64,000 nucleotides of DNA from Ruminococcaceae bacterium YAD3003 (GTDB lineage Bacteria; Bacillota; Clostridia; Saccharofermentanales; Saccharofermentanaceae), in NCBI GenBank assembly GCA_900107185.1, contig FNPA01000003.1, positions 62,001 through 126,000 of the forward strand. The letters run 5' to 3'. Positions within the stretch are counted from its first letter, which is position 1, and every line of letters starts with the position of its first letter. Positions 1 to 64,000 of the stretch are shown here, piece after piece. The position numbers and the translations under genes are program-made. Below the pieces are notes generated by a model. That model was not told the origin of the DNA and searched no databases. It was given only the letters and a program-made list of their open reading frames with translations.

Positions 1-193
1 CTGTAAGAAACTTGGAAAGTACAAAAGCAGACAGTTCATAGAACTGCATCGTCTGCATTCTCTCGAGATCTTCTTTTGTTAACTGGGGGATTGACTCAGG
101 AACGAAAAGGCCACCGTCGGGAGCAATACCTCTTATGATTGCTTCGCTTGAAGAAAACTTTCCTTCATATCCTCTGGTGCTTATGTAGTTCAT
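1..193 (-). CDS. thrC: Threonine synthase, N-terminal part (runs off the window)
   Basis: Only the first 64 or so codons are present. They read MNYISTRGYEGKFSSSEAII and continue with a PDGGLFVP segment, the conserved start of threonine synthase, the PLP enzyme that turns O-phosphohomoserine into threonine. The PLP lysine and the rest of the enzyme lie beyond position 1. The ATG at 193-191 shares one base with the TAA stop of the preceding membrane-protein gene, so it is the last visible gene of a coupled minus-strand run and is probably translated by re-initiation. The family call rests on the N-terminal motif only, but that motif is distinctive. Confidence 0.88.
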   Translation of the reverse strand, partial: MNYISTRGYEGKFSSSEAIIRGIAPDGGLFVPESIPQLTKEDLERMQTMQFYELSAFVLSKFLT

Positions 194-1176
194 TAATCTT
201 CTCCTTCGATTGTCTCCACTGCTTCAGTCGTTGTCTCCACCGGTGAAGGCTCAACTATATATGCGGTAAGCTCTGTCTCTGTCGTAGTCTCTTCAGCTGT
301 CTCTACAATATCTGTCGATACCGTAATTTCTTCAGTCTCAGAAGGGGCAAATATAGTGCCATAACTGGATTCATAGGCACTGACAATGGCCGAGACTTCC
401 GGATCGTATCTGTTTTTGCGGAACTCACCATACAGGTATTCGAGCCTGTCCTGGGCATCTCCGCCGGATTCAATCTGTTTTATCAGAGGAATAATACCAA
501 ATATAATAAGCAACGTCATTAGTAACATTGACAGAATTACGACGCCTATTATGACTAAACTTCTCATTCTTTCTCTTGGAGATTTTATATCCTCAATATC
601 TATTGAATCATCGGGGAGCTCATCAGCTACTCCGCCTGAACGCATGAGAATGTCTCTTCTCTCCTTGGAAGAAGCCATTTGAGGCGGTTCAGAGGTCTTC
701 TGAGCCTTTGTAAGGATCGGTGCCTGGAAGTTAACTCTGGCTGCCGGAGATGAACCTGAAGCCATCTGGGCATTCTTGAGTTTTCCTGCGATATCTGCCG
801 GAGGGAGATCAGCCGGAGGATTCTTAATGTCCTCTCTGACCATTCTCAAAGCCTCCTGGGCGATCATAAGATACTGCTCTGTTCCCAATACGCCCTGAAT
901 AGCAAATGTTAAACTGCCCTCAGCCCTCTTGAACTGACCTTCTCTTGCGAGACACAGTCCAAAGATCAATGCGGGATCTCCCCACTTCTGATACTGGGCA
1001 ATAAGGGGTTTCAAAAAGATCTGTGCAACGTCTGTTCCGTCACCCTGGGAATTCTGCAGTGCTCTGTTAAACTGACGGACTATTCTGGCCTTTTCTTCGT
1101 TGCTCACGTCGAAAAGAATGAGGCTGGACTCATTTATCGGCTGAATCATCATGCATAAGCTTAAATAGTCGTGCAT
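193..1176 (-). CDS. Uncharacterised single-pass membrane protein with Thr/Glu-rich tail
   Basis: 327 residues that I do not recognise as a named family. Residues about 25-120 are helical and look repeat-like (a TPR-type helical segment is possible). A low-complexity linker follows, then one strong membrane helix at about 207-232, and a C-terminal segment that ends in roughly 50 residues very rich in Thr and Glu. With Arg/Lys just before the helix, the N-terminal part should be cytoplasmic and the acidic tail outside. The start ATG at 1176 lies inside the end of folC (16-base overlap) and has an AAAGG ribosome site about 9 bases upstream; Met9 or Met10 are alternatives. The stop overlaps the thrC start. 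Its position between folC and thrC gives no functional clue. Confidence 0.75.
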   Translation of the reverse strand: MHDYLSLCMMIQPINESSLILFDVSNEEKARIVRQFNRALQNSQGDGTDVAQIFLKPLIAQYQKWGDPALIFGLCLAREGQFKRAEGSLTFAIQGVLGTEQYLMIAQEALRMVREDIKNPPADLPPADIAGKLKNAQMASGSSPAARVNFQAPILTKAQKTSEPPQMASSKERRDILMRSGGVADELPDDSIDIEDIKSPRERMRSLVIIGVVILSMLLMTLLIIFGIIPLIKQIESGGDAQDRLEYLYGEFRKNRYDPEVSAIVSAYESSYGTIFAPSETEEITVSTDIVETAEETTTETELTAYIVEPSPVETTTEAVETIEGED

Positions 1177-2552
1177 TCAATCAATCCTTTCAACGTGCTT
1201 CTAATCTGACCTGCCAGGTATAACGATCCTGTTGCAAGAAGGATCTCCCCATCCTTAAGAGATTTTTCATAGGCCAGTCTTGCACCTTCTTCAGCATTGG
1301 GACAGACCTCCAAATCTTCGGAGATATTATACACATCTTTTATTTTATTCGCGAGAATACCGGCAGGTTCGCTCCTGGGGTTATCAGGCGTTACGGTAAC
1401 TGCGCTGACTATGTTAAGACCACACTTTTTATAGGCTTCGAGGATTCCCGAAACATCTTTATCCTTCATTACGCCCATGAGAATTCTTACAGGTTTGCCT
1501 TTCAAACCGCCTCCGAACATCTCGTCCATGGTGGTTACCAGACTTATAGCTCCTTGAGGATTATGGCCGCCGTCGATAATGACAGTCGGCTTAATGCTTA
1601 ATATTTCAGCCCTGCACTTCCATCTGGCAAGGAAAATTCCTTTATAGATCGCTTCTTCGGATACTCCGCACTTTCTGGCTGCCTCTATAGCAGTAATCGC
1701 ATTTCCTACCTGGTGTTTTCCGTTCAGATCCGTCACATACATTTCATCGCCGTACGGGAAAATCATCTTACCGTCGGATGAGAATAATGCATTGTCATAA
1801 GATTCTTTGCTTCCAGCAAAAGTAATATCAACATTTATCTCTTCTGCCTTGGCTAAAAGAGTTTTTCTTACATCAGATTTCATTTCTTCAGGAAGGATCA
1901 TAAGATCAGGATCAAAACATACGGCAGGTGATCCCTGCTTAAAGATTCCGGCCTTCTCGCCGGTTATCTCTGAGATCGTATTGCCCAATACACCTGTATG
2001 GTCAAGTCCTAATGCCGTAATCACAGTAACCAGAGGATCTTTGATTACATTTGTCGAATCCAGTCTTCCTCCCAGGCCGACCTCGAGCACTGCCACATCG
2101 ACTTTGCGATCAGCAAAATACAAAAAGCATATTGCAGTGATGAGTTCAAACTCGGTCGGCTCATCACACATGCCTTCAGATACCATCTTCTCTCTGGCCT
2201 GTTTAACTATATCAGAATACTTGTCGAGATCTTCAGAAGATATCTCGCCTGCAGAATCATCTCTGACATAATCTTCAAGGCCCTGTGCTCCATCGATAAT
2301 CCTGATTCTCTCGGAAAAACGCTCGAGATAGGGCGAAGTAAAGACACCGACCTTCCTGTCATCAGCTGCCAGAATAGATGAGATAAATGTTGCAACAGAA
2401 CCTTTACCGTTAGTTCCCGCAATATGGACCGATCTGAAACTGTTCTGGGGATTGCCCAGAAGATTCATGAGACAGGTGATGCGTTCAAGGCCGGGTTTGA
2501 TTCCGAATTGCAATGCTCCGGTCAGAACGTCTGGCACCTTCTTATCAGACAT
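1161..2552 (-). CDS. folC: Folylpolyglutamate synthase / dihydrofolate synthase
   Basis: 463-residue Mur-ligase-family enzyme that adds glutamate to folates (and often to dihydropteroate) with ATP in the cytoplasm. The ATP loop HIAGTNGKGS is at residues about 43-52, followed by a TSPYL segment typical of FolC, a DPLVTVITALGLDHTG central-domain segment, and the C-terminal IIDGGHNPQGA motif of the ligase family. The open frame runs further upstream to 2600, but ATG 2552 is the better start: it has GGAAG at proper distance and overlaps the end of the GtrA gene by 8 bases (ATGTCTGA), a typical coupling. Length is normal for the family. It belongs to the dgt-to-thrC minus-strand run. Confidence 0.95.
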   Translation of the reverse strand: MSDKKVPDVLTGALQFGIKPGLERITCLMNLLGNPQNSFRSVHIAGTNGKGSVATFISSILAADDRKVGVFTSPYLERFSERIRIIDGAQGLEDYVRDDSAGEISSEDLDKYSDIVKQAREKMVSEGMCDEPTEFELITAICFLYFADRKVDVAVLEVGLGGRLDSTNVIKDPLVTVITALGLDHTGVLGNTISEITGEKAGIFKQGSPAVCFDPDLMILPEEMKSDVRKTLLAKAEEINVDITFAGSKESYDNALFSSDGKMIFPYGDEMYVTDLNGKHQVGNAITAIEAARKCGVSEEAIYKGIFLARWKCRAEILSIKPTVIIDGGHNPQGAISLVTTMDEMFGGGLKGKPVRILMGVMKDKDVSGILEAYKKCGLNIVSAVTVTPDNPRSEPAGILANKIKDVYNISEDLEVCPNAEEGARLAYEKSLKDGEILLATGSLYLAGQIRSTLKGLIECTTI

Positions 2553-3144
2553 CGGATGCTTCTTCCCCGGAAGGTTTCTTTTCTTCCGCGTTGTAATCAA
2601 CCATGTCCTTCTTCTTGAAGACCATGAGCTTACTCATTACATAATTGGCAATAACAATGAATACGGAATTGATAAGTTTTACCAGGTACTCATATGTAAA
2701 ATCGAAAGATCTGCCGAACACGTTAAATGTCGTCATGGGCGTATCATAAGGCTTACCCGTTATCGAAACGCAGACCCAGATCATGAGCGAATAGAGTCCT
2801 AATTCGAGAACTAGAAATGAGATTACTCTCGCACCCGTAAAAGACATCAATTCTCTTAAGATGTTTCCTTTGGATCTGAATACGGTAATCCTGTTAAGAA
2901 AATATGCAGCTAGAACTGCAATTATCCAGCATATGATCTGATTGATGGCGAACTTGAGTGAGATTTCTTTTCCGAAGAATGAGACCATCATGTCCAACTT
3001 TACGAGTTTATCGAAAAGGACATAGCAGCCCCAGTTTAATACGGTAGTAATTCCGCCGCTGACGAGATACATGAAAAGCTTTCTTGTCTTCTCCTGTTTC
3101 TCAGTGAGATCCTTGCCACCGACAACAATCGTCTTTAAGTTCAT
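2545..3144 (-). CDS. GtrA-family membrane protein
   Basis: 199 residues with four predicted membrane helices (about 23-45, 62-82, 98-120, 140-162) and the GtrA signature of a small, charged-tail membrane protein. Members are thought to move undecaprenyl-linked sugars across the membrane for glycosylation of wall polymers or O-antigen. No glycosyltransferase partner (CsbB/GtrB type) is adjacent, but two YfhO-like proteins, the usual third member of such systems in Bacillus, occur at 49674-54774. The gene starts 5 bases after the stop of the cohesin-like gene and overlaps folC by 8 bases, so it is co-transcribed. The family call is firm; the substrate is unknown. Confidence 0.82.
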   Translation of the reverse strand: MNLKTIVVGGKDLTEKQEKTRKLFMYLVSGGITTVLNWGCYVLFDKLVKLDMMVSFFGKEISLKFAINQIICWIIAVLAAYFLNRITVFRSKGNILRELMSFTGARVISFLVLELGLYSLMIWVCVSITGKPYDTPMTTFNVFGRSFDFTYEYLVKLINSVFIVIANYVMSKLMVFKKKDMVDYNAEEKKPSGEEASDV

Positions 3145-3149
3145 TCCTC

Positions 3150-4631
3150 TTATACCCTCTTAGGTCTCGGATTAGTTCTGCTCGTTACCATACTCTTCAA
3201 TACATATATGGTAACTGTGATAATGACCGCCTCAATAATAGCAATAACAAGGAAAACGTCAAACAGATATGAATACAAAAGTTCAGCCTTTTTGTCCGCA
3301 AATCTGTATAGACTGATAGAGCCGTCTGCCTGGTTATAGAAATAGAAATCGCTGTTTCCGTTCTCATCTGTCAGATAACAGATAAATTCACCTTCATCGT
3401 TAAGGTATCCTGATAAAACCATCGGTCCGGACGTATACACAGCCGGTTTAAACTCACTCGGCATATTGTAATCAGCGGGAACTTCAGTAACTTTCAGAAC
3501 TTTCGATGTGGCGATAATAGTAGACTCCGGTTCATACCTCTGTACAGTTTTCGCTGTGCTGTTATAGAAATAGAATCCGGGAGTCTGCTCACCGTCGAAC
3601 AGGTACAAAAGAACACTGGATACACCGTCCTTTACATAAGCAGGAACGCTGTATCCGTTTATGTATTTGGTTGTAAGCGTAAATCCATCAGGCACGCCTG
3701 CTTCTTCCGGTGCATCAAGGAATGTATATGTATTTCCGGCATAGTCTATGAGCGATGCGTTATCAGGAACGTTACTCTCTTTACGCGTAACATGAATCGT
3801 ATAGCGCATATGTGTCGAACCATCCTGGGCAGTGATATCCACAACTACAGTATTCTCACCCAGATTAAGGGACTGGCTGCCTTCTATAACTACCGCAGCC
3901 CAAAGATTAGTTGTGGTTACGTTAACCTGGACCTCCGTTACCGAACGCTCAACCGAGCAGCTGTATTCAGTAATATTCGGATTGAAATCCGGAGTAATGG
4001 ATGTTCCTCTAACCTTCAGTGAAGCAATAGTCGCATCAGAAGAGAGCCCGGCTCTTCTGATCGGAACTGTTATTCCGCTTCCTATATCCGCAGTGACATT
4101 TCCTGTGGGCGTAACAAAATCGCCTAAGCTGTTGATCCAGCAATTGATCTCACCTGTACTCTCAGGAAGAATTCTTATTGCGATCGTAAATAAAATGACC
4201 TGCTCATCAGACTTGAAAGACGCGTTAACGGTATCATCTCCGCCTTCTTCAGCGCTGATGCTCATGATCTGGTCCATACCTGTAACAGTGAGGATACCTT
4301 CATTTCTGATCTCAGAGAATACGTAATTAGACAAATCCTTTCCCTGCTCAATGGAAACATATTCTGCCTTATCAGAATCAAATCCGACCTCTATCGGACC
4401 AAACTCGATAAGACCAGGGAAATTGTTGGCTACTATATCGATCATCATGAGATCGCCCGGACCAATATCTGTTCTTCTAGTTATTGCAGATACAACTACA
4501 TCAGATTCGGCATTGACCGGAACGCCGTTCAGATATGTAAGGCAGAATATAAGAGCAAATGCACATGCAGCAAAGGCCGATAAGGTCTTTGCAACTGACT
4601 TGGCATTTTCTCTTATAAATCTTTTCATCAT
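3150..4631 (-). CDS. Secreted, tail-anchored protein with cohesin-like and cadherin-like domains
   Basis: 493 residues. An N-terminal signal sequence (hydrophobic core about 17-36, probable cleavage after VNAES) is followed at about 42-195 by a domain that resembles a cohesin/carbohydrate-binding beta sandwich (GDLMMIDIVANN, then IEVGFDSDKAEYVSIEQG). Residues about 198-290 match the cadherin-like beta-sandwich family (SDATIASLKVRG, ITEYSCSVERSVTEVQV, TIHVTRKE). A second extracytoplasmic region with repeated Tyr-rich FYFYN motifs precedes one C-terminal membrane helix at about 452-477 and a short basic tail. The ATG overlaps the upstream glucosaminidase stop by 4 bases (ATGA), so the two envelope proteins are made together. 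Function is unknown; a surface adaptor or wall scaffold is an inference. Confidence 0.72.
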   Translation of the reverse strand: MMKRFIRENAKSVAKTLSAFAACAFALIFCLTYLNGVPVNAESDVVVSAITRRTDIGPGDLMMIDIVANNFPGLIEFGPIEVGFDSDKAEYVSIEQGKDLSNYVFSEIRNEGILTVTGMDQIMSISAEEGGDDTVNASFKSDEQVILFTIAIRILPESTGEINCWINSLGDFVTPTGNVTADIGSGITVPIRRAGLSSDATIASLKVRGTSITPDFNPNITEYSCSVERSVTEVQVNVTTTNLWAAVVIEGSQSLNLGENTVVVDITAQDGSTHMRYTIHVTRKESNVPDNASLIDYAGNTYTFLDAPEEAGVPDGFTLTTKYINGYSVPAYVKDGVSSVLLYLFDGEQTPGFYFYNSTAKTVQRYEPESTIIATSKVLKVTEVPADYNMPSEFKPAVYTSGPMVLSGYLNDEGEFICYLTDENGNSDFYFYNQADGSISLYRFADKKAELLYSYLFDVFLVIAIIEAVIITVTIYVLKSMVTSRTNPRPKRV

Positions 4632-7147
4632 TCAGGCAGGCTCCCGTATGTCTCCGGCATGTTCTCGTATACAGGAATAACAAATTCAAAACCGGCATCT
4701 GTCATTCCGATAGCCTCATAACTATTGTAATATCTCGCACCTTCAGAATATGCCATCATTATATTCTGTGCGTACTGATGATTGTACTTTTCCGTTCCGT
4801 CATCGAGGACATCAAACTTCTGGAAATAAAGAGTGTTCTGTCCTTTGTCGATATATCCTGATGCGATCCAGATCGCGCCACCCATAATTGCTTTCTCAAC
4901 TGAGGTCCATGGCAGGAGATAGGATGCTTCAGTATCAGTGATTTCCTGGCCTTCCCAGTCTCTTCCCCACTGTGCATACTTTGCTCCGTTAATTACTGCG
5001 CCACCGGGTTCTGTCGTCGCATACGCTCCGATATTGTAGTAATTATAGTATCCTTCCCAGCCTGTGAGATCACCTCTGCTCAGAGCAGACTCTCCGTTAA
5101 ATCCCATCTCCTGGATGATTCTGCTCGCGAGGAAATAAGGTGATACGCCTGCATTTTCACCTGCATCATAAATGATCTGCGCATAATCATACTGATCATT
5201 GCCGTCCATAAAGGAGCCCTTAATGATCTCTCTTACACCATCTACAGTATGAACGTTCGGATCAAATCCCAACAACTCGAATGCGAAAAGTTTCTCAGGT
5301 GTAAGGAAGTTCCTGGGATCCATGAAATAACTTACAACATCAGTTTTAGCAGCCATCCAGTCAGGCTTATCGTAAACCTGGCTGTTGGGTTTTACGTAAT
5401 TCGGATGAGATGAATTCTGGATAAGGCTTCTGGCCTTGCTGTCTTCTGCTGCCAGTGCCACATCGAAAGAAAGATTCGTATAGTACGGAGTCAGAATATA
5501 ATTCGGCTTAAGGCAGTGAATGAGCCAGAGTCCGCTGTAATAACTGAGCGGGAACTTTGACAGAGTATTCTCATAAAAATCGTCTGAGTCATCACCATTC
5601 AGGAAATAAAACTCATATTCATTTCTGTATCCGTCAAAACTCTCGACTATACATGTAATGACTGTCTCACCCTGCGGCAGATCATATATCTGACCCTGAT
5701 CTAATGACGTCTCATTTCCGTTGTTCTTTGCAGTGATATGGATCTGTGCTGCATAACCTTCGAGGGACGCGCATCTTACAGCGATGCTCTTATTGTCCGG
5801 AGTATAGTAAGCATAGTCATGCGTTACATATTCAAATCCGGGATAGATATCTAAAAATTCGCTTGTTGAAGCATCAGCAAAATACAGCGCAGTCAATGCG
5901 CCATTAATAGGAATAATTCCGGCCTTCTTACGATCTACGTCATATGTGTACTTATTGCTGTCCGTAAGCTTTACAGTGTCACCGTTGTAACCTGTTACCG
6001 CCATATAGGCACCGTCAAAATATGCGCACTCAAAAGACTGGATCATCGTAAATCTGACTTCCTTGTCAATATCAGAAGATGAACCTGTACGGCTGACACA
6101 CACGTAATAGCAGTTAGATACGCCTGCTATTCCTGTTTCATCTGATACTGCCTGTGTATCCTGTTTCAATCCTCTTAAGAGTGCATAAGGAATTCCGCAG
6201 TTATCGTTAGTTCCGATAAGGTCACCTTTGAGATCGTAAAGAGAAACCCTGATATCATCAGACAGACCTGCAAAATCAATATAACAGTTATCTTCAGCAC
6301 AATCGATCATGTACCATGAATTAGCCTGGCCTGCAGGGATTGTGGATTCAACTACGCTGCCGGGAGTAATCGTTGTCTTTTCGGGAATTGTTATCTCGCC
6401 TCCCGAGATGACCGTTCCTCTTCCGTCAGAACTCCTCAAGAGAGCATATACTTCATGCCTTCCCGGAGCACAGTCAGCTGTATCCCAGGAGAGCACAAAC
6501 TCGCGGTAATCACCGCTCTTGTTATCGAATTTCATATAGCCGTAATAGAGGGAACCGTCAACGAAAAAATCGGTTCTTACTTCATCACCTGAAGCAGTGT
6601 AAGAACCTGTTGCCTCCCTGATTCCGACCGTATATTGTTCCGGAGAATCAATGGCAGTCGTAAGACTGACATCTGAAATGACAGAACCCTTTGATGACGG
6701 TGACCCTGAAGCCTGGAGGTCATCATCTTCTGATGCTATTACCCTGTCTATTACATAAGCTCTGGAGTGTTCCTGTAAATCCCTGGTGATGCTGTCAAAA
6801 TCACCGGCGTCATAATCACCATGAACAACATAACAAAGATCTTTTGCGAACTTCTCATCAGATACTGACTGCAATAAATACTCCGGTGATGTCATTACTG
6901 AAATGACATAATCACCACATGAGATCAATCCATCTTCAACACGTGCCTTTGCAATCTTTATTTCTTCGTCACTGCCGGATGTAAGAGAAGCAGCACGGAC
7001 AACAATCTCATCAGCAGATTTCTGTGTCTTTTTGCCGGGCGCATTAATGCCGGTATCAAGACTCAGTGCCGTTATGACTGATGCCGCTACTGCAACAACT
7101 CCGCCTATAACTGCTACAGCAAAATACTCGGGACGTCTTTTGAACAT
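4628..7147 (-). CDS. Membrane-anchored endo-beta-N-acetylglucosaminidase-like wall hydrolase
   Basis: 839 residues. An N-terminal signal anchor (about 8-30) leads into a long extracytoplasmic region. Residues about 640-800 carry a glucosaminidase domain (GH73 type): SPYFLASRIIQEMGFNGES contains the expected catalytic Glu near residue 678, followed by the YYNYYNIGAYA motif seen in clostridial LytD-like enzymes. The middle contains beta-rich regions, one cadherin-like (IHITAKNNGNETSL to FDGYRNEYEFYF). The enzyme should cut the glycan strand of peptidoglycan between GlcNAc and MurNAc. It starts 3 bases after the yfbR stop and overlaps the next gene by 4 bases. The hydrolase domain is clear; the roles of the other domains are not. 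Confidence 0.82.
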   Translation of the reverse strand: MFKRRPEYFAVAVIGGVVAVAASVITALSLDTGINAPGKKTQKSADEIVVRAASLTSGSDEEIKIAKARVEDGLISCGDYVISVMTSPEYLLQSVSDEKFAKDLCYVVHGDYDAGDFDSITRDLQEHSRAYVIDRVIASEDDDLQASGSPSSKGSVISDVSLTTAIDSPEQYTVGIREATGSYTASGDEVRTDFFVDGSLYYGYMKFDNKSGDYREFVLSWDTADCAPGRHEVYALLRSSDGRGTVISGGEITIPEKTTITPGSVVESTIPAGQANSWYMIDCAEDNCYIDFAGLSDDIRVSLYDLKGDLIGTNDNCGIPYALLRGLKQDTQAVSDETGIAGVSNCYYVCVSRTGSSSDIDKEVRFTMIQSFECAYFDGAYMAVTGYNGDTVKLTDSNKYTYDVDRKKAGIIPINGALTALYFADASTSEFLDIYPGFEYVTHDYAYYTPDNKSIAVRCASLEGYAAQIHITAKNNGNETSLDQGQIYDLPQGETVITCIVESFDGYRNEYEFYFLNGDDSDDFYENTLSKFPLSYYSGLWLIHCLKPNYILTPYYTNLSFDVALAAEDSKARSLIQNSSHPNYVKPNSQVYDKPDWMAAKTDVVSYFMDPRNFLTPEKLFAFELLGFDPNVHTVDGVREIIKGSFMDGNDQYDYAQIIYDAGENAGVSPYFLASRIIQEMGFNGESALSRGDLTGWEGYYNYYNIGAYATTEPGGAVINGAKYAQWGRDWEGQEITDTEASYLLPWTSVEKAIMGGAIWIASGYIDKGQNTLYFQKFDVLDDGTEKYNHQYAQNIMMAYSEGARYYNSYEAIGMTDAGFEFVIPVYENMPETYGSLPE

Positions 7148-7150
7148 CAG

Positions 7151-7792
7151 TTACTCGCCCCTCCCGGTTATCTTATCTAATGTATATCCGTAAGAAGGAA
7201 CGAAGTGTTCCATGAAATAATTTACTTCAGGCATGTTCATTTCGATGATGATCTTACCTGTTGCTTCTTTTGCTGCAGAGAATTCGCCGTTACCGGTACT
7301 CTCTTCCCTCAAGCATTTGATGTAAGCGGAAATCTTATCAGCGGCCTTAACCAGCTTATGTATGAGCTTATCTTCTTCAGTCGATATCTCAGGTGACAAG
7401 AGATCCATGTACAGAGCTCTCATCTCCTCATCTTCAGGAAGGAGTTCAACAAGACTGGCAGCAGCCTCGGATTCGACCTCTTTGTACGCTCTGGTAATCT
7501 CTTTGTTTCTGTACTTGATAGGTGTAGGCAGATCGCCCGTCAATATCTCTGTGCAATCGTGATAGAGAGCGTATGCCTGAACCCTGTAAGGATCAGGAAG
7601 GATAGCGCCCTCCTTACCCTGTTCAAACTTGTTATGAAGGACAGCCAGACAATGTGCGATTACTGCAACATCGAAGCTGTGCTCTTTTATGTTCTCTGTT
7701 CTGCTGTTACGCATCAGCGCCCATCTGGCGATGTACTGCATGCGGTCCAGCATAGCAAAAAATCCGTACTCTTCCCTATTATCCATTTCCAA
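7151..7792 (-). CDS. yfbR: YfbR-like HD-domain 5'-deoxynucleotidase
   Basis: 213-residue HD phosphohydrolase. The N-terminus (MLDRMQYIARWALMRNSRTE) and the EHSFDVAVIAH segment match YfbR, with the metal-binding HD pair in YALYHDCTEILTGDLPTP and a late Asp in KLVKAADKISAYIK. E. coli YfbR removes phosphate from deoxyribonucleoside 5'-monophosphates. It sits 6 bases downstream of a dNTP triphosphohydrolase gene, so both products act on the deoxynucleotide pool. The listed ATG gives MEMDNREEYGFF; the Met at codon 3 is also possible. The family is certain enough; substrate range is inferred. Confidence 0.88.
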   Translation of the reverse strand: MEMDNREEYGFFAMLDRMQYIARWALMRNSRTENIKEHSFDVAVIAHCLAVLHNKFEQGKEGAILPDPYRVQAYALYHDCTEILTGDLPTPIKYRNKEITRAYKEVESEAAASLVELLPEDEEMRALYMDLLSPEISTEEDKLIHKLVKAADKISAYIKCLREESTGNGEFSAAKEATGKIIIEMNMPEVNYFMEHFVPSYGYTLDKITGRGE

Positions 7793-7798
7793 TCTCCA

Positions 7799-9028
7799 TT
7801 AACTCTTATACATCTCGTTAAAGCATCCGACCGCAAACGAATCAGTCATTCCTGCAATGTAATCAGATACATAAATCGGAAGCGGTGTATCTATTCCTGC
7901 TTTATATTCGGGATGGTTTTTAACAAATTCAGCAAACTTTCTTATTGAAGACGATTTTGAATCTTCAGCCTTCTCAATATTCTGGACGGCCTCATAGAAC
8001 GCATCGAAAAGTCCCTCCAGCATAACATCACAATACTTCTCGTATGTCTTAACTCTTCCGGCAGTATAGATCTTTGCAACATTCTCCTTGAGAGTATGTT
8101 CCAAAGCATCACCCGCGTGATCAGACATCATGATGCAGCCCTTATCCATACTGTTCTCGATAATATCCTGAACGAGGAAATTAATGATCTCGGAATTCGA
8201 ACTGCCGATCACATCAGAAACAACAGGAACATCAAACTCACTGGCAATAACTCCTGTTCTCAATGCATCCTCTATGTCTCTTCCTACATAAGCAATCTTG
8301 TCAGCAAATCTTACAACGCAGCCTTCCATAGTGGCAGGGCCTTTGCGGTCCTTCTTCGGAATGAGATATGACAGGTCTTCCTCAGTCTTATCTTTGCAAG
8401 GTTCCAAACGTCTCTCGGAATAATACTCTCCGCAGTGTGAGATGATTCCGTCCCTTACCTCAAATGTGAGATTAAGGCCATTGCGGTCATTGTGTTTTTC
8501 AAGAATATTCAAAACACGGAGGCCGTTTGACTCGTGCTCAAAATAAAGCTTAGGATCGATCTCTTTGAGTTTCTTGTTTAATACACGTTCACCGCTGTGA
8601 CCGAAAGGAGTATGGCCTACATCGTGACCAAGGGCAATTGCTCTGATAAGGTCAACATTCAGATTCAGAGCGCTGCCGATCGTAGACGCGATATAGTCAA
8701 CATAGATAACGTGCTCTAATCTCGAGCAGATGTGATCGTTGGCGGGATTAAAGAAGACCTGTGTCTTGTGCTTCAGACGTCTGAATGCCTGGGAATAAAT
8801 AATCCTTCCCATATCGCGCTCATAGCAGTTTCTGATATCCCCGTCACTCTCGGGTGTAATCCTTCCTCTTGAATCAGAACACTTTGTAGCGTTGACACTC
8901 AGGAGCTTATCCTTCTGGTCCTGAATGATCTTAATCTTGGCTCTTGTGGCTTCGGATATCTTATCGGATTTACCGATACTGGCTAAGCTGTCTGCATAAA
9001 GATCCTGGAAGCTGAGATTATCTGACAT
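7799..9028 (-). CDS. dgt: Deoxyguanosinetriphosphate triphosphohydrolase (dNTPase)
   Basis: 409-residue HD-domain protein of the dGTPase/SAMHD1-like family, which hydrolyses dNTPs to deoxynucleoside and triphosphate. Visible signatures are RRLKHKTQVFFNPANDH with SRLEHVIYV (first His), the ALGHDVGHTPFGHSGE metal motif near residues 128-143 and VRFADKIAYVGRDIEDA (late Asp). ATG 9028 is chosen; the in-frame TTG one codon earlier is also compatible with the AAGGAG site. A TATAAT-like -10 lies at 9067-9062 in the 71-base gap behind pcrA, so transcription may begin here for the run through yfbR to thrC. The -35 is weak. Confidence 0.93.
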   Translation of the reverse strand: MSDNLSFQDLYADSLASIGKSDKISEATRAKIKIIQDQKDKLLSVNATKCSDSRGRITPESDGDIRNCYERDMGRIIYSQAFRRLKHKTQVFFNPANDHICSRLEHVIYVDYIASTIGSALNLNVDLIRAIALGHDVGHTPFGHSGERVLNKKLKEIDPKLYFEHESNGLRVLNILEKHNDRNGLNLTFEVRDGIISHCGEYYSERRLEPCKDKTEEDLSYLIPKKDRKGPATMEGCVVRFADKIAYVGRDIEDALRTGVIASEFDVPVVSDVIGSSNSEIINFLVQDIIENSMDKGCIMMSDHAGDALEHTLKENVAKIYTAGRVKTYEKYCDVMLEGLFDAFYEAVQNIEKAEDSKSSSIRKFAEFVKNHPEYKAGIDTPLPIYVSDYIAGMTDSFAVGCFNEMYKS

Positions 9029-9099
9029 CAATCGTAGTCTCCTTCTTACGTGCGATAAATAATTATACTACAAACGGCCTGCCCTATTCTCGGTAAAGC

Positions 9100-11538
9100 T
9101 CACGCTTTCTTAAGGCCTGCGGCGTTAGCAAGCATATTCTTACGCATTCCGTCGAAATCCACCGTAATCAGGGCATCTCCTCCGACAGGCTCAACCTTGA
9201 GAATGATTCCTTCTCCGAACCTCGGGTGAATAACCTTCATGCCCTTAACCAGATCGTCCGGGCCGAGCTGGCCTTCCCTGGCTCCTGCAGGCTTATCCTT
9301 CTCCTTCGTGAACTGTGACTTAAGAGCTGAAGAAATAGACTTCTTGGACTTCTCGCGGTTTGTCTCACCTTCAGGCACTTCCTTGGGAGTCTCACGCTTC
9401 GCTCCCATAAGGTAGAGCAGCTCAGGATTTATCTCCTTTAAGAATCTCGAAGGCCTGTTGCAGTTTGTCTGACCGAAGAGCATTCTCTGTTTGGTAAGGA
9501 CCATAAAGAGATTACGTTTAGCTCTGGTAATGGCAACATACATGAGTCTTCGCTCTTCTTCGGTATCTTCCATGCTCTGGATGGATCTGTAACTCGGGAA
9601 TACACCCTCTTCAAGACCAATAATGAAAACAGCTCCGAATTCGAGACCCTTTGCACTATGGATCGACATAAGCTTAACAAAATCGTCAGTATCGTCGAAT
9701 TCATCACCTTCTGCAAAGAGCGATGCATTTTCCAGATAAAGTCCCAGTATTCCTTCGGTAGTATCTGCCGTAGCCGTATCGAAGAAGAAATCCTCATCAA
9801 CTTCAACAGGGAATCCGTCACCTTCATCGATCTCGAGAGTATCCATGTCGACAGGTTCAGCACGGTGTGCCTTGTCATATTCTGCGGCTTCTGACAAAAG
9901 CTCTTTGAGGTTCTCGACACGGTCAATGATGTCGCCCTTTTTCTCGCGCTGCTCGGTAATCTCTTCAATGACACCTGAAGCGTTCTCGACATAATCGACG
10001 AACTGTGCGAAATCCATCTCGTTCTCTTTTAACTTATCGCGCATCTCATTTATGAGATCGGTAAATGCCAGTATCTTTGTAGCGGATCTCACGAGTTCAG
10101 GATAGTCCAATGCATGCATACTGCATTCGAACATGCTGATGTTATCGCCCAGAGCATACTGTCTGATCTTCTCGATAGTCGCATCACCGATTCCTCTTTT
10201 AGGGACATTGATGATACGCTCGAAAGCAATGTTATCCTTTGGATCGTTGATAAGTCTTAAGTAGGCCAGGATATCCTTGATCTCTTTTCTGTCATAGAAT
10301 CGCATTCCGCCATAGACCCTGAAAGGAATTCCAAGATTATGGAGCGTAGTTTCCACATTACGGGACAGCGCATTCATTCTGTATAAAACGGCGCAGTCCG
10401 AATATTTAAACTTACCCTTGTCAGCCATCATCTTGATGGTCCTTCCGACAAAGTCCGCTTCACCGGCAGAGGTATCGGAATTCATGACAATGATCTTCTC
10501 GCCTTCATCACCTTCAGTGCGGAGTTTTTTGCTCTTACGCTTCGTATTATTCGCAATGACGCAGTTGGCAGCTTCGAGGATCGTCTTGGTTGAACGGTAA
10601 TTCTCCTCGAGCTTTATGACCTGAGCACCGGGGAAATCCTTCTCAAACTTAAGGATAAGTCTTACATCTGCACCTCTGAACGAATAAATAGACTGGTCAT
10701 CGTCACCTACAACGCAGATATTGCCGTCACCTGATGCGAGCTGCATTACTGCCCTGTACTGCGGCATATTGGTATCCTGATACTCATCAACCATGATGTA
10801 TCTGAACTTCGCCCTGTACAGTTCGCAAATATCGGGATTCTGTTCCAGGAGCTTAACCATGTTTACGAGGATATCGTCGAAATCCATTGCATTATTCGCA
10901 AGGAGCTTCTCCTGGTATCTCTTGTAAATTCTCGCAACGACACCGGGGAAATAATCCTTTCCCGCCTGAATGGAATATTCCTCAACACTGATGAATTTAT
11001 TCTTTGCATTCGAGATCTCATTCTGGATACTCTTGGGCTTAAACTGGCTGTCAGCAATATCCAGTTCCTTCATCGAATCCTTAACCAGCTTCAGCTGATC
11101 GTCGGTGTCAATTATCGAGAAGTTCTGTGAATAGCCGAGAAGCTCAGCATGACGCCTCAAAATTCTCGCGAAAATGCTGTGGAACGTTCCGCACCAGATA
11201 TATTTTGACCTGTCACCGACAAGGCCTTCGATACGCTGACGCATCTCATTGGCAGCCTTATTGGTGAATGTAATAGCCAGAATGGATGACGGAGCAACAT
11301 TATGCTTCTTCATCATGTAAGCGATACGGTAAGTAATAACCCTGGTCTTACCCGAACCTGCGCCCGCAAGAATAAGGAGCGGACCGTTAAGGTGTGTTAC
11401 TGCGGCTCTCTGTTCGGCATTAAGTCCCTCAAGCATCTGTTCCGCGTCCTGATCCTGAAAAGGCTCAGCGCTCTGACCGTAAATACTCTCTAAGTCTCTG
11501 AAAAAATCGTTTGAATTATCAAATGTATTGTCTGACAA
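9100..11538 (-). CDS. pcrA: ATP-dependent DNA helicase PcrA/UvrD
   Basis: 812-residue superfamily 1A helicase. Motif Ia/I LLILAGAGSGKTRVITYR is at residues 54-71; MVDEYQDTN (motif II), VVGDDDQSIYSFRGAD (III), LEENYRST (IV), MSIHSAKGLEF (V) and MYVAITRAKR (VI) follow in order. The C-terminus ends in a Tudor-like fold (VKGMKVIHPRFGEGIILKVE) typical of PcrA, which contacts RNA polymerase. An acidic insertion at about 585-615 is longer than usual. The start is a TTG at 11538 with GGGAG upstream; a TATAAT -10 at 11576-11571 is present with a poor -35. PcrA unwinds DNA in nucleotide-excision repair and removes RecA and stalled polymerase. Confidence 0.96.
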   Translation of the reverse strand: MSDNTFDNSNDFFRDLESIYGQSAEPFQDQDAEQMLEGLNAEQRAAVTHLNGPLLILAGAGSGKTRVITYRIAYMMKKHNVAPSSILAITFTNKAANEMRQRIEGLVGDRSKYIWCGTFHSIFARILRRHAELLGYSQNFSIIDTDDQLKLVKDSMKELDIADSQFKPKSIQNEISNAKNKFISVEEYSIQAGKDYFPGVVARIYKRYQEKLLANNAMDFDDILVNMVKLLEQNPDICELYRAKFRYIMVDEYQDTNMPQYRAVMQLASGDGNICVVGDDDQSIYSFRGADVRLILKFEKDFPGAQVIKLEENYRSTKTILEAANCVIANNTKRKSKKLRTEGDEGEKIIVMNSDTSAGEADFVGRTIKMMADKGKFKYSDCAVLYRMNALSRNVETTLHNLGIPFRVYGGMRFYDRKEIKDILAYLRLINDPKDNIAFERIINVPKRGIGDATIEKIRQYALGDNISMFECSMHALDYPELVRSATKILAFTDLINEMRDKLKENEMDFAQFVDYVENASGVIEEITEQREKKGDIIDRVENLKELLSEAAEYDKAHRAEPVDMDTLEIDEGDGFPVEVDEDFFFDTATADTTEGILGLYLENASLFAEGDEFDDTDDFVKLMSIHSAKGLEFGAVFIIGLEEGVFPSYRSIQSMEDTEEERRLMYVAITRAKRNLFMVLTKQRMLFGQTNCNRPSRFLKEINPELLYLMGAKRETPKEVPEGETNREKSKKSISSALKSQFTKEKDKPAGAREGQLGPDDLVKGMKVIHPRFGEGIILKVEPVGGDALITVDFDGMRKNMLANAAGLKKA

Positions 11539-11570
11539 AATATTTATCTCCCTAAAAATCGACTAAACAG

Positions 11571-11576
11571 ATTATA
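11571..11576 (-). promoter_or_regulatory. Putative -10 box of pcrA
   Basis: TATAAT on the minus strand, 33 bases before the TTG start of pcrA. The best -35 candidate upstream is poor, so this is a weak promoter call. Confidence 0.4.
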
Positions 11577-11649
11577 ACAGTTATGGCACCTGTAAATTGT
11601 TGATTAATGGGACAATTTCATTCTGAAACGGACTGATTAATTTGGAGGG

Positions 11650-14265
11650 TTAATTCGGCTCACCCGGGTAAAGACTCCAATTGTCCTCATCACGGAGGTC
11701 ATCATGAACAATGAGCCAGAATCCATTGGGGTCTTCAAAGCGGTTTCCGTTAACTTCATTAACATTCGCCTCGTCAGAAGAGTAAATCAATACATCCCCT
11801 GATTTTCCGTCCTGATTAATCGGATTATTGGTAAAGGGACTGACCGGATCAGAGATCACTCCTTCAAATGCCAAAGAAGGCGTATCAGCATTTGTCATGA
11901 ACTCTTCAGAAACTGTAAAACCTGTGCTGTTAAAGTCTTTTACCAATAAAACGGGATTTACAGATTCAGCATCAAAATTCAACTCGTCCATGACCAATCC
12001 GTCAAACTGGCCCATCTCAAAGCCATGGTCTGCGACTATGATTATTCTTGTATTGTCATAAAGACCGTTCTCACGCAGATAGTCGAACCATTTTCCGAGT
12101 TCAATGCAAGCTTCCATGCTGCACTGATAAACTGCATAACTGTCGTAGTGATCCATATTCATCGTGACGCCGTCGACTGTAAAACGATCCTCGTGAGCCA
12201 GATCATAATCCGTGTTATCAACACTAACTGCCGGAGTGTAATCAGGTTCACTCAAAAGGAATACATCATGAATTGAATTGTTTGAGATAACACAGAAACA
12301 ATTCGTAGATTCTCCGCTTATGTCCGTAACATCAGTCAGCGATGCCAGAGCCGCATGATCACGTAAATGGATCTCATTGATTCCAACCTGAACATGGAGT
12401 CCGGTCTGATTACCAATATAAGTAGTCTCATCAGTATCCGAACGTAAGTATTCACCGTTGTCATAGAAAAACGGCTGCAAAGCATAAGGCATCACCTTCA
12501 TAATTCCATAACAGAAGAAGTTGCGGTTAAGGCGCTTTTCCATATCAATACCGGAATTCTCAAGAATCGGTTCTTTGTAATTGAATAATCCCGTCATGTG
12601 GTAAGCATTAATGCCTTCATAACCATTGTAAATGTTCAGATCGGGAATCCACTGATAATTGGCATATGTAGGATCTATAACACTTACATTCCATCCGTTG
12701 TTCGCAAAAATAACCGGCATTGTAAGGAGAGCCTCATTATGTTTATCAACCAAACGTTCATCCGCTCTGGCATTAATCTGTTCGGGAGTATAATCGTATC
12801 CTCCAAATAACGCAGGCGCACCGTAATTAGTGGATTTACCGAATGAGACCGTATTCGGATAATATGTAAATCCATCGAATTTCTCTGCAACATCAGGACG
12901 TTCGTTAAACAAATAAGGGATACAGGATCCGTTCATCTTATCCATCATGATTACAACTACATTTTGCCCTGTTGTTGAAAGCGGAATACTTATCTCTTCC
13001 GCAGTATTAGCATATTGGCCTGTAAAATCAGAAGTGAGAACCGAGATTCGGATTATCCTGAAAAATGAAATAAAAGAAACCGCTACGAGCGCAACAGCCA
13101 TAAGAGGACCGGTAACTTTTTTCAGTTTAACGGAAGCAAATGTGATTGCAGCTATAACCACAGCAATTACTAAAAGATTGATCAATGTATCTTTCAATGA
13201 ATAACTCATTTCATATTCATAAGTCAGCTTATTTGACAGGAAACCGAAGTTCTTGTTGAACGCTATGTAGTTAACAACACCCGAAGCTGCTACGCACGGC
13301 AAAACAACCGAGTATACTTTCTCTGCTTTTCTGGTGAGCAGACAAAATACCGGAATCCAAAGGACAAATAAGCCCAAAGCAGTAAGTGCGCTGGTCCAGA
13401 GATAGAGAATCGGATTGTGAGGAGCGGAACTGAACACATTGACCATCTCCACAGGATTTTCTGCGAGGACGTCAGCAGGGATCAAAACACCTGTAAGAAC
13501 AGCGAGCACCGCACAAGATAACATGACAGGAGAAAAACTCTTTTTCGCGAGGTTAATCTTCTTATCGGCAGACTCCGTTTTCTTATGTTTTTTAATGAGT
13601 CGGCCGACTATATTTTTTGCCATCGAGAATACGTTATTCAACAACCAGTAGAAAACCAGTCCTGAAGGTGAACGATATAACAGAACGAGAAAAATTACAG
13701 CCAGACCATAGACCTGAATCTTCGCCTTTAAAGGATGACCTTTGGTATAAATGATTCCGGATATAACATTTATCAATGTCATAAGGATCGGAAGAACATT
13801 TACAGGGAAACTGCCTATCATGAACATGGCATCTTCTTTGCCTAAATCCGATATGAATCCAAAGGTCATTTCATTCAGACTTTGCATGCCTGAGAGAAGA
13901 TTATAAGCAGCTATGAAAAAAGGAATCTGCAAAAGCAAAGAAACTGAACTCTTAAGCGCATAAACAGGTTTGTAATTGTTGAGCCTGTAATACTCCTGGA
14001 TCATGAAGAAACGTTCATCACCTTTGAACGTCTTCTTTATATGCTTGATCATCGGAGCCATTTTTGCCTGGATGTCACGATCTTCTGCCTGCAGTTCATT
14101 TGCTCTGTTATACAGAGGAAGCACAAGAAAATTAACGGCAAGACTCAGAAAGATTATTGACACGCCAACATTGCCGCAAACCCTGTTTGCAATTGAAAAC
14201 AGAACTTCAAAAAGGAGTTCGATTGGAGAGATTATTAACGTGTAAAACACTGTAAAAACTGACAA
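11650..14265 (-). CDS. YidC/Oxa1 insertase domain fused to membrane sulfatase-like domain, copy 1
   Basis: 871 residues with an unusual architecture. Residues 1-225 are a YidC/Oxa1-type insertase: membrane helix, charged cytoplasmic hairpin (ANELQAEDRDIQ, IKHIKKTFKGDERF), LLLQIPFFIAAY helix and SPSGLVFYWLLNN near the end. About five further helices (240-410) lead to an external alkaline-phosphatase-superfamily domain (420-871) like LtaS and other phosphoglycerol transferases. Metal and catalytic residues appear intact: Asp in IMMDKMNG (about 441), likely nucleophile Thr in STNYGAP (about 478) and ADHG (about 745). The domain should act on the outer face, possibly on a teichoic-acid-like polymer. 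It follows a close paralogue by 24 bases. Substrate and the reason for the fusion are unknown. Confidence 0.85.
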   Translation of the reverse strand: MSVFTVFYTLIISPIELLFEVLFSIANRVCGNVGVSIIFLSLAVNFLVLPLYNRANELQAEDRDIQAKMAPMIKHIKKTFKGDERFFMIQEYYRLNNYKPVYALKSSVSLLLQIPFFIAAYNLLSGMQSLNEMTFGFISDLGKEDAMFMIGSFPVNVLPILMTLINVISGIIYTKGHPLKAKIQVYGLAVIFLVLLYRSPSGLVFYWLLNNVFSMAKNIVGRLIKKHKKTESADKKINLAKKSFSPVMLSCAVLAVLTGVLIPADVLAENPVEMVNVFSSAPHNPILYLWTSALTALGLFVLWIPVFCLLTRKAEKVYSVVLPCVAASGVVNYIAFNKNFGFLSNKLTYEYEMSYSLKDTLINLLVIAVVIAAITFASVKLKKVTGPLMAVALVAVSFISFFRIIRISVLTSDFTGQYANTAEEISIPLSTTGQNVVVIMMDKMNGSCIPYLFNERPDVAEKFDGFTYYPNTVSFGKSTNYGAPALFGGYDYTPEQINARADERLVDKHNEALLTMPVIFANNGWNVSVIDPTYANYQWIPDLNIYNGYEGINAYHMTGLFNYKEPILENSGIDMEKRLNRNFFCYGIMKVMPYALQPFFYDNGEYLRSDTDETTYIGNQTGLHVQVGINEIHLRDHAALASLTDVTDISGESTNCFCVISNNSIHDVFLLSEPDYTPAVSVDNTDYDLAHEDRFTVDGVTMNMDHYDSYAVYQCSMEACIELGKWFDYLRENGLYDNTRIIIVADHGFEMGQFDGLVMDELNFDAESVNPVLLVKDFNSTGFTVSEEFMTNADTPSLAFEGVISDPVSPFTNNPINQDGKSGDVLIYSSDEANVNEVNGNRFEDPNGFWLIVHDDLRDEDNWSLYPGEPN

Positions 14266-14289
14266 ACTGTTTATGCTCCTTCGTAACCG

Positions 14290-16899
14290 TTAATAATCAT
14301 GGCCAATATAAGCCCAGTTATTCTCATCGCGGATATCATCATGAACTGCGAGCCAGAAACCGTTTGAATCTTCAAAGCGCGTACCGTTATTGGTATAGAT
14401 GTTTACTTCGTCTGAAGAATAGATCAGCAGGTCTCCGGACTTAACATCCTGATTGATCGGATTGTTGGTAAAAGGATTAACCGGATTATCAACATTTCCT
14501 TCAAATGCCAGTGAAGGTGTATCCGCATTTGTCATGAACTCGTCTGACACCGTAAATCCTGTGCTGTTAAAATCTTTCACCATCAGAACAGGATTAAATG
14601 ACTGCGCATCAAATCCCAAATCCGACATAAGAAGATCATCAAATTGTCCCATGCCATAACCGTGATCCGCTACGATGATAATTCTCGTATTGTCATACAA
14701 ACCGTTTTCGCGAAGATAATCGAACCATTGTCCTAAAGTAATGCACGCTTCCATGCTGCACTGATATGCAGCGTAATTACAGTAATGAGTGTCCATGTGC
14801 ATAGTCACACCATCAACAGTAAATCTGTCTTCATGGGCAGCATCATAATCTGTATTATCAACATAGAGTGCAGGAGTATAATCAGGCTCCTCAAGAAGAC
14901 AAACCTCATGGGTAGAACCGTTTGACATAACAAAGAAGCAATTTGTCGGATCGGTTGTTATTTCAGTAACTTCACACAAAGCAGTCAGAGCAGCGTGTTC
15001 CTGCAAATGCCATTCATAGAATCCGTTCTGAATATGGAGCGAATTGCCTCTGTAAGATTTGTTGTTCAGATCCATGCACAGATAATTTCCGCCATCATAA
15101 ACTGCTGCCTGCATGAAATAAGGCATAGACTTCATTAATCCGTAGCAGAACAGATTACGGTTCAATCTTGCTTCCTGATCTGCTCCAACGTCTGCAAGTT
15201 CCGGAACGCGGTCATTGAAAACGCCTGACATGTGATATGCATTGATGCCTTCGTATCCGTCATAAATACTCAGGTCCGGTTTCCACTGGTAATTGGCATA
15301 AGAAGGATCTACAACACTTACATTCCATCCGTTATTTAAAAAGATTACCGGCATAGTCAGCAGTGCTTCATTTTGCTTATCAACCAAAGGCACGTTGGAA
15401 CGGGCATTGATCTTATCAGGTGTGTAATCATATCCTCCGAACAATGCAGGCGATCCTGTGTTTGTAAATTTACCAAATGAAACCGTATTCGGATAATAAG
15501 TAAATCCATCGAACTGTTCTGCCACATCGGGACGTTCATTAAACAAATACGGGATATATTGGCCGTTCATCTTATCGATCATTAATACAACGACATTTTT
15601 GCCGGTGGAAGAGAGAGGAATGCTGACTTCCTCAGCAGTATTGCTGTATGAATAATTGTATCCTGCAGTATCTATTCCAATAGCGATAAGTCTCATGAGA
15701 GATAAGAACGAAACTGCAATAAATGCAACTACCAGCAATAGCCTTGTTGTCTTTCTCCACTTCAGGGTAATGAACACAACGAGCGCTGTGACAGCTATAA
15801 CAACTGCCAAATTGATCAGTATCTCCTTCAGTTCATAACTAATGGGGTAATCATATATCAGCTTGTTAGATAAAAATCCGAAGTTCTTATTAAACGCAAT
15901 GTAGTTAACCACGCCTGCTGCTGCCATAGCTGGAAGTACAAGAGAATATACTTTTTCAGCTTTGGGAGTAAGAACACAAAATACGGGAATCCAGATCAGA
16001 AATAAACCGATGGCTGTAACGGCACTAAAAACAATATACATCATCGGATTATGTGGATCTGCACTCAAAGTATTTGTCATCTCAGCAGCATTTTGAACTA
16101 CTACATCTGAAGGAACCATAACGCCTGTCAGTACTGCGAGTACCACACCCGAAAGAAATACCAGCGAGAAACTCTTCTTATTAAGTTCGAGTTTTGTATT
16201 TACAGGCTTATCAGCAGATTTAGAAATATGCAATTTGCCGATTATGTTTTTAACAAGTGAGAATACGTTATTCAGCAGCCAGTAAAATACCAGTCCTGAT
16301 GGTGAATGATACAGCAGGACGAGGAAGATGGCGGCAAGACCATATACCTGGATCTTTTCTCTTAAAGTATGTCCTTTGGTATAAATGATTCCTGATACGA
16401 TATTTATCAGTGTCATAAGTATCGGAAGAACATTTACAGGGAAATTTCCGATGTAAAACATTGCATCTTCTTTGGCAAGATCAGTCAGGAAAAGGAATGA
16501 CTCTCCTTGCAGGACCTTCAATCCTGACAAAAGGTCATAAGCCGCAATAAAGAACGGAATCTGTAAAAGGAGTGAGACCGTGCTTTTCAATGCATAAATC
16601 GGCTTATAGTTGTTGATGCGGTAGTATTCCTGAAGCATCATGAAACGTTCGTCACCTTTGAAGGTCTTTTTGAGATGCTTGATCATCGGTGCCATCGTTG
16701 TCTGGATCTCACGTTCTTCCGCCTGTATCTCATCTGCACGTTTATACAGAGGCAATACCAGGAAATTAACGATAAGGCTGATTACAACAATGGATAATCC
16801 CGCACTGCCGGTAAATTTATAAGCATAGTAATAGAACAGCTCAAACAAAAGCTTAAGAGGAGCTATGAATAATGAACTGATAAAAGAAATAAAAGACAT
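14290..16899 (-). CDS. YidC/Oxa1 insertase domain fused to membrane sulfatase-like domain, copy 2
   Basis: 869-residue paralogue of the downstream gene, alike from end to end (I judge well over half the residues identical), so a tandem duplication. The same parts occur at the same positions: YidC domain 1-225, central helices to about 410, sulfatase-like domain to the end. Catalytic residues are again present: Asp in LMIDKMNG (about 440), Thr in FTNTGSP (about 478), ADHG (about 745). The nucleophile loop differs (FTNTGSP against STNYGAP), and the hydrophobic link after the YidC domain is shorter in charge, so the two may have different substrates. The start lies 6 bases after the stop of the TagB-like gene. 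Both copies keeping all catalytic residues argues against one being a decaying copy. Confidence 0.85.
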   Translation of the reverse strand: MSFISFISSLFIAPLKLLFELFYYYAYKFTGSAGLSIVVISLIVNFLVLPLYKRADEIQAEEREIQTTMAPMIKHLKKTFKGDERFMMLQEYYRINNYKPIYALKSTVSLLLQIPFFIAAYDLLSGLKVLQGESFLFLTDLAKEDAMFYIGNFPVNVLPILMTLINIVSGIIYTKGHTLREKIQVYGLAAIFLVLLYHSPSGLVFYWLLNNVFSLVKNIIGKLHISKSADKPVNTKLELNKKSFSLVFLSGVVLAVLTGVMVPSDVVVQNAAEMTNTLSADPHNPMMYIVFSAVTAIGLFLIWIPVFCVLTPKAEKVYSLVLPAMAAAGVVNYIAFNKNFGFLSNKLIYDYPISYELKEILINLAVVIAVTALVVFITLKWRKTTRLLLVVAFIAVSFLSLMRLIAIGIDTAGYNYSYSNTAEEVSIPLSSTGKNVVVLMIDKMNGQYIPYLFNERPDVAEQFDGFTYYPNTVSFGKFTNTGSPALFGGYDYTPDKINARSNVPLVDKQNEALLTMPVIFLNNGWNVSVVDPSYANYQWKPDLSIYDGYEGINAYHMSGVFNDRVPELADVGADQEARLNRNLFCYGLMKSMPYFMQAAVYDGGNYLCMDLNNKSYRGNSLHIQNGFYEWHLQEHAALTALCEVTEITTDPTNCFFVMSNGSTHEVCLLEEPDYTPALYVDNTDYDAAHEDRFTVDGVTMHMDTHYCNYAAYQCSMEACITLGQWFDYLRENGLYDNTRIIIVADHGYGMGQFDDLLMSDLGFDAQSFNPVLMVKDFNSTGFTVSDEFMTNADTPSLAFEGNVDNPVNPFTNNPINQDVKSGDLLIYSSDEVNIYTNNGTRFEDSNGFWLAVHDDIRDENNWAYIGHDY

Positions 16900-16905
16900 G
16901 TTTCT

Positions 16906-18216
16906 TTAAGCTCCCTTCTTCAGTTCAAGCCTGAACTTCTTGTTCTTTGCAGGCTTTTCCTGTTTTTTGTTTTCGGAAACTTTAGCAACTACCTCATCAT
17001 ATTTTTCCATTATGAAATCAACAGTTCTCTTCGTGCCTTCGCCCATAGGTACCCAGGTTTCAGCGCGCGCCTTATCACGGCCCTTGGCAAACGACGGGTC
17101 TTCTAAACATCTGTCTATGAGGTTTTTAACATTGCTGACATTTTCTTCGTTGAGTTCAAGACCAAGTTCGGGAAGGATTCTGAATGTCCATGGTTTCTCA
17201 TCTATCCAGTAAGCATCGTAAGGCCCGATATCATACTTTGTATCTGTATAGATCAGCGGTTTATCGAAGACCAGCGTGAAATCAAAAATAATACCCGAGA
17301 AGTCTGATATGAGGATATCAGCCTGTCTGAGCACTTCAAAGTTGTCATTATCCCTGTTCCAGATTACCTTTGATTCATCGGTATATTTGGACATAAGTCT
17401 GTCCATCATATCTTTTTCCGTTATCAAAGACTGGGGGTGAGGTCTTACGATGATCTTATATCCGGTATCGATAAGAGCATCTATCAGTTTCTCACCGAAT
17501 CTTGAAAGAATGCCGCTCTTTCCCCATGATGGTGCCAGAAGTACCGTTTTCTCATGAGGACCGACATCGCCGGCAGCTTCAAGTCTCTTCTTCATTTCAT
17601 CCATATATGGAATTCCGACAAGAGGCGTTTCGCGTTCTTTTATGCCGCGCATCTTCTCAAGTTGTCTTACTTGTTTTACCTGATATTCACCCGACAGAGG
17701 CAATGCATCAAAGTGATCCGTACCAAACATACGGTACATCGATATGTCATTTGCACCATGCTGGACATGAATATAGTAATCCACGTTCTTAGAACGCTTC
17801 CACTGGAATACATCTAGGCTCGGAGTTGATGCTACTACAACATAAGCATTCAGAAGATTAAGCTTGGCAAAAGCTTTATTACCTTCTCCAAGGTATTCTC
17901 CGGTGATATATTCATACTTCTTGTCGAAAATGGGGTCATCCTTGGAACATGTGAAATACATGACCTTCTGATGTCGCTTCTCAAATTCGTTAAGAAGAGG
18001 CTCAAAGACGTTCCAATATCTCTTATGATCGGTAAATATTGCTATCGGGATCTTTTTAGCATTCGTTTTGGCATCCTTGTTACCGCTTGTACGGAACTTC
18101 ATTTTCATGATAAGAGTTCGGAAAGCAAATATAACGACTCCAAAAAGGCCGAAAATAACTGTAAATAACATTCCTCCCGTGCCGGGATCGATATATAAAG
18201 CTTTAATAAACTCCAT
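16906..18216 (-). CDS. CDP-glycerol:poly(glycerophosphate) glycerophosphotransferase-like protein (TagB/TagF family)
   Basis: 436 residues. The N-terminus is a membrane hairpin with the motif YIDPGTGGMLF (about 8-18) and a helix to about 38. From about 55 onwards it is a TagB/TagF-type transferase: HVQHGANDISMYRM, GIPYMDEM, LLAPSWGKSG, IIVRPHPQS and ILISDFSGIIFDFTLV are the family's conserved blocks. Such enzymes transfer glycerol phosphate from CDP-glycerol to a lipid-linked wall polymer on the cytoplasmic face. The open frame extends to 18234 only through a TTG; ATG 18216 with a GGAGG site 11 bases upstream is the start. It heads a three-gene unit with the two YidC-sulfatase fusions, which suggests one polymer-making or polymer-modifying pathway. 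Confidence 0.85.
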   Translation of the reverse strand: MEFIKALYIDPGTGGMLFTVIFGLFGVVIFAFRTLIMKMKFRTSGNKDAKTNAKKIPIAIFTDHKRYWNVFEPLLNEFEKRHQKVMYFTCSKDDPIFDKKYEYITGEYLGEGNKAFAKLNLLNAYVVVASTPSLDVFQWKRSKNVDYYIHVQHGANDISMYRMFGTDHFDALPLSGEYQVKQVRQLEKMRGIKERETPLVGIPYMDEMKKRLEAAGDVGPHEKTVLLAPSWGKSGILSRFGEKLIDALIDTGYKIIVRPHPQSLITEKDMMDRLMSKYTDESKVIWNRDNDNFEVLRQADILISDFSGIIFDFTLVFDKPLIYTDTKYDIGPYDAYWIDEKPWTFRILPELGLELNEENVSNVKNLIDRCLEDPSFAKGRDKARAETWVPMGEGTKRTVDFIMEKYDEVVAKVSENKKQEKPAKNKKFRLELKKGA

Positions 18217-18373
18217 ACAGCACCATACCTCCAATGAATTTTGCCGTATTTAATAGGATACCATTTTTAAACTATACTCTCTACATTACCCATAATACCG
18301 GGCATCTGAAGTCTTTTCGAAAACAGTAATTTATTCTTTATGAAAAAAAATAATAAAGGTCTATAATATCAGC

Positions 18374-19711
18374 ATGAGTGAAAAAGGACACAGACATTAC
18401 AGACTGAGCGGCTCCCAGACCATACTTCTGGGCTTTGTTATATTGATATTGGCAGGAGCCGTTCTCCTTATGCTTCCTATCTCATCAAGGAGCGGAGAAT
18501 GGACAGGATTTATTGATGCGCTCTTTACTTCCGCTTCAGCCAGCTGTGTTACCGGCCTTGTCGTTTACGATACATGGTCTCATTGGAATTGGTTCGGCCA
18601 GCTCATCATTCTCTCACTTATTCAGATCGGCGGTATGGGTGTAGTTACCATGACTACTATCCTGAGCAGAATAGTCGGAAGAAAACTCGGACTTCAGGCC
18701 AGAGCCACTATGCAGGAAGCTGTTTCTGCACCTAACTTAAGCGAAGTCCTGAAATACACAAAGTTCATTTGCATCGGCACAGTTATTTTCGAGCTGGCAG
18801 GAGCTGTGCTCATGTCCCCTGTTTTTATCGCCGAATACGGTCCTCTCAAAGGTATCTGGCTGTCGCTCTTCTCATCGATCTCTGCTTTCTGTAATGCAGG
18901 ATTCGATCTTAACGGAGAATACGGTCCGTTCTCATCCATGGTTCCTTACATGGATAACCCCCTTATCGTCATAGTTCTCGTAATACTTATCCTTACAGGC
19001 GGTCTGGGATTCCTTACATGGATGGATATTAAAAAGCACGGTCTTAAGTTCTATAAATACAGCACACAGAGCAAACTAATCATCTTCATGGAAATAGTAC
19101 TGGTCTTAGTACCAATGGTTTATCTGTGGTTTGGTGAGTACGAAGACCTGCCGTATGGCCAGAGATTTTTAGCTTCGCTGTTCCAGGCAGTAACACCTAG
19201 AACCGCAGGCTTCAACACCACAGACTATAATTCATTTTCTGATACCGGCGTCATTATAACAATAATCCTGATGCTGATAGGCGGTGCGCCCGGTTCTACC
19301 GCAGGCGGTATGAAGATCACAACTATTGCAATCCTGTTCTTCACCATGATCACCGTATTCAAACGTGAGAAATCACCTGCCATATTCAAACGCAGAATCA
19401 CTACCGAAGCCGTATACGGAGCGATCGCAGTATTCATGCTCGATGTAATGCTCGCTGTATTTGCTGCAATGGCAGTTTCAAGAATAGAGGGTGTCGGATA
19501 TCTCAAGGCTCTGTTTGAGACAGCTTCCGCAGTTGCTACCGTTGGTCTCTCAATGGGTATCACTCCTAGACTTACAATAGCATCAAAGATCATACTCATA
19601 GTCATAATGTATATTGGTCGTGTTGGCGGTCTGACGTTAGTCTTTGCTGCGATAACCAGAAGATCAACAGTTAATAAACAATATCCTGCAGATAACATAG
19701 CGGTCGGTTAA
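18374..19711 (+). CDS. ktrB: Potassium uptake channel subunit, TrkH/KtrB family
   Basis: 445-residue membrane protein with the four MPM repeats of the K+ transporter superfamily; filter-type segments are visible at SASASCVTGL (first repeat), SAFCNAGFDLNG (second), TPRTAGFNTTDYN (third) and SAVATVGLSMG (fourth), each with the central Gly. It forms the ion path of a Ktr system, gated by the RCK subunit encoded 22 bases downstream. A TATAAT box ends 6 bases before the ATG and there is no Shine-Dalgarno site at normal distance (AAAGG lies 14 bases away), so the mRNA may be leaderless. Without stoichiometry data, ktrB and trkH are interchangeable names. Confidence 0.93.
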   Translation: MSEKGHRHYRLSGSQTILLGFVILILAGAVLLMLPISSRSGEWTGFIDALFTSASASCVTGLVVYDTWSHWNWFGQLIILSLIQIGGMGVVTMTTILSRIVGRKLGLQARATMQEAVSAPNLSEVLKYTKFICIGTVIFELAGAVLMSPVFIAEYGPLKGIWLSLFSSISAFCNAGFDLNGEYGPFSSMVPYMDNPLIVIVLVILILTGGLGFLTWMDIKKHGLKFYKYSTQSKLIIFMEIVLVLVPMVYLWFGEYEDLPYGQRFLASLFQAVTPRTAGFNTTDYNSFSDTGVIITIILMLIGGAPGSTAGGMKITTIAILFFTMITVFKREKSPAIFKRRITTEAVYGAIAVFMLDVMLAVFAAMAVSRIEGVGYLKALFETASAVATVGLSMGITPRLTIASKIILIVIMYIGRVGGLTLVFAAITRRSTVNKQYPADNIAVG

Positions 19712-19733
19712 TCCGGCAGAAAGGAACTATTAT

Positions 19734-20387
19734 ATGAAGAGTGTACTCGTAATCGGAATCGGTCGTTTCGGCTATCATCTTATCGATCAGCTTAACAAAG
19801 CCGGCGATGAGATCATGGCTGTAGATTCTTCCGAAGAAAGAATAAATCCTGTTTTGGGAATGGTTACCAGTTCCTTGATCGGTGATGCAACAGATGAGAA
19901 TTTCATCAAGTCTTTGGGCGTATCAAATTTCGATGTATGCTTCGTTGCAATCGGTGACAAATTCCAGTCTTCATTGGAAACAACTTCACTTCTTAAAGAG
20001 AACGGCGCAAAGTACGTTGTTGCGAGAGCTTCACGTTCCGTTCAGGAGAAGTTCCTCTTAAGAAACGGCGCTGACTCTGTAGTCTTTCCCGAAAGACAGC
20101 TCGCAGAATGGTCAGCAATCCGTTACTGCTCAGCAACCGTCATCGACTATCTCGAATATCCCGGTGATTATTCCATTTTCGAAGTTAAAGTTCCGAAGGC
20201 ATGGATCGGCAAGAGCCTCGTTGACCTGGGAATCCGCAACAAACTCCATCTGAACATTTTATCGATCAGAAGAGACGGAAATCCGATTCTGGAGTTCCCT
20301 GCCGATATGGTATTCATGGAAGGTGATACGGTAACTGTTTTCGGTGCGGACAAGGATCTGAAAAAGCATCTGGATCTCAATTACTGA
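19734..20387 (+). CDS. ktrA: Ktr/Trk potassium channel regulatory subunit (RCK protein)
   Basis: 217 residues: N-terminal Rossmann fold (VLVIGIGRFGYHLIDQL, the GxGxxG nucleotide site at about 7-12; acidic residue in MAVDSSEE) and C-terminal TrkA_C domain from about 140 (LGIRNKLHLNILSIRRDG, EGDTVTVFGADKDL). One RCK unit, as in KtrA/KtrC, rather than the double unit of enteric TrkA. It assembles as a ring under the KtrB dimer and gates it with ATP/ADP or NAD(H). A GAAAGGAA site precedes the ATG. A strong hairpin terminator follows. Confidence 0.93.
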   Translation: MKSVLVIGIGRFGYHLIDQLNKAGDEIMAVDSSEERINPVLGMVTSSLIGDATDENFIKSLGVSNFDVCFVAIGDKFQSSLETTSLLKENGAKYVVARASRSVQEKFLLRNGADSVVFPERQLAEWSAIRYCSATVIDYLEYPGDYSIFEVKVPKAWIGKSLVDLGIRNKLHLNILSIRRDGNPILEFPADMVFMEGDTVTVFGADKDLKKHLDLNY

Positions 20388-20410
20388 TATAAGATTAATT
20401 TCAAACAACA

Positions 20411-20445
20411 AAAACGGCTCCCATAACGGAAGCCGTTTTTATTTT
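20411..20445. terminator. Bidirectional terminator between ktrA and ackA
   Basis: Arms AAAACGGCT (20411-20419) and AGCCGTTTT (20431-20439) with a T-run on the plus side and, read on the minus strand, a T-run after the other arm. It serves both converging genes. Confidence 0.9.
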
Positions 20446-20462
20446 GACTTATGTCACCCGAA

Positions 20463-21659
20463 TTATTTTACAAGTCTTTCTGTTTCCTGAGCAATTGCGA
20501 GCTCTTCGTTTGTAGGAATAACGCAAACTGTAACCTTTGATGAAGGCTTTGAAATGATTGCTTCCTTACCACGGAGACCATCGTTAGCTGCATCGTCGAA
20601 CTCAACACCCATGAACTCGAGGCCTTCGCACATAGCCTTTCTCATCTTGTCTGTGTTCTCGCCGATACCTGCTGTGAATACGATAACGTCAACACCTTCC
20701 ATAGCAGCAGCATAAGAACCGATGATCTTCTTACCCTGATATGCGAACATGTCGAGTGCGAGCTTAGCTCTGTCGTTGCCTTCATTAGCTGCCTTCTCGA
20801 GATCTCTGAAGTCTGAAGATACGCCTGAAACGCCCTGAACACCGCTCTTCTTGTTGAGGAGTGTATCCATCTCGTCAGGTGTAAGGTTCTCATTCTTCAT
20901 AAGGAAAGGAACGATAGCGTGATCGATATCACCTGTTCTTGTACCCATGCAGATACCTGCAAGAGGTGTAAGACCCATTGATGTATCCTGGCACTTGCCG
21001 TCCTTAACAGCTGCGAAAGAAGAACCATTGCCGAGGTGGCATGTGATGATCTTGAGATCCTCATACTTCTTGCCGAGGAAGTCAGCAACTCTGTGGCTTA
21101 CATAACGGTGGGATGTTCCGTGGAAACCGTAACGACGGATGTCATACTTCTCGGAAATCTCATAAGGAAGAGCATATGTGTAAGCCTTAGCGGGCATTGT
21201 CTGGTGGAATGCTGTATCGAATACTGCAACTTGAGGTGTGCCTGCAGGAAGAACATCTTCGCATGCCTCAATACCGATAAGGTTTGCAGGATTGTGAAGA
21301 GGGCCAAGAGGGAAGCAGTCTCTGATAACCTTCTTAACGTCATCATTAACGATAACTGACTCGCTGTAGTACTTACCGCCGTGGAGTACTCTGTGACCAA
21401 CAGCTGCGATCTCTGAAACGTCAGCGATAACACCGTGATCCTTATCTACGAGAGCGTCGAGGATCATTCTTACTGCTACCTTGTGGTCAGGCATGGGTTC
21501 TGTAGAAACGAACTCGTCCTTACCAGTGGGCTTGTATGTGAGCTTACCGTCGATTCCGATTCTCTCGGCATTACCCTTAGCGAGTACATCACCTGTATCG
21601 ACATCGAAAAGCTGGAACTTTGCTGATGAGCTTCCGCAATTGATTACTAAAATCTTCAT
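20463..21659 (-). CDS. ackA: Acetate kinase
   Basis: 398 residues, full family length. Motifs: [14 protein letters not shown] at the start, [37 protein letters not shown] and FTAGIGENT near the end. It converts acetyl phosphate and ADP to acetate and ATP, the energy-yielding last step of acetate fermentation. It lies 38 bases after pta and shares its promoter. The terminator at 20411-20445 closes the unit. Confidence 0.98.
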
Positions 21660-21697
21660 TAGACTGTTTCTCCTGTCTTTAAGTTATCTTATCTGAA

Positions 21698-22786
21698 TCA
21701 GCCCTGTGCCTGAGCCTGAACTGCTGTAATAGCAACTGTACCAACGATATCGTCAGCATTGCATCCTCTGGAGAGGTCGTTTACAGGGAGAGCGAGACCC
21801 TGGAGAACCGGTCCGTAAGCAGGAGCCTTTGCAAGTCTCTGAACGAGCTTGTAGCCGATGTTACCTGCTTCGAGTGAAGGGAATACCAATGTGTTAGCGT
21901 GGCCTGCAACCGGTGATCCGGGAGCCTTGAGCTGGCCTACTTCTTCAACGAGAGCTGCGTCGAGCTGGAGCTCACCGTCAACTACGAGATCAGGATACTT
22001 TTCCTTTGCGATCTTAACAGCGTTGGAAACCTTATCAACGTCAGCGTGCTTTGCTGAACCGTATGAAGAATATGAGAGCATAGCAACCTTTGCAGGAGCG
22101 CCGATGAACTGCTCGAAAGACTCAGCAGAGAGCTTAGCGATCTCAGCGAGCTTAGCAGAATCTACGTCTGTGTTAACTGCGCAGTCAGCGAAAATGAAGA
22201 GTCCGTGCTCACCGAGGTCGCAGTTAGGAACGTCCATAAGGAAGAAGCCTGATACGGAAGAAATTCCGGGCTTTGTCTTAAGGAGCTGGAGTGCAGGAAG
22301 AATTGTGTTACCTGTTGAGTGGCAAGCACCTGAAACAGCACCGTCAGCATCACCGCACTTGCACATAAGACATGCATAGTACATGTAATCTGAATTCATC
22401 TTCTCTTCAGCCTTCTCAGGTGTGATGCCCTTCTTCTGTGCATCAGCGATAAGAGCATTTGTCTCTTCCTCAGAGAGGCCCTTCTTCTCAGCCTTCTTCT
22501 TAGCTGCAGCTACCATAGTGTCTACACCACGGAGCTCAACGAACTTATCAATATATTTCTGCTTGTTGGGATCGTTAAAAGGATCAACTAATGTTGCGCC
22601 TGTAATATCAAAACCTTCGGAATTCTTAGCAATCTCTTCGGGTGTTCCGATGATGATGAGATTAGCCATATCTGCCTTAAGGATCTTCTCGGCAGCCTCA
22701 AATGTTCTCTTGTCCATGGACTCAGGAAGAACGATAGTCTTCTTGTCAGCTTTCGCTCTAGCCATGATGTCATCAATAAAAGCCAT
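21698..22786 (-). CDS. pta: Phosphate acetyltransferase
   Basis: 362 residues, the short Pta class without the N-terminal P-loop regulatory domain of enterobacterial enzymes. Signatures: KTIVLPESMDKRTFEAAEKI, CKCGDADGAVSGACHSTGNT, GLALPVNDLSRGCNADDIV. It turns acetyl-CoA and phosphate into acetyl phosphate for AckA. The ATG follows a GGAGAT site. A good promoter (22852-22824) stands directly upstream, so pta-ackA is its own operon. Confidence 0.97.
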   Translation of the reverse strand: MAFIDDIMARAKADKKTIVLPESMDKRTFEAAEKILKADMANLIIIGTPEEIAKNSEGFDITGATLVDPFNDPNKQKYIDKFVELRGVDTMVAAAKKKAEKKGLSEEETNALIADAQKKGITPEKAEEKMNSDYMYYACLMCKCGDADGAVSGACHSTGNTILPALQLLKTKPGISSVSGFFLMDVPNCDLGEHGLFIFADCAVNTDVDSAKLAEIAKLSAESFEQFIGAPAKVAMLSYSSYGSAKHADVDKVSNAVKIAKEKYPDLVVDGELQLDAALVEEVGQLKAPGSPVAGHANTLVFPSLEAGNIGYKLVQRLAKAPAYGPVLQGLALPVNDLSRGCNADDIVGTVAITAVQAQAQG

Positions 22787-22823
22787 ATATATTTATCTCC
22801 TTCTGGAATTTTTAGTCGACAAA

Positions 22824-22852
22824 AGTATACTCGTAAACCCTTACTATTTCAA
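22824..22852 (-). promoter_or_regulatory. Promoter of pta-ackA
   Basis: TTGAAA (22852-22847), 17-base spacer, TATACT (22829-22824) on the minus strand, about 37 bases before the pta start. Confidence 0.8.
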
Positions 22853-22867
22853 TTAATAAAGGATTAA

Positions 22868-24220
22868 TTAAGAAGTAGAGAGTCTCGTGTTCAAATTCTC
22901 CCTGGAATAGAAGACATATCTGTCATTTTCTTCCCTGAAGATCATGTAGAGAGCCGGGCTCGTCGATTTGGTTGCAACCCTCTTGCCGAGAGTATCAGCC
23001 AGCCTCTCATAAAGGTCCTTATCGCCCATCAAATACGCTGTCATAAGGCCGTCCGCATAAGCGTTAACTGCTTCTCTTCCGGTATAATTGCCGGTCAAGA
23101 TGACATACTCGGTATAGATCCTTCCGCTATTCATCACCATTTCCTTGAACTGGGAATAAGATGCATTGTCGAGCTCGCCGACCTCAGCGAGATTTCTCAT
23201 AGTTTTGATGTTATGCGTAATATCGAAGGCACCGGTATTTCTTCCGCTGTAAACATAATCTCCGCAATCCATCGTACCTGAAGTGGCATAGGCATAGAAT
23301 GAGTATCCCGAACCTGCAAATCCATCTTTGACTGCCTTAAGGGCCCTGTCATATGAACCTTCCGGTAAAATGCCGTTAGTCTCGAGATCTCTTATCAGTT
23401 TGAGTTTGATGTTCGAGAGCAATACGCCCTCAATATCTTCTTCGATTACTTCTCTCTCGGTATCGACACCGTCAACATCTCCGGTGATCGTTCCGTAAGC
23501 CTGCTCTAATGAACCCTCGTCACCTTCTTCGATGCTGCTCGTATCTTCAAGACTTACATAGAGTGATTCAGCATACTTAGCTACTGAGATCATTTCAGTA
23601 TTGAGTTTTCCTTCGTTATCGAAAAGAATTCCCGCCAAATGACAGATTTCCTTGTAGTCATCGTCATTTCCATATGCACCGTAATATTCCATCATGGCAT
23701 CGAGCCATTCGATGGAGGCTGACATCGTAATCAATTCTTCCGGAGTCTTTGAAGTATCTGAATAGACATATGTCCTGTACGCTCCGTCTGACAATCTGAA
23801 ACGCTTGATTACTTCTTCTTTGAGACTGATCGCATTGGCTCTGTCGCCTGCTCTGACATAACATTTAAGGAGCAGTGCCTGATCACCTAATTCATAGACA
23901 CCGGAATTCTCAGCTTCCTGTGAAACCAGTCTTCCCGCGATCGTATAAGACGTAGCGATCAGTATACCGTCTCCGCCTTTTTCAACTCCAAGTCTTTTTG
24001 TTCTTGAGAACAGGTAATCGCTGACAATGTTATTATCTGCAGCTACGTCGCTCCACTCGTGGCCTACTCTCGCAGGTGAAGACAGTTTGAGCTTCGAACC
24101 GCCTCCGATCCTTCCTGTATAAATCAGATAGAAGATGGTTGCGCCCAGAGCCAGCGCGATAATTATCGCTGCCGTTACAACCTTACCGATACCTATCTCT
24201 GCTATTGACCTGCGTTGCAT
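22868..24220 (-). CDS. Uncharacterised signal-anchored extracytoplasmic protein
   Basis: 450 residues. One N-terminal membrane anchor (about 12-33) and a large external, mostly helical domain that I cannot assign with confidence. Features such as ATSYTIAGRLVSQEA, SASIEWLDAMMEYYGAYG and a late YVILTGNYTGREAVNAYADG resemble the alternating helices of an alpha/alpha-toroid (six-hairpin) fold, as in GH8-type glycosidases. An acidic segment (EEGDEGSLEQAY onward, about 228-255) interrupts it. I see no clear catalytic pair, so the fold is a guess. It is divergent from tmcAL with only 68 bases between the starts. Confidence 0.7.
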   Translation of the reverse strand: MQRRSIAEIGIGKVVTAAIIIALALGATIFYLIYTGRIGGGSKLKLSSPARVGHEWSDVAADNNIVSDYLFSRTKRLGVEKGGDGILIATSYTIAGRLVSQEAENSGVYELGDQALLLKCYVRAGDRANAISLKEEVIKRFRLSDGAYRTYVYSDTSKTPEELITMSASIEWLDAMMEYYGAYGNDDDYKEICHLAGILFDNEGKLNTEMISVAKYAESLYVSLEDTSSIEEGDEGSLEQAYGTITGDVDGVDTEREVIEEDIEGVLLSNIKLKLIRDLETNGILPEGSYDRALKAVKDGFAGSGYSFYAYATSGTMDCGDYVYSGRNTGAFDITHNIKTMRNLAEVGELDNASYSQFKEMVMNSGRIYTEYVILTGNYTGREAVNAYADGLMTAYLMGDKDLYERLADTLGKRVATKSTSPALYMIFREENDRYVFYSRENLNTRLSTS

Positions 24221-24264
24221 ATTCTCTGCCTTATGAAATATAATCTTTACGATAAAAGATTATA
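24215..24264 (+). promoter_or_regulatory. Overlapping divergent promoters with palindromic -10 region
   Basis: For tmcAL: TTGCAT (24215-24220), 18-base spacer, TATAAT (24239-24244). The -10 is one arm of a perfect 10-base inverted repeat (24239-24248 and 24255-24264); the other arm reads TATAAT on the minus strand (24264-24259) and can serve the gene at 22868-24220, whose -35 is weak. The two start sites would be almost at the same base. Confidence 0.6.
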
Positions 24265-24288
24265 CCAAAAGCAGAGGATTTACTTAAA

Positions 24289-25578
24289 TTGCGGGTTATA
24301 GGAATAATTGCGGAATTTAATCCATTTCATAACGGTCACGCGTACCTGATCAAGAAGGCCCGCGAGATCGTAAATGACCCAAGGGCCATCGTTATGCCTG
24401 TTATGTCAGGTTTCTATACCCAGAGAGGCCTCCCTGCAATCTGTCCTCCGGATGTGCGCGCCAGACAGGCATTAATGTGTGGAGCAGATCTCGTCATCGA
24501 ACTCCCTTTTAGTTTTTCCTGCGCGCCCTCTTCAAGATTTGCCGAAGGAGCGGTATCCGAACTCGTTTCAACAGGAGTTGTGACCGATATCGCATTCGGC
24601 GTCGACACTGATGACATCGAGCTCCTTAAGAAACTTGCCGATACAGGTTTTGAAGATAACGAATCATTCAATAATAAGCTTAATGAATTACTTTCGACAG
24701 GCATGAGTTTTCCTCAGGCCAGAGCAGCAGCACTCAAGGAATTTGCAGCTTCTGAAAATATAACCGGAGACATTGATTCGGCGGTCTCGAGTCCCAATTC
24801 GATCCTGGCTCTGGATTATCTGCTGGCACTTAAAAAGATCGACAAGAAAAACAGGATCAATGTGATCATGATCAGGCGTGAAGGCGAAGGATATCACTCT
24901 TCTGAACTTAACGGTGATCTGGTCAGTGCGACTTCCATAAGACAGGCTGTCTCATCAACTGCGCCGCATTTCAGCCAGTCAGCTATCGCAACCAAATTAA
25001 ACGGACACATGCCCGACCTCTCACTCGGAGTAATGCTGTCTGCCGCATCTTCCGGCAAATTCAGATTTCCTGATTATGTGGACTATATCAGAAGTGCAAT
25101 CCTCACCGCGAACGCTTCTGCTTCACTGGACAGCATTGCATATATGAGTGATGACTTATCCGGCTACATCAAAAACTTCGCATCAGATATCAGACCCGAT
25201 ACGATCTCTGACTCTGACCATGACCTGAAAACTTTCGAGAGTAAGATATCAACGAAGAGATATACATTATCCAGAATCCAGCGTGCTCTGGCCAGCATGA
25301 TGGCAGGACAGGATGCTTCTTATCTTGAGATAAAAAGGCCGCCGTATATCAGAGTGCTCGGGTTCAATTCCGAAGGAAAGTATTGTCTTAAGATCATGGG
25401 GAAATGCTCAAAGATTCCGGTAATCAACAGACCTTCTGATTGTCTGGAACTCCAGTCGGACAACGAATCACTTAAGAAGATATTTGAACTTGATATGCGT
25501 GCTGCAGCCATAGGGTGGAATCTCTACGGCAAAGACATCGCTTCAGAATGGGAATCAATCCCGGTAATTGTGAAGTAA
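24289..25578 (+). CDS. tmcAL: tRNA(Met) cytidine acetate ligase
   Basis: 429-residue nucleotidyltransferase-fold protein (formerly YlbM). VIGIIAEFNPFHNGHAYLI holds the HxGH nucleotide motif at residues 14-17, and VMPVMSGFYTQRGLPAI follows as in the family. TmcAL activates acetate with ATP and makes N4-acetylcytidine at the wobble base of elongator tRNA-Met. The translation start is a TTG at 24289 with GAGG 11 bases upstream. It uses acetate, the end product of the nearby pta-ackA operon, though it is transcribed the other way. Family length and motifs are normal. Confidence 0.92.
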   Translation: MRVIGIIAEFNPFHNGHAYLIKKAREIVNDPRAIVMPVMSGFYTQRGLPAICPPDVRARQALMCGADLVIELPFSFSCAPSSRFAEGAVSELVSTGVVTDIAFGVDTDDIELLKKLADTGFEDNESFNNKLNELLSTGMSFPQARAAALKEFAASENITGDIDSAVSSPNSILALDYLLALKKIDKKNRINVIMIRREGEGYHSSELNGDLVSATSIRQAVSSTAPHFSQSAIATKLNGHMPDLSLGVMLSAASSGKFRFPDYVDYIRSAILTANASASLDSIAYMSDDLSGYIKNFASDIRPDTISDSDHDLKTFESKISTKRYTLSRIQRALASMMAGQDASYLEIKRPPYIRVLGFNSEGKYCLKIMGKCSKIPVINRPSDCLELQSDNESLKKIFELDMRAAAIGWNLYGKDIASEWESIPVIVK

Positions 25579-25609
25579 TCACAACAGTTAGAAAAAATAA
25601 GCAGAACAA

Positions 25610-25640
25610 AGCCGTCCGCCGGAAATTCCGACAGACGGCT
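25610..25640 (-). terminator. Terminator of rpsT
   Basis: Arms of 7 bases (25610-25616 and 25634-25640) with a second inner stem. Read on the minus strand it is followed by a broken T-run. It may also end tmcAL from the other side, though no T-run follows on plus. Confidence 0.6.
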
Positions 25641-25665
25641 GATTAATCTCAACTTAAATAGTTAA

Positions 25666-25926
25666 TTAAGCCTTAGCAGCGTTAGCAGCCTTAGCGAGTC
25701 TGGACTTTGTTCTGGAAGCTGCATTCTTGCTCATGTGGCCCTTAGCAGCAGCCTGATCCAATGCCTTCTGTGTAGACTTGATTGTAGCATCAAGATTCTC
25801 GCCGTTAGCGATATCAGCCTTTGCCTTCTTAACAGTTGTGCGGATAGCACTCTTCTTGCTCTTATTGGCAGCAGCCTTCTTCTCGGAAACGCTTACACGC
25901 TTGATAGCTGATTTAATATTAGGCAT
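25666..25926 (-). CDS. rpsT: 30S ribosomal protein S20
   Basis: 86 residues, lysine- and alanine-rich, matching S20: MPNIKSAIKRVSVSEKKAAA at the start and HMSKNAASRTKSRLAKA near the end. It binds 16S rRNA early in 30S assembly. It has a good ribosome site (AAAGGAG) and its own promoter inside the end of the upstream methyltransferase gene, so it is probably expressed by itself. Confidence 0.98.
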   Translation of the reverse strand: MPNIKSAIKRVSVSEKKAAANKSKKSAIRTTVKKAKADIANGENLDATIKSTQKALDQAAAKGHMSKNAASRTKSRLAKAANAAKA

Positions 25927-25969
25927 CTTTATTCTCCTTTTTAGAGTTATATCTTCAAATTACCGAAGA

Positions 25970-25998
25970 ATTGTATCACGATTGATTTTTATTAGCAA
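25970..25998 (-). promoter_or_regulatory. Promoter of rpsT
   Basis: TTGCTA (25998-25993), 17-base spacer, TACAAT (25975-25970) on the minus strand. The -35 overlaps the stop end of the SpoU-family gene. Confidence 0.75.
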
Positions 25999-26708
25999 GC
26001 CTTTGTTGCTTCATAAAGTCCTATACTTGCAGCAATTGTAATATTAAGGCTGTCAATATTGTCCGAATGCTCGATTCTTATGGGTTGACCAATGTCTTTG
26101 AAGGCCGGACCGAGACCTGTCGCCTCATTTCCCATAATGAGTGAAAAGGGCTTATTTATCTTGGTTTGCTGCAATATGGTACTGCCGTCCAACATGAACG
26201 GATAAAGGTTATTGCCGGGAAATCTCTTCTGATAGTCTTCGAACTTCTCGAAAACTTCGATTCTCACACTTGCGCATGCTCCCATCGAAGCTCTGATCGT
26301 TTTGGGATCACACGGATCAGCTGCCTTCTTCCCTACTATGGCAATGTTCTTAACACCAAATCCCAGACAACTCCTTACGATAGTTCCGAGATTACCGCAA
26401 TTTGAAGGGTCAACCAGAACCATATGGTTGCCATCGGTGATCGGAGTTTGTTTCTTCTCTATCACACAGATAACAAAGCAATTCTCCTTTTTTGAGAGGA
26501 TGTTGAAAGGCTTTGCTTCAACAGAAACGGGGATATCATTTGCGCAGATTGATTTTATCTTCGATATAGTCTCTTCCGATCTGAAATCGGGATGAAGGAT
26601 AATGGCCTTAACAGCCTCCTTGTTCTTGAGGAGATATTCCATAGCGATCGTCGCTCCCAATCCGTAAGTATATGGATTTTCGCGCTTATAACTTGTTACT
26701 TTAATCAA
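25992..26708 (-). CDS. SpoU/TrmH-family RNA 2'-O-methyltransferase
   Basis: 238 residues. The three SPOUT motifs are present: VDPSNCGNLGTIVRSCLGFG (motif 1), LIMGNEATGLGP (motif 2) and DSLNITIAASIGLYEA (motif 3, forming the AdoMet-binding trefoil knot). The N-terminal part is short (about 100 residues) and matches the substrate-binding domain of RlmB/TsnR-like proteins only loosely, so the target RNA (23S rRNA or tRNA) cannot be named. The C-terminus ends soon after motif 3, which is normal. Confidence 0.9.
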   Translation of the reverse strand: MIKVTSYKRENPYTYGLGATIAMEYLLKNKEAVKAIILHPDFRSEETISKIKSICANDIPVSVEAKPFNILSKKENCFVICVIEKKQTPITDGNHMVLVDPSNCGNLGTIVRSCLGFGVKNIAIVGKKAADPCDPKTIRASMGACASVRIEVFEKFEDYQKRFPGNNLYPFMLDGSTILQQTKINKPFSLIMGNEATGLGPAFKDIGQPIRIEHSDNIDSLNITIAASIGLYEATKAC

Positions 26709-26824
26709 GATGTTTTCTCCTTGTTTTTGTTAATTATATGTTATTATAACTAACGGGGGGATTCTTTTCTTTATTTGCCCACCCGTATAGCGCTATATTT
26801 TTTTCAGTAAAGGAGCAATTTACT

Positions 26825-27115
26825 ATGGCAGACAATCAAAACACATCTGAGCAGCTTCCCGCTAACGCTAAGTTGTTCTCCATCCTTTCTTACGTTGGAC
26901 TTCTCTGGCTCTTGGGCCTCTTGATCACACCTGAGAAGAATTCACCCTATGTAAGACATCATGTTAACAATGGTATCATCGTATGCATCATGGACTGCAT
27001 CCCTGTAGTTTGCATTTTCGCTTGGGTATGCATGATCATGGGTATCATCGCTGCAGCTAAGAATCAGTACTTCACACTTCCTATCATCGGCGATAAGATC
27101 AAGATCGTTAAGTAA
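26825..27115 (+). CDS. Small DUF4870-like membrane protein
   Basis: 96 residues. Starts with a polar stretch, then SILSYVGLLWLLGLL, a loop with PYVRHHVNNGI, and a second long hydrophobic region (about 46-76). The pattern of a helix, then a conserved RxHxxN-type loop, then paired helices matches DUF4870/DUF4389-like small membrane proteins. Function unknown. AAAGGAG precedes the ATG at proper distance and a terminator closes it, so it is monocistronic. Confidence 0.8.
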   Translation: MADNQNTSEQLPANAKLFSILSYVGLLWLLGLLITPEKNSPYVRHHVNNGIIVCIMDCIPVVCIFAWVCMIMGIIAAAKNQYFTLPIIGDKIKIVK

Positions 27116-27137
27116 TAAAATACTAAACTGTTTTATA

Positions 27138-27168
27138 AACCCGCATCAGAAATGGTGCGGGTTATTTT
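27138..27168 (+). terminator. Terminator of the DUF4870-like gene
   Basis: AACCCGCA (27138-27145) pairs with TGCGGGTT (27156-27163), followed by six T. Confidence 0.9.
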
Positions 27169-27224
27169 TTGCTCTGAGATTTATTACTAACGAAAATAAT
27201 TTAATGTTTATCATTAAAAAGTTG

Positions 27225-27253
27225 TTGACAAAGATAAAATCGCATTGTAGTAT
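27225..27253 (+). promoter_or_regulatory. Promoter of the DUF2975-XRE operon
   Basis: Consensus TTGACA (27225-27230), 17-base spacer, TAGTAT (27248-27253). It lies inside the upstream extension of the reading frame, which shows that translation begins at ATG 27315 and not at ATG 27204. Confidence 0.85.
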
Positions 27254-27314
27254 ATGGCCATCAGGAACAAGGGATCCTAATATGCATTTACCTGAGGATA
27301 AGGAGATTAATTAT

Positions 27315-27905
27315 ATGGAAGAAAGTATAAAGATTGCCAAGATAAAAAAGAGCTGCCATGCAGGTAAGATCGCTGCCAATATCTTTCTGGCGCTTGCAAT
27401 ATTCATGCTGGCTGTAGGCATATGGGGCGGAATTAAAGTGCTGGTCATGGGCAAGGAATTCGATGACATGGTGACGTCAGGAAGATTCGCAGGTGTTATC
27501 TCGACTGACGATGAAATCGGTTCTGCTTCTGCAGTCAATATCAATTTGGGATCAGTACCTCTGGATATACATTCCGATATCCCTGCCGTACAGGCAGCAA
27601 TCGATGACCACCCGATGAGCGTTGTTTACGGAACTTATATCCTTTCAATGAGCATCATCATGTTAGCTGTAATTGCACTGATATTCCTGGTAAGATCGGT
27701 TTTCGCGATAATCGAGAAAGAAGGAAATCCCTTCACTGTTACCGTCAGGAAAAGGATCAGGACAGTGCTTATTGCTACATCCATTGTATTGTTCCTTACA
27801 TCCGGAACCGGACCTGCTATTCTCGGCATCCTTGTAACCGTTGCAATCAATGCTATCCTTGATTATGGCATTACCTTACAGACACAGGCTGACGAGACAC
27901 TGTAA
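27315..27905 (+). CDS. DUF2975 membrane protein
   Basis: 196 residues with four predicted helices (about 18-42, 110-133, 148-166, 170-188) and the DUF2975 hallmark EKEGNPFTVTVRKRIR after the second helix. Genes of this family are nearly always followed by a small XRE regulator, as here (12 bases downstream). ATG 27315 is chosen over 27204 because the promoter lies between them and AAGGAG stands 9 bases before 27315. The function of the pair is not established; regulation of membrane or sporulation functions has been suggested for relatives. Confidence 0.85.
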   Translation: MEESIKIAKIKKSCHAGKIAANIFLALAIFMLAVGIWGGIKVLVMGKEFDDMVTSGRFAGVISTDDEIGSASAVNINLGSVPLDIHSDIPAVQAAIDDHPMSVVYGTYILSMSIIMLAVIALIFLVRSVFAIIEKEGNPFTVTVRKRIRTVLIATSIVLFLTSGTGPAILGILVTVAINAILDYGITLQTQADETL

Positions 27906-27917
27906 GGAGGATAGGAA

Positions 27918-28124
27918 ATGGGACAGATAATACTGAGATTAGACAGAGTAATGGCAGACCGTAAGATATCTCTTAACGAACTGTCAGAGAAGGTTGGCGT
28001 ATCTAACGTTAACCTCTCAAAGATGAAAAACGGAAAGATATCGGCAATCAGATTCTCAACGCTCGAAGCGATTTGCGATGCACTCGATTGCCAGCCGGGC
28101 GACATACTGGAATATAGAAAATAA
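27918..28124 (+). CDS. Small XRE/Cro-CI family transcriptional regulator
   Basis: 68 residues, almost entirely one helix-turn-helix domain: ISLNELSEKVGVSNVNLSKM is the HTH core, then ISAIRFSTLEAICDALDCQPGDILEY, the classic YozG-like end. It probably autoregulates the DUF2975 operon. GGAGGATAGG lies just before the ATG. A GC-rich terminator follows. Confidence 0.93.
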   Translation: MGQIILRLDRVMADRKISLNELSEKVGVSNVNLSKMKNGKISAIRFSTLEAICDALDCQPGDILEYRK

Positions 28125-28148
28125 TCAGGGAACAACAGGGATAGATGA

Positions 28149-28178
28149 GGGCGCCATAGACCGGCGCCCTTATTTATT
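28149..28178 (+). terminator. Terminator of the DUF2975-XRE operon
   Basis: GGGCGCC (28149-28155) pairs with GGCGCCC (28163-28169), then a T-rich tract that runs into the tRNA promoter. Confidence 0.88.
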
Positions 28179-28206
28179 TGCAGTAAACCGACAAAACATA
28201 TATAAT
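28178..28206 (+). promoter_or_regulatory. Promoter of tRNA-Pro
   Basis: TTGCAG (28178-28183), 17-base spacer, TATAAT (28201-28206), 15 bases before the tRNA. Confidence 0.8.
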
Positions 28207-28221
28207 TACCGCCGTAGGTAT

Positions 28222-28297
28222 CGAGGTGTAGCGCAGTTGGTAGCGTACGTGCTTTGGGAGCATGGGGTCGCAGGTTCGAACCCTGTCACCTCGACCA
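28222..28297 (+). tRNA. tRNA-Pro (anticodon UGG), CCA encoded
   Basis: The 7-base acceptor arms CGAGGTG and CACCTCG pair fully; D-arm GCGCAGTTGGTAGCGT, anticodon loop CTTTGGGAG with TGG, T-arm with TTCGAAC. Discriminator A and encoded CCA at 28294-28297. It has its own promoter and terminator. Confidence 0.97.
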
Positions 28298-28302
28298 AAA
28301 AG

Positions 28303-28335
28303 AACGACCGGTTTATATCAACCGGTCGTTTTATT
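28303..28335. terminator. Bidirectional terminator (tRNA-Pro / cyclic-nucleotide protein)
   Basis: AACGACCGGTT and AACCGGTCGTT form a perfect 11-base stem. T-rich tracts follow on both strands (TTTTATTTTA on plus, CTTTTTGG on minus). Confidence 0.92.
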
Positions 28336-29241
28336 TTATCCGTATGTCTCTGTAATCCTCTTGCAGATCGCAATGAAATCATAATCCAGTTTTCTTAAAC
28401 GGTAAGAAAGATAGCGAAGGATCATGATTATCTTGATCGGACAGGACTGGAAAATCGCTTCTAGATTATCAGGATCAATGACCTCGACATATGTCTCGTC
28501 AACTTCAGCAACAGCAGTTACCTTTCTCGGTTCGTCAGCAATCATTCCCATCTCCCCGAAGAAAGAAACCTCCACCGCTTCATCGACCTTCGCTTCATCA
28601 GCCTTTCCGTAATTTTTGTACATTCCAACAGTACCAACATGCAGAATGTACATGGAATTACTGTGGTCACCTTCCTCATAAATGACAGAGCCTTTGTCAT
28701 ACAACTCGATGTCTCCGAATCCCTCATCGGCTGTTCCCTTCAGAGTTTCTCTGAGAGGATCTGCATTCGGAACAGTGATATCACTATCCTTATTGGACTG
28801 ATATTTATCCACATGCTTTTTAATTCTTGAGAAGAATGATTTCTTCTTGGCAGCATCAGCTTCCTGCAATTCTTTTAACAGACGCTGGGCATCTTCATAA
28901 TCAGTTTCCATTGCCTGGATTCTGCTGCCGAGGTGTTTCATTATCACGATTATTTCTTCGGGATTTTCTCTGAAATATTCATACATTTCCTTCTCGGAAA
29001 TCTCAACAACACTTACTTCGCCTTTTGCAATGACAGTGGCATTTCTGGGATAAGATTCGATGATCGCCATCTCACCAAAATATTCGCCTTTATTAAGAAC
29101 AGCAATCTTTAACGGATCCGTATTCTCAAAGCCTGCATAGACCAAGGCTGATCCGGAAACAATCTTAAAGAAGCTCGTTCCGACGTCGCCTTCTTTTACA
29201 ATAATCTCACCGTTTTTGAATTTCTTTTCAGCTAAACCCAT
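28336..29241 (-). CDS. Protein with two cyclic-nucleotide-binding domains and no output domain
   Basis: 301 residues. Two CRP-type beta-roll domains, about 8-115 and 175-290, joined by a charged helical linker (about 112-165). Both phosphate-binding cassettes look intact: YFGEMAIIESYPRNATV in the first, FFGEMGMIADEPRKVTAV in the second, with the GE pair and PR arginine that hold a cyclic nucleotide. There is no helix-turn-helix, kinase or channel part, so it is not a CRP-type transcription factor by itself. It could be a free sensor subunit acting on a partner protein. Its own promoter has an extended -10 (29331-29323). Confidence 0.88.
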   Translation of the reverse strand: MGLAEKKFKNGEIIVKEGDVGTSFFKIVSGSALVYAGFENTDPLKIAVLNKGEYFGEMAIIESYPRNATVIAKGEVSVVEISEKEMYEYFRENPEEIIVIMKHLGSRIQAMETDYEDAQRLLKELQEADAAKKKSFFSRIKKHVDKYQSNKDSDITVPNADPLRETLKGTADEGFGDIELYDKGSVIYEEGDHSNSMYILHVGTVGMYKNYGKADEAKVDEAVEVSFFGEMGMIADEPRKVTAVAEVDETYVEVIDPDNLEAIFQSCPIKIIMILRYLSYRLRKLDYDFIAICKRITETYG

Positions 29242-29293
29242 ATGCAGACTTCCTTTCTGTATTTCTATCTGATGCTAATGTTTCTACGTAAAT

Positions 29294-29322
29294 AAATACA
29301 GGAACGAACTTTCCGTGTATTT
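29294..29322 (-). repeat. Inverted repeat at the start site of the cyclic-nucleotide gene
   Basis: AAATACAGGAA (29294-29304) and TTCCGTGTATTT (29311-29322) pair with one bulged base. It spans the first 20 or so transcribed bases, so it may be an operator or a 5' mRNA hairpin. Confidence 0.55.
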
Positions 29323-29331
29323 ATTATATCA
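29323..29331 (-). promoter_or_regulatory. Extended -10 promoter of the cyclic-nucleotide protein
   Basis: TGATATAAT on the minus strand (29331-29323), the extended -10 form; no good -35 is seen. Confidence 0.65.
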
Positions 29332-29374
29332 CCAACAAATACGCACTTCTTCGGGTTTAGCTTAAGTATTTAAT

Positions 29375-30790
29375 TTACATCTCGAAAAATTCGATTTTTT
29401 TCTGGGCCATCTCTTCTACTCTGGCCATGTAAGACAATGCATCTTTTATAGTCGCGCATCTCTCGACTCTGCGTTTAAAGAGTTCGCCGTCCTGTTTAAA
29501 ACAACGCTTGCTCATTCCGCCTGCACCAAAAGACAATACGTCCCTGCAGTCACTCATCATGGCAACGTTATAAAGATTACCGGTATTGCCTTTTGCAAAA
29601 CCCGTATTCTCAAGACCATGTCCAGTATCCTTCTGACGGTACATATAGTACGGGTGATATCCTGCCTCAATCAGCAGTTCATAGCTTTGGGCAACACTTC
29701 TGTCGAGCCTGATACCTTCATCTTCCTGATCCATGACTTTCGAGCGGCTCATAGCGGCTCTCCTCTTCTTATAAAGCGTATGAACAGTAATGTTTGCAGG
29801 TGAAAACTCGATCAGTTTCTTCGTCGAATTAACATGCTCTTCTGCATCTTCATAAGGAAGGCCTGCAATGAGATCCATGTTAATGAGATCAAATCCCATA
29901 TCGCATGCCTGCCTGTAGATTCTGACCGTATCTTCTGCTGTATGCTTTCTTCCGAGTCTTAACAGAGTTTCCGATCTCATCGTCTGCGGATTAATGCATA
30001 TTCTCGTAACCTTATGTTCTCTCATGGATTCGAGTTTGCCGTCAGTTATAGAATCAGGTCGTCCGGCCTCTACAGTGACTTCGCATTCAGGTGTTATCTT
30101 AAGATTTGAATACAGGCAGTTGAGTAACCTGTCAAATTCTCTTTCTTCAAAAACAGTCGGCGTGCCTCCTCCGACATAAACGGCTGAAATAGGTCTGTTA
30201 ATAGATGAAGCAACCATGTTTATCTCGCGCTCTAACGCTGCTTCATAATGTACCAATCTGTCCATATGGCATGAGATATCTGATGAAATGAATGAACAGT
30301 ATTCGCATCTTGAAGGACAAAAAGGAATTCCGACATAAATACATAAGCTGTCTTCAGGAATCAATGCCAAAAGTCTTTGTTCTTCCCTTGATGTCTCGAA
30401 AGCGAGTTTCGCCTTATCGCTTCTGGCAAAGTATTTATCTTCCAGATCCTTCGCGCTCTCTTCTTCGCACGCAACAAGTGTCGGTCTTATACCAGTAAGA
30501 CATCCCCAGGGCAGCTCTTTGGATGTAACATCAGCAAGCGCCAGATAAAGAGATCTCTTGATCTCACGTCCGGGCTCTAAGAGTTCACCTTTAAATTCAT
30601 ATTCTTTACCATTGCAGTATGTTACGGATCTTCCGTCTTCAAACAACTCATTAATGAGAGTAGCGTCGGGGCCTTCCGGTGCGATTATTTTATGTTCATC
30701 TTTAACTTCTTCAGGAACACCGCAGAACAGCCTGACAACATCTGCCACGCCATAGTATTTATCATGACCTTTAAGTATTACTTCAAGCAT
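29375..30790 (-). CDS. hemZ: Coproporphyrinogen dehydrogenase-like radical SAM protein HemZ
   Basis: 471 residues. The radical SAM cluster motif CPSRCEYC (Cys at about 157, 161, 164) follows IYVGIPF; GGGTPTVF, VEAGRPDSI and NPQTM blocks are typical of the HemN/HemZ family. HemZ members are annotated as oxygen-independent coproporphyrinogen III dehydrogenases, but many clostridial ones occur without a haem pathway and may do another job; no other haem gene is nearby. Start: ATG 30790, which overlaps the DUF3810 stop by 8 bases (ATGCTTGA) and has GAGG 6 bases upstream; the frame also allows 30808. It is the last gene of a coupled operon with coaW. Confidence 0.88.
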   Translation of the reverse strand: MLEVILKGHDKYYGVADVVRLFCGVPEEVKDEHKIIAPEGPDATLINELFEDGRSVTYCNGKEYEFKGELLEPGREIKRSLYLALADVTSKELPWGCLTGIRPTLVACEEESAKDLEDKYFARSDKAKLAFETSREEQRLLALIPEDSLCIYVGIPFCPSRCEYCSFISSDISCHMDRLVHYEAALEREINMVASSINRPISAVYVGGGTPTVFEEREFDRLLNCLYSNLKITPECEVTVEAGRPDSITDGKLESMREHKVTRICINPQTMRSETLLRLGRKHTAEDTVRIYRQACDMGFDLINMDLIAGLPYEDAEEHVNSTKKLIEFSPANITVHTLYKKRRAAMSRSKVMDQEDEGIRLDRSVAQSYELLIEAGYHPYYMYRQKDTGHGLENTGFAKGNTGNLYNVAMMSDCRDVLSFGAGGMSKRCFKQDGELFKRRVERCATIKDALSYMARVEEMAQKKIEFFEM

Positions 30791-31970
30791 TAGCTGCCTC
30801 ACTTGCATAAGTTAAGTAGAACCTGACATAAATACTGTCCGGCACCTGATATGAAACAACACCAACCTCACCATTTGATCTTAAGAAAGCATCATTTGTT
30901 GCATTGCTTACTTCAGTAATATGGATTCCCATTTTCTCATAAATCAAATCGACTTCATCATCGATATTACTCCAATACTTTATTTGTGCTCTCATATCTC
31001 TGTATACAGGCTCCATTTCAGCTGTCAGATAATACTGTGGTACTACCTGTCCTGTTGCTTCAGCGATATCTTCTGCAACAGGATAGATGTCCCAAAAGAT
31101 CTCATAGTAACCTGCATATCTGAAATCAGCTCTCGGGGATGAACAGCACGCTAATGCGGCCAGAAGATTGCAGTCGGTCTCACTGGCATATCCTTTGCTG
31201 TGACATAATTCATGACACAAAGTAATCGGATATTCGGTGATGCTCATATAGTCGGTATTAAGATTTACTTCACCAAGGAACGGATCATACATTCCGACGA
31301 TATGCGTATAACTCCAGTAATGGCTCATTGATACCGGTTTAGCACGCACATAATTCTTGCTGACAGGGATGTCATATTCCTCTCCGAAAGCATTGACCAA
31401 TGAATTGGCATAAGCCGCAGAGTTCTCAAAACTCTCGCTCATATGAGCAATGCCATTGTAGTCTTCACCCAAATGACTTCTTGCCTCCACCATTCCGTTG
31501 TAAGCCCATTTGAGCGCCGCGCAATAATCTTCGAAGGTAAGTTCTTTTTCAGTAAGTTCCAGTTCGTCCTTAACATCTGTCCTTCTGTAGTTAATACCGT
31601 GCATTGCCTGGAAAATCACAGCAACGAGAAGAGCCACCACCATAACATTCCTGTACGATTTATATAGGTAAGGCAGAGCGCCGTGAGACATGAATTTCTT
31701 TATCAGAAACACAACCCAAACTATTATTCCTGTAGCTAAAAGCGGTACGCCGCATAAAACCAGATTTTCGGTTAATGAATACTGGAAATACATATTTATA
31801 TTCTGGGCGGGTGAAGATATATACGGGAACAAATTAGTTCCGTAGAAATCAGCTGCTCTCTGCGGAATGAATTTATTACAGAGCACAGCGGCAACAAATG
31901 AAACTGTTAATGCCACGATCAGCACTATCCTCAGTGCTATTCTTCTTTTGCCCTTATTCTTTATCTTCAT
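30783..31970 (-). CDS. DUF3810 membrane protein with zinc-peptidase-like motif
   Basis: 395 residues. Three membrane helices lie in the first 135 residues (about 12-32, 66-90, 108-124). The rest is external and holds CHELCHSKGYASE (HExxH at about 249-253) with later Glu/Asp residues, the hallmark of DUF3810 proteins with a metallopeptidase-like fold. Whether it is active is unknown. The gene starts within 4 bases of the end of the DUF1624 gene (ATGA-type overlap) and overlaps hemZ by 8 bases, so all four genes 29375-33576 are translationally coupled. Confidence 0.85.
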   Translation of the reverse strand: MKIKNKGKRRIALRIVLIVALTVSFVAAVLCNKFIPQRAADFYGTNLFPYISSPAQNINMYFQYSLTENLVLCGVPLLATGIIVWVVFLIKKFMSHGALPYLYKSYRNVMVVALLVAVIFQAMHGINYRRTDVKDELELTEKELTFEDYCAALKWAYNGMVEARSHLGEDYNGIAHMSESFENSAAYANSLVNAFGEEYDIPVSKNYVRAKPVSMSHYWSYTHIVGMYDPFLGEVNLNTDYMSITEYPITLCHELCHSKGYASETDCNLLAALACCSSPRADFRYAGYYEIFWDIYPVAEDIAEATGQVVPQYYLTAEMEPVYRDMRAQIKYWSNIDDEVDLIYEKMGIHITEVSNATNDAFLRSNGEVGVVSYQVPDSIYVRFYLTYASEAANA

Positions 31971-32752
31971 TTTACTGAATTAATAAGCAGAAAAATCACA
32001 TACAGAATTCCGTAAATTAACGGCTGATGTGCAAGATAAATAATCAGTGAATGTCTTCCGATGAATTCAACAGGTCTGGATATAGCCTTCATGACTTTTC
32101 CACGTCCGGCAAACAACGTTTTCTTATCCTTGTAGCACAGTCTTCCGATAACGCATCCGATCAAGAATACGCCGAGCCAAGGGAACAAAGGCATATAGTC
32201 TGCCATCCAGGGTGTTCCTGCAATCTCAAAACCAACAGGAAGGAAAATCAAGGATTCAGTTGAATAATCCATATGGTGGATGTCACATCCGCAAATAACG
32301 ATATACAAACCCACAAGACCCATTACCAGATTTACGACATTGGGCTTTAATTTGAGTTTCTGCTCAATAATTGAAATAAGAGCATAAAGGTAAATGCCGC
32401 ATGTCAGTACTGCAAGAACATTAAATATGATCAGGCAGTTGATTCCGATAAAATTAGTAGCAATGTAAGTTCCGATTCCGAGAGCAAGTGTTGCGGCAAG
32501 AAGTTTCAAACCTCTCTTAGCATTGCTTCGTGAAAATGTACAGCATATACCTGAGACACTTACAAAAAGAACCACAATTATCGGATGAACAAAAGACCAG
32601 AACCAGCCCTCCTCAAGATATGAGAAAACATCAACTCTGAATTCATATCTGATGTCCCACGACATATGCATGAAGAGCATCATTATCAGGGCGACTCCTC
32701 TTAAGAAATCGAGCTCCCATGCACGGTCTTTTGCTAATGCTTTTTTGCTCAC
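31967..32752 (-). CDS. DUF1624 / heparan-alpha-glucosaminide acetyltransferase-like membrane protein
   Basis: 261 residues with about seven membrane helices. The N-terminus RAWELDFLRGVALIMMLFMH is the family's signature, followed by a SGICCTFSR loop and late HSLIIYLAHQPLIYG. Relatives (DUF1624, distantly the lysosomal HGSNAT and OpgC-type acyltransferases) are thought to pass acetyl groups across the membrane to sugars. Overlaps coaW by 4 bases and the next gene by 4 bases. It may use acetyl-CoA, while its upstream neighbour makes CoA precursors; that link is inference. Confidence 0.85.
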   Translation of the reverse strand: MSKKALAKDRAWELDFLRGVALIMMLFMHMSWDIRYEFRVDVFSYLEEGWFWSFVHPIIVVLFVSVSGICCTFSRSNAKRGLKLLAATLALGIGTYIATNFIGINCLIIFNVLAVLTCGIYLYALISIIEQKLKLKPNVVNLVMGLVGLYIVICGCDIHHMDYSTESLIFLPVGFEIAGTPWMADYMPLFPWLGVFLIGCVIGRLCYKDKKTLFAGRGKVMKAISRPVEFIGRHSLIIYLAHQPLIYGILYVIFLLINSVK

Positions 32753-33576
32753 TTCTCTTCCTGCCCTTCTGCCAAACAGCTTCCTACCGCTGTTGCAAAT
32801 ACAGCATTATCAGGTATGAGCATATTTACACCATAAAGTTCCTCAAAAGGAAGCAGATATTTCTGGCACTCCTTAAGATCTGTCAGCTGGCCGGTAAACA
32901 CGATATCCTTGATTCCGCATTGTCTTGATGCCATAACAGCTACCGTACCGATTGACTGATAAACAAGATTGAATACTCCTGCCATCTTATCTTCTTTTGT
33001 GAGATCATCTGCTGCCTTACCAAAATTGGAAGCTGTTACATTCATAGGAAGACCGGTAACACCGTTCTTGGTAATATCACCGATCGTAAGATCACACTTT
33101 AAGATATCTCCTTCTGTAGCCATGTCAGACAATTTAATCGCATCAGATGTCCCTGCTACTGCCAGTCCAAGTCCGACTACAGTACCTCCTCCAACACCGG
33201 AGCCGATAATATGTCTTACTTTTTCTTTGGTAGCTTCAAAATATGCAGTACCGGTACCCATGCTTACAACGACAGCATGTTCCAATCCTGACAGGAACAA
33301 TCCGCCCAGACCTGTTGCCATAAATTCTTCAACAACTACTGTCTTAATTCCGAAGATCGGAGCCTGTGTAAAACCGGCACCAACACCGGTAATATTTATC
33401 TGCTCAATATCATTTACAGATAGTGAATGATCATTTATAAGTTTTCCGACAGCACCGAAAGCTGACGTTACAGGATCTGCTGCCTTAACAATCTCGCTGG
33501 CAATGATCTTGCCATCCTGCATTCCAACTATTTTTGTAGTGCTTCCACCTATATCCAAACCAACTTTTATTTTCAT
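32749..33576 (-). CDS. coaW: Type II pantothenate kinase
   Basis: 275 residues of the ASKHA fold: KVGLDIGGSTTKIVGMQDG (phosphate 1 loop), VVVSMGTGTAYFEA (phosphate 2) and IIGSGVGGGTVVGLGLAVAG, all typical of the type II PanK of staphylococci and clostridia. It phosphorylates pantothenate, the first step of coenzyme A synthesis, and this type is not strongly inhibited by CoA. ATG 33576 is the start (AAGGAAG 9 bases before); the upstream in-frame starts are a TTG and an ATG that overlaps the ribosome site. It is the first gene of the four-gene operon ending with hemZ. Confidence 0.92.
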   Translation of the reverse strand: MKIKVGLDIGGSTTKIVGMQDGKIIASEIVKAADPVTSAFGAVGKLINDHSLSVNDIEQINITGVGAGFTQAPIFGIKTVVVEEFMATGLGGLFLSGLEHAVVVSMGTGTAYFEATKEKVRHIIGSGVGGGTVVGLGLAVAGTSDAIKLSDMATEGDILKCDLTIGDITKNGVTGLPMNVTASNFGKAADDLTKEDKMAGVFNLVYQSIGTVAVMASRQCGIKDIVFTGQLTDLKECQKYLLPFEELYGVNMLIPDNAVFATAVGSCLAEGQEEK

Positions 33577-33652
33577 ATAATTCATCTTCCTTATTAGTTT
33601 ACGTAATTCTATCAAATAGTCAGTCTCTTGGCTAATCTAACAGACAAATTAA

Positions 33653-33680
33653 AAGACCCTGCAGATGACTGCAGGGTCTT
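33653..33680 (-). terminator. Terminator of the minor pilin operon
   Basis: 12-base perfect stem (33653-33664 with 33669-33680), loop of four, then TTTTAATTTG on the minus strand. Confidence 0.92.
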
Positions 33681-33699
33681 GAAAACACTCTAATATCTA

Positions 33700-34395
33700 T
33701 TATGTGCTAGAAGGAGCTGTACCACCCCAGTTGTATACGATAACGTCAGTATAATTGTCACCGTTGTCCAACCAGTTAGAAGGATATGTACCAGATGCGA
33801 ATCCATAACCTGCTAATGTTGTAGCATCTAACTTACTGCCTGTAGTTGTATCGATTGAACGTGTACCTGCAACGTTAGCTGCCTTAGCACGATCCTCAAA
33901 ACGGGGAACCCAGAAACTACCATCGTATCTGTACATGAAGTTTGTATCACTGTAATTGTCTTTGATAAAAATACGGTAATTTACAACCTTGTTTGTATCA
34001 TCAAGATTAAAGAACATACAAACAACCCACTTAGGTGAACTGGAACTGCCTGTTGTCATGAAGTTAGGCTCGAAAACAGGAATCTCGTTATTGCCAGAAT
34101 CCTTTCTATACAAGTAAGGAATTCCAGCAGCATTCGGCTTTACATACCATGAGCAGTTTTTACCGGTATTTCCAACGCCGTCAACCTGTGTATACTTCAA
34201 GAAAGAATTCTCAAAACCTCTGGCATACAACATAGCGTAATCGGCAGAATCATCAACGTTATAAGTTGTAACAAATGAGTTTGAAATGGAAACACAAACA
34301 CCTGCAATTACTCCGCCGATCATGAGAATAATGGCAATTGATAAAACCATTTCTACCAGGGTGAAACCAACCCTCTTTTTACTCTTTCTAATCAT
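33700..34395 (-). CDS. Type IV prepilin-like minor pilin (third)
   Basis: 231 residues. Prepilin leader ending in RVG before FTLVEMVLSIAIILM: Gly at -1, Glu at +5, then a hydrophobic N-terminal helix. The rest is a beta-rich globular head with KNCSWYVKPN, PKWVVCMFFNLDD and aromatic/Gly-rich segments. ATG 34395 is chosen (the frame runs to a TTG at 34404; GGGAG is 10 bases before the ATG). It is the last gene of the minor pilin operon and probably helps start or cap the pilus. No family narrower than prepilin-type can be given. Confidence 0.88.
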   Translation of the reverse strand: MIRKSKKRVGFTLVEMVLSIAIILMIGGVIAGVCVSISNSFVTTYNVDDSADYAMLYARGFENSFLKYTQVDGVGNTGKNCSWYVKPNAAGIPYLYRKDSGNNEIPVFEPNFMTTGSSSSPKWVVCMFFNLDDTNKVVNYRIFIKDNYSDTNFMYRYDGSFWVPRFEDRAKAANVAGTRSIDTTTGSKLDATTLAGYGFASGTYPSNWLDNGDNYTDVIVYNWGGTAPSST

Positions 34396-34432
34396 ATATA
34401 GCAATCTCCCTTGTTAATCAAAAGTCCGTTGC

Positions 34433-35032
34433 TTATTTTGTCCAAACGTTAGTACCGCCGATCTCTTTGTACTGAGAACCGGTATCTACTACCCAGTAAT
34501 ACTTACGAGGGGATGCATCATAGTCAACTAATACAACTACATTACCTAATGAAGTATCATCTGAAGGATCCTGGCAATATTCGGGATAATAGAAGATCGC
34601 TGTTCTATTATCTACATAGTTATCTGTCTTAGGAGCATACTCCTGACCAGCCAATGTTCCGGGGACTGTTCCGCTTAATGAATCGAACTTATATGTACCA
34701 ACATTAAGCTCATCCACAGAAGGCAAACCGGTTGTATTTACAAAAGATAATGTTTTGCCTGTTCCGGCAGCAACAACAGATGACTGAGCAACTGCTTCTC
34801 TACCATCAGGGCCAGTGTTATCTTTATGGTTCCATTCAGCTACTTTAGCCATGCACTGTGAATAGTTATAAGCACCTGACTTACTGTAAACGGAGGTCTG
34901 ATAAGAATAACCCATTGTTGCAACGAAACCGTTAACCAACATTGTAGATGTAACTACCAAAATAAACGTAGCTAACAAGGTTTCAACAAGAGTAAAACCT
35001 TTACGGTTACTTTTCTTGATAAATCTCTTCAT
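34433..35032 (-). CDS. Type IV prepilin-like minor pilin (second)
   Basis: 199 residues. Leader SNRKG then FTLVETLLATFILVVTSTML, the PilV/GspI/PilW style of prepilin. The head domain has Gly/Ser/Asn-rich loops and ends with YYWVVDTGSQYKEIGG. It lies 11 bases after the 74-residue pilin gene and 37 before the third, so it is in the same transcript. Probably part of a priming complex at the pilus tip; the order of subunits is inferred only from relatives. Confidence 0.88.
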   Translation of the reverse strand: MKRFIKKSNRKGFTLVETLLATFILVVTSTMLVNGFVATMGYSYQTSVYSKSGAYNYSQCMAKVAEWNHKDNTGPDGREAVAQSSVVAAGTGKTLSFVNTTGLPSVDELNVGTYKFDSLSGTVPGTLAGQEYAPKTDNYVDNRTAIFYYPEYCQDPSDDTSLGNVVVLVDYDASPRKYYWVVDTGSQYKEIGGTNVWTK

Positions 35033-35043
35033 ATACTTACACC

Positions 35044-35268
35044 TCAGAAATTGTAGCTGGATAAACTTGCTTCATCATCCTGGATTCTCTGACTAAGGCT
35101 GTTCGATTCAGAAGCAACGCTGTCATTTGCAGCATTAGTAAGATTAATCCAGTCGTTTACACCAAGCATAAGAGCACCCGCGAGAATAAGAATAATTGCA
35201 ACAACGAGTACCAATTCAACAAGTGTAAAGGCACCTTTGGATCCGTGTCTCTTGCATATTCTGCTCAT
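35044..35268 (-). CDS. Short type IV prepilin-like minor pilin (first)
   Basis: 74 residues. HGSKGA-FTLVELVLVVAIIL is a clear prepilin site with Glu at +5; the leader ends in Ala instead of the usual Gly at -1 (G-A-F), though cleavage after Gly with a one-residue shift is possible. After the helix only about 40 residues remain, rich in Ser, Asn and Asp, with little room for a globular head. It has its own strong promoter (35335-35308) and heads the minor pilin operon. Confidence 0.85.
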   Translation of the reverse strand: MSRICKRHGSKGAFTLVELVLVVAIILILAGALMLGVNDWINLTNAANDSVASESNSLSQRIQDDEASLSSYNF

Positions 35269-35307
35269 AAAGCCCTCCTATTACTTAAAATATACCTTCT
35301 TGTAAGT

Positions 35308-35335
35308 ATTATACTTTCTTTCACGGAAATTTCAA
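35308..35335 (-). promoter_or_regulatory. Promoter of the minor pilin operon
   Basis: TTGAAA (35335-35330), 16-base spacer, TATAAT (35313-35308) on the minus strand, about 40 bases before the ATG at 35268. Confidence 0.85.
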
Positions 35336-35360
35336 CAGGAAAATTAATAATTTGTTAAAA

Positions 35361-35376
35361 TTTGTCATTGTTTGTT
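35361..35376 (-). promoter_or_regulatory. Shared upstream element, minor pilin promoter
   Basis: On the minus strand AACAAA, three bases, TGACAAA, about 60-75 bases before the start site. Identically placed at the major pilin promoter and, with changes, at the PilX-like promoter. Confidence 0.6.
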
Positions 35377-35387
35377 AACAAATAAAA

Positions 35388-35410
35388 AGCGGGGGATTGA
35401 ATCCCCCGCT
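35388..35410 (-). terminator. Terminator of the pil machinery/major pilin transcript
   Basis: AGCGGGGGA and TCCCCCGCT stem, small loop, then TTTTTATTTG on the minus strand. Confidence 0.9.
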
Positions 35411-35432
35411 CAGATCTAAACTTAAATTAAGA

Positions 35433-35660
35433 TTAGATTGATGTACCCATGTTCAAACCAGGAACAGCTGATGTGATAGCGCTATTTACGTTACCAACTG
35501 CTGAGTTGTGCTCAGAGATTGACTGCTTAGCTGCGTTAGCTGCGTTGATGTACTTAGCTACACCAAAGATAAGAACTGCAGCAAGGATAACGATGATAGC
35601 AATAACGAGTACCATTTCTACGAGGGTGAAACCCTTCTTTGACTTCTGAATCTTCTTCAT
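35433..35660 (-). CDS. pilA: Probable major type IV pilin (short)
   Basis: 75 residues; after cleavage at KKG before FTLVEMVLVIAIIVIL about 65 remain. Glu at +5 and the long N-terminal helix are typical. The part after the helix (INAANAAKQSISEHNSAVG onward) has no cysteine and only two further aromatics, and it ends in MGTSI. It is preceded by a strong promoter, has a strong ribosome site and a terminator directly after it, which suggests high output; hence the major pilin. Pilins of T4aP are usually about twice this long. I call it major from position and signals, not from any measured amount. Confidence 0.8.
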   Translation of the reverse strand: MKKIQKSKKGFTLVEMVLVIAIIVILAAVLIFGVAKYINAANAAKQSISEHNSAVGNVNSAITSAVPGLNMGTSI

Positions 35661-35698
35661 TTTAGATTCCTCCTGTAAGTTTTTGAGTTTGTAGCCTG

Positions 35699-35727
35699 AT
35701 TATACAGTCTCTTGATCACAATTGCAA
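35699..35727 (-). promoter_or_regulatory. Promoter of the major pilin
   Basis: TTGCAA (35727-35722), 17-base spacer, TATAAT (35704-35699) on the minus strand, near consensus. Confidence 0.85.
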
Positions 35728-35752
35728 CACTTTTTTCAAAATTTTTCAATTT

Positions 35753-35768
35753 TTTGTCACAATTTGTT
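35753..35768 (-). promoter_or_regulatory. Shared upstream element, major pilin promoter
   Basis: AACAAA, three bases, TGACAAA on the minus strand, at the same distance from its -35 as in the minor pilin promoter. Confidence 0.55.
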
Positions 35769-35778
35769 TTTGCGGCTG

Positions 35779-36801
35779 TTATGTGGCTGCTGGTGCCGGT
35801 GTGGGAGTAGGCGTTACAGTAGTCTGTGTAGCGTATGCATCCTCTGCATATACGAAACCAGTAAGATCTCTGTAGCTGCCTTCTGCTTCTGCAAGGTTCT
35901 TAGAGAACAATGCTGCTGCCCAGTAAGCTGCGAACGGCTTATTGTTGATTCCTTCACCAGTGAATGCAGTATTCTCGATACCATACCACAAGCTGTTCTT
36001 ATTGTCACAAACATAAGGGAAGCCGATAAATCCGCCCTTAGTGTCAACGTTCTTATCGCCGCACCAATATGTGTAAGGCTTCTTGCTCTCGTCAACAGAG
36101 ATTCTGTTACGGAGATTTGCACCATAGAAGTTGATTGTAGCAGAAAGATTCAAAGCGCCATCATTCATAGCAACGACGATGCTGTCTACCTTAATGCAGC
36201 TGGGGTTCTCAGCATTAATCTTCTTGAGAGCTGAAATAAACTCAGCGTAACCAACTCTCTTAGCGTAATCACCCTGACCCATCTGCTCTGTCAACTCAGT
36301 AATTGTCTGTCCAACAGTATTAGGATTTGTGAAGTCAGGTGTGCGGTTGTACTGAGGGATTGTGTAACCATCTGTTGATGAGTATGTAACCGCTACCTGC
36401 ATGCAAACGAGTCCATCAGGTGACTGTGTTCCGTCAGGATAGTTAACAGCTGTCATACCGAGGTCTGCTGAAGTTACAGATACCAAGTAAGGGCAACCCT
36501 CTTCTTCAAATGTCTTAAGTACATACTGCTCGATGCACTCCGTTTCGATCTCATCAATGAATGACAATTCCAATTCAGAGCATGAAGCCTTAAGAAGTTC
36601 AATTTCGCTGGCCATGCTTGCATTGTTTTCTCTCAACTGATCAAGATATGCTTTTCTTTCCTGTAATGTCTGAAGCTCTGTCTTGTATTCCTCATATTTA
36701 TTATTGAGGTTTCTGATTCCGAAGAAGTAACCAAGAACCACGATAATAACCAAGGTGATTACATACATAAAGCCTTTTTCTCTAGCTGTAAGATTATTCA
36801 T
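35779..36801 (-). CDS. pilO: PilO-like pilus assembly inner-membrane protein
   Basis: 340 residues. Short cytoplasmic start, one membrane helix (about 13-33), a coiled coil (about 34-80) and an external globular part, then a Pro/Thr tail (TVTPTPTPAPAA). Topology and its place after PilM and PilN make it PilO, part of the alignment complex that links the motor platform to the wall. Sequence conservation with Gram-negative PilO is low, as is normal. It lies 20 bases after pilN. Confidence 0.8.
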   Translation of the reverse strand: MNNLTAREKGFMYVITLVIIVVLGYFFGIRNLNNKYEEYKTELQTLQERKAYLDQLRENNASMASEIELLKASCSELELSFIDEIETECIEQYVLKTFEEEGCPYLVSVTSADLGMTAVNYPDGTQSPDGLVCMQVAVTYSSTDGYTIPQYNRTPDFTNPNTVGQTITELTEQMGQGDYAKRVGYAEFISALKKINAENPSCIKVDSIVVAMNDGALNLSATINFYGANLRNRISVDESKKPYTYWCGDKNVDTKGGFIGFPYVCDNKNSLWYGIENTAFTGEGINNKPFAAYWAAALFSKNLAEAEGSYRDLTGFVYAEDAYATQTTVTPTPTPAPAAT

Positions 36802-36821
36802 TACTGTTTCCTCCCTTACAC

Positions 36822-37763
36822 TCAGCCTTCGGTAGCAGCTGCATCAGCTGTTACAGGCGCATAATAAAGCCTTATATCGTAATTACCACGAGCTACGTCA
36901 GAATACTTATTATCCTGGAGGATGATAGCGAAGTGAGCATCATCAACCTGGTTACCGTCTACTGTGATTCTTGTGAGCTGGTATGTTACGCCGGCATATG
37001 TGATCTGGCTTACACCTTCGATTGCATAAGCGTCGCCTGCCTTAACATCGATTGTCTCAACACCACCGATAGATGTTGCGATTTCTGTTCCTTCCTGGAA
37101 ACGAGTTACAGAGATATGAACATTAGTAATTAATGTTCCGGAAACTGTGAACTGATAATAGTTGTTAATTGCATCAACCATGTCTCCATCAATAAGGTCT
37201 TCAGGCTGAGTTTCAGAAGCGATATCCTCACGAACAACTGAAATATTCGGTCTGGATGTGAATACGTTCTTTTCATTCAACATATTAACCATATCTACAG
37301 GGCTATAGTATGTGAATGAGTAACCTGACATTGACAATGTAGAATTTGTGATTGTGTAGTCTCTGATGAATGAATCACTAGGGATACACTTTTCAATGAT
37401 ATCAGGGAGTTCTGTCGGAACTGTATCGACGAGATCTACATTCTTACGCATCTGAGTCAATGCATAGTAGTAATTTGTCATATCGTTAAGTTCTTCAGAA
37501 AGGACAGCTGCATCCTGCTCAAGTGAAGCATAGTCAGGACCATTGAGAGTGTTCTGCAAATCCTTGATCTGACCCTTGATAATCGTATTTCTAATAAAGA
37601 AAGCTACTATAAAAGTAAGTACGACGAATACTACCAAAACACCTGCAGCAACACCATAACCTAACATTCTGGCTGCTTTGGCTGCATTGGCTGTAAACTC
37701 GGCAAAGAAGTTCATATCTTTCTTTGCCAATAACTTTTTGTTAACTCCGTTAACCTTAGCCAT
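36822..37763 (-). CDS. pilN: PilN-like pilus assembly inner-membrane protein
   Basis: 313 residues. About 30 cytoplasmic residues (MAKVNGVNKKLLAKKDMNFF holds the region that would bind PilM), one membrane helix (about 38-58), a helical linker (about 60-105) and a compact external domain with SFIRDYTITNSTLSMSGYSF, a PilN fold segment. Its order pilM-pilN-pilO is diagnostic. It starts 15 bases after pilM. Confidence 0.82.
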   Translation of the reverse strand: MAKVNGVNKKLLAKKDMNFFAEFTANAAKAARMLGYGVAAGVLVVFVVLTFIVAFFIRNTIIKGQIKDLQNTLNGPDYASLEQDAAVLSEELNDMTNYYYALTQMRKNVDLVDTVPTELPDIIEKCIPSDSFIRDYTITNSTLSMSGYSFTYYSPVDMVNMLNEKNVFTSRPNISVVREDIASETQPEDLIDGDMVDAINNYYQFTVSGTLITNVHISVTRFQEGTEIATSIGGVETIDVKAGDAYAIEGVSQITYAGVTYQLTRITVDGNQVDDAHFAIILQDNKYSDVARGNYDIRLYYAPVTADAAATEG

Positions 37764-37778
37764 AAAGTATACCCCTCC

Positions 37779-38891
37779 TTAATCGTGACGAATCAAAGCG
37801 CCACAACAATTTACGAACTGACCGATCTCAAAATCTCTAGGACCAGTTACGGTGCTAAGAGTCTTAAGGATCTCGACCTGAGTTCCAAGCTGACGTGCAA
37901 GTTCTTTATCTACCTTCTTATAACCGGCACCTGAGCCATAGAGGAAGCAAGTGCTGATTGCATCGATGTGATACTTAGCGATTGAGAACTGAGCTGTACG
38001 GGATACTGCATCAACAAGGCTCTTGAAGTATGCGTTAACAGCACTCTGGAGAGCAGGTGTTTCTGCTACTGTCTCGTTCCAAACGTCAATATCTTCAATC
38101 GGAACGCCAGCTTCAGCATCAGAAGTTGTGATGTTAAGTCTTCTAGCGAGTGATGACTGCTGGTTACCACCCTGGAGTTTCTTAATAGAATCTGCAACCT
38201 GTCTGATGTTTGCGTGACCGAACTGAAGTCTTCTGGAAAGAACCGGGAAGCCCTTGTCCATAACTGTAACTGTTGTAGTCTTGCTTGAGAGCTCGATCAA
38301 AAGGATTGTAGACTGCTTAACGCTTACATTACCATTAATGATTCCGTTCTCGAAAAGCTTCCTAACTGCATTGGGGTTAACATCAAGTGCAATAGGAGTA
38401 AGATCCATGTTCTTTAAGAATTCACGATAATCCTTAATTACATCTGTAGGGATTGCTGTAGCTCTAACCTGAATCTTATCAGCGTTTGTCTCAGCATCCT
38501 TTGTAGTGCCGTATACGAGATAGTCGATAGACATGTCTCTGTTAGAGCCCTGTCCGAGGATCTCGTACTTAACCATATCTTTGAGCTGATCTTCTTTTAC
38601 TACAGGAAGCTCGAGGTCTCTTGTGTGAACAAAAGCACCCTCTGTTGTAATGATGCAGCTCTTCATTCTGATATCGAGTCTAGCGATAGCATGCTTGAGA
38701 GCCATAACGATGCCGAAAGAATCGGATATCGCACCATCTGTGATAGCATCACCTTCAAGCGGGATAACACCCATCTTGTCGATTGTAATATTTCCTGTCT
38801 TGGGATTGTAGTTTCCGACAGCTACTTTGAGATCTGAACTGGAGCAATCGATTACCAATTCATTTCCGCCTTTACCAATTGAAAAATCCAT
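37779..38891 (-). CDS. pilM: PilM actin-like pilus assembly ATPase
   Basis: 370 residues of the PilM/FtsA actin-like fold: LVIDCSSSDLKVAVGNYNPK (phosphate loop 1), LELPVVKEDQLKDMVKYEI, STILLIELSSKTTTVTVMDK (loop 2) and YGSGAGYKKVDKELARQLG near the end. It sits on the cytoplasmic side and binds the N-terminus of PilN. The first phosphate loop has Cys-Ser-Ser where many have an acidic residue followed by Gly, so nucleotide handling may be altered. Gap to pilC is 28 bases. Confidence 0.9.
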   Translation of the reverse strand: MDFSIGKGGNELVIDCSSSDLKVAVGNYNPKTGNITIDKMGVIPLEGDAITDGAISDSFGIVMALKHAIARLDIRMKSCIITTEGAFVHTRDLELPVVKEDQLKDMVKYEILGQGSNRDMSIDYLVYGTTKDAETNADKIQVRATAIPTDVIKDYREFLKNMDLTPIALDVNPNAVRKLFENGIINGNVSVKQSTILLIELSSKTTTVTVMDKGFPVLSRRLQFGHANIRQVADSIKKLQGGNQQSSLARRLNITTSDAEAGVPIEDIDVWNETVAETPALQSAVNAYFKSLVDAVSRTAQFSIAKYHIDAISTCFLYGSGAGYKKVDKELARQLGTQVEILKTLSTVTGPRDFEIGQFVNCCGALIRHD

Positions 38892-38919
38892 TTATTTTCT
38901 CCTTTCAATCTTTCTCGAA

Positions 38920-40128
38920 TTACAAGAGCCACTGAGCCATTGTGAAGATAGGCAATGCGATACCGCCTACAACCAAACCTACGATGATAGCCATGATGAT
39001 GATCATGACAGGCTCGAGTGCGGAAACCATCTTTGCTGTAGCTGAGTCTGCTTCGTCTTCAAAGAAATCAGCTGCTTTTTCCAAGATTGTATCCAAAGTA
39101 CCTGACTCCTCACCGATTGCAACCATTGCGTAGATCATCGGCGGGAACTCTGTGATATCTCTAATTGATCTTGAAAGAGAAGTACCCTTTCTGATTTCAA
39201 TACGTGCTTCTGCAAGTTTCTTCTGCAAAATAACGTTATCAAGAGATTTCTCTGTGATTTCAACTGCCTGAAGTACAGAGATACCGGACTTCAAGAGTGT
39301 AGCTACTGTTCTTGTAAATCTTGCAGAGGCACTCATCTTTGTAGCCTTACCTACAATCGGGATCTTAAGCATGAGGATTGACCACTGCTCAGCACCCTTA
39401 TCTGTGCTCTTCCAAAGTTTAAATCCGTAAACAAGGAAGCCAACTACTGCGAGATAGATGTACCAGTAAGTAACAAGTGAATGTGAAAAATTCAAAAGGA
39501 ATTTTGTCAAACCGGGCAATTCACCACCCAAGCTCTCGATCGTTTCACCGATCTTAGGGACGAGGAAGGTCAAGAGACCGATACTGACTGCTGCTGTAAG
39601 TCCTGCAAGGATCTTAGGGTAAACCATTGCTGAAGAAATCTTATTCTTGAGCTTCTGATCCTTAGCGAAGTGCTCTGCGAGTCTTTCCATAACTTCATCA
39701 AGACGTCCTGATTCCTCACCTGCGGCAATCATACTGATCATGATGTTAGGAATTACACCCCTCTGCTCTGCAAAAGCCTCGGAAAGTGATCGACCACTCT
39801 GAACTGATTCGTAAATTTCACCGATACACTTCTTTGCTTTTTTCGATTCAAGCTGCTGATAAAGCATGTCGAGTGATCTGACAACTGTGATACCTGCGGA
39901 CAAAAGTGAAGCAAGCTGTCTGGAAATAAGAACGAGATCCTTACTCTTAAGCTTAGGGCTTCCGATTTCCATGTTGGCGAGCTTATTACCCTTATCCAAC
40001 TGCAACGAAGCAATATACTTACCGTCAGACTTGAGCTTTCTGGAGGCTTCACCAAGAGATGTAGCCTCGACAATGCCTTCAGACATTTTACCGTTTGAAT
40101 CGATAACCTGATATCTGAAATTAGCCAT
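38920..40128 (-). CDS. pilC: PilC/GspF platform protein
   Basis: 402 residues. Two GspF domains (about 65-190 and 265-390), each with the LLSAGITVVRSLDML / LLKSGISVLQAVEITE motif and a following IPNIMISMIAAGEESGRLDE / FPPMIYAMVAIGEESGTLDT box. Three membrane helices end with GLVVGGIALPIFTMAQWLL. It is the rotor-like platform driven by PilB and PilT. Starts 48 bases after pilT; length normal. Confidence 0.96.
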   Translation of the reverse strand: MANFRYQVIDSNGKMSEGIVEATSLGEASRKLKSDGKYIASLQLDKGNKLANMEIGSPKLKSKDLVLISRQLASLLSAGITVVRSLDMLYQQLESKKAKKCIGEIYESVQSGRSLSEAFAEQRGVIPNIMISMIAAGEESGRLDEVMERLAEHFAKDQKLKNKISSAMVYPKILAGLTAAVSIGLLTFLVPKIGETIESLGGELPGLTKFLLNFSHSLVTYWYIYLAVVGFLVYGFKLWKSTDKGAEQWSILMLKIPIVGKATKMSASARFTRTVATLLKSGISVLQAVEITEKSLDNVILQKKLAEARIEIRKGTSLSRSIRDITEFPPMIYAMVAIGEESGTLDTILEKAADFFEDEADSATAKMVSALEPVMIIIMAIIVGLVVGGIALPIFTMAQWLL

Positions 40129-40176
40129 TCTGATATTTTCCCTCCTTAACTCAGATTACTATTATCAAAGCGCCTA

Positions 40177-41289
40177 TTAGGCATACTCCAAATCACCGAA
40201 CAACGGGCTGTTCGTCTGACCTGCATTGTTAATGAAACGCTTAAGATCTTCAGGAACTCTGCATCTCTGGAGAGCAGTATCTCTTGTGATCATATTGCGC
40301 TTAACGAGCTCTGCGAGATAGAAATCAAGAGGGCACATTCCCTGCTGAAGGCTTGTAGCGAGAGCACTATCGATCTGATAGGTCTTACCTTCACGAATGT
40401 TGTTCTTAATAGCGTCATTAGAAATCAGGATCTCGAATGCTGCACATCTACCACCGCCGACTCTCTGAACGAGTGTCTGACAGATAACAGCAATAAGAGT
40501 AGCAGCAAGCTGTACTCTGATCTGATCCTGCTGATGAGGAGGATATACGTCGATGATACGGTTAACTGTATCAGCAGCTGAAGAGGTATGGAGTGTTGAA
40601 AGAACAAGGTGTCCTGTCTCCGCAGCTGTGATAGCTGTACTGATTGTATCAAGGTCACGCATCTCTCCGACGAGGATAATATCCGGGTCCTCACGGAGAG
40701 CAGCTCTAAGAGCGTTAGCGAATGAAAGAGTATCCTCGTGGATTTCTCTCTGGTTGATCATTGCTTCTCCGTGCATATGGAGATACTCGATAGGCTCCTC
40801 AAGAGTAAGGATGTGACACTTCTTAGTGTTATTAACATGGCCAATCATTGCAGCCAATGTTGTTGACTTTCCGGAACCCGTAGGGCCGGTAACAAGAATA
40901 AGTCCACGAGGTTTCATAACCAGGTCTTTAAATACGTTAGGAAGACCCAGCTGTTCACATGTAGGAATCTCGTTAGTGATTGTTCTTGCAGCAAGTGCAT
41001 ATGTACCACGCTGCTTAAAAACATTACATCTGAAACGGCTGTAGTTCTCTACAATGTATGAGAAGTCGATCTCACCTCTCTCGTTCAGATACTGCTGTCT
41101 TGACTTGTCGATCATAGACTTGCAGAGATACTCAGTATCTGCAGCCGTAAGCGGTTGATTGCCCAAAGGCATCAACATACCGTCAACACGAATCATCGGC
41201 GGCAAACCTACCGTAATGTGGGTATCTGATGCACCCATTTTTACCGATTCTGCCAAAATCGATTCGATTGATAAACTAAATCCTTCCAC
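40177..41289 (-). CDS. pilT: Twitching motility retraction ATPase PilT
   Basis: 370 residues. Walker A GPTGSGKSTT at about 133-142, Asp box EDPDII with VGEMRDLDT (Walker B), His box HLVLSTLHT and the PilT C-terminal AIKNNIREGK motif. The hexamer drives pilus retraction, so the pili should be retractable and may serve twitching or DNA uptake. 18 bases separate it from pilB. Confidence 0.95.
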   Translation of the reverse strand: MEGFSLSIESILAESVKMGASDTHITVGLPPMIRVDGMLMPLGNQPLTAADTEYLCKSMIDKSRQQYLNERGEIDFSYIVENYSRFRCNVFKQRGTYALAARTITNEIPTCEQLGLPNVFKDLVMKPRGLILVTGPTGSGKSTTLAAMIGHVNNTKKCHILTLEEPIEYLHMHGEAMINQREIHEDTLSFANALRAALREDPDIILVGEMRDLDTISTAITAAETGHLVLSTLHTSSAADTVNRIIDVYPPHQQDQIRVQLAATLIAVICQTLVQRVGGGRCAAFEILISNDAIKNNIREGKTYQIDSALATSLQQGMCPLDFYLAELVKRNMITRDTALQRCRVPEDLKRFINNAGQTNSPLFGDLEYA

Positions 41290-41306
41290 GTTAAAAAACC
41301 TCCTTA

Positions 41307-42971
41307 TCAGTCTATCGTGTAAGCAACTCTGTTAAGTTCCTCGACCGTCGTAATACCTTCGAGCACGAGGTCGCGGGCGGAATCCTGCAACATCTGAGTA
41401 CCCTCAGAAACTGCAAGCTGACGCATCTCATCTTCACTTGCTCTTCTCTCGAGCAAGGTCTTCATAGCTCTTGTAATAATTACAATCTCGTGGATTGCAA
41501 TACGTCCCTTATATCCCTTTTCGTTGCAATCGGTGCAACCCTTACCACGATAGATCTTCTGACCTTCGCTGAGTCTTAAGTATGTTCTGTCACTCTCATC
41601 AGGTTCGAAAGCTTCTCTGCAGTTTGTGCAGATACGGCGAACGAGACGCTGTGAAACAACGCCGACAAGAGCGGAAGATACCATGTAAGGCTCGAGTCCC
41701 ATGTCGATAAGACGGTTGATTGATGATACAGCATCATTGGTGTGGATAGTACTGAAAACAAGGTGTCCGGTGATTGCGGCTCTCATAGCGATTTCTGCAG
41801 TCTCACCGTCACGGATCTCACCGACGAGACAGATATCAGGGTCCTGACGCAAAACTGATCTAAGACCACTTGCGAATGTCATTCCTGCCTTAGCATTAAC
41901 CTGTACCTGGTTCAATCCCGGAATCTTAATTTCTACCGGGTCCTCGATAGTGATAATGTTAACTTCTTCGGTATTCTTCTCTGAGAGAAGCGTATAAAGA
42001 GTTGTTGTCTTACCAGAACCTGTAGGTCCTGAAATAAGAATGATACCCTGAGGAATCTTGATCATTCTGTCGATCATCTCGTTGTTTCGATCACTGATTC
42101 CCAAATAGGATCTGTTCAAGTTGGAGTCGTTCTTTGCAAGGATACGGATAACCGTCTTCTCACCAGTAACGCAAGGAAGAATAGATACACGCATGTCGAC
42201 CGGTTCGCCGTTGATTACTGTTGTAATACGACCGTCCTGAGGAATACGCTTCTCGGCGATGTTCATACCGCCCAAAATCTTAATTCTTGTTGTAATAGCG
42301 TCTTTTGCAGAAATAGGGTTACTCATAACTTCCTGCATGACACCGTCGATACGGATACGAACTCTTACTCGGTCTTCGAGCGGTTCGATATGAATATCGG
42401 ATGATCCTGAACGGATAGCGTAATCGATCATTGAGTTAACCAACTTAACAACCGGCGCACTGTTAACTGCTTCGCTAAGTTCTGAATCGTCATCAAGGCT
42501 TTCTTTGTCAAAGTCTGCACCAAGCTCTTCAGCAGCCTTTGTAGCACTCTCTCTACCATAGTGAACCTTGATAGCGTCTACGATAGAAGTATGAGTAGCA
42601 AGCATCAGGGAAATCTGGTATCCGGTCTGGAACTGCAACTCATCCTCGATAGTAATGTTCATCGGGTCATCAATAGCTACTGCCAGCTTGTCACCATCAA
42701 AACCAATCGGGAAAACTACGTTGTCCTCACAGAACTTTTGGGTAAGTAAAGCTGTAGCTTTAGGGTCAACGTCAATACCTGACAAATCGATAATAGGATA
42801 GTTATACTGACTTGAAACTGCTCTCAAGATGTCGAACTCCGACATCAAACCACTCTCAACGATAACCTCTCCAAGACGTTTTCCAGTTTCCTTCTGAGTG
42901 CTGAGCACTTCTGCAAGTTCAGTAGCATTTAGGAAGCCGCTCTCGACCAGAATATCACCTAATCTTTTCAT
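41307..42971 (-). CDS. pilB: Type IV pilus extension ATPase PilB
   Basis: 554 residues. An MshEN-type N-terminal domain (two RLGDILVESG-like and RLGEVIVESG repeats in the first 50 residues, which in some relatives bind c-di-GMP), then the motor: GPTGSGKTTT at about 314-323, VGEIRDGET (Walker B) and a zinc-binding pair CTNC (about 445) and CTDC (about 477). ATG 42971 has GGGAGGG just upstream; the longer frame begins with a TTG. First gene of the operon. Whether the MshEN repeats keep the ligand residues would need structural alignment. Confidence 0.95.
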   Translation of the reverse strand: MKRLGDILVESGFLNATELAEVLSTQKETGKRLGEVIVESGLMSEFDILRAVSSQYNYPIIDLSGIDVDPKATALLTQKFCEDNVVFPIGFDGDKLAVAIDDPMNITIEDELQFQTGYQISLMLATHTSIVDAIKVHYGRESATKAAEELGADFDKESLDDDSELSEAVNSAPVVKLVNSMIDYAIRSGSSDIHIEPLEDRVRVRIRIDGVMQEVMSNPISAKDAITTRIKILGGMNIAEKRIPQDGRITTVINGEPVDMRVSILPCVTGEKTVIRILAKNDSNLNRSYLGISDRNNEMIDRMIKIPQGIILISGPTGSGKTTTLYTLLSEKNTEEVNIITIEDPVEIKIPGLNQVQVNAKAGMTFASGLRSVLRQDPDICLVGEIRDGETAEIAMRAAITGHLVFSTIHTNDAVSSINRLIDMGLEPYMVSSALVGVVSQRLVRRICTNCREAFEPDESDRTYLRLSEGQKIYRGKGCTDCNEKGYKGRIAIHEIVIITRAMKTLLERRASEDEMRQLAVSEGTQMLQDSARDLVLEGITTVEELNRVAYTID

Positions 42972-43029
42972 CGAACCCTCCCGATAAATCGTCAAAAATT
43001 ATCCGCTCAGCAACGCACACACAACAGAC

Positions 43030-43044
43030 GGGCGCACTTCGCCC
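43030..43044 (-). other. Small hairpin in the pilB leader
   Basis: GGGCG and CGCCC with a five-base loop, lying between the promoter and pilB. Too small and without conserved bases for a known riboswitch. Confidence 0.45.
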
Positions 43045-43060
43045 AAGCATAGATGTTAGA

Positions 43061-43089
43061 ACTATACAACAGCACGGGGTAAATTACAA
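43061..43089 (-). promoter_or_regulatory. Promoter of the pilB-pilO operon
   Basis: TTGTAA (43089-43084), 17-base spacer, TATAGT (43066-43061) on the minus strand; leader of about 84 bases. Confidence 0.75.
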
Positions 43090-43241
43090 GATAAAAAGAC
43101 AAACTGCACAAAAAATAAATTTGACAATCTTATGTCCGTCTCATTACACGCAAGGTATCCTTCTTAAGGGGTTTCTAACTGACCTAAAATCCTTATAATA
43201 GTGATATTATTATATATGATTTTTTAATTTGGAGGAACTAT

Positions 43242-43967
43242 ATGTCAGGCCATTCAAAGTGGAGCAACATCAGAAGAAAGAAAGAAGCATCCGATGCTGC
43301 TAAGGGAGCAGTATTCACAAAGTTCGCAAAAGAGATTGCCGTTGCAGTCAAAGCCGGCGGTCCTGATCCTAACAGCAATTCAAGACTTAAGGTAGTCGTT
43401 TCCAAAGCAAAGGCTGCCAATATGCCTAATGACAATATCAACCGCGCCATCAAGAAGGCTGCAGAAGCCGGAGAAGGTGACGATTACGAAGAAATCACAT
43501 ACGAAGGTTACGGTCCTGCAGGCGTTGCAATCATGGTTAAGACTCTGACCAACAACCGTAACAGAACAGCAGCAGACTTAAGACACATTTTCGATAAGAA
43601 CGGCGGAAACCTCGGAGTTGACGGTTCCGTATCTTTCCTCTTCAACGAGAAAGGTACAATCCTCATTTCTAAAGAAGATTATGAGGATGAAGATCAGGTA
43701 ATGGGAGACGCATTGGATTGCGGTGCTTCCGATTTCGACAGTGATGACGAGTTCTACATCATTTCAACTACTACAGCAGATTATTATGCGGTCAGAGATG
43801 CTCTTGAAGCTAAAAACTATGTTATCTCCGACTCAACTCTCGGTCCTGTAGCTATGACTACTGCCGAGGTAACTGATCCTGATGCAGTTGCCCAGCTCGA
43901 GAAGATGCTCGACATGATGGATGAGAACGAGGATATCCAGGAAGTATTCCATAATTGGAACGGTTAA
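43242..43967 (+). CDS. yebC: YebC/PmpR-family translation or transcription factor
   Basis: 241 residues. GHSKWSNIRRKKEASDAAKG at the start and VMVKTLTNNRNRTAADLRHI-like centre (here IMVKTLTNNRNRTAADLRHI) are unmistakable. YebC proteins were described as DNA-binding regulators (YebC, PmpR) and, more recently, as factors that help ribosomes pass proline-rich sequences. The ATG has GGAGG. A TATAAT is at 43194-43199 with a weak -35. It heads a four-gene operon with three uncharacterised proteins. Confidence 0.97.
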   Translation: MSGHSKWSNIRRKKEASDAAKGAVFTKFAKEIAVAVKAGGPDPNSNSRLKVVVSKAKAANMPNDNINRAIKKAAEAGEGDDYEEITYEGYGPAGVAIMVKTLTNNRNRTAADLRHIFDKNGGNLGVDGSVSFLFNEKGTILISKEDYEDEDQVMGDALDCGASDFDSDDEFYIISTTTADYYAVRDALEAKNYVISDSTLGPVAMTTAEVTDPDAVAQLEKMLDMMDENEDIQEVFHNWNG

Positions 43968-43979
43968 AGGATTTGAGAT

Positions 43980-45056
43980 TTGGACTATCCTGACGAATCA
44001 AAAAACGAGAAAACTTCAGTTGAGAGCGCTCCTGTAGCGCGTAAGACTTTGTTGTCTGAGTTTAGAGGAACTCTCAAGAGATTTGACAGGTCCGGACAAG
44101 CTTCTCATAACCAGAATGCAGATTCTGCTCTGGGTTTTGAGCGCAATGCGGATCTGGTTCTGTCGAGTGAACAGTTGACCCGTGAGGTTTTGTCCAATAT
44201 AGCTGTTATTGCTTTTGTCGGTCCTTCAGGTACAGGTAAGAGTACTCGTGCCATAAAGGTTGCCCGTGATAACAATATATACTACATAATCGATGACGGA
44301 CTTCTTATCAACGGAAGCCGTATCGTTGCCGGCACATCTGCCAAAAAGGCCCCTACCAAGATGGAGTCCGTCAGACAGGCAATCTTCGTTGATCCTACCA
44401 GGTCTTCCGTGATGAGACGTGCCCTTATTGAATCTATGCCGAGAGCTCTCATGATCCTCGGCACATCAGATTCTATGCTCAGCAAGATCTGTGATAACCT
44501 CTGGCTTAATCAGCCCTCAATGCTCATCAGGATCGAAGATGTCTCGACTGAAGAAGAAAGACGTCTCGCTCGCAACACCAGAATGACTGAGGGTATGCAT
44601 ACGATCCCTGTTCCCAGCATGGAGATCAAGCATGAGTTTTCAGGTTATTTTTCTGATCCTTTCAGCAAGCTGAGGCAGAGATTCGACAGAGAGCGTGGTG
44701 TAACTCCTCTAGCTCCGGATTCGGACAGAACGGTCGTAAGACCCACATTCTCTTCTTTGGGTTCATATTCGATATCAGATGAGGCTATTTTGGATTTGAT
44801 CAAAATTGTACTGAAAGATGTTCCCGGCTTTGCTGAAGTTACATCATTTAAAACAGAGAAACAGACATTTGGCGTAATGATCAGTCTGGATCTTGCTCTT
44901 TACTACGGTTATGATGCCCAGAAAGTCCTTGAGACAGCCCAACAGCGTGTTGGAAGTGCTGTTGAGGAATTTACTTCTATAACTATGAACGGGGTAAACG
45001 TGCGTGCAAACAGGCTCATTCACCTGCCAAAGCCGCCGTTAGTGGAGGAAGCTTAA
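43980..45056 (+). CDS. P-loop NTPase fused to Asp23/YloU-like domain
   Basis: 358 residues. Start is a TTG at 43980 with AAAGGA upstream, 12 bases after yebC. The N-terminal 60 residues are polar. VIAFVGPSGTGKSTRAIKVA gives a Walker A loop at about 81-89, with RIEDVSTEEERRLARN further on; no classic kinase lid is evident. From about 265 the sequence matches the Asp23/YloU family (AILDLIKIVLKDVPGFAEV, YGYDAQKVLETAQQRVG). I know no named function for this combination; Asp23 proteins occur at the membrane in cell-envelope stress. The stop overlaps the DUF6062 start by one base (TAATG). Confidence 0.8.
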   Translation: MDYPDESKNEKTSVESAPVARKTLLSEFRGTLKRFDRSGQASHNQNADSALGFERNADLVLSSEQLTREVLSNIAVIAFVGPSGTGKSTRAIKVARDNNIYYIIDDGLLINGSRIVAGTSAKKAPTKMESVRQAIFVDPTRSSVMRRALIESMPRALMILGTSDSMLSKICDNLWLNQPSMLIRIEDVSTEEERRLARNTRMTEGMHTIPVPSMEIKHEFSGYFSDPFSKLRQRFDRERGVTPLAPDSDRTVVRPTFSSLGSYSISDEAILDLIKIVLKDVPGFAEVTSFKTEKQTFGVMISLDLALYYGYDAQKVLETAQQRVGSAVEEFTSITMNGVNVRANRLIHLPKPPLVEEA

Positions 45057-45817
45057 TGGAAAAAATATATATGATTCCTGTTAATGATGCTTATAACGAG
45101 ACATGCGGATGTCCTATCTGCAGACTTCGTGACAAAGCAGAGAATAATTATCTTGAGTATTATCTTGGTCCTTCATTAATGGAACCGGATACCAGAAAGA
45201 TAACTAACAAGACCGGCTTCTGCCCTGTTCACTGGGGAAAGCTTAATAAGGCTGTAACTAACAGATTGGGCCTTGGACTTGTTATGCATACTCATCTTAA
45301 AGATTATAACGAGGACTTAAATCCGAAACTTAAAGCTTCTATACCTGCTAAGGCAGGACTTATCAAAGGAAGAAGTTCTGATTATAAGCAGAAACTTAAT
45401 AACGTTGCTGATCTGATAGAAAAACGCATCGGCACCTGCCCTATCTGCGATAACCTCAATGAAGCTATGGGCCATTATATTGAAGTTATTTGCTGGATGT
45501 TCTCTCATGATAAAGATTTCAAAGAGAAATTCTTAAAGGCTGAGTTCCATTGTCTGCCTCATACAGCTTTGCTGTTAAGACAGGCAGCTAAACTCTCACA
45601 GAATGAAGCATCTGAATTTGTTGAAGCTTTATATGCTAATAACACAGAAACATTTGATTCCCTTATTTCTGATGTGGAATATTTCACTTTGAAGTTCGAC
45701 TACAGAAATACAGATAAGCCATGGGGAACCAGTAAGAATTCAATACAGCGTTCTATGCGTTTCTTGTCTTCTGACGGGAGGGATTTTGATGAACAACAAT
45801 CCAAGAAACAGTCTTGA
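45056..45817 (+). CDS. DUF6062 protein, cysteine-rich
   Basis: 253 residues of the DUF6062 type. Cys/His pairs (CGCPIC near residue 18, FCPVHW at about 59, CPICDN at about 129, HCLPH at about 168) suggest two zinc-binding treble-clef-like repeats in a helical protein. The two CPIC repeats indicate an internal duplication. Function unknown. Coupled to the P-loop gene by a TAATG overlap and to the next gene by a 29-base overlap. Confidence 0.82.
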   Translation: MEKIYMIPVNDAYNETCGCPICRLRDKAENNYLEYYLGPSLMEPDTRKITNKTGFCPVHWGKLNKAVTNRLGLGLVMHTHLKDYNEDLNPKLKASIPAKAGLIKGRSSDYKQKLNNVADLIEKRIGTCPICDNLNEAMGHYIEVICWMFSHDKDFKEKFLKAEFHCLPHTALLLRQAAKLSQNEASEFVEALYANNTETFDSLISDVEYFTLKFDYRNTDKPWGTSKNSIQRSMRFLSSDGRDFDEQQSKKQS

Positions 45818-46223
45818 GCAATTAGAACAGTTTTCAGACAATACAGTTCTTGAGCTGTCTCCTCAAAAGACTGAATCAGATTTAGGTTCAAAATATGTTT
45901 TGATCAAGCATGACTATTATTCATCAGATTCTGATAACGGCCGCGAATTGTTATCACGCTTTTTATCTGCGCTCTGTAATACTTCTTACAATTCGCTTAT
46001 TGTTTATCTCATAGACAAAGGCACTTTGTTGCTTGATAACGGTAATCCTCTCTACAATGAGATGGTAAACTTCATTGAAAGAGCTGACTCGGTTATAGCA
46101 GATAGTGACAGTATGGATTTTTATAACGTTGATTCATATAAGAATCCGAAAGTAGTATTGCAGCCGGCTGACTCAATAATTGAAGATCTGATTTATATTC
46201 CGGATATTTTAATTCTTGAATAA
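45789..46223 (+). CDS. DsrE-like (YedF C-terminal type) small protein, catalytic Cys absent
   Basis: 144 residues. YVLIKHDYYSSDSDNGRELL, then LIVYLIDKGTLLLD and VNFIERADSVIADSDSMDFY follow the DsrE-like domain at the end of YedF-type selenium/sulfur proteins, but the CGTCLDFY-type cysteine motif is replaced by SDSMDFY, and the N-terminal TusA-like domain is missing. So it is unlikely to transfer sulfur. ATG 45789 is used (GGGAGGG site); it lies inside the end of the DUF6062 gene. Last gene of the yebC operon before a strong terminator. Confidence 0.6.
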   Translation: MNNNPRNSLEQLEQFSDNTVLELSPQKTESDLGSKYVLIKHDYYSSDSDNGRELLSRFLSALCNTSYNSLIVYLIDKGTLLLDNGNPLYNEMVNFIERADSVIADSDSMDFYNVDSYKNPKVVLQPADSIIEDLIYIPDILILE

Positions 46224-46237
46224 AAAACAAACAAAAA

Positions 46238-46266
46238 AAGGCTGCAATTGCAGCCTTTCTTTTTGT
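46238..46266. terminator. Bidirectional terminator between the DsrE-like and PilX-like genes
   Basis: AAAGGCTGCAA and TTGCAGCCTTT form a perfect palindrome (46238-46259) with T-runs on both sides. Confidence 0.92.
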
Positions 46267-46294
46267 TGTTTGATTTACTTAACCAAAGTTTCTG

Positions 46295-48514
46295 TTAACG
46301 ATAGTAAATAATGTTGTTTACAGAGAACTTTGATGTAGCAACCTTCTGACCATGCTCATCGCTTTCAGCTAAAGGCTGAGGGCAATAAGGCATACAGAAC
46401 GCACCTGTAGTACCACTCTCTGAGAATCCAGCTGCTTCGATTCTTCCGTAAATGAACAACGGCAAATTGTTGTCGATATCATTTCTTGCAGCAAACTTTG
46501 ATCCTGAGCCGTAGAGACCAATATATGCTTCAAACATGCAGTGGTCACCGATCGAAAATTCATTTCCTCCAACACCAAAGACATAGCATGCAGGTCTGTT
46601 GTAGCTGTCATAAGCGTAAGGATACGTAATCTTTGTTGTTCCGTTACTCTTATAGTAATTTCCGCCCCAATCGCTCAATTCATCAGTATAAGCTGTTCCA
46701 CGGATGAATGAACCAATTGTTGATGCGTTTGTATAATATTTTGTGCCATCCGATTTTACATGCTGAACTGAGATAAAACCTGCAGAAGCAATGCAGCTTG
46801 TTTCTCTGTAGTTAGCACCTGACCATACGATGTCAGCACCCTGCTCAAGAATGAATACAACAGGAGACGGGTTCGTCTTAACATTGTAAACTGCAAATAC
46901 CAATGTACCGAGATTGAATGTTCCGTTTTCCTGGAAGTAGAAACGATACTGATCAGCCTTGCTGCCATCGATAGCAATAACGAAAGGTTTCTTATCGTTT
47001 GCTGCTACGGTACCAGGTGTGAAGTAATAATATCCAGGAGTTAAAGTTACAACACCGTTCGTTGCTTTGTCTGTGAGATTTTCTGTTGTCAAAGCAAACT
47101 TGTAAGAATTCGGAATAGCACCCGTAGGAGAACCATTTTGTCTGAGCCATGCAGGGAATGAAGCAGTTAAAGGTGTAGCCTCATACTCTGATCCTGCGGA
47201 GATTACAGATCCAGCTGTTTTCTTTGTGCCATCCTTAAGATATGTATCATAAGTAAGTGTTATATCAGTTGTAGCCATCTCGTAACCGTCAACACTGAAT
47301 GTTTTGAAGATAGTTTCAGCAGATGAAGGGAAAGATTCGTTTGCGTGACAGAAATCAGAAGCAGAATATCTCTTAAGGTTATCTGTTACGGAAAGCGAAA
47401 TACCATCTACAGCCTGGTTAGTAACTGTATAGTTGCCGGAATGCTTATTTGAGTTCTGTGCAGTAGCTGACGTATTTGCCGTAAAGAAAACATCACCAGT
47501 ATCCGGATCAACATTTTTGCTTACAAAGTAGCATGTCTTTGAATCAAGGATTGTCTTAATCTTGTCGCCGTCATCAGACTGATCATCCGCATCCTTGTTC
47601 TGAGCAGGTCTGTCCATGAATACCCAGTTTTTAGGTGTTCCGTCAGAATAGTTCGGGAAGTAGTTTGTTCCCCACTGGTTCGCACAGTTGCCACCGCTGT
47701 AAAGCAAAGCGGAATCACTTGTGCTATTGCCCAAGAAATAGAAGTCACCATAATAAGTGCAGGCACCTGATCCTGACCACATATATGAATCCAAATAAAT
47801 GTTATTACCGTGGAATACGTTACTACCACCGAACTGGGACTTAGAACCAGGTGCAAATACTACATCAGAATAGAAGACAGCACTTGAAGCATGCTCTTCG
47901 CCGTTACTTCTCAGCAAGATAGTATTGTCAGTAATATCAGTCTTAGCAGGGTTCCACATTCCTACACCGTTAGTGAAACGCAATTCGTGGTCATTAACGT
48001 CAGTGCCGATATCGATCTGGTTTCTGAAACGGTCACCATAGCTAGGACCGGAAGACTTAATATCAAGGTAAACTCTTACGCTCTCAACCTGATCTCCGAT
48101 GATTGTCTTGAAGTCAACAACTGCAACTTTCTTATTGGCATCTTTATAAAAGACATCCATATAAGTACAGTTGGTGTCATCTGTGGCTGACATTCCAGGA
48201 ACGCCCGCAACAACCATTCTGAGCTTCTGAGAATCATTGGACTTAGGTCCAACGCCATTTGCATTAAGCAACTGGTCCATCTGATAGTCATTGATTTCCT
48301 GCATCTGCAAAGCTTCGAGGAAAACTTCTGAAGCAGCAGTAACAGTAAGACGGGCCTGGCTCTGCAACGTGTTCTCGTATAAACGGCCTCTCGTTGCCTG
48401 AGTGAGCATCATGGCTGTTGAGATAAAGATAATTGCAAGTGCTAAAATGAGAACAACAACAATAAGTATTGATCCCTTCTTGCCCTTCTTCATCTTATTC
48501 ATTCTTTTAATCAT
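46295..48514 (-). CDS. Large PilX-like pilus-associated protein
   Basis: 739 residues. N-terminus KKGKKGSILIVVVLILALAI resembles PilX/GspK-type prepilins (basic leader, small residue, long hydrophobic helix); there is no Glu at +5, as is usual for that class. Ninety residues of helix (to about 80) lead to a large external region with aromatic, Gly, Ser and Asn-rich beta-like repeats (TYYGDFYFLGNSTSDSA, VTLTPGYYYFTPG, FVIAIDGS). It is a candidate tip adhesin or minor pilin. ATG 48514 has GGAAGG upstream. Its promoter shares sequence with the minor pilin promoter 13 kb away, which links the two loci. Confidence 0.75.
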   Translation of the reverse strand: MIKRMNKMKKGKKGSILIVVVLILALAIIFISTAMMLTQATRGRLYENTLQSQARLTVTAASEVFLEALQMQEINDYQMDQLLNANGVGPKSNDSQKLRMVVAGVPGMSATDDTNCTYMDVFYKDANKKVAVVDFKTIIGDQVESVRVYLDIKSSGPSYGDRFRNQIDIGTDVNDHELRFTNGVGMWNPAKTDITDNTILLRSNGEEHASSAVFYSDVVFAPGSKSQFGGSNVFHGNNIYLDSYMWSGSGACTYYGDFYFLGNSTSDSALLYSGGNCANQWGTNYFPNYSDGTPKNWVFMDRPAQNKDADDQSDDGDKIKTILDSKTCYFVSKNVDPDTGDVFFTANTSATAQNSNKHSGNYTVTNQAVDGISLSVTDNLKRYSASDFCHANESFPSSAETIFKTFSVDGYEMATTDITLTYDTYLKDGTKKTAGSVISAGSEYEATPLTASFPAWLRQNGSPTGAIPNSYKFALTTENLTDKATNGVVTLTPGYYYFTPGTVAANDKKPFVIAIDGSKADQYRFYFQENGTFNLGTLVFAVYNVKTNPSPVVFILEQGADIVWSGANYRETSCIASAGFISVQHVKSDGTKYYTNASTIGSFIRGTAYTDELSDWGGNYYKSNGTTKITYPYAYDSYNRPACYVFGVGGNEFSIGDHCMFEAYIGLYGSGSKFAARNDIDNNLPLFIYGRIEAAGFSESGTTGAFCMPYCPQPLAESDEHGQKVATSKFSVNNIIYYR

Positions 48515-48606
48515 AAGAAGCACCTTCCTTCTTTATGGTCTGAACTTACTTATTTTATTGAGTTTGGCGAGAATACCCCGCACAATTCTCCTTATTTGCT
48601 AAGCCT

Positions 48607-48635
48607 ATTTTATGTCATATCCATTCAAATTTCAA
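48607..48635 (-). promoter_or_regulatory. Promoter of the PilX-like gene
   Basis: TTGAAA (48635-48630), 17-base spacer, TAAAAT (48612-48607) on the minus strand, leader about 92 bases. Confidence 0.8.
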
Positions 48636-48660
48636 CAGAAAATTCTAATTTTGCTAACTT

Positions 48661-48681
48661 TTTTTACATAGTTTGTTAACA
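48661..48681 (-). promoter_or_regulatory. Shared upstream element, PilX-like promoter
   Basis: The plus strand carries GTTTGTTAACA (48671-48681), identical to 35370-35380 at the minor pilin promoter and at nearly the same distance from the AAATTTCAACAG block (48627-48638). Confidence 0.6.
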
Positions 48682-48694
48682 TTTTATTCATAAA

Positions 48695-49681
48695 TTATGT
48701 TTCCTTCTCTATTTCGGGCTTTGGAGCAGGTGCCCCCTTCTCTCCAAACTTGTCAAATTCCTCTTTTTTGGAAGCTACAAGCCAGTAATCATTTTGGGTC
48801 GCAAATCTCATTACTGAAGCAGAATAATAGTTCCCGGCCTTGTTTTTCTTTACCCTTGTTCTGGAAAATAACTCGCCGTGTTCTCTGCACGCAAATAACC
48901 CATATTGTGACTTGCGGATCCTGAATGTCGGAATTCTGACTGTCAGTTTGGCGCCACACAATGGACAGTTGTTCATAAATCTGTTTGCAGAAGCAAATGC
49001 TGTAACACTGTCCAGGCATTCCGGACCGACGAAACTGAAATCTGACGGTACATCAGGATCAATCGATGAGCTTGATATTGCAGAGATAACCTCTGACGGC
49101 TTGTTATGTTTAAATATCTCCTCGAAAACCGCACCCGTATAATGGGCATCTGCAGTAGCACTATGGAATATCTCATTCTTATCTATATTATAAAAATCTA
49201 CCGCAGCCTCTACACTTCTCTGTGAACCCTGAAGACCGGCAAACAAAGAGAAAATAGGCTGGAGATCTAAAAAGAACATATTAAGTTTCGAATCCATTTC
49301 GAAGAATTCAAGATTCATCTTAAGCATGGAAGGATCAGAACTGCCCCATCCTACCAAAATAGAATCACCACAAAAATCCCTGAATTGTGAATAAGCATCC
49401 GCAAAAGAAATACCATTCAACAGATCGGCATTCTTTTTATGGGTTACTTTTTTAACGTGATAATGAAGCTTTGTATATTTAACAGGAGTAATATCAGCTG
49501 AAAATGCGTTTCTGTAAATCAGTTCGCCATTGTCATATACATATTTTAAAGCGCCGATCTCAATGATCTCGCCTGTAAGTTTGCTGACATCGAAGGGGTA
49601 TTCCTTGCCAGGCATAGGCTGGTTCCATTCCATATCAAATACGACAAATTCTGTGCCGTCTGTTATCTTTTTGCTAAGCAT
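48695..49681 (-). CDS. DEDDh 3'-5' exonuclease-like protein with C-terminal zinc ribbon
   Basis: 328 residues. The exonuclease fold has FDMEWNQP (DxE), LVGWGSSDPSML (second Asp) and HSATADAHYTG (His plus last Asp), so the four acidic residues and the His of the DEDDh class are all there. It is like KapD/ERI-type enzymes that trim RNA or DNA. After residue 240 CPLCGAKL and a later ACREHG suggest a zinc-binding module of unknown purpose. The ATG overlaps the end of the YfhO-like gene by 8 bases (ATGCTTAG). Confidence 0.82.
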   Translation of the reverse strand: MLSKKITDGTEFVVFDMEWNQPMPGKEYPFDVSKLTGEIIEIGALKYVYDNGELIYRNAFSADITPVKYTKLHYHVKKVTHKKNADLLNGISFADAYSQFRDFCGDSILVGWGSSDPSMLKMNLEFFEMDSKLNMFFLDLQPIFSLFAGLQGSQRSVEAAVDFYNIDKNEIFHSATADAHYTGAVFEEIFKHNKPSEVISAISSSSIDPDVPSDFSFVGPECLDSVTAFASANRFMNNCPLCGAKLTVRIPTFRIRKSQYGLFACREHGELFSRTRVKKNKAGNYYSASVMRFATQNDYWLVASKKEEFDKFGEKGAPAPKPEIEKET

Positions 49682-51959
49682 TTGTTTTGTTCCCTTCGCC
49701 GCTTACTTCCTTTTTTCCATTATACCTTCGAATAACCGGAATGGCGACAAGGCATAGTGCTGCTGCCAGGCTGACGATAATGCCCGGAGTAATTCCGATG
49801 TTGTTGCTGACCAATGAAATTTCCACATTTTTAGTGGCTGCCGAATCAAATACCAGGGCAGTTCTTCCGCAGAAATCAAATGTACCGTAAGAAGCTCCGT
49901 TAACTTTTATGTCAGCATCGTCATAAGTAAAAGGCAGAATAACTGTATAAATGCGGTTCTCGTTAAATCCGTTAATGCTGAAGATGTCAGCATTGGTGCT
50001 GCCAGATGCAGATAACATCTCGTTATAAGCGTATTCGTTAAGATTGCAGACAGAAATAAAGCATGTCTCTTCCTCATCTGCACGAAGTGTGAGCCTGATT
50101 GAAAAATCAGATGAATCAGTCTGAAGTTCTGTAATAAACGGACCTGAGAATACTCTCTCATAATCGCCAACGTTTGTGTTTACTCTGACTGAAGCACCAT
50201 TTTTGGCATTACAGTATAAGAACACCCTGTCACCGATAAAGTCAGTAAAAGGAGTCAGTGTAAGTGAATTCCGGCCTCCCGAAAGCTTATACATATCGCT
50301 TCCGACAGGAGCAGCGCCGCTCGCTTCATCAACATTAACAAATACCGATTCAAAAAGAATCGAACCGGAAATCCTCTCTGAGATACAGTTAATATCTTCC
50401 AAAACTGACTGTTCACGTTCTTTTCTGCTCAAATTGGCAGGAACTAACAGGTATTGGTCATTCTCACTGATGGCAGGAAGATTAAAAGTTTCATCAAAAA
50501 TCAATTCAGAAGACGTATCTGAATTCTTATTTCCGCTGAAGTATTCTTCTGTAGCTGCGCTCGGGATAGTGTTGTTAAACATTATGAATGCGGCATTAAT
50601 GCCGACAAAGATAAATCCGAGAACAAGTATGACATACTTTGCTTTATTGGTGAGTTTATCTTTCGCGATGGCATATACCAGAACAGCATCCAAAACCATA
50701 GCCAAAAACGTTGAAATTGTAATAGGGCTCGCCAATGTGGTTCCTGCAGCATCTACTCCGGAAACGATCAGGAAGAATAACGGTATTATTCCAGCTGCTA
50801 TCATTCCGCCCCTGTCGAGACTCTTGAGATTCTTAAGACCGATTCCGGCAACAAAGAAGATTACCGTTCCGAGCATGATCAGTTTTGAAGAATTAACAAC
50901 AGGAGCAATTCCAAAAACGCTCACTGTTTCATTTACAAAGGAAGAACTGCATGTAACATGGATCACGGTAAGAACAGCAACTGCACAGACCTTAATCCTT
51001 ACGGGAATCTGTTCGTTCAGCGCGAAAGCCGCAACCGCAACAAGTGTCAGAATGCCCACATAAAATACCGGAATGCCAACAGAAGAGATGCTTCCTGAAC
51101 GGAGGAAATATGAGCCCCTGATAAGGTCAAAGAGCTTGTATGTCATTTTGGCGTTCTTGAAACTCTCTTTAACATTCACGCTGATATCCATTGCAGCCAT
51201 ACCCGGAATGGCAAAAGCCATATCCAGGATCAGACCGACAACCAATCCGGACAAGAGCTTGAGCCAGGAAGTAATTGTCATTGCAAAAGTACGGTAAAGA
51301 CTCAAGCACATCAGCAAACTGATGAAGATCATTGCAGGCACACCTGTTATCAAACCGAATCCGCCGGTAGCACAGAGTCCGAATGAACAAACACAAACCA
51401 GGACATATGCTTTCCATGTTCTTTTCTGTAGATAGGAATCAAAAGCAGACATAAGGACAGGAACCATTATTGCCATATTCATCACAGAAGAGAACTGTGC
51501 AGTAAGAACTATCTGTGAAGAGAAAGCATACATTACCGCAAGGAGTGCGGAAGGAAGCCTGTTAAGCTTAATATGCTCTGACATGAAATAGTACATGGCA
51601 GAACAGCAAAGGCCGAATCTGACGTAGTATCCGATAAGAAGGATAGTTTTGGAAGCTGCCGCTGGCATGATCAGAGCCAGATAGAAGAACAGATCCAAAT
51701 GAACAAACGTCAGGAGACGCCACAGATCTGTCTGGCCTACACCTGCCTTAATCATTCCGATATCTTCAATTGCATGGTCAATGCCGCGGAGAAGATTCTC
51801 ATTTAACTCTTCTGAACGCATAGAGAGTCCTGTCGGCAAAATCTTGCCGGGCTCTACATGAAGTCCGATATTAAGTGCTACTGCAGCAATTGCAATTGCT
51901 GCAAGGAAGCAAAACACAATACCATCTAATCTTTTGAGCTTCCCGTTAGTCTTTATCAT
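49674..51959 (-). CDS. YfhO-family multi-spanning membrane protein, copy 1
   Basis: 761 residues from Met 51959 (the frame goes back to 51980; GGAGG is well placed for 51959 or 51962). About 12 membrane helices to about 470, then an external C-terminal domain of beta type and one last helix. The LSMRSEELNENLLRGIDHAI segment and the general layout match the YfhO family, membrane glycosyltransferases that decorate lipoteichoic or wall teichoic acid. The external DLYHQY-type motif seen in the other copy is replaced, so this is the diverged copy. Coupled to the upstream copy by a 14-base overlap. Confidence 0.78.
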   Translation of the reverse strand: MIKTNGKLKRLDGIVFCFLAAIAIAAVALNIGLHVEPGKILPTGLSMRSEELNENLLRGIDHAIEDIGMIKAGVGQTDLWRLLTFVHLDLFFYLALIMPAAASKTILLIGYYVRFGLCCSAMYYFMSEHIKLNRLPSALLAVMYAFSSQIVLTAQFSSVMNMAIMVPVLMSAFDSYLQKRTWKAYVLVCVCSFGLCATGGFGLITGVPAMIFISLLMCLSLYRTFAMTITSWLKLLSGLVVGLILDMAFAIPGMAAMDISVNVKESFKNAKMTYKLFDLIRGSYFLRSGSISSVGIPVFYVGILTLVAVAAFALNEQIPVRIKVCAVAVLTVIHVTCSSSFVNETVSVFGIAPVVNSSKLIMLGTVIFFVAGIGLKNLKSLDRGGMIAAGIIPLFFLIVSGVDAAGTTLASPITISTFLAMVLDAVLVYAIAKDKLTNKAKYVILVLGFIFVGINAAFIMFNNTIPSAATEEYFSGNKNSDTSSELIFDETFNLPAISENDQYLLVPANLSRKEREQSVLEDINCISERISGSILFESVFVNVDEASGAAPVGSDMYKLSGGRNSLTLTPFTDFIGDRVFLYCNAKNGASVRVNTNVGDYERVFSGPFITELQTDSSDFSIRLTLRADEEETCFISVCNLNEYAYNEMLSASGSTNADIFSINGFNENRIYTVILPFTYDDADIKVNGASYGTFDFCGRTALVFDSAATKNVEISLVSNNIGITPGIIVSLAAALCLVAIPVIRRYNGKKEVSGEGNKTNA

Positions 51960-54774
51960 CATTAACCTCCGGTTGTCCATCCTCGGCAGGTTCAGCCGGC
52001 AATATATCCGAAACAGGAACTTCTTCTATGACTGTTTCAGAAACGGTCTCAGCCTGAATCTCACCTGCAGCTTCAGACTCCTTAACGGATTCAGCCTGAA
52101 CTGACGGCTTCTTTGTCTTCTTCAGGAGCAAAGGCATTACGGCAACCAGAGCAATAAGGATTACCGATACTGCTGAAATGGCTACTCCCGCCTTAAATCC
52201 TGCAGGCGAATATCTGATAGTAATGTCGTGGCTTCCCTTTTCGAGTTCGAGGCCCATGAGAGCATCCTGAATAGGAACGATCTCGGCAGGCTGTCCATCT
52301 ACTTCTGCTGACCATCCCTCTGAATAAGGAACGGAGAGGAATAACAAACCGTCTTCCAAAACTTCGACATGACCTGACAATGAAGTGGAATCATAAGATG
52401 TTACTTCGAGCTGCTCGTCACCCAAAACAGACAGCATTTGGGCATAGCCTTCCTGGTCAAGCTGATATCCGTATACAAAATTGGATGTTCCGGGGGATTC
52501 GGAATACTTTACCGTAACATCAATAGGAGTACCGTCAAAAATACCGAGACAGATTATCTGGTAGCTCCTGATCTCGAATTTCTGGATATTGTTGCCACGG
52601 GTAATCGTAACGTTTCCACCCTTGCGCGCATTAGCATAGATGTATACATCAGAACCGATATCAGCATCCGTAATTGACATTGAGAAAGTGTATTCTTTAG
52701 AGTTGTTTGAGGCACTGTAAACCAGAACGCTTCCCTTCAAATCTGATGTGGAAAGACCGTTCGCGGACACTGCATTCATAACAACAGGCTTATAAACTGA
52801 AGGAGCACCCATACTGTTCAGCCACTGGTTTGTCTTATCGAAAACATCCAGATTGTTATCGTAATCAGGTGCGTAATCTACAACTCCCGGGTCAGTCATA
52901 AAACCGACGCTCAAAGCATCGGGATTACCCCAAGCAGTGATGACACCGTCAGCATATTCCTTCTCAAACAAAGCAGGAACTGCCTGTGTATTGGTAGTCT
53001 CAACCAGGTTCCTTACACCAAATACCGTAGCGGTAACACGTGTAAGTCCGGCATTTCTAAGGCCGTTGATACCGTTATTATGGAAACCGTAGTTTCTCAT
53101 GTATGTAACGAAGCTCTCTCTTGCTGTGGAAGAGAAAATAGACAAACCCTTAACGTTATAAAGCGACTGGAGATCGCAGATGTTATTCGGGAACAGCTCT
53201 GAACGCTCGAAATTCATATGGCCTTCAGTTCCTTCAACCTCATTAACGTATGTTGCGACCTGTTTATAGTTTCTGCCATAGGGCTTATAAGAAGTGAATC
53301 CTTCATGAATACAAACAAGGCTTATGGAAACAAGTGAGGCCGTAAACAATTCGAACATCATCGTAATCGTAAGAAGTGTCTCACAGAAGAACTCACTCTT
53401 GCCTGAACGGCCGTTGCTGACTGTATGGAGTGCTGCACCCTGAATGATCAGGAACAAAAGAGTAACACCAATCTGGATATAGCCTTCATTACCTGTACCG
53501 AATTTCTCATAAAGAATCAGGAATGCAGCAGAACTCAATATAGAACCGGTGATATATTTCGGGCCGAGACTTCTTATGCGTCTGATAGTCAGAAAACCAA
53601 CAAATACCAAAAGGAAACTCATGATAAATGATTCTCTGTAAGGTATCTGGTTCGGGAAATGGAAACCGTGCCAGATAAAGTTAAGCGTACGGTTCGTAAA
53701 GCTCAGATACATGATCATTATCAGGGTTCCGAAAACGACCTTGTGCTTCAGTTTGATTCCTGTCTTTGACGGAAGCATAAAGAACAAAGGCAAAAGAAGA
53801 ACAACGATAAGGCTGCTGTATACATTTGCCATACCGTCTCTGATATTAGGATTTGCTGCAACCATAAGTCTGCCGAAGAAATCGAACAGAGAAGTCTGGA
53901 GCGCATAATCCGGCTTCAGTTCATTTCCCGTAGCTGAGCAATGCTGCAGAACGAGATAAGTAGGAACCGTGACAGCAGCTGAAGCTCCTGCCGCGAGCAG
54001 GCTGGAAACCGCAAAACGGACAGCGCATGCCAGGAAAGTCTTTATGCCAAGTCTTCCCGGATCTCCCTTGGGCTTCTCGCGGGAATAAAGGCAGACATAA
54101 TATGCAGGTCCGAAAAGTACAAGGAACAGGCAGAGAAAGTATCCTGCGTAATAATTGCTGATGATGGCAATTGCAAGGCTGATCATGTACAGGCCGCACT
54201 TCTTCTCGAGCAAAAGTCTTCTTAAACCGAACATGATGAGCGGCATCAGTACTACTGCATCGCACCACATGATGTTCCAGAAAAATGAGATAAACCAGCC
54301 GCACAAAGCATAAGCGGAACTGAAAATGACAGTGATATTATCTATTCTCCTGTTATCATTTGACGACAGGAAAATCAACATGAACACTGAAGACAATCCG
54401 GCTCGGATACATGTAATAAGTCCGATAAACACCGGCATGGTCTTCGCAGTGAAAAAAACACAAAAGATATTGAGAGGGCTGGCAGCATAGTTGGCATAAG
54501 CGGCATAGTATTCCTGACCCAAACCATCATTCCAGCTGTAGAAAAGAGACTGTCCGGATAAGAGCTTATCTCTGAATGCTACGAGAAAAGGACAATACTG
54601 GTGATATAGGTCTACTGTCAGCATTGTACGTTCACCAAACGGATAACATCCGGTTACGGCAAAAGCAGCCAAAACCGTAAGAGTCGGGAACAAATACGCG
54701 AGAAGATACTGGGGCCAGTATTCAAATAAAGTGCCACGTTTTTCTTTCAGTATCGGTCTATCTTTTGCCTGCAT
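51946..54774 (-). CDS. YfhO-family multi-spanning membrane protein, copy 2
   Basis: 942 residues. N-terminal cytoplasmic segment, then a helix and an external loop with TMLTVDLYHQYCPFLVAFRD, the conserved catalytic-loop motif of YfhO proteins (acidic residues near the outer face). SLFYSWNDGLGQEYYAAYANY also matches. About 12 helices, a large external C-terminal domain (to about 850), one helix and a cytoplasmic acidic tail (EIQAETVSETVIEEVPVSD onward). B. subtilis YfhO is needed for glycosylation of lipoteichoic acid with CsbB; the sugar donor here would need a CsbB-like enzyme that I do not see in the window. Start has GAGG 4 bases before. Confidence 0.85.
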   Translation of the reverse strand: MQAKDRPILKEKRGTLFEYWPQYLLAYLFPTLTVLAAFAVTGCYPFGERTMLTVDLYHQYCPFLVAFRDKLLSGQSLFYSWNDGLGQEYYAAYANYAASPLNIFCVFFTAKTMPVFIGLITCIRAGLSSVFMLIFLSSNDNRRIDNITVIFSSAYALCGWFISFFWNIMWCDAVVLMPLIMFGLRRLLLEKKCGLYMISLAIAIISNYYAGYFLCLFLVLFGPAYYVCLYSREKPKGDPGRLGIKTFLACAVRFAVSSLLAAGASAAVTVPTYLVLQHCSATGNELKPDYALQTSLFDFFGRLMVAANPNIRDGMANVYSSLIVVLLLPLFFMLPSKTGIKLKHKVVFGTLIMIMYLSFTNRTLNFIWHGFHFPNQIPYRESFIMSFLLVFVGFLTIRRIRSLGPKYITGSILSSAAFLILYEKFGTGNEGYIQIGVTLLFLIIQGAALHTVSNGRSGKSEFFCETLLTITMMFELFTASLVSISLVCIHEGFTSYKPYGRNYKQVATYVNEVEGTEGHMNFERSELFPNNICDLQSLYNVKGLSIFSSTARESFVTYMRNYGFHNNGINGLRNAGLTRVTATVFGVRNLVETTNTQAVPALFEKEYADGVITAWGNPDALSVGFMTDPGVVDYAPDYDNNLDVFDKTNQWLNSMGAPSVYKPVVMNAVSANGLSTSDLKGSVLVYSASNNSKEYTFSMSITDADIGSDVYIYANARKGGNVTITRGNNIQKFEIRSYQIICLGIFDGTPIDVTVKYSESPGTSNFVYGYQLDQEGYAQMLSVLGDEQLEVTSYDSTSLSGHVEVLEDGLLFLSVPYSEGWSAEVDGQPAEIVPIQDALMGLELEKGSHDITIRYSPAGFKAGVAISAVSVILIALVAVMPLLLKKTKKPSVQAESVKESEAAGEIQAETVSETVIEEVPVSDILPAEPAEDGQPEVNDDKD

Positions 54775-54904
54775 ATAACCTCTATTATTTTTATTAGATT
54801 ACAAACGTGTTAATAATAGCATACTTTGTCATAGTTAGTTCTCCTTTTATGGTAAAGTGTTTTAAACCTATATTCTTATTTACTTATTGTGGGGTTAACT
54901 TGTA

Positions 54905-56656
54905 ATGAAGGGTAAAAACAAAAAGAATACCGATAATAAGCAGGCCCGTACTCCTGTAGTCAGCGGGGATCTTGTTAATAATGAAGTCATGGAGTCGGCT
55001 GAGGGCACACCTACCAACGACTTTATGGAGGCACCTGTTTCCGAGAAGCAGAAGGGTGTCACATTAAAAGATCTCGCAGAAATCGATCCGGAACTTCTTA
55101 CCGGTAAGTCAGGAGAAAATGTTCCGGTACCTGAACTCCCTTCTTTACCTGCAAGCAAAAACAGCAAGGTTTCCGAACCTGCCAAGAAAGAGAACGAGAT
55201 TCCCACCGAGATCAATCTCGATAAGAATGAGGATGCCATCGAAAAGGGTAAGCTCAGACGTAATGCCGGCATTCTGTTTGTCGCATTCGGAGTCGTTTTA
55301 GTTGTAATTATCGCTGCTATATCTTTCGCGTTGGACACAGGAATGAATGAGTCATTCATCAGTCCTCTCACTATTCACGGCAGAGAGATCTCAAGCGGTG
55401 AATTCAGCTTTATGTACCACTATGAGCTCCTGAGCGAGGGTGTCGACCTCTTCGCTGCGGACACAGAGGAAATGCTCTCTTCCCCGTATCTTGATGATGA
55501 CAGTTTCCCTACATACAGAGATTACTTCAGATACGTAACGGCAACAGACCTTCAGAAGATCGAGATCTTATATGACGATGCTACCGCGCAGGGTTATGTA
55601 ATCGAGAAATCACATTACGACCGTGCCATTGCTTATATTAACTGGCTCAAGGGTAAGGCTGACGAGTTGGGAGTACCTCTCGATACTTACATTAAGGGTG
55701 TATTCGGCAGTCAGGTAGATGAGCAGATCATCATCAATACCCTCGCACGTAAATACTTCACAGAAGATTATGCTTCCGGCGAGAAGCTCATCCAGCTGTC
55801 CGCTTCAGACGAGCAGGCCGAGCATGCTTATTCCCAGACAAGGAGCATTTACGATCTCGTAAGCTACAAGATCCTTCGTATCACTTACGAGCAGCGTGAC
55901 CAGGCATTTGTAGATACTGCAAATCTCCACGCACAGAAGATCATTGATGCTATGGGTGGAGATCCGGCTAAATTCGAGGCTTGTGCAGCAAAATACTTCT
56001 CAGGTGTTGCTGCGAATACATTGTCACAACCCGATTCAACACTTATTGCCAATTGCCGTTTCGAAGATATTACTCATACGGATTTCAGGAAGTGGCTTTT
56101 TGATGAGTCGCGTGTTGACGGTGATGCCACCATTATTCCTGACGAGAACGGATTCCCGATCATCCTGGTATTCGTATCCAGAGTCCGCATGTCTGAGAAC
56201 TTAAGAAACTGCTACATCATGACAGTTAACCAGCAGATGACTGAAGACATGCTCCCTGATGTTGCCGCTACACAGGCTCTCGGTCAGGAGATTTACGATT
56301 ACATCGACGATCCTGACAGCTGCAATGAGATTGAGAACCTCTATAACGACTATATCCTCGCAGGTCAGTTGTCTATTATTCACGACACTTCGATTTATAA
56401 GGCTAAATACAGCTCCACTCTGTCGGACTGGATCTTCTCGCCCGAGCGAAAACTCGGTGACAAGGTCCTGATTGAAGATAACGGAACATTCTATGTGGTC
56501 TGCTTTATCTCTGAATCACCTAATCCTGAGTGGTATGACAGAGTAAACAGCTTCCTGAGAATGAATAACTATCAGCAATTCCTCTCAGCAAAGTCTGCAG
56601 AATACACGTTTGAATTCAACGAAGACGGATTAAGTCAGATTAAGGACGTACCTTAA
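54905..56656 (+). CDS. Membrane-anchored SurA/PrsA-like foldase
   Basis: 583 residues. A polar cytoplasmic part (about 120 residues), one membrane helix (about 119-141), then an external helical region with FSFMYHYELLSEG and VDEQIIINTLARKYFTEDY, typical of the SurA N-terminal chaperone domain. Two regions (about 315-430 and 520-575; KILRITYEQRDQAF, WIFSPERKLGDKVLIEDNGT, FYVVCFISE) look like halves of a parvulin PPIase without its usual His/Cys set, so the isomerase may be inactive. It likely helps fold exported proteins. Divergent from the YfhO operon. Confidence 0.78.
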   Translation: MKGKNKKNTDNKQARTPVVSGDLVNNEVMESAEGTPTNDFMEAPVSEKQKGVTLKDLAEIDPELLTGKSGENVPVPELPSLPASKNSKVSEPAKKENEIPTEINLDKNEDAIEKGKLRRNAGILFVAFGVVLVVIIAAISFALDTGMNESFISPLTIHGREISSGEFSFMYHYELLSEGVDLFAADTEEMLSSPYLDDDSFPTYRDYFRYVTATDLQKIEILYDDATAQGYVIEKSHYDRAIAYINWLKGKADELGVPLDTYIKGVFGSQVDEQIIINTLARKYFTEDYASGEKLIQLSASDEQAEHAYSQTRSIYDLVSYKILRITYEQRDQAFVDTANLHAQKIIDAMGGDPAKFEACAAKYFSGVAANTLSQPDSTLIANCRFEDITHTDFRKWLFDESRVDGDATIIPDENGFPIILVFVSRVRMSENLRNCYIMTVNQQMTEDMLPDVAATQALGQEIYDYIDDPDSCNEIENLYNDYILAGQLSIIHDTSIYKAKYSSTLSDWIFSPERKLGDKVLIEDNGTFYVVCFISESPNPEWYDRVNSFLRMNNYQQFLSAKSAEYTFEFNEDGLSQIKDVP

Positions 56657-56662
56657 TAAAAA

Positions 56663-56682
56663 TGGGGCTTAATAAAGCCCCA
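56663..56682 (-). terminator. Terminator of the htrA operon
   Basis: TGGGGCTT and AAGCCCCA form the stem, followed on the minus strand by TTTTTATTA. The stem overlaps the stop codon of the 46-codon gene. Confidence 0.85.
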
Positions 56683-56809
56683 ATACCTGATAATTATACT
56701 GCTGGATAATTACCATTATGATCGCAAATATGAAAGTCAGGATCATAGCGCCTATCAGTATCCACGCTAAAATCTTTGTTCCTGTCTTCTTTACTGTGTT
56801 TGCGCTCAT
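56669..56809 (-). CDS. Small single-pass membrane protein (46 residues)
   Basis: A short frame between htrA and its terminator. It begins ATG at 56809 with AAAGG 11 bases upstream and reads MSANTVKKTGTKILAWILIG, then a strongly hydrophobic stretch and QQYNYQVLGLY before the stop. One membrane helix (about 13-36) with a positive N-terminal side. The frame is 27 bases after the htrA stop, the terminator sits on its stop codon, and the composition is membrane-like, so I think it is real. It resembles DUF4044-type clostridial mini-proteins, but I cannot confirm the family. Confidence 0.72.
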   Translation of the reverse strand: MSANTVKKTGTKILAWILIGAMILTFIFAIIMVIIQQYNYQVLGLY

Positions 56810-56836
56810 ATCAGTATCATCCTTTGATTTGTTAGT

Positions 56837-58078
56837 TTAGTAATCGGCACTGTCGCCTATTGTTAAGGTCAGAGTGACTTCTTTGTCATTACGTAAGACA
56901 ACAACTATGATGTCTTCTCCTACCTCATGCGCATCGCGCACCTTAATAATATCACCCGACTCTTTTATTTCAACACCGTCCATTGTAAGGATTTTGTCGC
57001 CTAATGCAAATCCTGCCTGCTCACCGGGGCCGTTAGGAATGATCTCTGCAACATATACACCGCCGGACTCACCATAATAAGAATCTGCAGGAACAAATTT
57101 TACGGAAATTCCGAGGAATGCTCGTCCTACGACCTTACCATAGTTGATGAGATCCTCAATAATGGGCTTTGCTGAATTGATCGGAATGGCAAATCCGAGA
57201 TTTTCAGACTGGTCTGTTACGATCTTCGCATTAACTATACCTACAACTTCTCCGTACGAATTAATGAGCGGTCCGCCGCTGTTACCGGGATTAATGGCCG
57301 CATCAGTCTGGATAATATCAACATAGTAACCGCTTCTGTTGAGTTCTCTGCTCGGAGCGGAAATTACGCCTGTTGTTACTGTGTCATCGAGCTTACCCAT
57401 AGAGTTGCCGATAACTACCGCGAGTTCTCCTGCCCTAAGATTGTCTGAATCTCCCAGCGTAACACAAGGGAGTTTTTTGTCGGTATCAACCTTAAGAACT
57501 GCTATGTCAGTCTGAACATCTGATCCAACAATCTCGGCTCTGACAGGTGCCGGTTCGTCGGGAAGTTCAACTGTTACGTAATATGTACTGGGTGCATCTG
57601 CGAGGACAACAACGTGCTGGTTGGTAACAATATATCCGTCCTCGGTAATAATGAATCCTGTGCCTGAACCGAGCTTTGTTTCTTTGCCGTCATCAACTCC
57701 GATCACTGTGAGCGGTACTGTGGCAGGACTTACGGAATTAAATATATCGACAACAGTCATTCTGTTCTTATCCGAAGCTATGGTAGTTGCTTCTTCCAAT
57801 GAGAACCAGGGATCAGGGAGTTCAGCAGCTGTATTAGTGAAATCACTCAGAGAACCGGCTGCAGTCGGAACAGTAACCGCGGTCCGGGTATAGGACATGA
57901 TCCCTTCACTTCCGGTATTCAGCCTGAAGATATAGTAAGACTGAAATCCTGAGAACAAAATACTCGCGAGCAGAAGAACCGACAGAACGGTTATGATCAT
58001 GCGGTAGTTCTGAGGATTCAGTTTCCTCTTTGGGGGCTCTTGCCGGATATTAGTCTGGTTTATGTTCTCGTTTTCCAT
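56837..58078 (-). CDS. htrA: HtrA/DegP-type serine protease with PDZ domain
   Basis: 413 residues. A short cytoplasmic part and one membrane helix (about 29-50), then a trypsin-like domain with the complete triad: His in TNQHVV (about 154), Asp in TDIAVLK (about 190), Ser in NPGNSGGP (about 266). A single PDZ domain ends the protein (VAEIIPNGPGEQAGFALGDK). It degrades or checks misfolded exported proteins. Such genes respond to CssRS or a similar system; no site is recognised here. The ribosome site is weak, so the start is the first ATG of the frame. Confidence 0.95.
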   Translation of the reverse strand: MENENINQTNIRQEPPKRKLNPQNYRMIITVLSVLLLASILFSGFQSYYIFRLNTGSEGIMSYTRTAVTVPTAAGSLSDFTNTAAELPDPWFSLEEATTIASDKNRMTVVDIFNSVSPATVPLTVIGVDDGKETKLGSGTGFIITEDGYIVTNQHVVVLADAPSTYYVTVELPDEPAPVRAEIVGSDVQTDIAVLKVDTDKKLPCVTLGDSDNLRAGELAVVIGNSMGKLDDTVTTGVISAPSRELNRSGYYVDIIQTDAAINPGNSGGPLINSYGEVVGIVNAKIVTDQSENLGFAIPINSAKPIIEDLINYGKVVGRAFLGISVKFVPADSYYGESGGVYVAEIIPNGPGEQAGFALGDKILTMDGVEIKESGDIIKVRDAHEVGEDIIVVVLRNDKEVTLTLTIGDSADY

Positions 58079-58165
58079 ATATGCGAATTTATTCCTGATT
58101 CATTATCCTGTTATTCTAATCCGAACGCTTTATCTATTTTGGGCAATTTCAAATCAAAACACAAG

Positions 58166-58801
58166 TCAGGAAATCGAGATTTTCTCTCCGCTCGAAAGTA
58201 AAGACTCAGGATCTGTGGGAACTACCGTGCCGCCCGAACTGTCCAGGCAAAATCTCTCAAACTCAGAGGCTTTCTCCTCCGGGACAGTAATATCAAATGT
58301 AACTTCCTGCCCGTATTCAACGTTACTGACAGTCCAACCGGACGATCCCGCCCTCCTGGATAACAGTTCAAAAAAGGGATATGAACAATTCTGACGCCAC
58401 TTTAGTGCAGGAACCAATTCAACAGGTTCACCGCTTACGAGCGCGAGTCTTCCTGAATCAGAATAAGCTCTGCGAAGGCCCCCTGTTCCGAGCAGAGTTC
58501 CTCCGAAATATCTGGTTACGCAAACCATTGAATCAGTAAAACCGTTTGAAGTCAGGAGTTCTAAGAGAGGCTGGCCTGCCGTACCCTGCGGTTCTCCGTC
58601 ATCACTGGATTTTTGTCTTGCACTCTCCCCTCCGATAACCCATGCATAACAAAGATGCCTTGCATCAGGATACTTCTTTCGCTCTGCAGCAAGGTATTCA
58701 CTAGCCTCTTCAGGTGATGAAATATGGAAACTCTTTCCGATAAAAACCGATTTTTTGACTTCGATCCTGGATTCGCCGGTCTTACTCAGTGTAATGCTCA
58801 A
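58166..58801 (-). CDS. yigZ: YigZ/IMPACT-family protein
   Basis: 211 residues. SSDDGEPQGTAGQPLLELL and VCVTRYFGGTLLGTGGLRRAY are the UPF0029/IMPACT motifs; the C-terminal domain (about 140-205) is the smaller RNA-binding-like part. Eukaryotic IMPACT modulates Gcn2; the bacterial role is unknown. It overlaps the Nudix gene by 4 bases (ATGA), so they are translated together. Confidence 0.93.
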   Translation of the reverse strand: MSITLSKTGESRIEVKKSVFIGKSFHISSPEEASEYLAAERKKYPDARHLCYAWVIGGESARQKSSDDGEPQGTAGQPLLELLTSNGFTDSMVCVTRYFGGTLLGTGGLRRAYSDSGRLALVSGEPVELVPALKWRQNCSYPFFELLSRRAGSSGWTVSNVEYGQEVTFDITVPEEKASEFERFCLDSSGGTVVPTDPESLLSSGEKISIS

Positions 58802-59223
58802 GCCTTGGTGCTCTCCCTGTACTTCTGGTAAGCCATCATAAGAAGAGATTTGTCCTGACTGTACGTGATCTCATCTAACGCCTTGGTAACCTCAACGAAT
58901 CTGCAGTCTACAGTTCCGGTATCGGGATCAGCCTTGCAGTAATCACTCTTGGCCTCCATGACAAACCAGGAAATATTGTTATGGACAGGCTTCCTTCTTG
59001 AAACTGAATAGAACTCGTAATTCGTCTTACCGCAAGGTGCCAGAACCTTGACATCCACATCGGTCTCAATCTTAATGCGTTGTTTTGCGAATTCCGGCAG
59101 GCTGAGCTCGTTATTGATCTTATAAATGCCCTTGGGGAAACTCCATTCATGCTTGTCATTACAAACAAGCAGAACCTTGTCTTCAACGAATACTATTCCA
59201 CCTGAGCAGTTGCGAACGATCAT
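58798..59223 (-). CDS. Nudix-fold protein with degenerate Nudix box
   Basis: 141 residues. The fold is recognisable (RNCSGGIVFVEDKVLLVCND, WSFPKGIY) but the box GX5EX7REUXEEXGU is broken: the segment reads KGIYKINNELSLPEFAKQR then IKIETDVDV, so the glutamates that bind metal are largely absent. It is probably not an active pyrophosphatase; a ligand-sensing role is possible. AGG is 6 bases before the ATG at 59223. It lies just upstream of yigZ. Confidence 0.75.
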   Translation of the reverse strand: MIVRNCSGGIVFVEDKVLLVCNDKHEWSFPKGIYKINNELSLPEFAKQRIKIETDVDVKVLAPCGKTNYEFYSVSRRKPVHNNISWFVMEAKSDYCKADPDTGTVDCRFVEVTKALDEITYSQDKSLLMMAYQKYRESTKA

Positions 59224-59274
59224 AAAATACCTGCTAAATAAATCAAATATTTATAACAGTATTTTAACATAAGT

Positions 59275-59303
59275 TTGTTCTTTTAGGGGCAGGTCTGTAT
59301 AAT
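59275..59303 (+). promoter_or_regulatory. Promoter of the DUF4015 gene
   Basis: TTGTTC (59275-59280), 17-base spacer, TATAAT (59298-59303). The -10 ends 6 bases before the ATG, so the start codon would be at the first transcribed base. Confidence 0.8.
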
Positions 59304-59309
59304 TGTCCT

Positions 59310-60653
59310 ATGCTTAATGACCAAACAAATAATAAAAATAATAACGATGTTCTTGAGCTGGCCAAACTCAAGCGGCTTTTGACGGTCCTGTTATCGATCT
59401 CAGCAATCCTTGCAGTCGTTCTTATCACATTAGGTATTACCAAGCTGGTGAACTTTGCCAGAACACCGGAAGAATCCGGCAGTACTCCTATTTTCGCTAC
59501 GTTGGTATCCAATACGGCAACATATACCGAACCCGTCGAATATCATACGGAACAGTTAGTTCAGTCCGACCTCGCAGAGAGCTATTGGCGCCCCTTGCCG
59601 GAACTTCCTGAAGACCAGGTTATCGTTCCCGAGCATGTGGAAGTAAAGGCCCTTTACATCGGTTCCGGTTCTGCACTCGACAAAGCAATCGAGCTCTGTA
59701 ACAACAGTGAGCTCAATGCCATAGTCATCGATCTTAAAAACGAATACGGTCTGCCCTACATGTCCAAGGTTCCTACAGCCAAGGAAATCGGCTATGTCTG
59801 GGATGCTTACGATCTCGATGCAGTCATCGAAAAGTGCCACAACAACAATATCAGAGTTATCGGAAGAATCGTTTCTTTCAACGATCAGGTCGCTGCCCAG
59901 CACTTCCCTGAGAGAGCGATCCAGGATGCTAACGGCAATGTTGTCCAGTTCAGCAACGAAGGTAACAAGCCGTTCTTGAGCCCCTACTGCACTGAGAACT
60001 GGGATTATCTTATAGCGATCGGTATTGAAGCCGCTGAACACGGAGTAGACGAGATCCAATTCGACTACGTCCGTTTCCCTGCCGGTGCCACTAAGAACAA
60101 GGTAAAGCCTTACTTCGGTGAAGAGGGCCAGTTCCCTTCAAAATCAGAAGCAGTTAACAGGTTCCTTCAGGAAGCAAGAATCAGGATCCAGGATACATAT
60201 GGTGTGCCTGTATCAGCAGATATTTTCGGTATCGTATTAACTTCCGAGAGTGATGCAGCAATTATCGGTCAGGATTTTGCAACTCTTGGCATGACAGGTA
60301 TCGATTCATGCTGCCCGATGGTCTATCCTTCGCACTATGCTCTGGGTACAATGCTCGGCGGACACGTTTTCAAATATCCGGACAAGGAACCTTATCTGAT
60401 GGTTTACAGCGTACTCCACGACTGCCAGACCATTTATAAACAACCAGGATTCACGGCCGTAAGACCATATCTCCAGGCCTTCACCGCCTCTTATATCGGC
60501 AAGGGTAACTATATCGAATACGGTTACAGAGAGATAAATTCACAGATCAAAGCCATCCAGGATTTGGGAATAACCGAATTTATCCTTTGGGACCCTTCAT
60601 GCAAATATCCCCAGGGCGAATATGATGGTGATATGTCAGTAGAAACTGATTGA
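59310..60653 (+). CDS. DUF4015 putative glycoside hydrolase, membrane-anchored
   Basis: 447 residues. Membrane anchor at about 26-48, then a TIM-barrel-type domain from about 110: VKALYIGSGSALDKAIEL, NAIVIDLKNEYG, RVIGRIVSFND, VDEIQFDYVRFPAG (probable acidic catalytic strand end), VSADIFGIV and EFILWDPS. This is the DUF4015 family, thought to be glycoside hydrolases acting outside the cell, but no substrate is known. No Shine-Dalgarno site is near the ATG; the promoter lies directly before it, which points to a leaderless mRNA. Confidence 0.88.
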   Translation: MLNDQTNNKNNNDVLELAKLKRLLTVLLSISAILAVVLITLGITKLVNFARTPEESGSTPIFATLVSNTATYTEPVEYHTEQLVQSDLAESYWRPLPELPEDQVIVPEHVEVKALYIGSGSALDKAIELCNNSELNAIVIDLKNEYGLPYMSKVPTAKEIGYVWDAYDLDAVIEKCHNNNIRVIGRIVSFNDQVAAQHFPERAIQDANGNVVQFSNEGNKPFLSPYCTENWDYLIAIGIEAAEHGVDEIQFDYVRFPAGATKNKVKPYFGEEGQFPSKSEAVNRFLQEARIRIQDTYGVPVSADIFGIVLTSESDAAIIGQDFATLGMTGIDSCCPMVYPSHYALGTMLGGHVFKYPDKEPYLMVYSVLHDCQTIYKQPGFTAVRPYLQAFTASYIGKGNYIEYGYREINSQIKAIQDLGITEFILWDPSCKYPQGEYDGDMSVETD

Positions 60654-60710
60654 AACCTGAGGCTTCTAAGCATACAATTAGGTAATTTATTAATTAAATG
60701 AGGTGACATA

Positions 60711-61997
60711 ATGCTTGATATTAAATTCTTGCGTACAAATCCTGACATCGTAAAGCAGAACATCAAGAACAAGTTCCAGGATGAAAAGCTCCCCCTGGTA
60801 GATCAGGTTATCGAACTTGATAAGGAATTCCGTGAGAGCAAAACACGTGCTGAAGCTTTAAGAGCTAACCGTAACAAGGTCAGCAAGCAGATCGGCGCTC
60901 TTATGGGACAGGGCAAAAAGGAAGAAGCTGAAGAGATCAAGAAGCAGGTCACCGATATGGCAGAAGAGCTCGAGGCTCTCACAGCGAAAGAAACTGCTCT
61001 TGAAGAAGAGATCAGAAAGATCATGCTCGTTATCCCTAACATCATTGATCCTTCTGTTCCGATCGGTAAGGATGATTCAGAGAACGTTGAGATTGAGAGG
61101 TTCGGTGAACCTTTCGTTCCTGATTTCGAGGTTCCTTATCACGTTGATATCATGGAAAAGCTTGACGGTATCGAGCTCGACCAGGCCAGAGAAACATCCG
61201 GTAACGGTTTCTATTATTTGAAGGGCGACATCGCAAGACTTCACTCTGCATGCCTGTCTTATGCACGTGACTTCATGATCGACAGAGGCTTCACATATTA
61301 CATTCCGCCTTACATGATCAGATCTTCAGTTGTTACAGGCGTTATGAGCTTTGCAGAGATGGAGAACATGATGTACAAGATCGAAGGCGAGGATCTCTAC
61401 CTCATCGGTACTTCTGAGCACTCCATGATCGGTAAGTTCATCGATACAATTACAGAAGAGGACCAACTCCCCCAGACTCTCACATCCTACTCCCCTTGCT
61501 TCCGTAAGGAAGTAGGCGCTCATGGCATCGAGGAGCGTGGTGTTTACAGAATCCACCAGTTCGAGAAACAGGAAATGATCGTAGTCTGCAAGCCTGAAGA
61601 TTCCATGACATGGTACAACAAGCTCTGGCAGAACACTGTTGATTACTTCCGTTCACTCGATATCCCCGTTAGAACACTCGAGTGCTGCTCAGGAGATCTG
61701 GCTGACCTCAAAGTTAAGTCCTGTGACGTTGAGGCATGGTCACCCAGACAGAAGAAGTATTTTGAGGTTGGTTCCTGCTCTAACTTAGGTGATGCACAGG
61801 CAAGACGTCTTAAGATCAGAATCAGAGGTTCTGAGGGCACATATCTTGCTCATACACTTAACAACACATGCGTTGCTCCTCCGAGAATGCTCATCGCTTT
61901 CTTAGAGAACAACCTTAATGAAGACGGTTCTATCAGAATCCCTGAGGCATTAAGACCTTACATGGGCGGCAAGTCCGTTATCGAAGTTAAGAAATAA
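60711..61997 (+). CDS. serS: Seryl-tRNA synthetase
   Basis: 428 residues. N-terminal long coiled-coil arm (about 28-100) that holds the tRNA-Ser, and a class II core with RSSVVTGVMSFAEMEN, FRKEVGAHGIEERGVYRIHQ (motif 2 and the TRGLYRVHQ-type box), GSCSNLGDAQARRLKIR and NNTCVAPPRMLIAFLENN (motif 3). It charges tRNA-Ser. The ATG has GAGGTGAC. Length is normal. Confidence 0.98.
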   Translation: MLDIKFLRTNPDIVKQNIKNKFQDEKLPLVDQVIELDKEFRESKTRAEALRANRNKVSKQIGALMGQGKKEEAEEIKKQVTDMAEELEALTAKETALEEEIRKIMLVIPNIIDPSVPIGKDDSENVEIERFGEPFVPDFEVPYHVDIMEKLDGIELDQARETSGNGFYYLKGDIARLHSACLSYARDFMIDRGFTYYIPPYMIRSSVVTGVMSFAEMENMMYKIEGEDLYLIGTSEHSMIGKFIDTITEEDQLPQTLTSYSPCFRKEVGAHGIEERGVYRIHQFEKQEMIVVCKPEDSMTWYNKLWQNTVDYFRSLDIPVRTLECCSGDLADLKVKSCDVEAWSPRQKKYFEVGSCSNLGDAQARRLKIRIRGSEGTYLAHTLNNTCVAPPRMLIAFLENNLNEDGSIRIPEALRPYMGGKSVIEVKK

Positions 61998-62022
61998 TCT
62001 TCTTACAAATTAAAATTCACAA

Positions 62023-62050
62023 AGGCTGTCAGAAATGGCAGCCTCTTTTA
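62023..62050 (+). terminator. Terminator of serS
   Basis: GGCTGTCA (62024-62031) and TGGCAGCC (62036-62043) with a GAAA loop and CTTTTATTT after. Confidence 0.88.
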
Positions 62051-62072
62051 TTTGCATCCGGAAACAGGCAAA

Positions 62073-62105
62073 GAAAAAGAGGTCGCCTCATATGAGACAA
62101 CCTCT
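62073..62105 (-). terminator. Terminator of rpmB
   Basis: Minus-strand stem 62105-62078 with two G-T pairs, ATAT loop and TTTTTCTTT after. Confidence 0.82.
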
Positions 62106-62129
62106 TGAATCACTGGTTAAGCTATTGAC

Positions 62130-62327
62130 TTACGCTCTTTCAACTTTGCCAGAACGAAGACAACGTGTGCAAACGTTCATTGTCTTGGGGGTGCCATCAA
62201 CAACAACCTTAACTCTGTGTACGTTAGCCTGCTGTGTAGTAAGCGCGCGTCTTGAAATCTGTGAACGCGTGATTCTAATTTTTCTGCCGAAGAACATGTC
62301 CTTCTCGCAAACTTCACACTTAGCCAT
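62130..62327 (-). CDS. rpmB: 50S ribosomal protein L28, zinc-binding (C+) form
   Basis: 65 residues. AKCEVCEKDMFFGRKIRITR and VNVCTRCLRSGKVERA-type end (here MNVCTRCLRSGKVER) carry the two CxxC pairs of the zinc-binding form of L28. Cysteine-free (C-) paralogues are induced when zinc is scarce, so one may exist elsewhere in the genome. Own promoter and terminator, AGGAGG site. Confidence 0.97.
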   Translation of the reverse strand: MAKCEVCEKDMFFGRKIRITRSQISRRALTTQQANVHRVKVVVDGTPKTMNVCTRCLRSGKVERA

Positions 62328-62362
62328 GCAAACACCTCCTGTTAGAATTCAAATGCCTATGA

Positions 62363-62391
62363 ATAATACCACAACCTATTTGATGTTGCAA
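62363..62391 (-). promoter_or_regulatory. Promoter of rpmB
   Basis: TTGCAA (62391-62386), 17-base spacer, TATTAT (62368-62363) on the minus strand. Confidence 0.82.
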
Positions 62392-62437
62392 CAAGTTTTT
62401 CGGTCACTTTTATTAGGAAAATCTCTTTTTTTCTGCC

Positions 62438-63688
62438 TTAAGTGACACGGGCGCTAAATATACGCCTAATCGTTATAATTCTGTTGCAAATATCGTCTCC
62501 TGAACTGAAGTTCCTGAGTCTTACAGTAGTTCTCGCCGGAGAGATCATAAACAGGGTTCCGGTATCGGTACATACCGCCATTTCATATATTTCTTTATCT
62601 CCGGGATCCTTTTTGGGGCTCGATAAGAAAAGAATATCTCCCGGAAGGATCTGGTCGATCATAATTTCCCCGGTAACGGCGTCAGGTTCAGGAATGATCT
62701 CAATTCCTGCCTGTGCCTGCCCTTCCATGGTTCTGGGAATCGTAATTCCGTTGATCTCGGCACTGACATAGACCGCGCCGTTTACAGAAGCTCCGTCTAT
62801 GGACATTCCGTTCTCGATATATCTGGCATTAACAAAGGTCAGGACCGAGCTGACAAAGTAACGGCTGGATACCTCTTCCGTAGCAGCTCTAGGTGAGAGT
62901 TCGATAACTCCTGAAGATCCGATCCAACCGACATTACCGCCCGGAAGTGATACCTGGTAAACACCTTCACGCTTAATATCAGCATAAAGGACCGTATTCA
63001 TCATTACCTTCTTGATGAGTGTACCGTTGCTGGCATGCGTCATTATATTTTTGGACGGGTCAGATACGATCAGTTTGTACTGATGCATATCCGGCTCAAC
63101 CGAATCCATCTGCTCTATAAGACTGGAAGACTTTACATATCCTACAAGCCCATCCATTGTCTCGATCTTGCAGTATCCGTTCTTACTATCGTTGATAAAC
63201 TTAACCGGCTCATTAAATAGGACTTCGGCTATTCTTCTGGCATCAGGCTCAGGCAGAGCCATGAGTGATACCGTGCTGTCTACAACGACTCTGTATTCAG
63301 GCTCGTCATACTCAAGATTAATGACAGGCTCAACGAAAAGTTCGATGTTCGTTCCCTTAAATACACCGGGTAATACTCTCGGAAGGATATAGAAAACACC
63401 TACAAGGAGCAGGATAAAAGATGCAAAAGCGATAGCAAGACCTACTATTCTTCTTTTGCGGACAACATTCAATGTAGCCTGCTTCTCGGACAGACCCCAC
63501 TTATCCTGCATATCCTCGGTAGTACCGTACTGTTCCTTACCTTCATCCATATCTGCAAGGAACGGCAGCTTAACAGTGCGCTCCAGATGTCTTATGGTCT
63601 TAGGCGGAATCTCTTCACCGACTACCGGTTTCTTCTTCTCGAATACGCCAAATAAAGGCTTTTTCCCTGTCTTATCCCGTCTCTTCAT
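62438..63688 (-). CDS. SH3-domain membrane protein with probably inactive NlpC/P60-like domain
   Basis: 416 residues. A polar cytoplasmic part (about 80), one membrane helix (about 82-103), two bacterial SH3-like domains (about 132-190, GYCKIETMDGLVGYVKSSSL; and 200-265, GVYQVSLPGGNVGWIGSSGV) and a C-terminal domain (about 278-405) laid out like NlpC/P60: FVNARYIENGMSIDGASVNG, QILPGDILFLSSP, YEMAVCTDTGTLFMISPA. The usual DCSG cysteine is replaced by ASVNG and the usual HVGIY histidine region reads EMAVC, so the catalytic pair is lost. It may bind peptidoglycan without cutting it. One base separates it from acpS. Confidence 0.75.
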   Translation of the reverse strand: MKRRDKTGKKPLFGVFEKKKPVVGEEIPPKTIRHLERTVKLPFLADMDEGKEQYGTTEDMQDKWGLSEKQATLNVVRKRRIVGLAIAFASFILLLVGVFYILPRVLPGVFKGTNIELFVEPVINLEYDEPEYRVVVDSTVSLMALPEPDARRIAEVLFNEPVKFINDSKNGYCKIETMDGLVGYVKSSSLIEQMDSVEPDMHQYKLIVSDPSKNIMTHASNGTLIKKVMMNTVLYADIKREGVYQVSLPGGNVGWIGSSGVIELSPRAATEEVSSRYFVSSVLTFVNARYIENGMSIDGASVNGAVYVSAEINGITIPRTMEGQAQAGIEIIPEPDAVTGEIMIDQILPGDILFLSSPKKDPGDKEIYEMAVCTDTGTLFMISPARTTVRLRNFSSGDDICNRIITIRRIFSARVT

Positions 63689-63689
63689 A

Positions 63690-64000
63690 TCATTTCTCCG
63701 TCAGCATAACGCAATATGCACCAGCCATGCCGCCGTCGTGTGACAGGCTGATAGAGACAGAACTCATTCCTATCTTTTCCGCATGTGCCAGAGCGCCGCC
63801 CGTCAGTTTTACAGACGGAGTTCCTCTGTCATCTTTGATCACTTCTATATCCTGCATTCCCACGCCTTCGCTCATAAGACCTGTGCCAAGCGCCTTGCCG
63901 ACTGCTTCTTTGGCAGCGAAACGCGCAGCATAGCGTTCAGCCTTCTTCGTAAGAAGTGTAGCTGATTCGCAGTACCTGATCTCATCTTCAGTGAAGCACT
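63690..64000 (-). CDS. acpS: Holo-[acyl-carrier-protein] synthase, C-terminal part
   Basis: About 102 codons to the stop at 63690; the N-terminus with its catalytic Asp is beyond 64000. Visible are CFTEDEIRYC, RYAARFAAKEAVGKALGTGL (the conserved core with the magnesium-binding Glu) and SVSISLSHDGGMAGAYCVML near the end. It transfers phosphopantetheine from CoA to acyl carrier protein. Ends one base before the SH3/NlpC gene, so the two are co-transcribed. Confidence 0.93.
   Translation of the reverse strand, partial: CFTEDEIRYCESATLLTKKAERYAARFAAKEAVGKALGTGLMSEGVGMQDIEVIKDDRGTPSVKLTGGALAHAEKIGMSSVSISLSHDGGMAGAYCVMLTEK

Follow-up and report, generated by a model that had tools for sequence, protein, structure and literature searches.

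The fusion genes and their TagF-like neighbour

In the window, i.e. the whole stretch of 64,000 nucleotides that was analysed, two adjacent genes each encode a YidC-fold domain fused to an alkaline phosphatase (AP) superfamily domain, and a TagF-like gene lies 6 bp before the first of them. The features are as follows:

14290-16899, minus strand: fusion A, 869 aa, ATG start; YidC-fold domain at about 1-222, five predicted helices at 241-410, AP-superfamily domain at 432-869
16204-16899, minus strand: YidC-fold domain of A with a short tail, used as AlphaFold input (model m907eea85f00b); Asn45 at the groove-Arg position
11650-14265, minus strand: fusion B, 871 aa, TTG start with AAGGAG upstream; architecture as in A
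13570-14265, minus strand: YidC-fold domain of B, part of fusion B
16906-18216, minus strand: TagF-like (PF04464) gene; N-terminal LYIDPGTGGM motif, then a hydrophobic stretch

The TagF-like reading frame opens at TTG 18234, and the ATG at 18216 is better placed after GGAGG. Fusions A and B are 68% identical over 865 alignment columns. A preliminary description had placed a complete YidC-type domain in about the first 225 residues of each of two adjacent genes and had named a profile search as the check. The open reading frames bear this out and the similarity is clear: Pfam 60KD_IMP (PF02096, cut-off 35 bits) matches residues 34-220 of both A (78.4 bits, E 8.1e-22) and B (83 bits, E 3e-23), and the NCBIfam model TIGR03592 (cut-off 84.3 bits) scores 86.4 and 89.8 bits, respectively. 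The Sulfatase profile PF00884 (cut-off 25 bits) is over its cut-off in B (29.3 bits) and just under it in A (23.6 bits). No already characterised enzyme family appeared among the matches listed, and text searches of the literature found no report of a YidC-AP fusion system.

The fusion profile (middle and AP regions) was found in 75 of 85 genus genomes (two of them weak, G337 and G363), in 16 of 299 genomes of the family (f27; G580 and G137 weak) and in 2 of 299 genomes of the phylum sample (G000 and G113). Since it recurs so widely in the genus, and since 28 homologues form a full-length alignment with both window proteins, chance or an assembly artefact was ruled out. A plasmid-borne element was also rejected: none of the plasmid records reaches 80% coverage of the query, and the best 10 of 30 matches are confined to the YidC part. 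The genome itself encodes one ordinary YidC and five fusions, three of the latter on another contig than the window's. All five of its PF00884 matches at E 0.001 are these fusions, no stand-alone PF00884 protein being detected at this threshold, and the four strongest of its five PF04464 matches adjoin fusions. This five-copy family, the TagF-like partner at 16906-18216 and the swapped YidC-TagF fusion described below are additions to the preliminary description. A short canonical YidC was present in 38 of 40 relatives searched.

The YidC-fold and AP domains

The model of the YidC part of A (pLDDT 86) matches E. coli YidC (6al2) with a Z-score of 17.8 and 3.1 Å over 199 residues, its best listed match outside the YidC/Oxa1 family having a Z-score of 5.6. 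The fusions thus resemble YidC/Oxa1 insertases (PF02096, TIGR03592) in fold and in their Pfam and NCBIfam matches, but differ from them in carrying Asn, Gln or Ser in place of the groove Arg, in their C-terminal five-helix and AP part, and in occurring in several copies alongside one ordinary YidC. The available part of one study describes a positively charged groove residue as strictly conserved in insertases (PMC8920935). It is missing from all 72 YidC domains of YidC-AP fusions counted without truncated domains and duplicates: the alignment shows Asn in 69, Gln in 2 and Ser in 1, against Arg in 28 of 30 canonical YidCs and Lys in 4 of 4 YidC-TagF fusions. Lack of the Arg need not mean that insertase activity is lost, since in the same excerpt R366 of E. 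coli YidC is dispensable if residue 517 is aromatic or hydrophilic (PMC8920935). There too, the matching Arg of S. mutans YidC2 is essential, although a Trp occupies the 517-equivalent position (PMC8920935); the fusions have Trp207 at this position of the alignment, like S. mutans YidC2.

The polar residues Thr163, Asn166 and Asn210 of the YidC domain are invariant in 73 of 73 fusions. Mean column identity is 70% over 72 YidC domains versus 52% over 15 rows of the middle and AP regions, two samples that differ. In a tree of YidC domains, into which 30 of the 72 fusion domains were taken, the fusions form their own clade; as the tree is an unrooted three-way split, the YidC-AP and YidC-TagF fusions may or may not descend from one fused ancestor. 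Because of this clade and of the separate canonical copy, a plain duplicate YidC was ruled out.

The preliminary description had also proposed a middle membrane region and an external-type AP domain. Both are found again: five helices are predicted at 241-410, and the matches listed for residues 432-869 of A, with Z-scores of 17-21, all belong to the alkaline phosphatase superfamily. The alignment with PbgA (6xlp) starts at residue 238 and is, at 14.9 Å, only suggestive of LtaS/PbgA-like middle helices. The active-site residues pointed out beforehand, Asp442, Thr479 and Asp745-His746, are present in A, where the nucleophile site reads TNTGSP; together with His664 (A numbering) they occur in all 73 distinct full-length fusions. 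The AP fold, Thr nucleophile and Asp-His pair that typify LtaS/EptA enzymes are therefore found in the fusions, which have in common with LtaS, EptA (MCR) and YejM-PbgA the order of helices then AP domain, and differ in the YidC domain in front. The LtaS, LtaP, YejM and PbgA entries have Z-scores of 17.4-19.7 to the AP part of A (LtaP 18.7, LtaS 17.9). LtaS and EptA have Glu at the position of Asp442, whereas the fusions have Asp (73/73). By profile at E 0.001 the two solved relatives are a phosphonate monoester hydrolase, the nearest, and a choline-sulfatase; LtaS is absent from this set and was matched only at E 0.034, in a one-sequence search. FGly sulfatases use a Cys/Ser nucleophile in a C/S-x-P-x-R motif. 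Since Thr479 is the nucleophile in 73 of 73 fusions, a classical sulfatase was ruled out.

Gene neighbourhoods of the fusions

The TagF-like partner is over the PF04464 cut-off (51.2 versus 22.1 bits), as are TagF/TarF-type CDP-glycerol glycerophosphotransferases. It differs from these in its N-terminal YIDPGTG motif, in its poor score with the TarF equivalog NF041712 (17.3 bits, far below the cut-off of 550) and in being YidC-fused at 4 loci; stand-alone TagF-like proteins carry an N-terminal hydrophobic stretch. A TagF-like gene belongs to the same gene run in 47 of 62 fusion clusters, and in 43 of the 54 lying away from contig edges, the remaining 11 having no adjacent TagF-like gene. Duplicate sequences were excluded from this count; to judge by length and gene layout, L007/L121 and L009/L015/L122 are apparently the same contigs. 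The gap between fusion and TagF-like gene ranges from -94 to 138 bp. Over a sample of 291 class genomes, strong stand-alone TagF-like matches (E 1e-171 or better) were found in 8 of 9 fusion genomes versus 0 of 282 others (Fisher 7.8e-15), a tenth matched class genome, G137, being left out of the nine. Beyond these, the matches that passed the search threshold came from the three YidC-TagF fusions and, in a genome with a fusion, from one fragment. In one fusion-bearing genome (G221), no TagF-like match was found at E 1e-30, with 6 of 9 candidates scored. As only some candidates were scored per genome, copy numbers and absences in the class and TagF-like searches are approximate.

At the 4 loci where a YidC domain is fused to a TagF-like domain, an unfused membrane sulfatase-like gene adjoins the fusion in 3. 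The same parts thus occur in two swapped arrangements, YidC-AP beside a TagF-like gene and YidC-TagF beside a sulfatase-like gene.

Some loci carry choline-kinase, cytidylyltransferase and PEP mutase neighbours. The operon order fusion, PEP mutase, alcohol dehydrogenase, phosphonopyruvate decarboxylase, TagF-like was observed in 9 of 11 selected genus genomes, namely those found with a triple-fusion gene (PEP mutase, NTP_transf_3 and CTP_transf_like), which shares operons with Ppd and the fusion; the operon domains were checked by Pfam/NCBIfam in one genome. This fraction is not an unbiased survey of PEP mutase, since the 14 stretches, from 13 genomes, were chosen for weak TIGR01518 matches in long frames, plus one own-genome TagD-like match; the nine genomes may moreover be close kin, and L190 stops at a contig end. 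PEP mutase and Ppd genes also occur at three Lachnospiraceae-type loci (L021, L096 and L098) and adjoin the YidC-TagF fusion at L087. Public loci were typed as genus- or Lachnospiraceae-type by record title and place in the tree, and a frameshift-split fusion gene (L010:7237-8301/8262-10001) was excluded from domain counts. In the first locus set, CMP-activation genes were present at 3 of 41 genus-type loci (duplicates included) versus 10 of 18 Lachnospiraceae-type loci. By genome, the association of PEP mutase with the fusion in the family is weak (4/14 versus 27/285, p = 0.045), only 2 being co-located. Beside the window fusions no phosphonate gene, PEP mutase included, and no choline-type gene was found. 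Next to some fusions lie uracil-DNA-glycosylase-like and DUF4854-like genes, which were judged incidental.

Only 8 of 85 genus genomes have a TagD-type cytidylyltransferase match above the cut-off, which makes CDP-glycerol improbable as the general donor. The operons share PEP mutase and cytidylyltransferase domains, with Ppd, with the Pnt phosphonyl-tailoring clusters. A difference is that, for the latter, the available part of PMC6697681 names LicD-like transferases. That text calls the steps after installation of the C-P bond enigmatic and contains no sulfatase, YidC or glycerophospho- terms.

A putative head-group transfer machine

The preliminary description had suggested that the insertase fold was recruited to an envelope transferase, perhaps as a lipid or polymer groove. 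Its transferase part is strengthened by the fusion to an LtaS/EptA-like AP domain and by a gene context of envelope-type phosphotransfer; the groove is a possible role, favoured by the loss of the Arg and by the in vitro lipid scrambling of E. coli YidC, shared by Oxa1-family insertases, in the available part of PMC10491306. We consider it an even chance that the fusion and the TagF-like protein form a machine for envelope phospho/phosphono-headgroup transfer with a YidC-type groove for lipids, the transfer machine being well supported by gene context. From the families involved, the TagF-like protein would take a small phosphate or phosphonate head group from a CMP-activated donor, possibly CMP-hydroxyethylphosphonate in some relatives and a CDP-choline/ethanolamine-like one in others, and load it at the cytosolic face on a lipid or lipid-linked acceptor. 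The fusion would be the membrane half of this two-gene machine. Its AP domain, whose Thr nucleophile is accompanied by Asp/His residues resembling metal ligands, would transfer the group outside onto an envelope acceptor, as LtaS or EptA do. The YidC-fold domain would no longer be a general protein insertase, and we infer that its hydrophilic groove may pass the lipid, loaded on the way out and unloaded on the way back. A DedA/VTT gene lies beside 8 of 9 phosphonate operons, and its product could do the lipid flipping in place of the YidC domain. MprF, a synthase-flippase, likewise joins lipid head-group chemistry and flipping in one polypeptide, with unrelated folds and aminoacyl chemistry.

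More tentatively, and on balance doubtfully, the YidC fold may have left insertion entirely as a dedicated scramblase in a TagF-like/AP shuttle. The TagF-like protein would load CMP-activated hydroxyethylphosphonate or another small phospho-alcohol, the groove would swap loaded and spent lipid, and on the outside the AP domain would build or tailor a polymer of the envelope. This could be a poly(hydroxyethylphosphonate) analogue of teichoic acid, since the hydroxyethylphosphonate unit has a free hydroxyl.

Alternatively, in the same machine the YidC domain could be a mere scaffold that joins TagF-like and AP enzymes at the membrane and moves neither lipid nor protein. It joins either partner, its groove Arg is lost, and the C-terminus of YidC is cytosolic, where the TagF-like part would sit. 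We nevertheless hold this to be unlikely: the domain seems better conserved than the other regions in the two differing samples given above, its three invariant polar residues are more than a scaffold seems to need, and stand-alone TagF-like proteins already own a hydrophobic stretch. A conventional LTA-type synthase that uses phosphatidylglycerol as its source of glycerol phosphate, the YidC domain being an addition peculiar to the lineage, would agree with the Thr nucleophile, the LtaP and LtaS fold matches, the TagF-like partner and the genome's lack of a detected stand-alone PF00884 protein. However, LtaS systems are not known to require a cytosolic TagF-like partner, neighbours that hint at a donor have domains of PEP mutase, choline kinase and NTP transferase and are not glycerol-phosphate genes, TagD is rare in the genus, and the profile relatives lie closer than LtaS, which makes it improbable. 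The other role raised in the preliminary description, help with inserting the protein's own helices or those of a partner, is very improbable; here the YidC domain would still be active as a specialised insertase for the fusion's later helices, its AP domain or a helix of the TagF-like partner. Fold and family match are retained and the Arg is not always needed in E. coli mutants (PMC8920935, in part), but this residue is replaced in every fusion counted, the genome has its own ordinary YidC, and nearly all relatives searched have a short canonical one. Moreover, a YidC-TagF fusion would be left unexplained, the TagF part being expected in the cytosol. LtaS/EptA-type proteins are also not known to need an attached YidC domain for insertion.

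Automatic annotation may call these fusions plain YidC, since the NCBIfam YidC C-terminal domain model is over cut-off for both window proteins. With the YidC fold welded in two ways to enzymes whose families act on head groups of lipids or of the envelope, a possible use of Oxa1-type lipid scrambling by cells can be tested in a defined module. In Clostridia of the rumen and gut, the fusions are also candidate transferases for the later steps by which phosphonates are tailored. Altogether, these fusion families of gut and rumen bacteria suggest that a protein-inserting fold was put to a new use in decorating the cell surface.

Architecture of the fusion proteins

The preliminary description had assigned a YidC domain, a middle membrane region and an alkaline-phosphatase-superfamily (AP) domain to each of two adjacent genes, and this architecture was borne out for both by Pfam, NCBIfam and the open reading frames:

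14290-16899, minus strand: fusion A, 869 aa
11650-14265, minus strand: fusion B, 871 aa, adjoining A
Residues 432-869 of A: AP-superfamily domain, following five helices

Residues ~1-222 of A and B scored over the cut-offs of 60KD_IMP and TIGR03592. The YidC part of A, predicted alone, reached a pLDDT of 86 and matched E. coli YidC (6al2) with a Z of 17.8 (3.1 Å over 199 residues) and B. halodurans YidC with a Z of 17.6, the best structural match outside YidC/Oxa1 having a Z of 5.6. Five further helices are predicted between residues 241 and 410. The AP part gave Z scores of 17-21 against phosphonate monoester hydrolases, sulfatases, YejM, LtaP and LtaS. Asp442, Thr479, His664, Asp745 and His746 were kept in all 73 distinct full-length fusions, the candidate nucleophile being a Thr and not a Cys or Ser. 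LtaS and EptA have a Thr nucleophile.

The TagF-like partner and the swapped fusion

Directly upstream of fusion A, 6 bp apart, lies a TagF-like gene (16906-18216, minus strand; PF04464 at 51.2 bits for a cut-off of 22.1). Its frame opens with a TTG at 18234, the ATG at 18216 being better placed behind GGAGG. The N-terminal motif YIDPGTG, which precedes a hydrophobic stretch, was invariant in 12 aligned members. A TagF-like gene shared the run of the fusion in 47 of 62 fusion clusters (43 of the 54 lying clear of contig edges), at gaps of -94 to 138 bp. Over the 291 class genomes, strong stand-alone TagF-like matches occurred in 8 of 9 fusion genomes versus 0 of 282 others (Fisher, 7.8e-15). 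The other threshold-level matches in the class were YidC-TagF fusions in three genomes (G137, G202 and G235) and a fragment in G058, a fusion-bearing genome. Genome G221 has a fusion and gave no TagF-like match among the 6 of its 9 candidates that were scored.

Two loci (L022 and L106) contain one fusion without an adjacent TagF-like gene, at what seems to be the chromosomal site of the window (TrkH-like, fusion, UvrD/PcrA-like) as judged by gene layout and sequence starts. In L010/L011 (JAFWQC010000004.1), several fusions form a tandem array around one TagF-like gene; a frameshift divides one of the copies into two frames (L010:7237-8301 and 8262-10001).

In four loci (L073, L074, L075 and L087), YidC is joined to a TagF-like domain and not to AP; the L075 gene is truncated at the start of its stretch, and its TagF part was matched only by our own profile, not by Pfam. 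An unfused membrane sulfatase-like neighbour, distantly related to the AP part of the window proteins, was found in 3 of these 4 loci. Near L087 no sulfatase-like gene was seen, both of the genes upstream of its fusion being without Pfam match. The sulfatase-like protein of L074 starts with an AYIDPS motif and a hydrophobic stretch, resembling the N-terminus of the stand-alone TagF-like protein. One set of parts thus occurs in two different fusions, a pattern typical of proteins that act together, and we infer that the YidC, AP and TagF-like parts function jointly. In a 64-row tree, the YidC-AP, YidC-TagF and canonical YidC domains formed one clade each (100/100, 100/99 and 97/96, respectively).

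Among the matches listed from the open-access literature, no paper treats such fusions in its title or abstract, and a term search in PMC8675477, on YidC evolution, returned no sulfatase. The components are known; the YidC-AP combination and the swapped fusion appear to be undescribed in the openly searchable literature.

Distribution and phosphonate-type neighbourhoods

PF02096 is matched at six places in the genome of the window (2.67 Mb, 99.9% complete), one being an ordinary YidC and the other five fusions. The five fusions also account for all five of its PF00884 matches at E 0.001 (three over the family cut-off), and the 4 strongest of its 5 PF04464 matches adjoin them. Using a profile of the middle and AP parts, matches were found in 75 of 85 genus genomes (two weakly; 39 of the 46 high-quality ones), with a maximum of 13 in one genome, in 10/291 of the class sample (one weak), in 16/299 of family f27 (two weakly) and in 2/299 of the phylum sample. 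Family f27 would correspond to Lachnospiraceae, because the tree places a public locus of that name (L021) together with an f27 sequence. The public contigs belong to MAGs labelled Saccharofermentans, Ruminococcaceae, Clostridiales or Lachnospiraceae; rumen, omasum, rectum or faeces appears in several of the titles.

Choline-kinase, LicC-like, PEP mutase, phosphonopyruvate decarboxylase (Ppd) or AEP-transaminase genes accompany 10 of 18 Lachnospiraceae-type loci but 3 of 41 genus-type loci, some LicC-like matches being possibly generic nucleotidyltransferases. Ten of these neighbours were checked with Pfam/NCBIfam, which placed Ppd, PhnW and a PEP mutase in one protein with NTP_transf_3 and CTP_transf_like over their cut-offs. 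The order fusion(s), PEP mutase, Fe-alcohol dehydrogenase, Ppd, TagF-like was observed in 9 of the 11 genus genomes found with the triple-fusion PEP mutase gene, a count limited by the selection of loci; the genes overlap or nearly touch, their domains having been checked in L181 and assigned by similarity elsewhere. The next gene after the TagF-like one belongs to the DedA/VTT family in 8 of these 9 phosphonate operons (L181, L182, L183, L185, L187, L188, L189 and L191). From what is known of these families, 2-hydroxyethylphosphonate would be the product of PEP mutase, Ppd and the dehydrogenase, and the fused cytidylyltransferase would make its CMP ester. CMP activation of AEP has been demonstrated, and phosphonyl tailoring after C-P bond installation has been called enigmatic (PMC6697681). 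At the genome level, the PEP mutase association in f27 was weak (4/14 vs 27/285, p = 0.045; only two co-located). Only 8 of the 85 genus genomes have a TagD that passes the cut-off, and no phosphonate/choline-type genes were found beside the window fusions.

Elsewhere in the same genome, contig C7 encodes a 740 aa protein (L178:6287-8509) with NTP_transf_3, CTP_transf_like and Fe-ADH domains, similar to the PEP mutase triple fusion except that a dehydrogenase replaces the mutase. On contig C15, a TagD-like cytidylyltransferase is fused to a GFO/IDH oxidoreductase (L179:201-3855), next to a class-V aminotransferase and an ATP-grasp ligase. Proteins of ~600 aa adjoin fusions in three loci (L180:8839-10641, L182:12080-13885 and L091:4269-6074); in two of them, Pfam detected NTP_transf_3 and a class I/II aminotransferase closest to CobD. 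They may perhaps combine a decarboxylase and a cytidylyltransferase for a CDP-ethanolamine-like donor.

The YidC groove and a proposed transfer route

The groove Arg of YidC, termed strictly conserved, keeps the groove hydrated; it can be dispensable in E. coli and is essential in S. mutans YidC2 (PMC8920935). By direct alignment to E. coli YidC, this position is Asn in 69, Gln in 2 and Ser in 1 of 72 fusions, Lys in 4/4 YidC-TagF proteins and Arg in 28/30 canonical copies. Two loci of order relatives (L151 and L154, family f194) carry a canonical-looking YidC with Met or Asn there. Since the polar Thr163, Asn166 and Asn210 are retained in 73/73 fusions, the groove is probably still hydrophilic, though uncharged.

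We propose that the TagF-like protein would load on the cytosolic face, that a lipid would then pass along the YidC groove, and that the AP domain would unload outside. YidC folds end with their C-terminus inside. A TagF-like domain could therefore directly follow YidC, and an AP domain placed outside would need an odd number of extra helices, five being predicted, so that the topology fits the proposal.

Lipid scrambling in vitro is reported for E. coli YidC and for Oxa1 (PMC10491306). That the groove of the fusions is a path for lipid is a tentative reading, which we hold to be somewhat less than an even chance; the YidC-fold domain might instead be a scaffold, or a private insertase. The system as a whole might also be ordinary LTA synthesis. 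We consider it likely that the joint YidC, AP and TagF-like machine is an envelope phospho- or phosphono-transferase.
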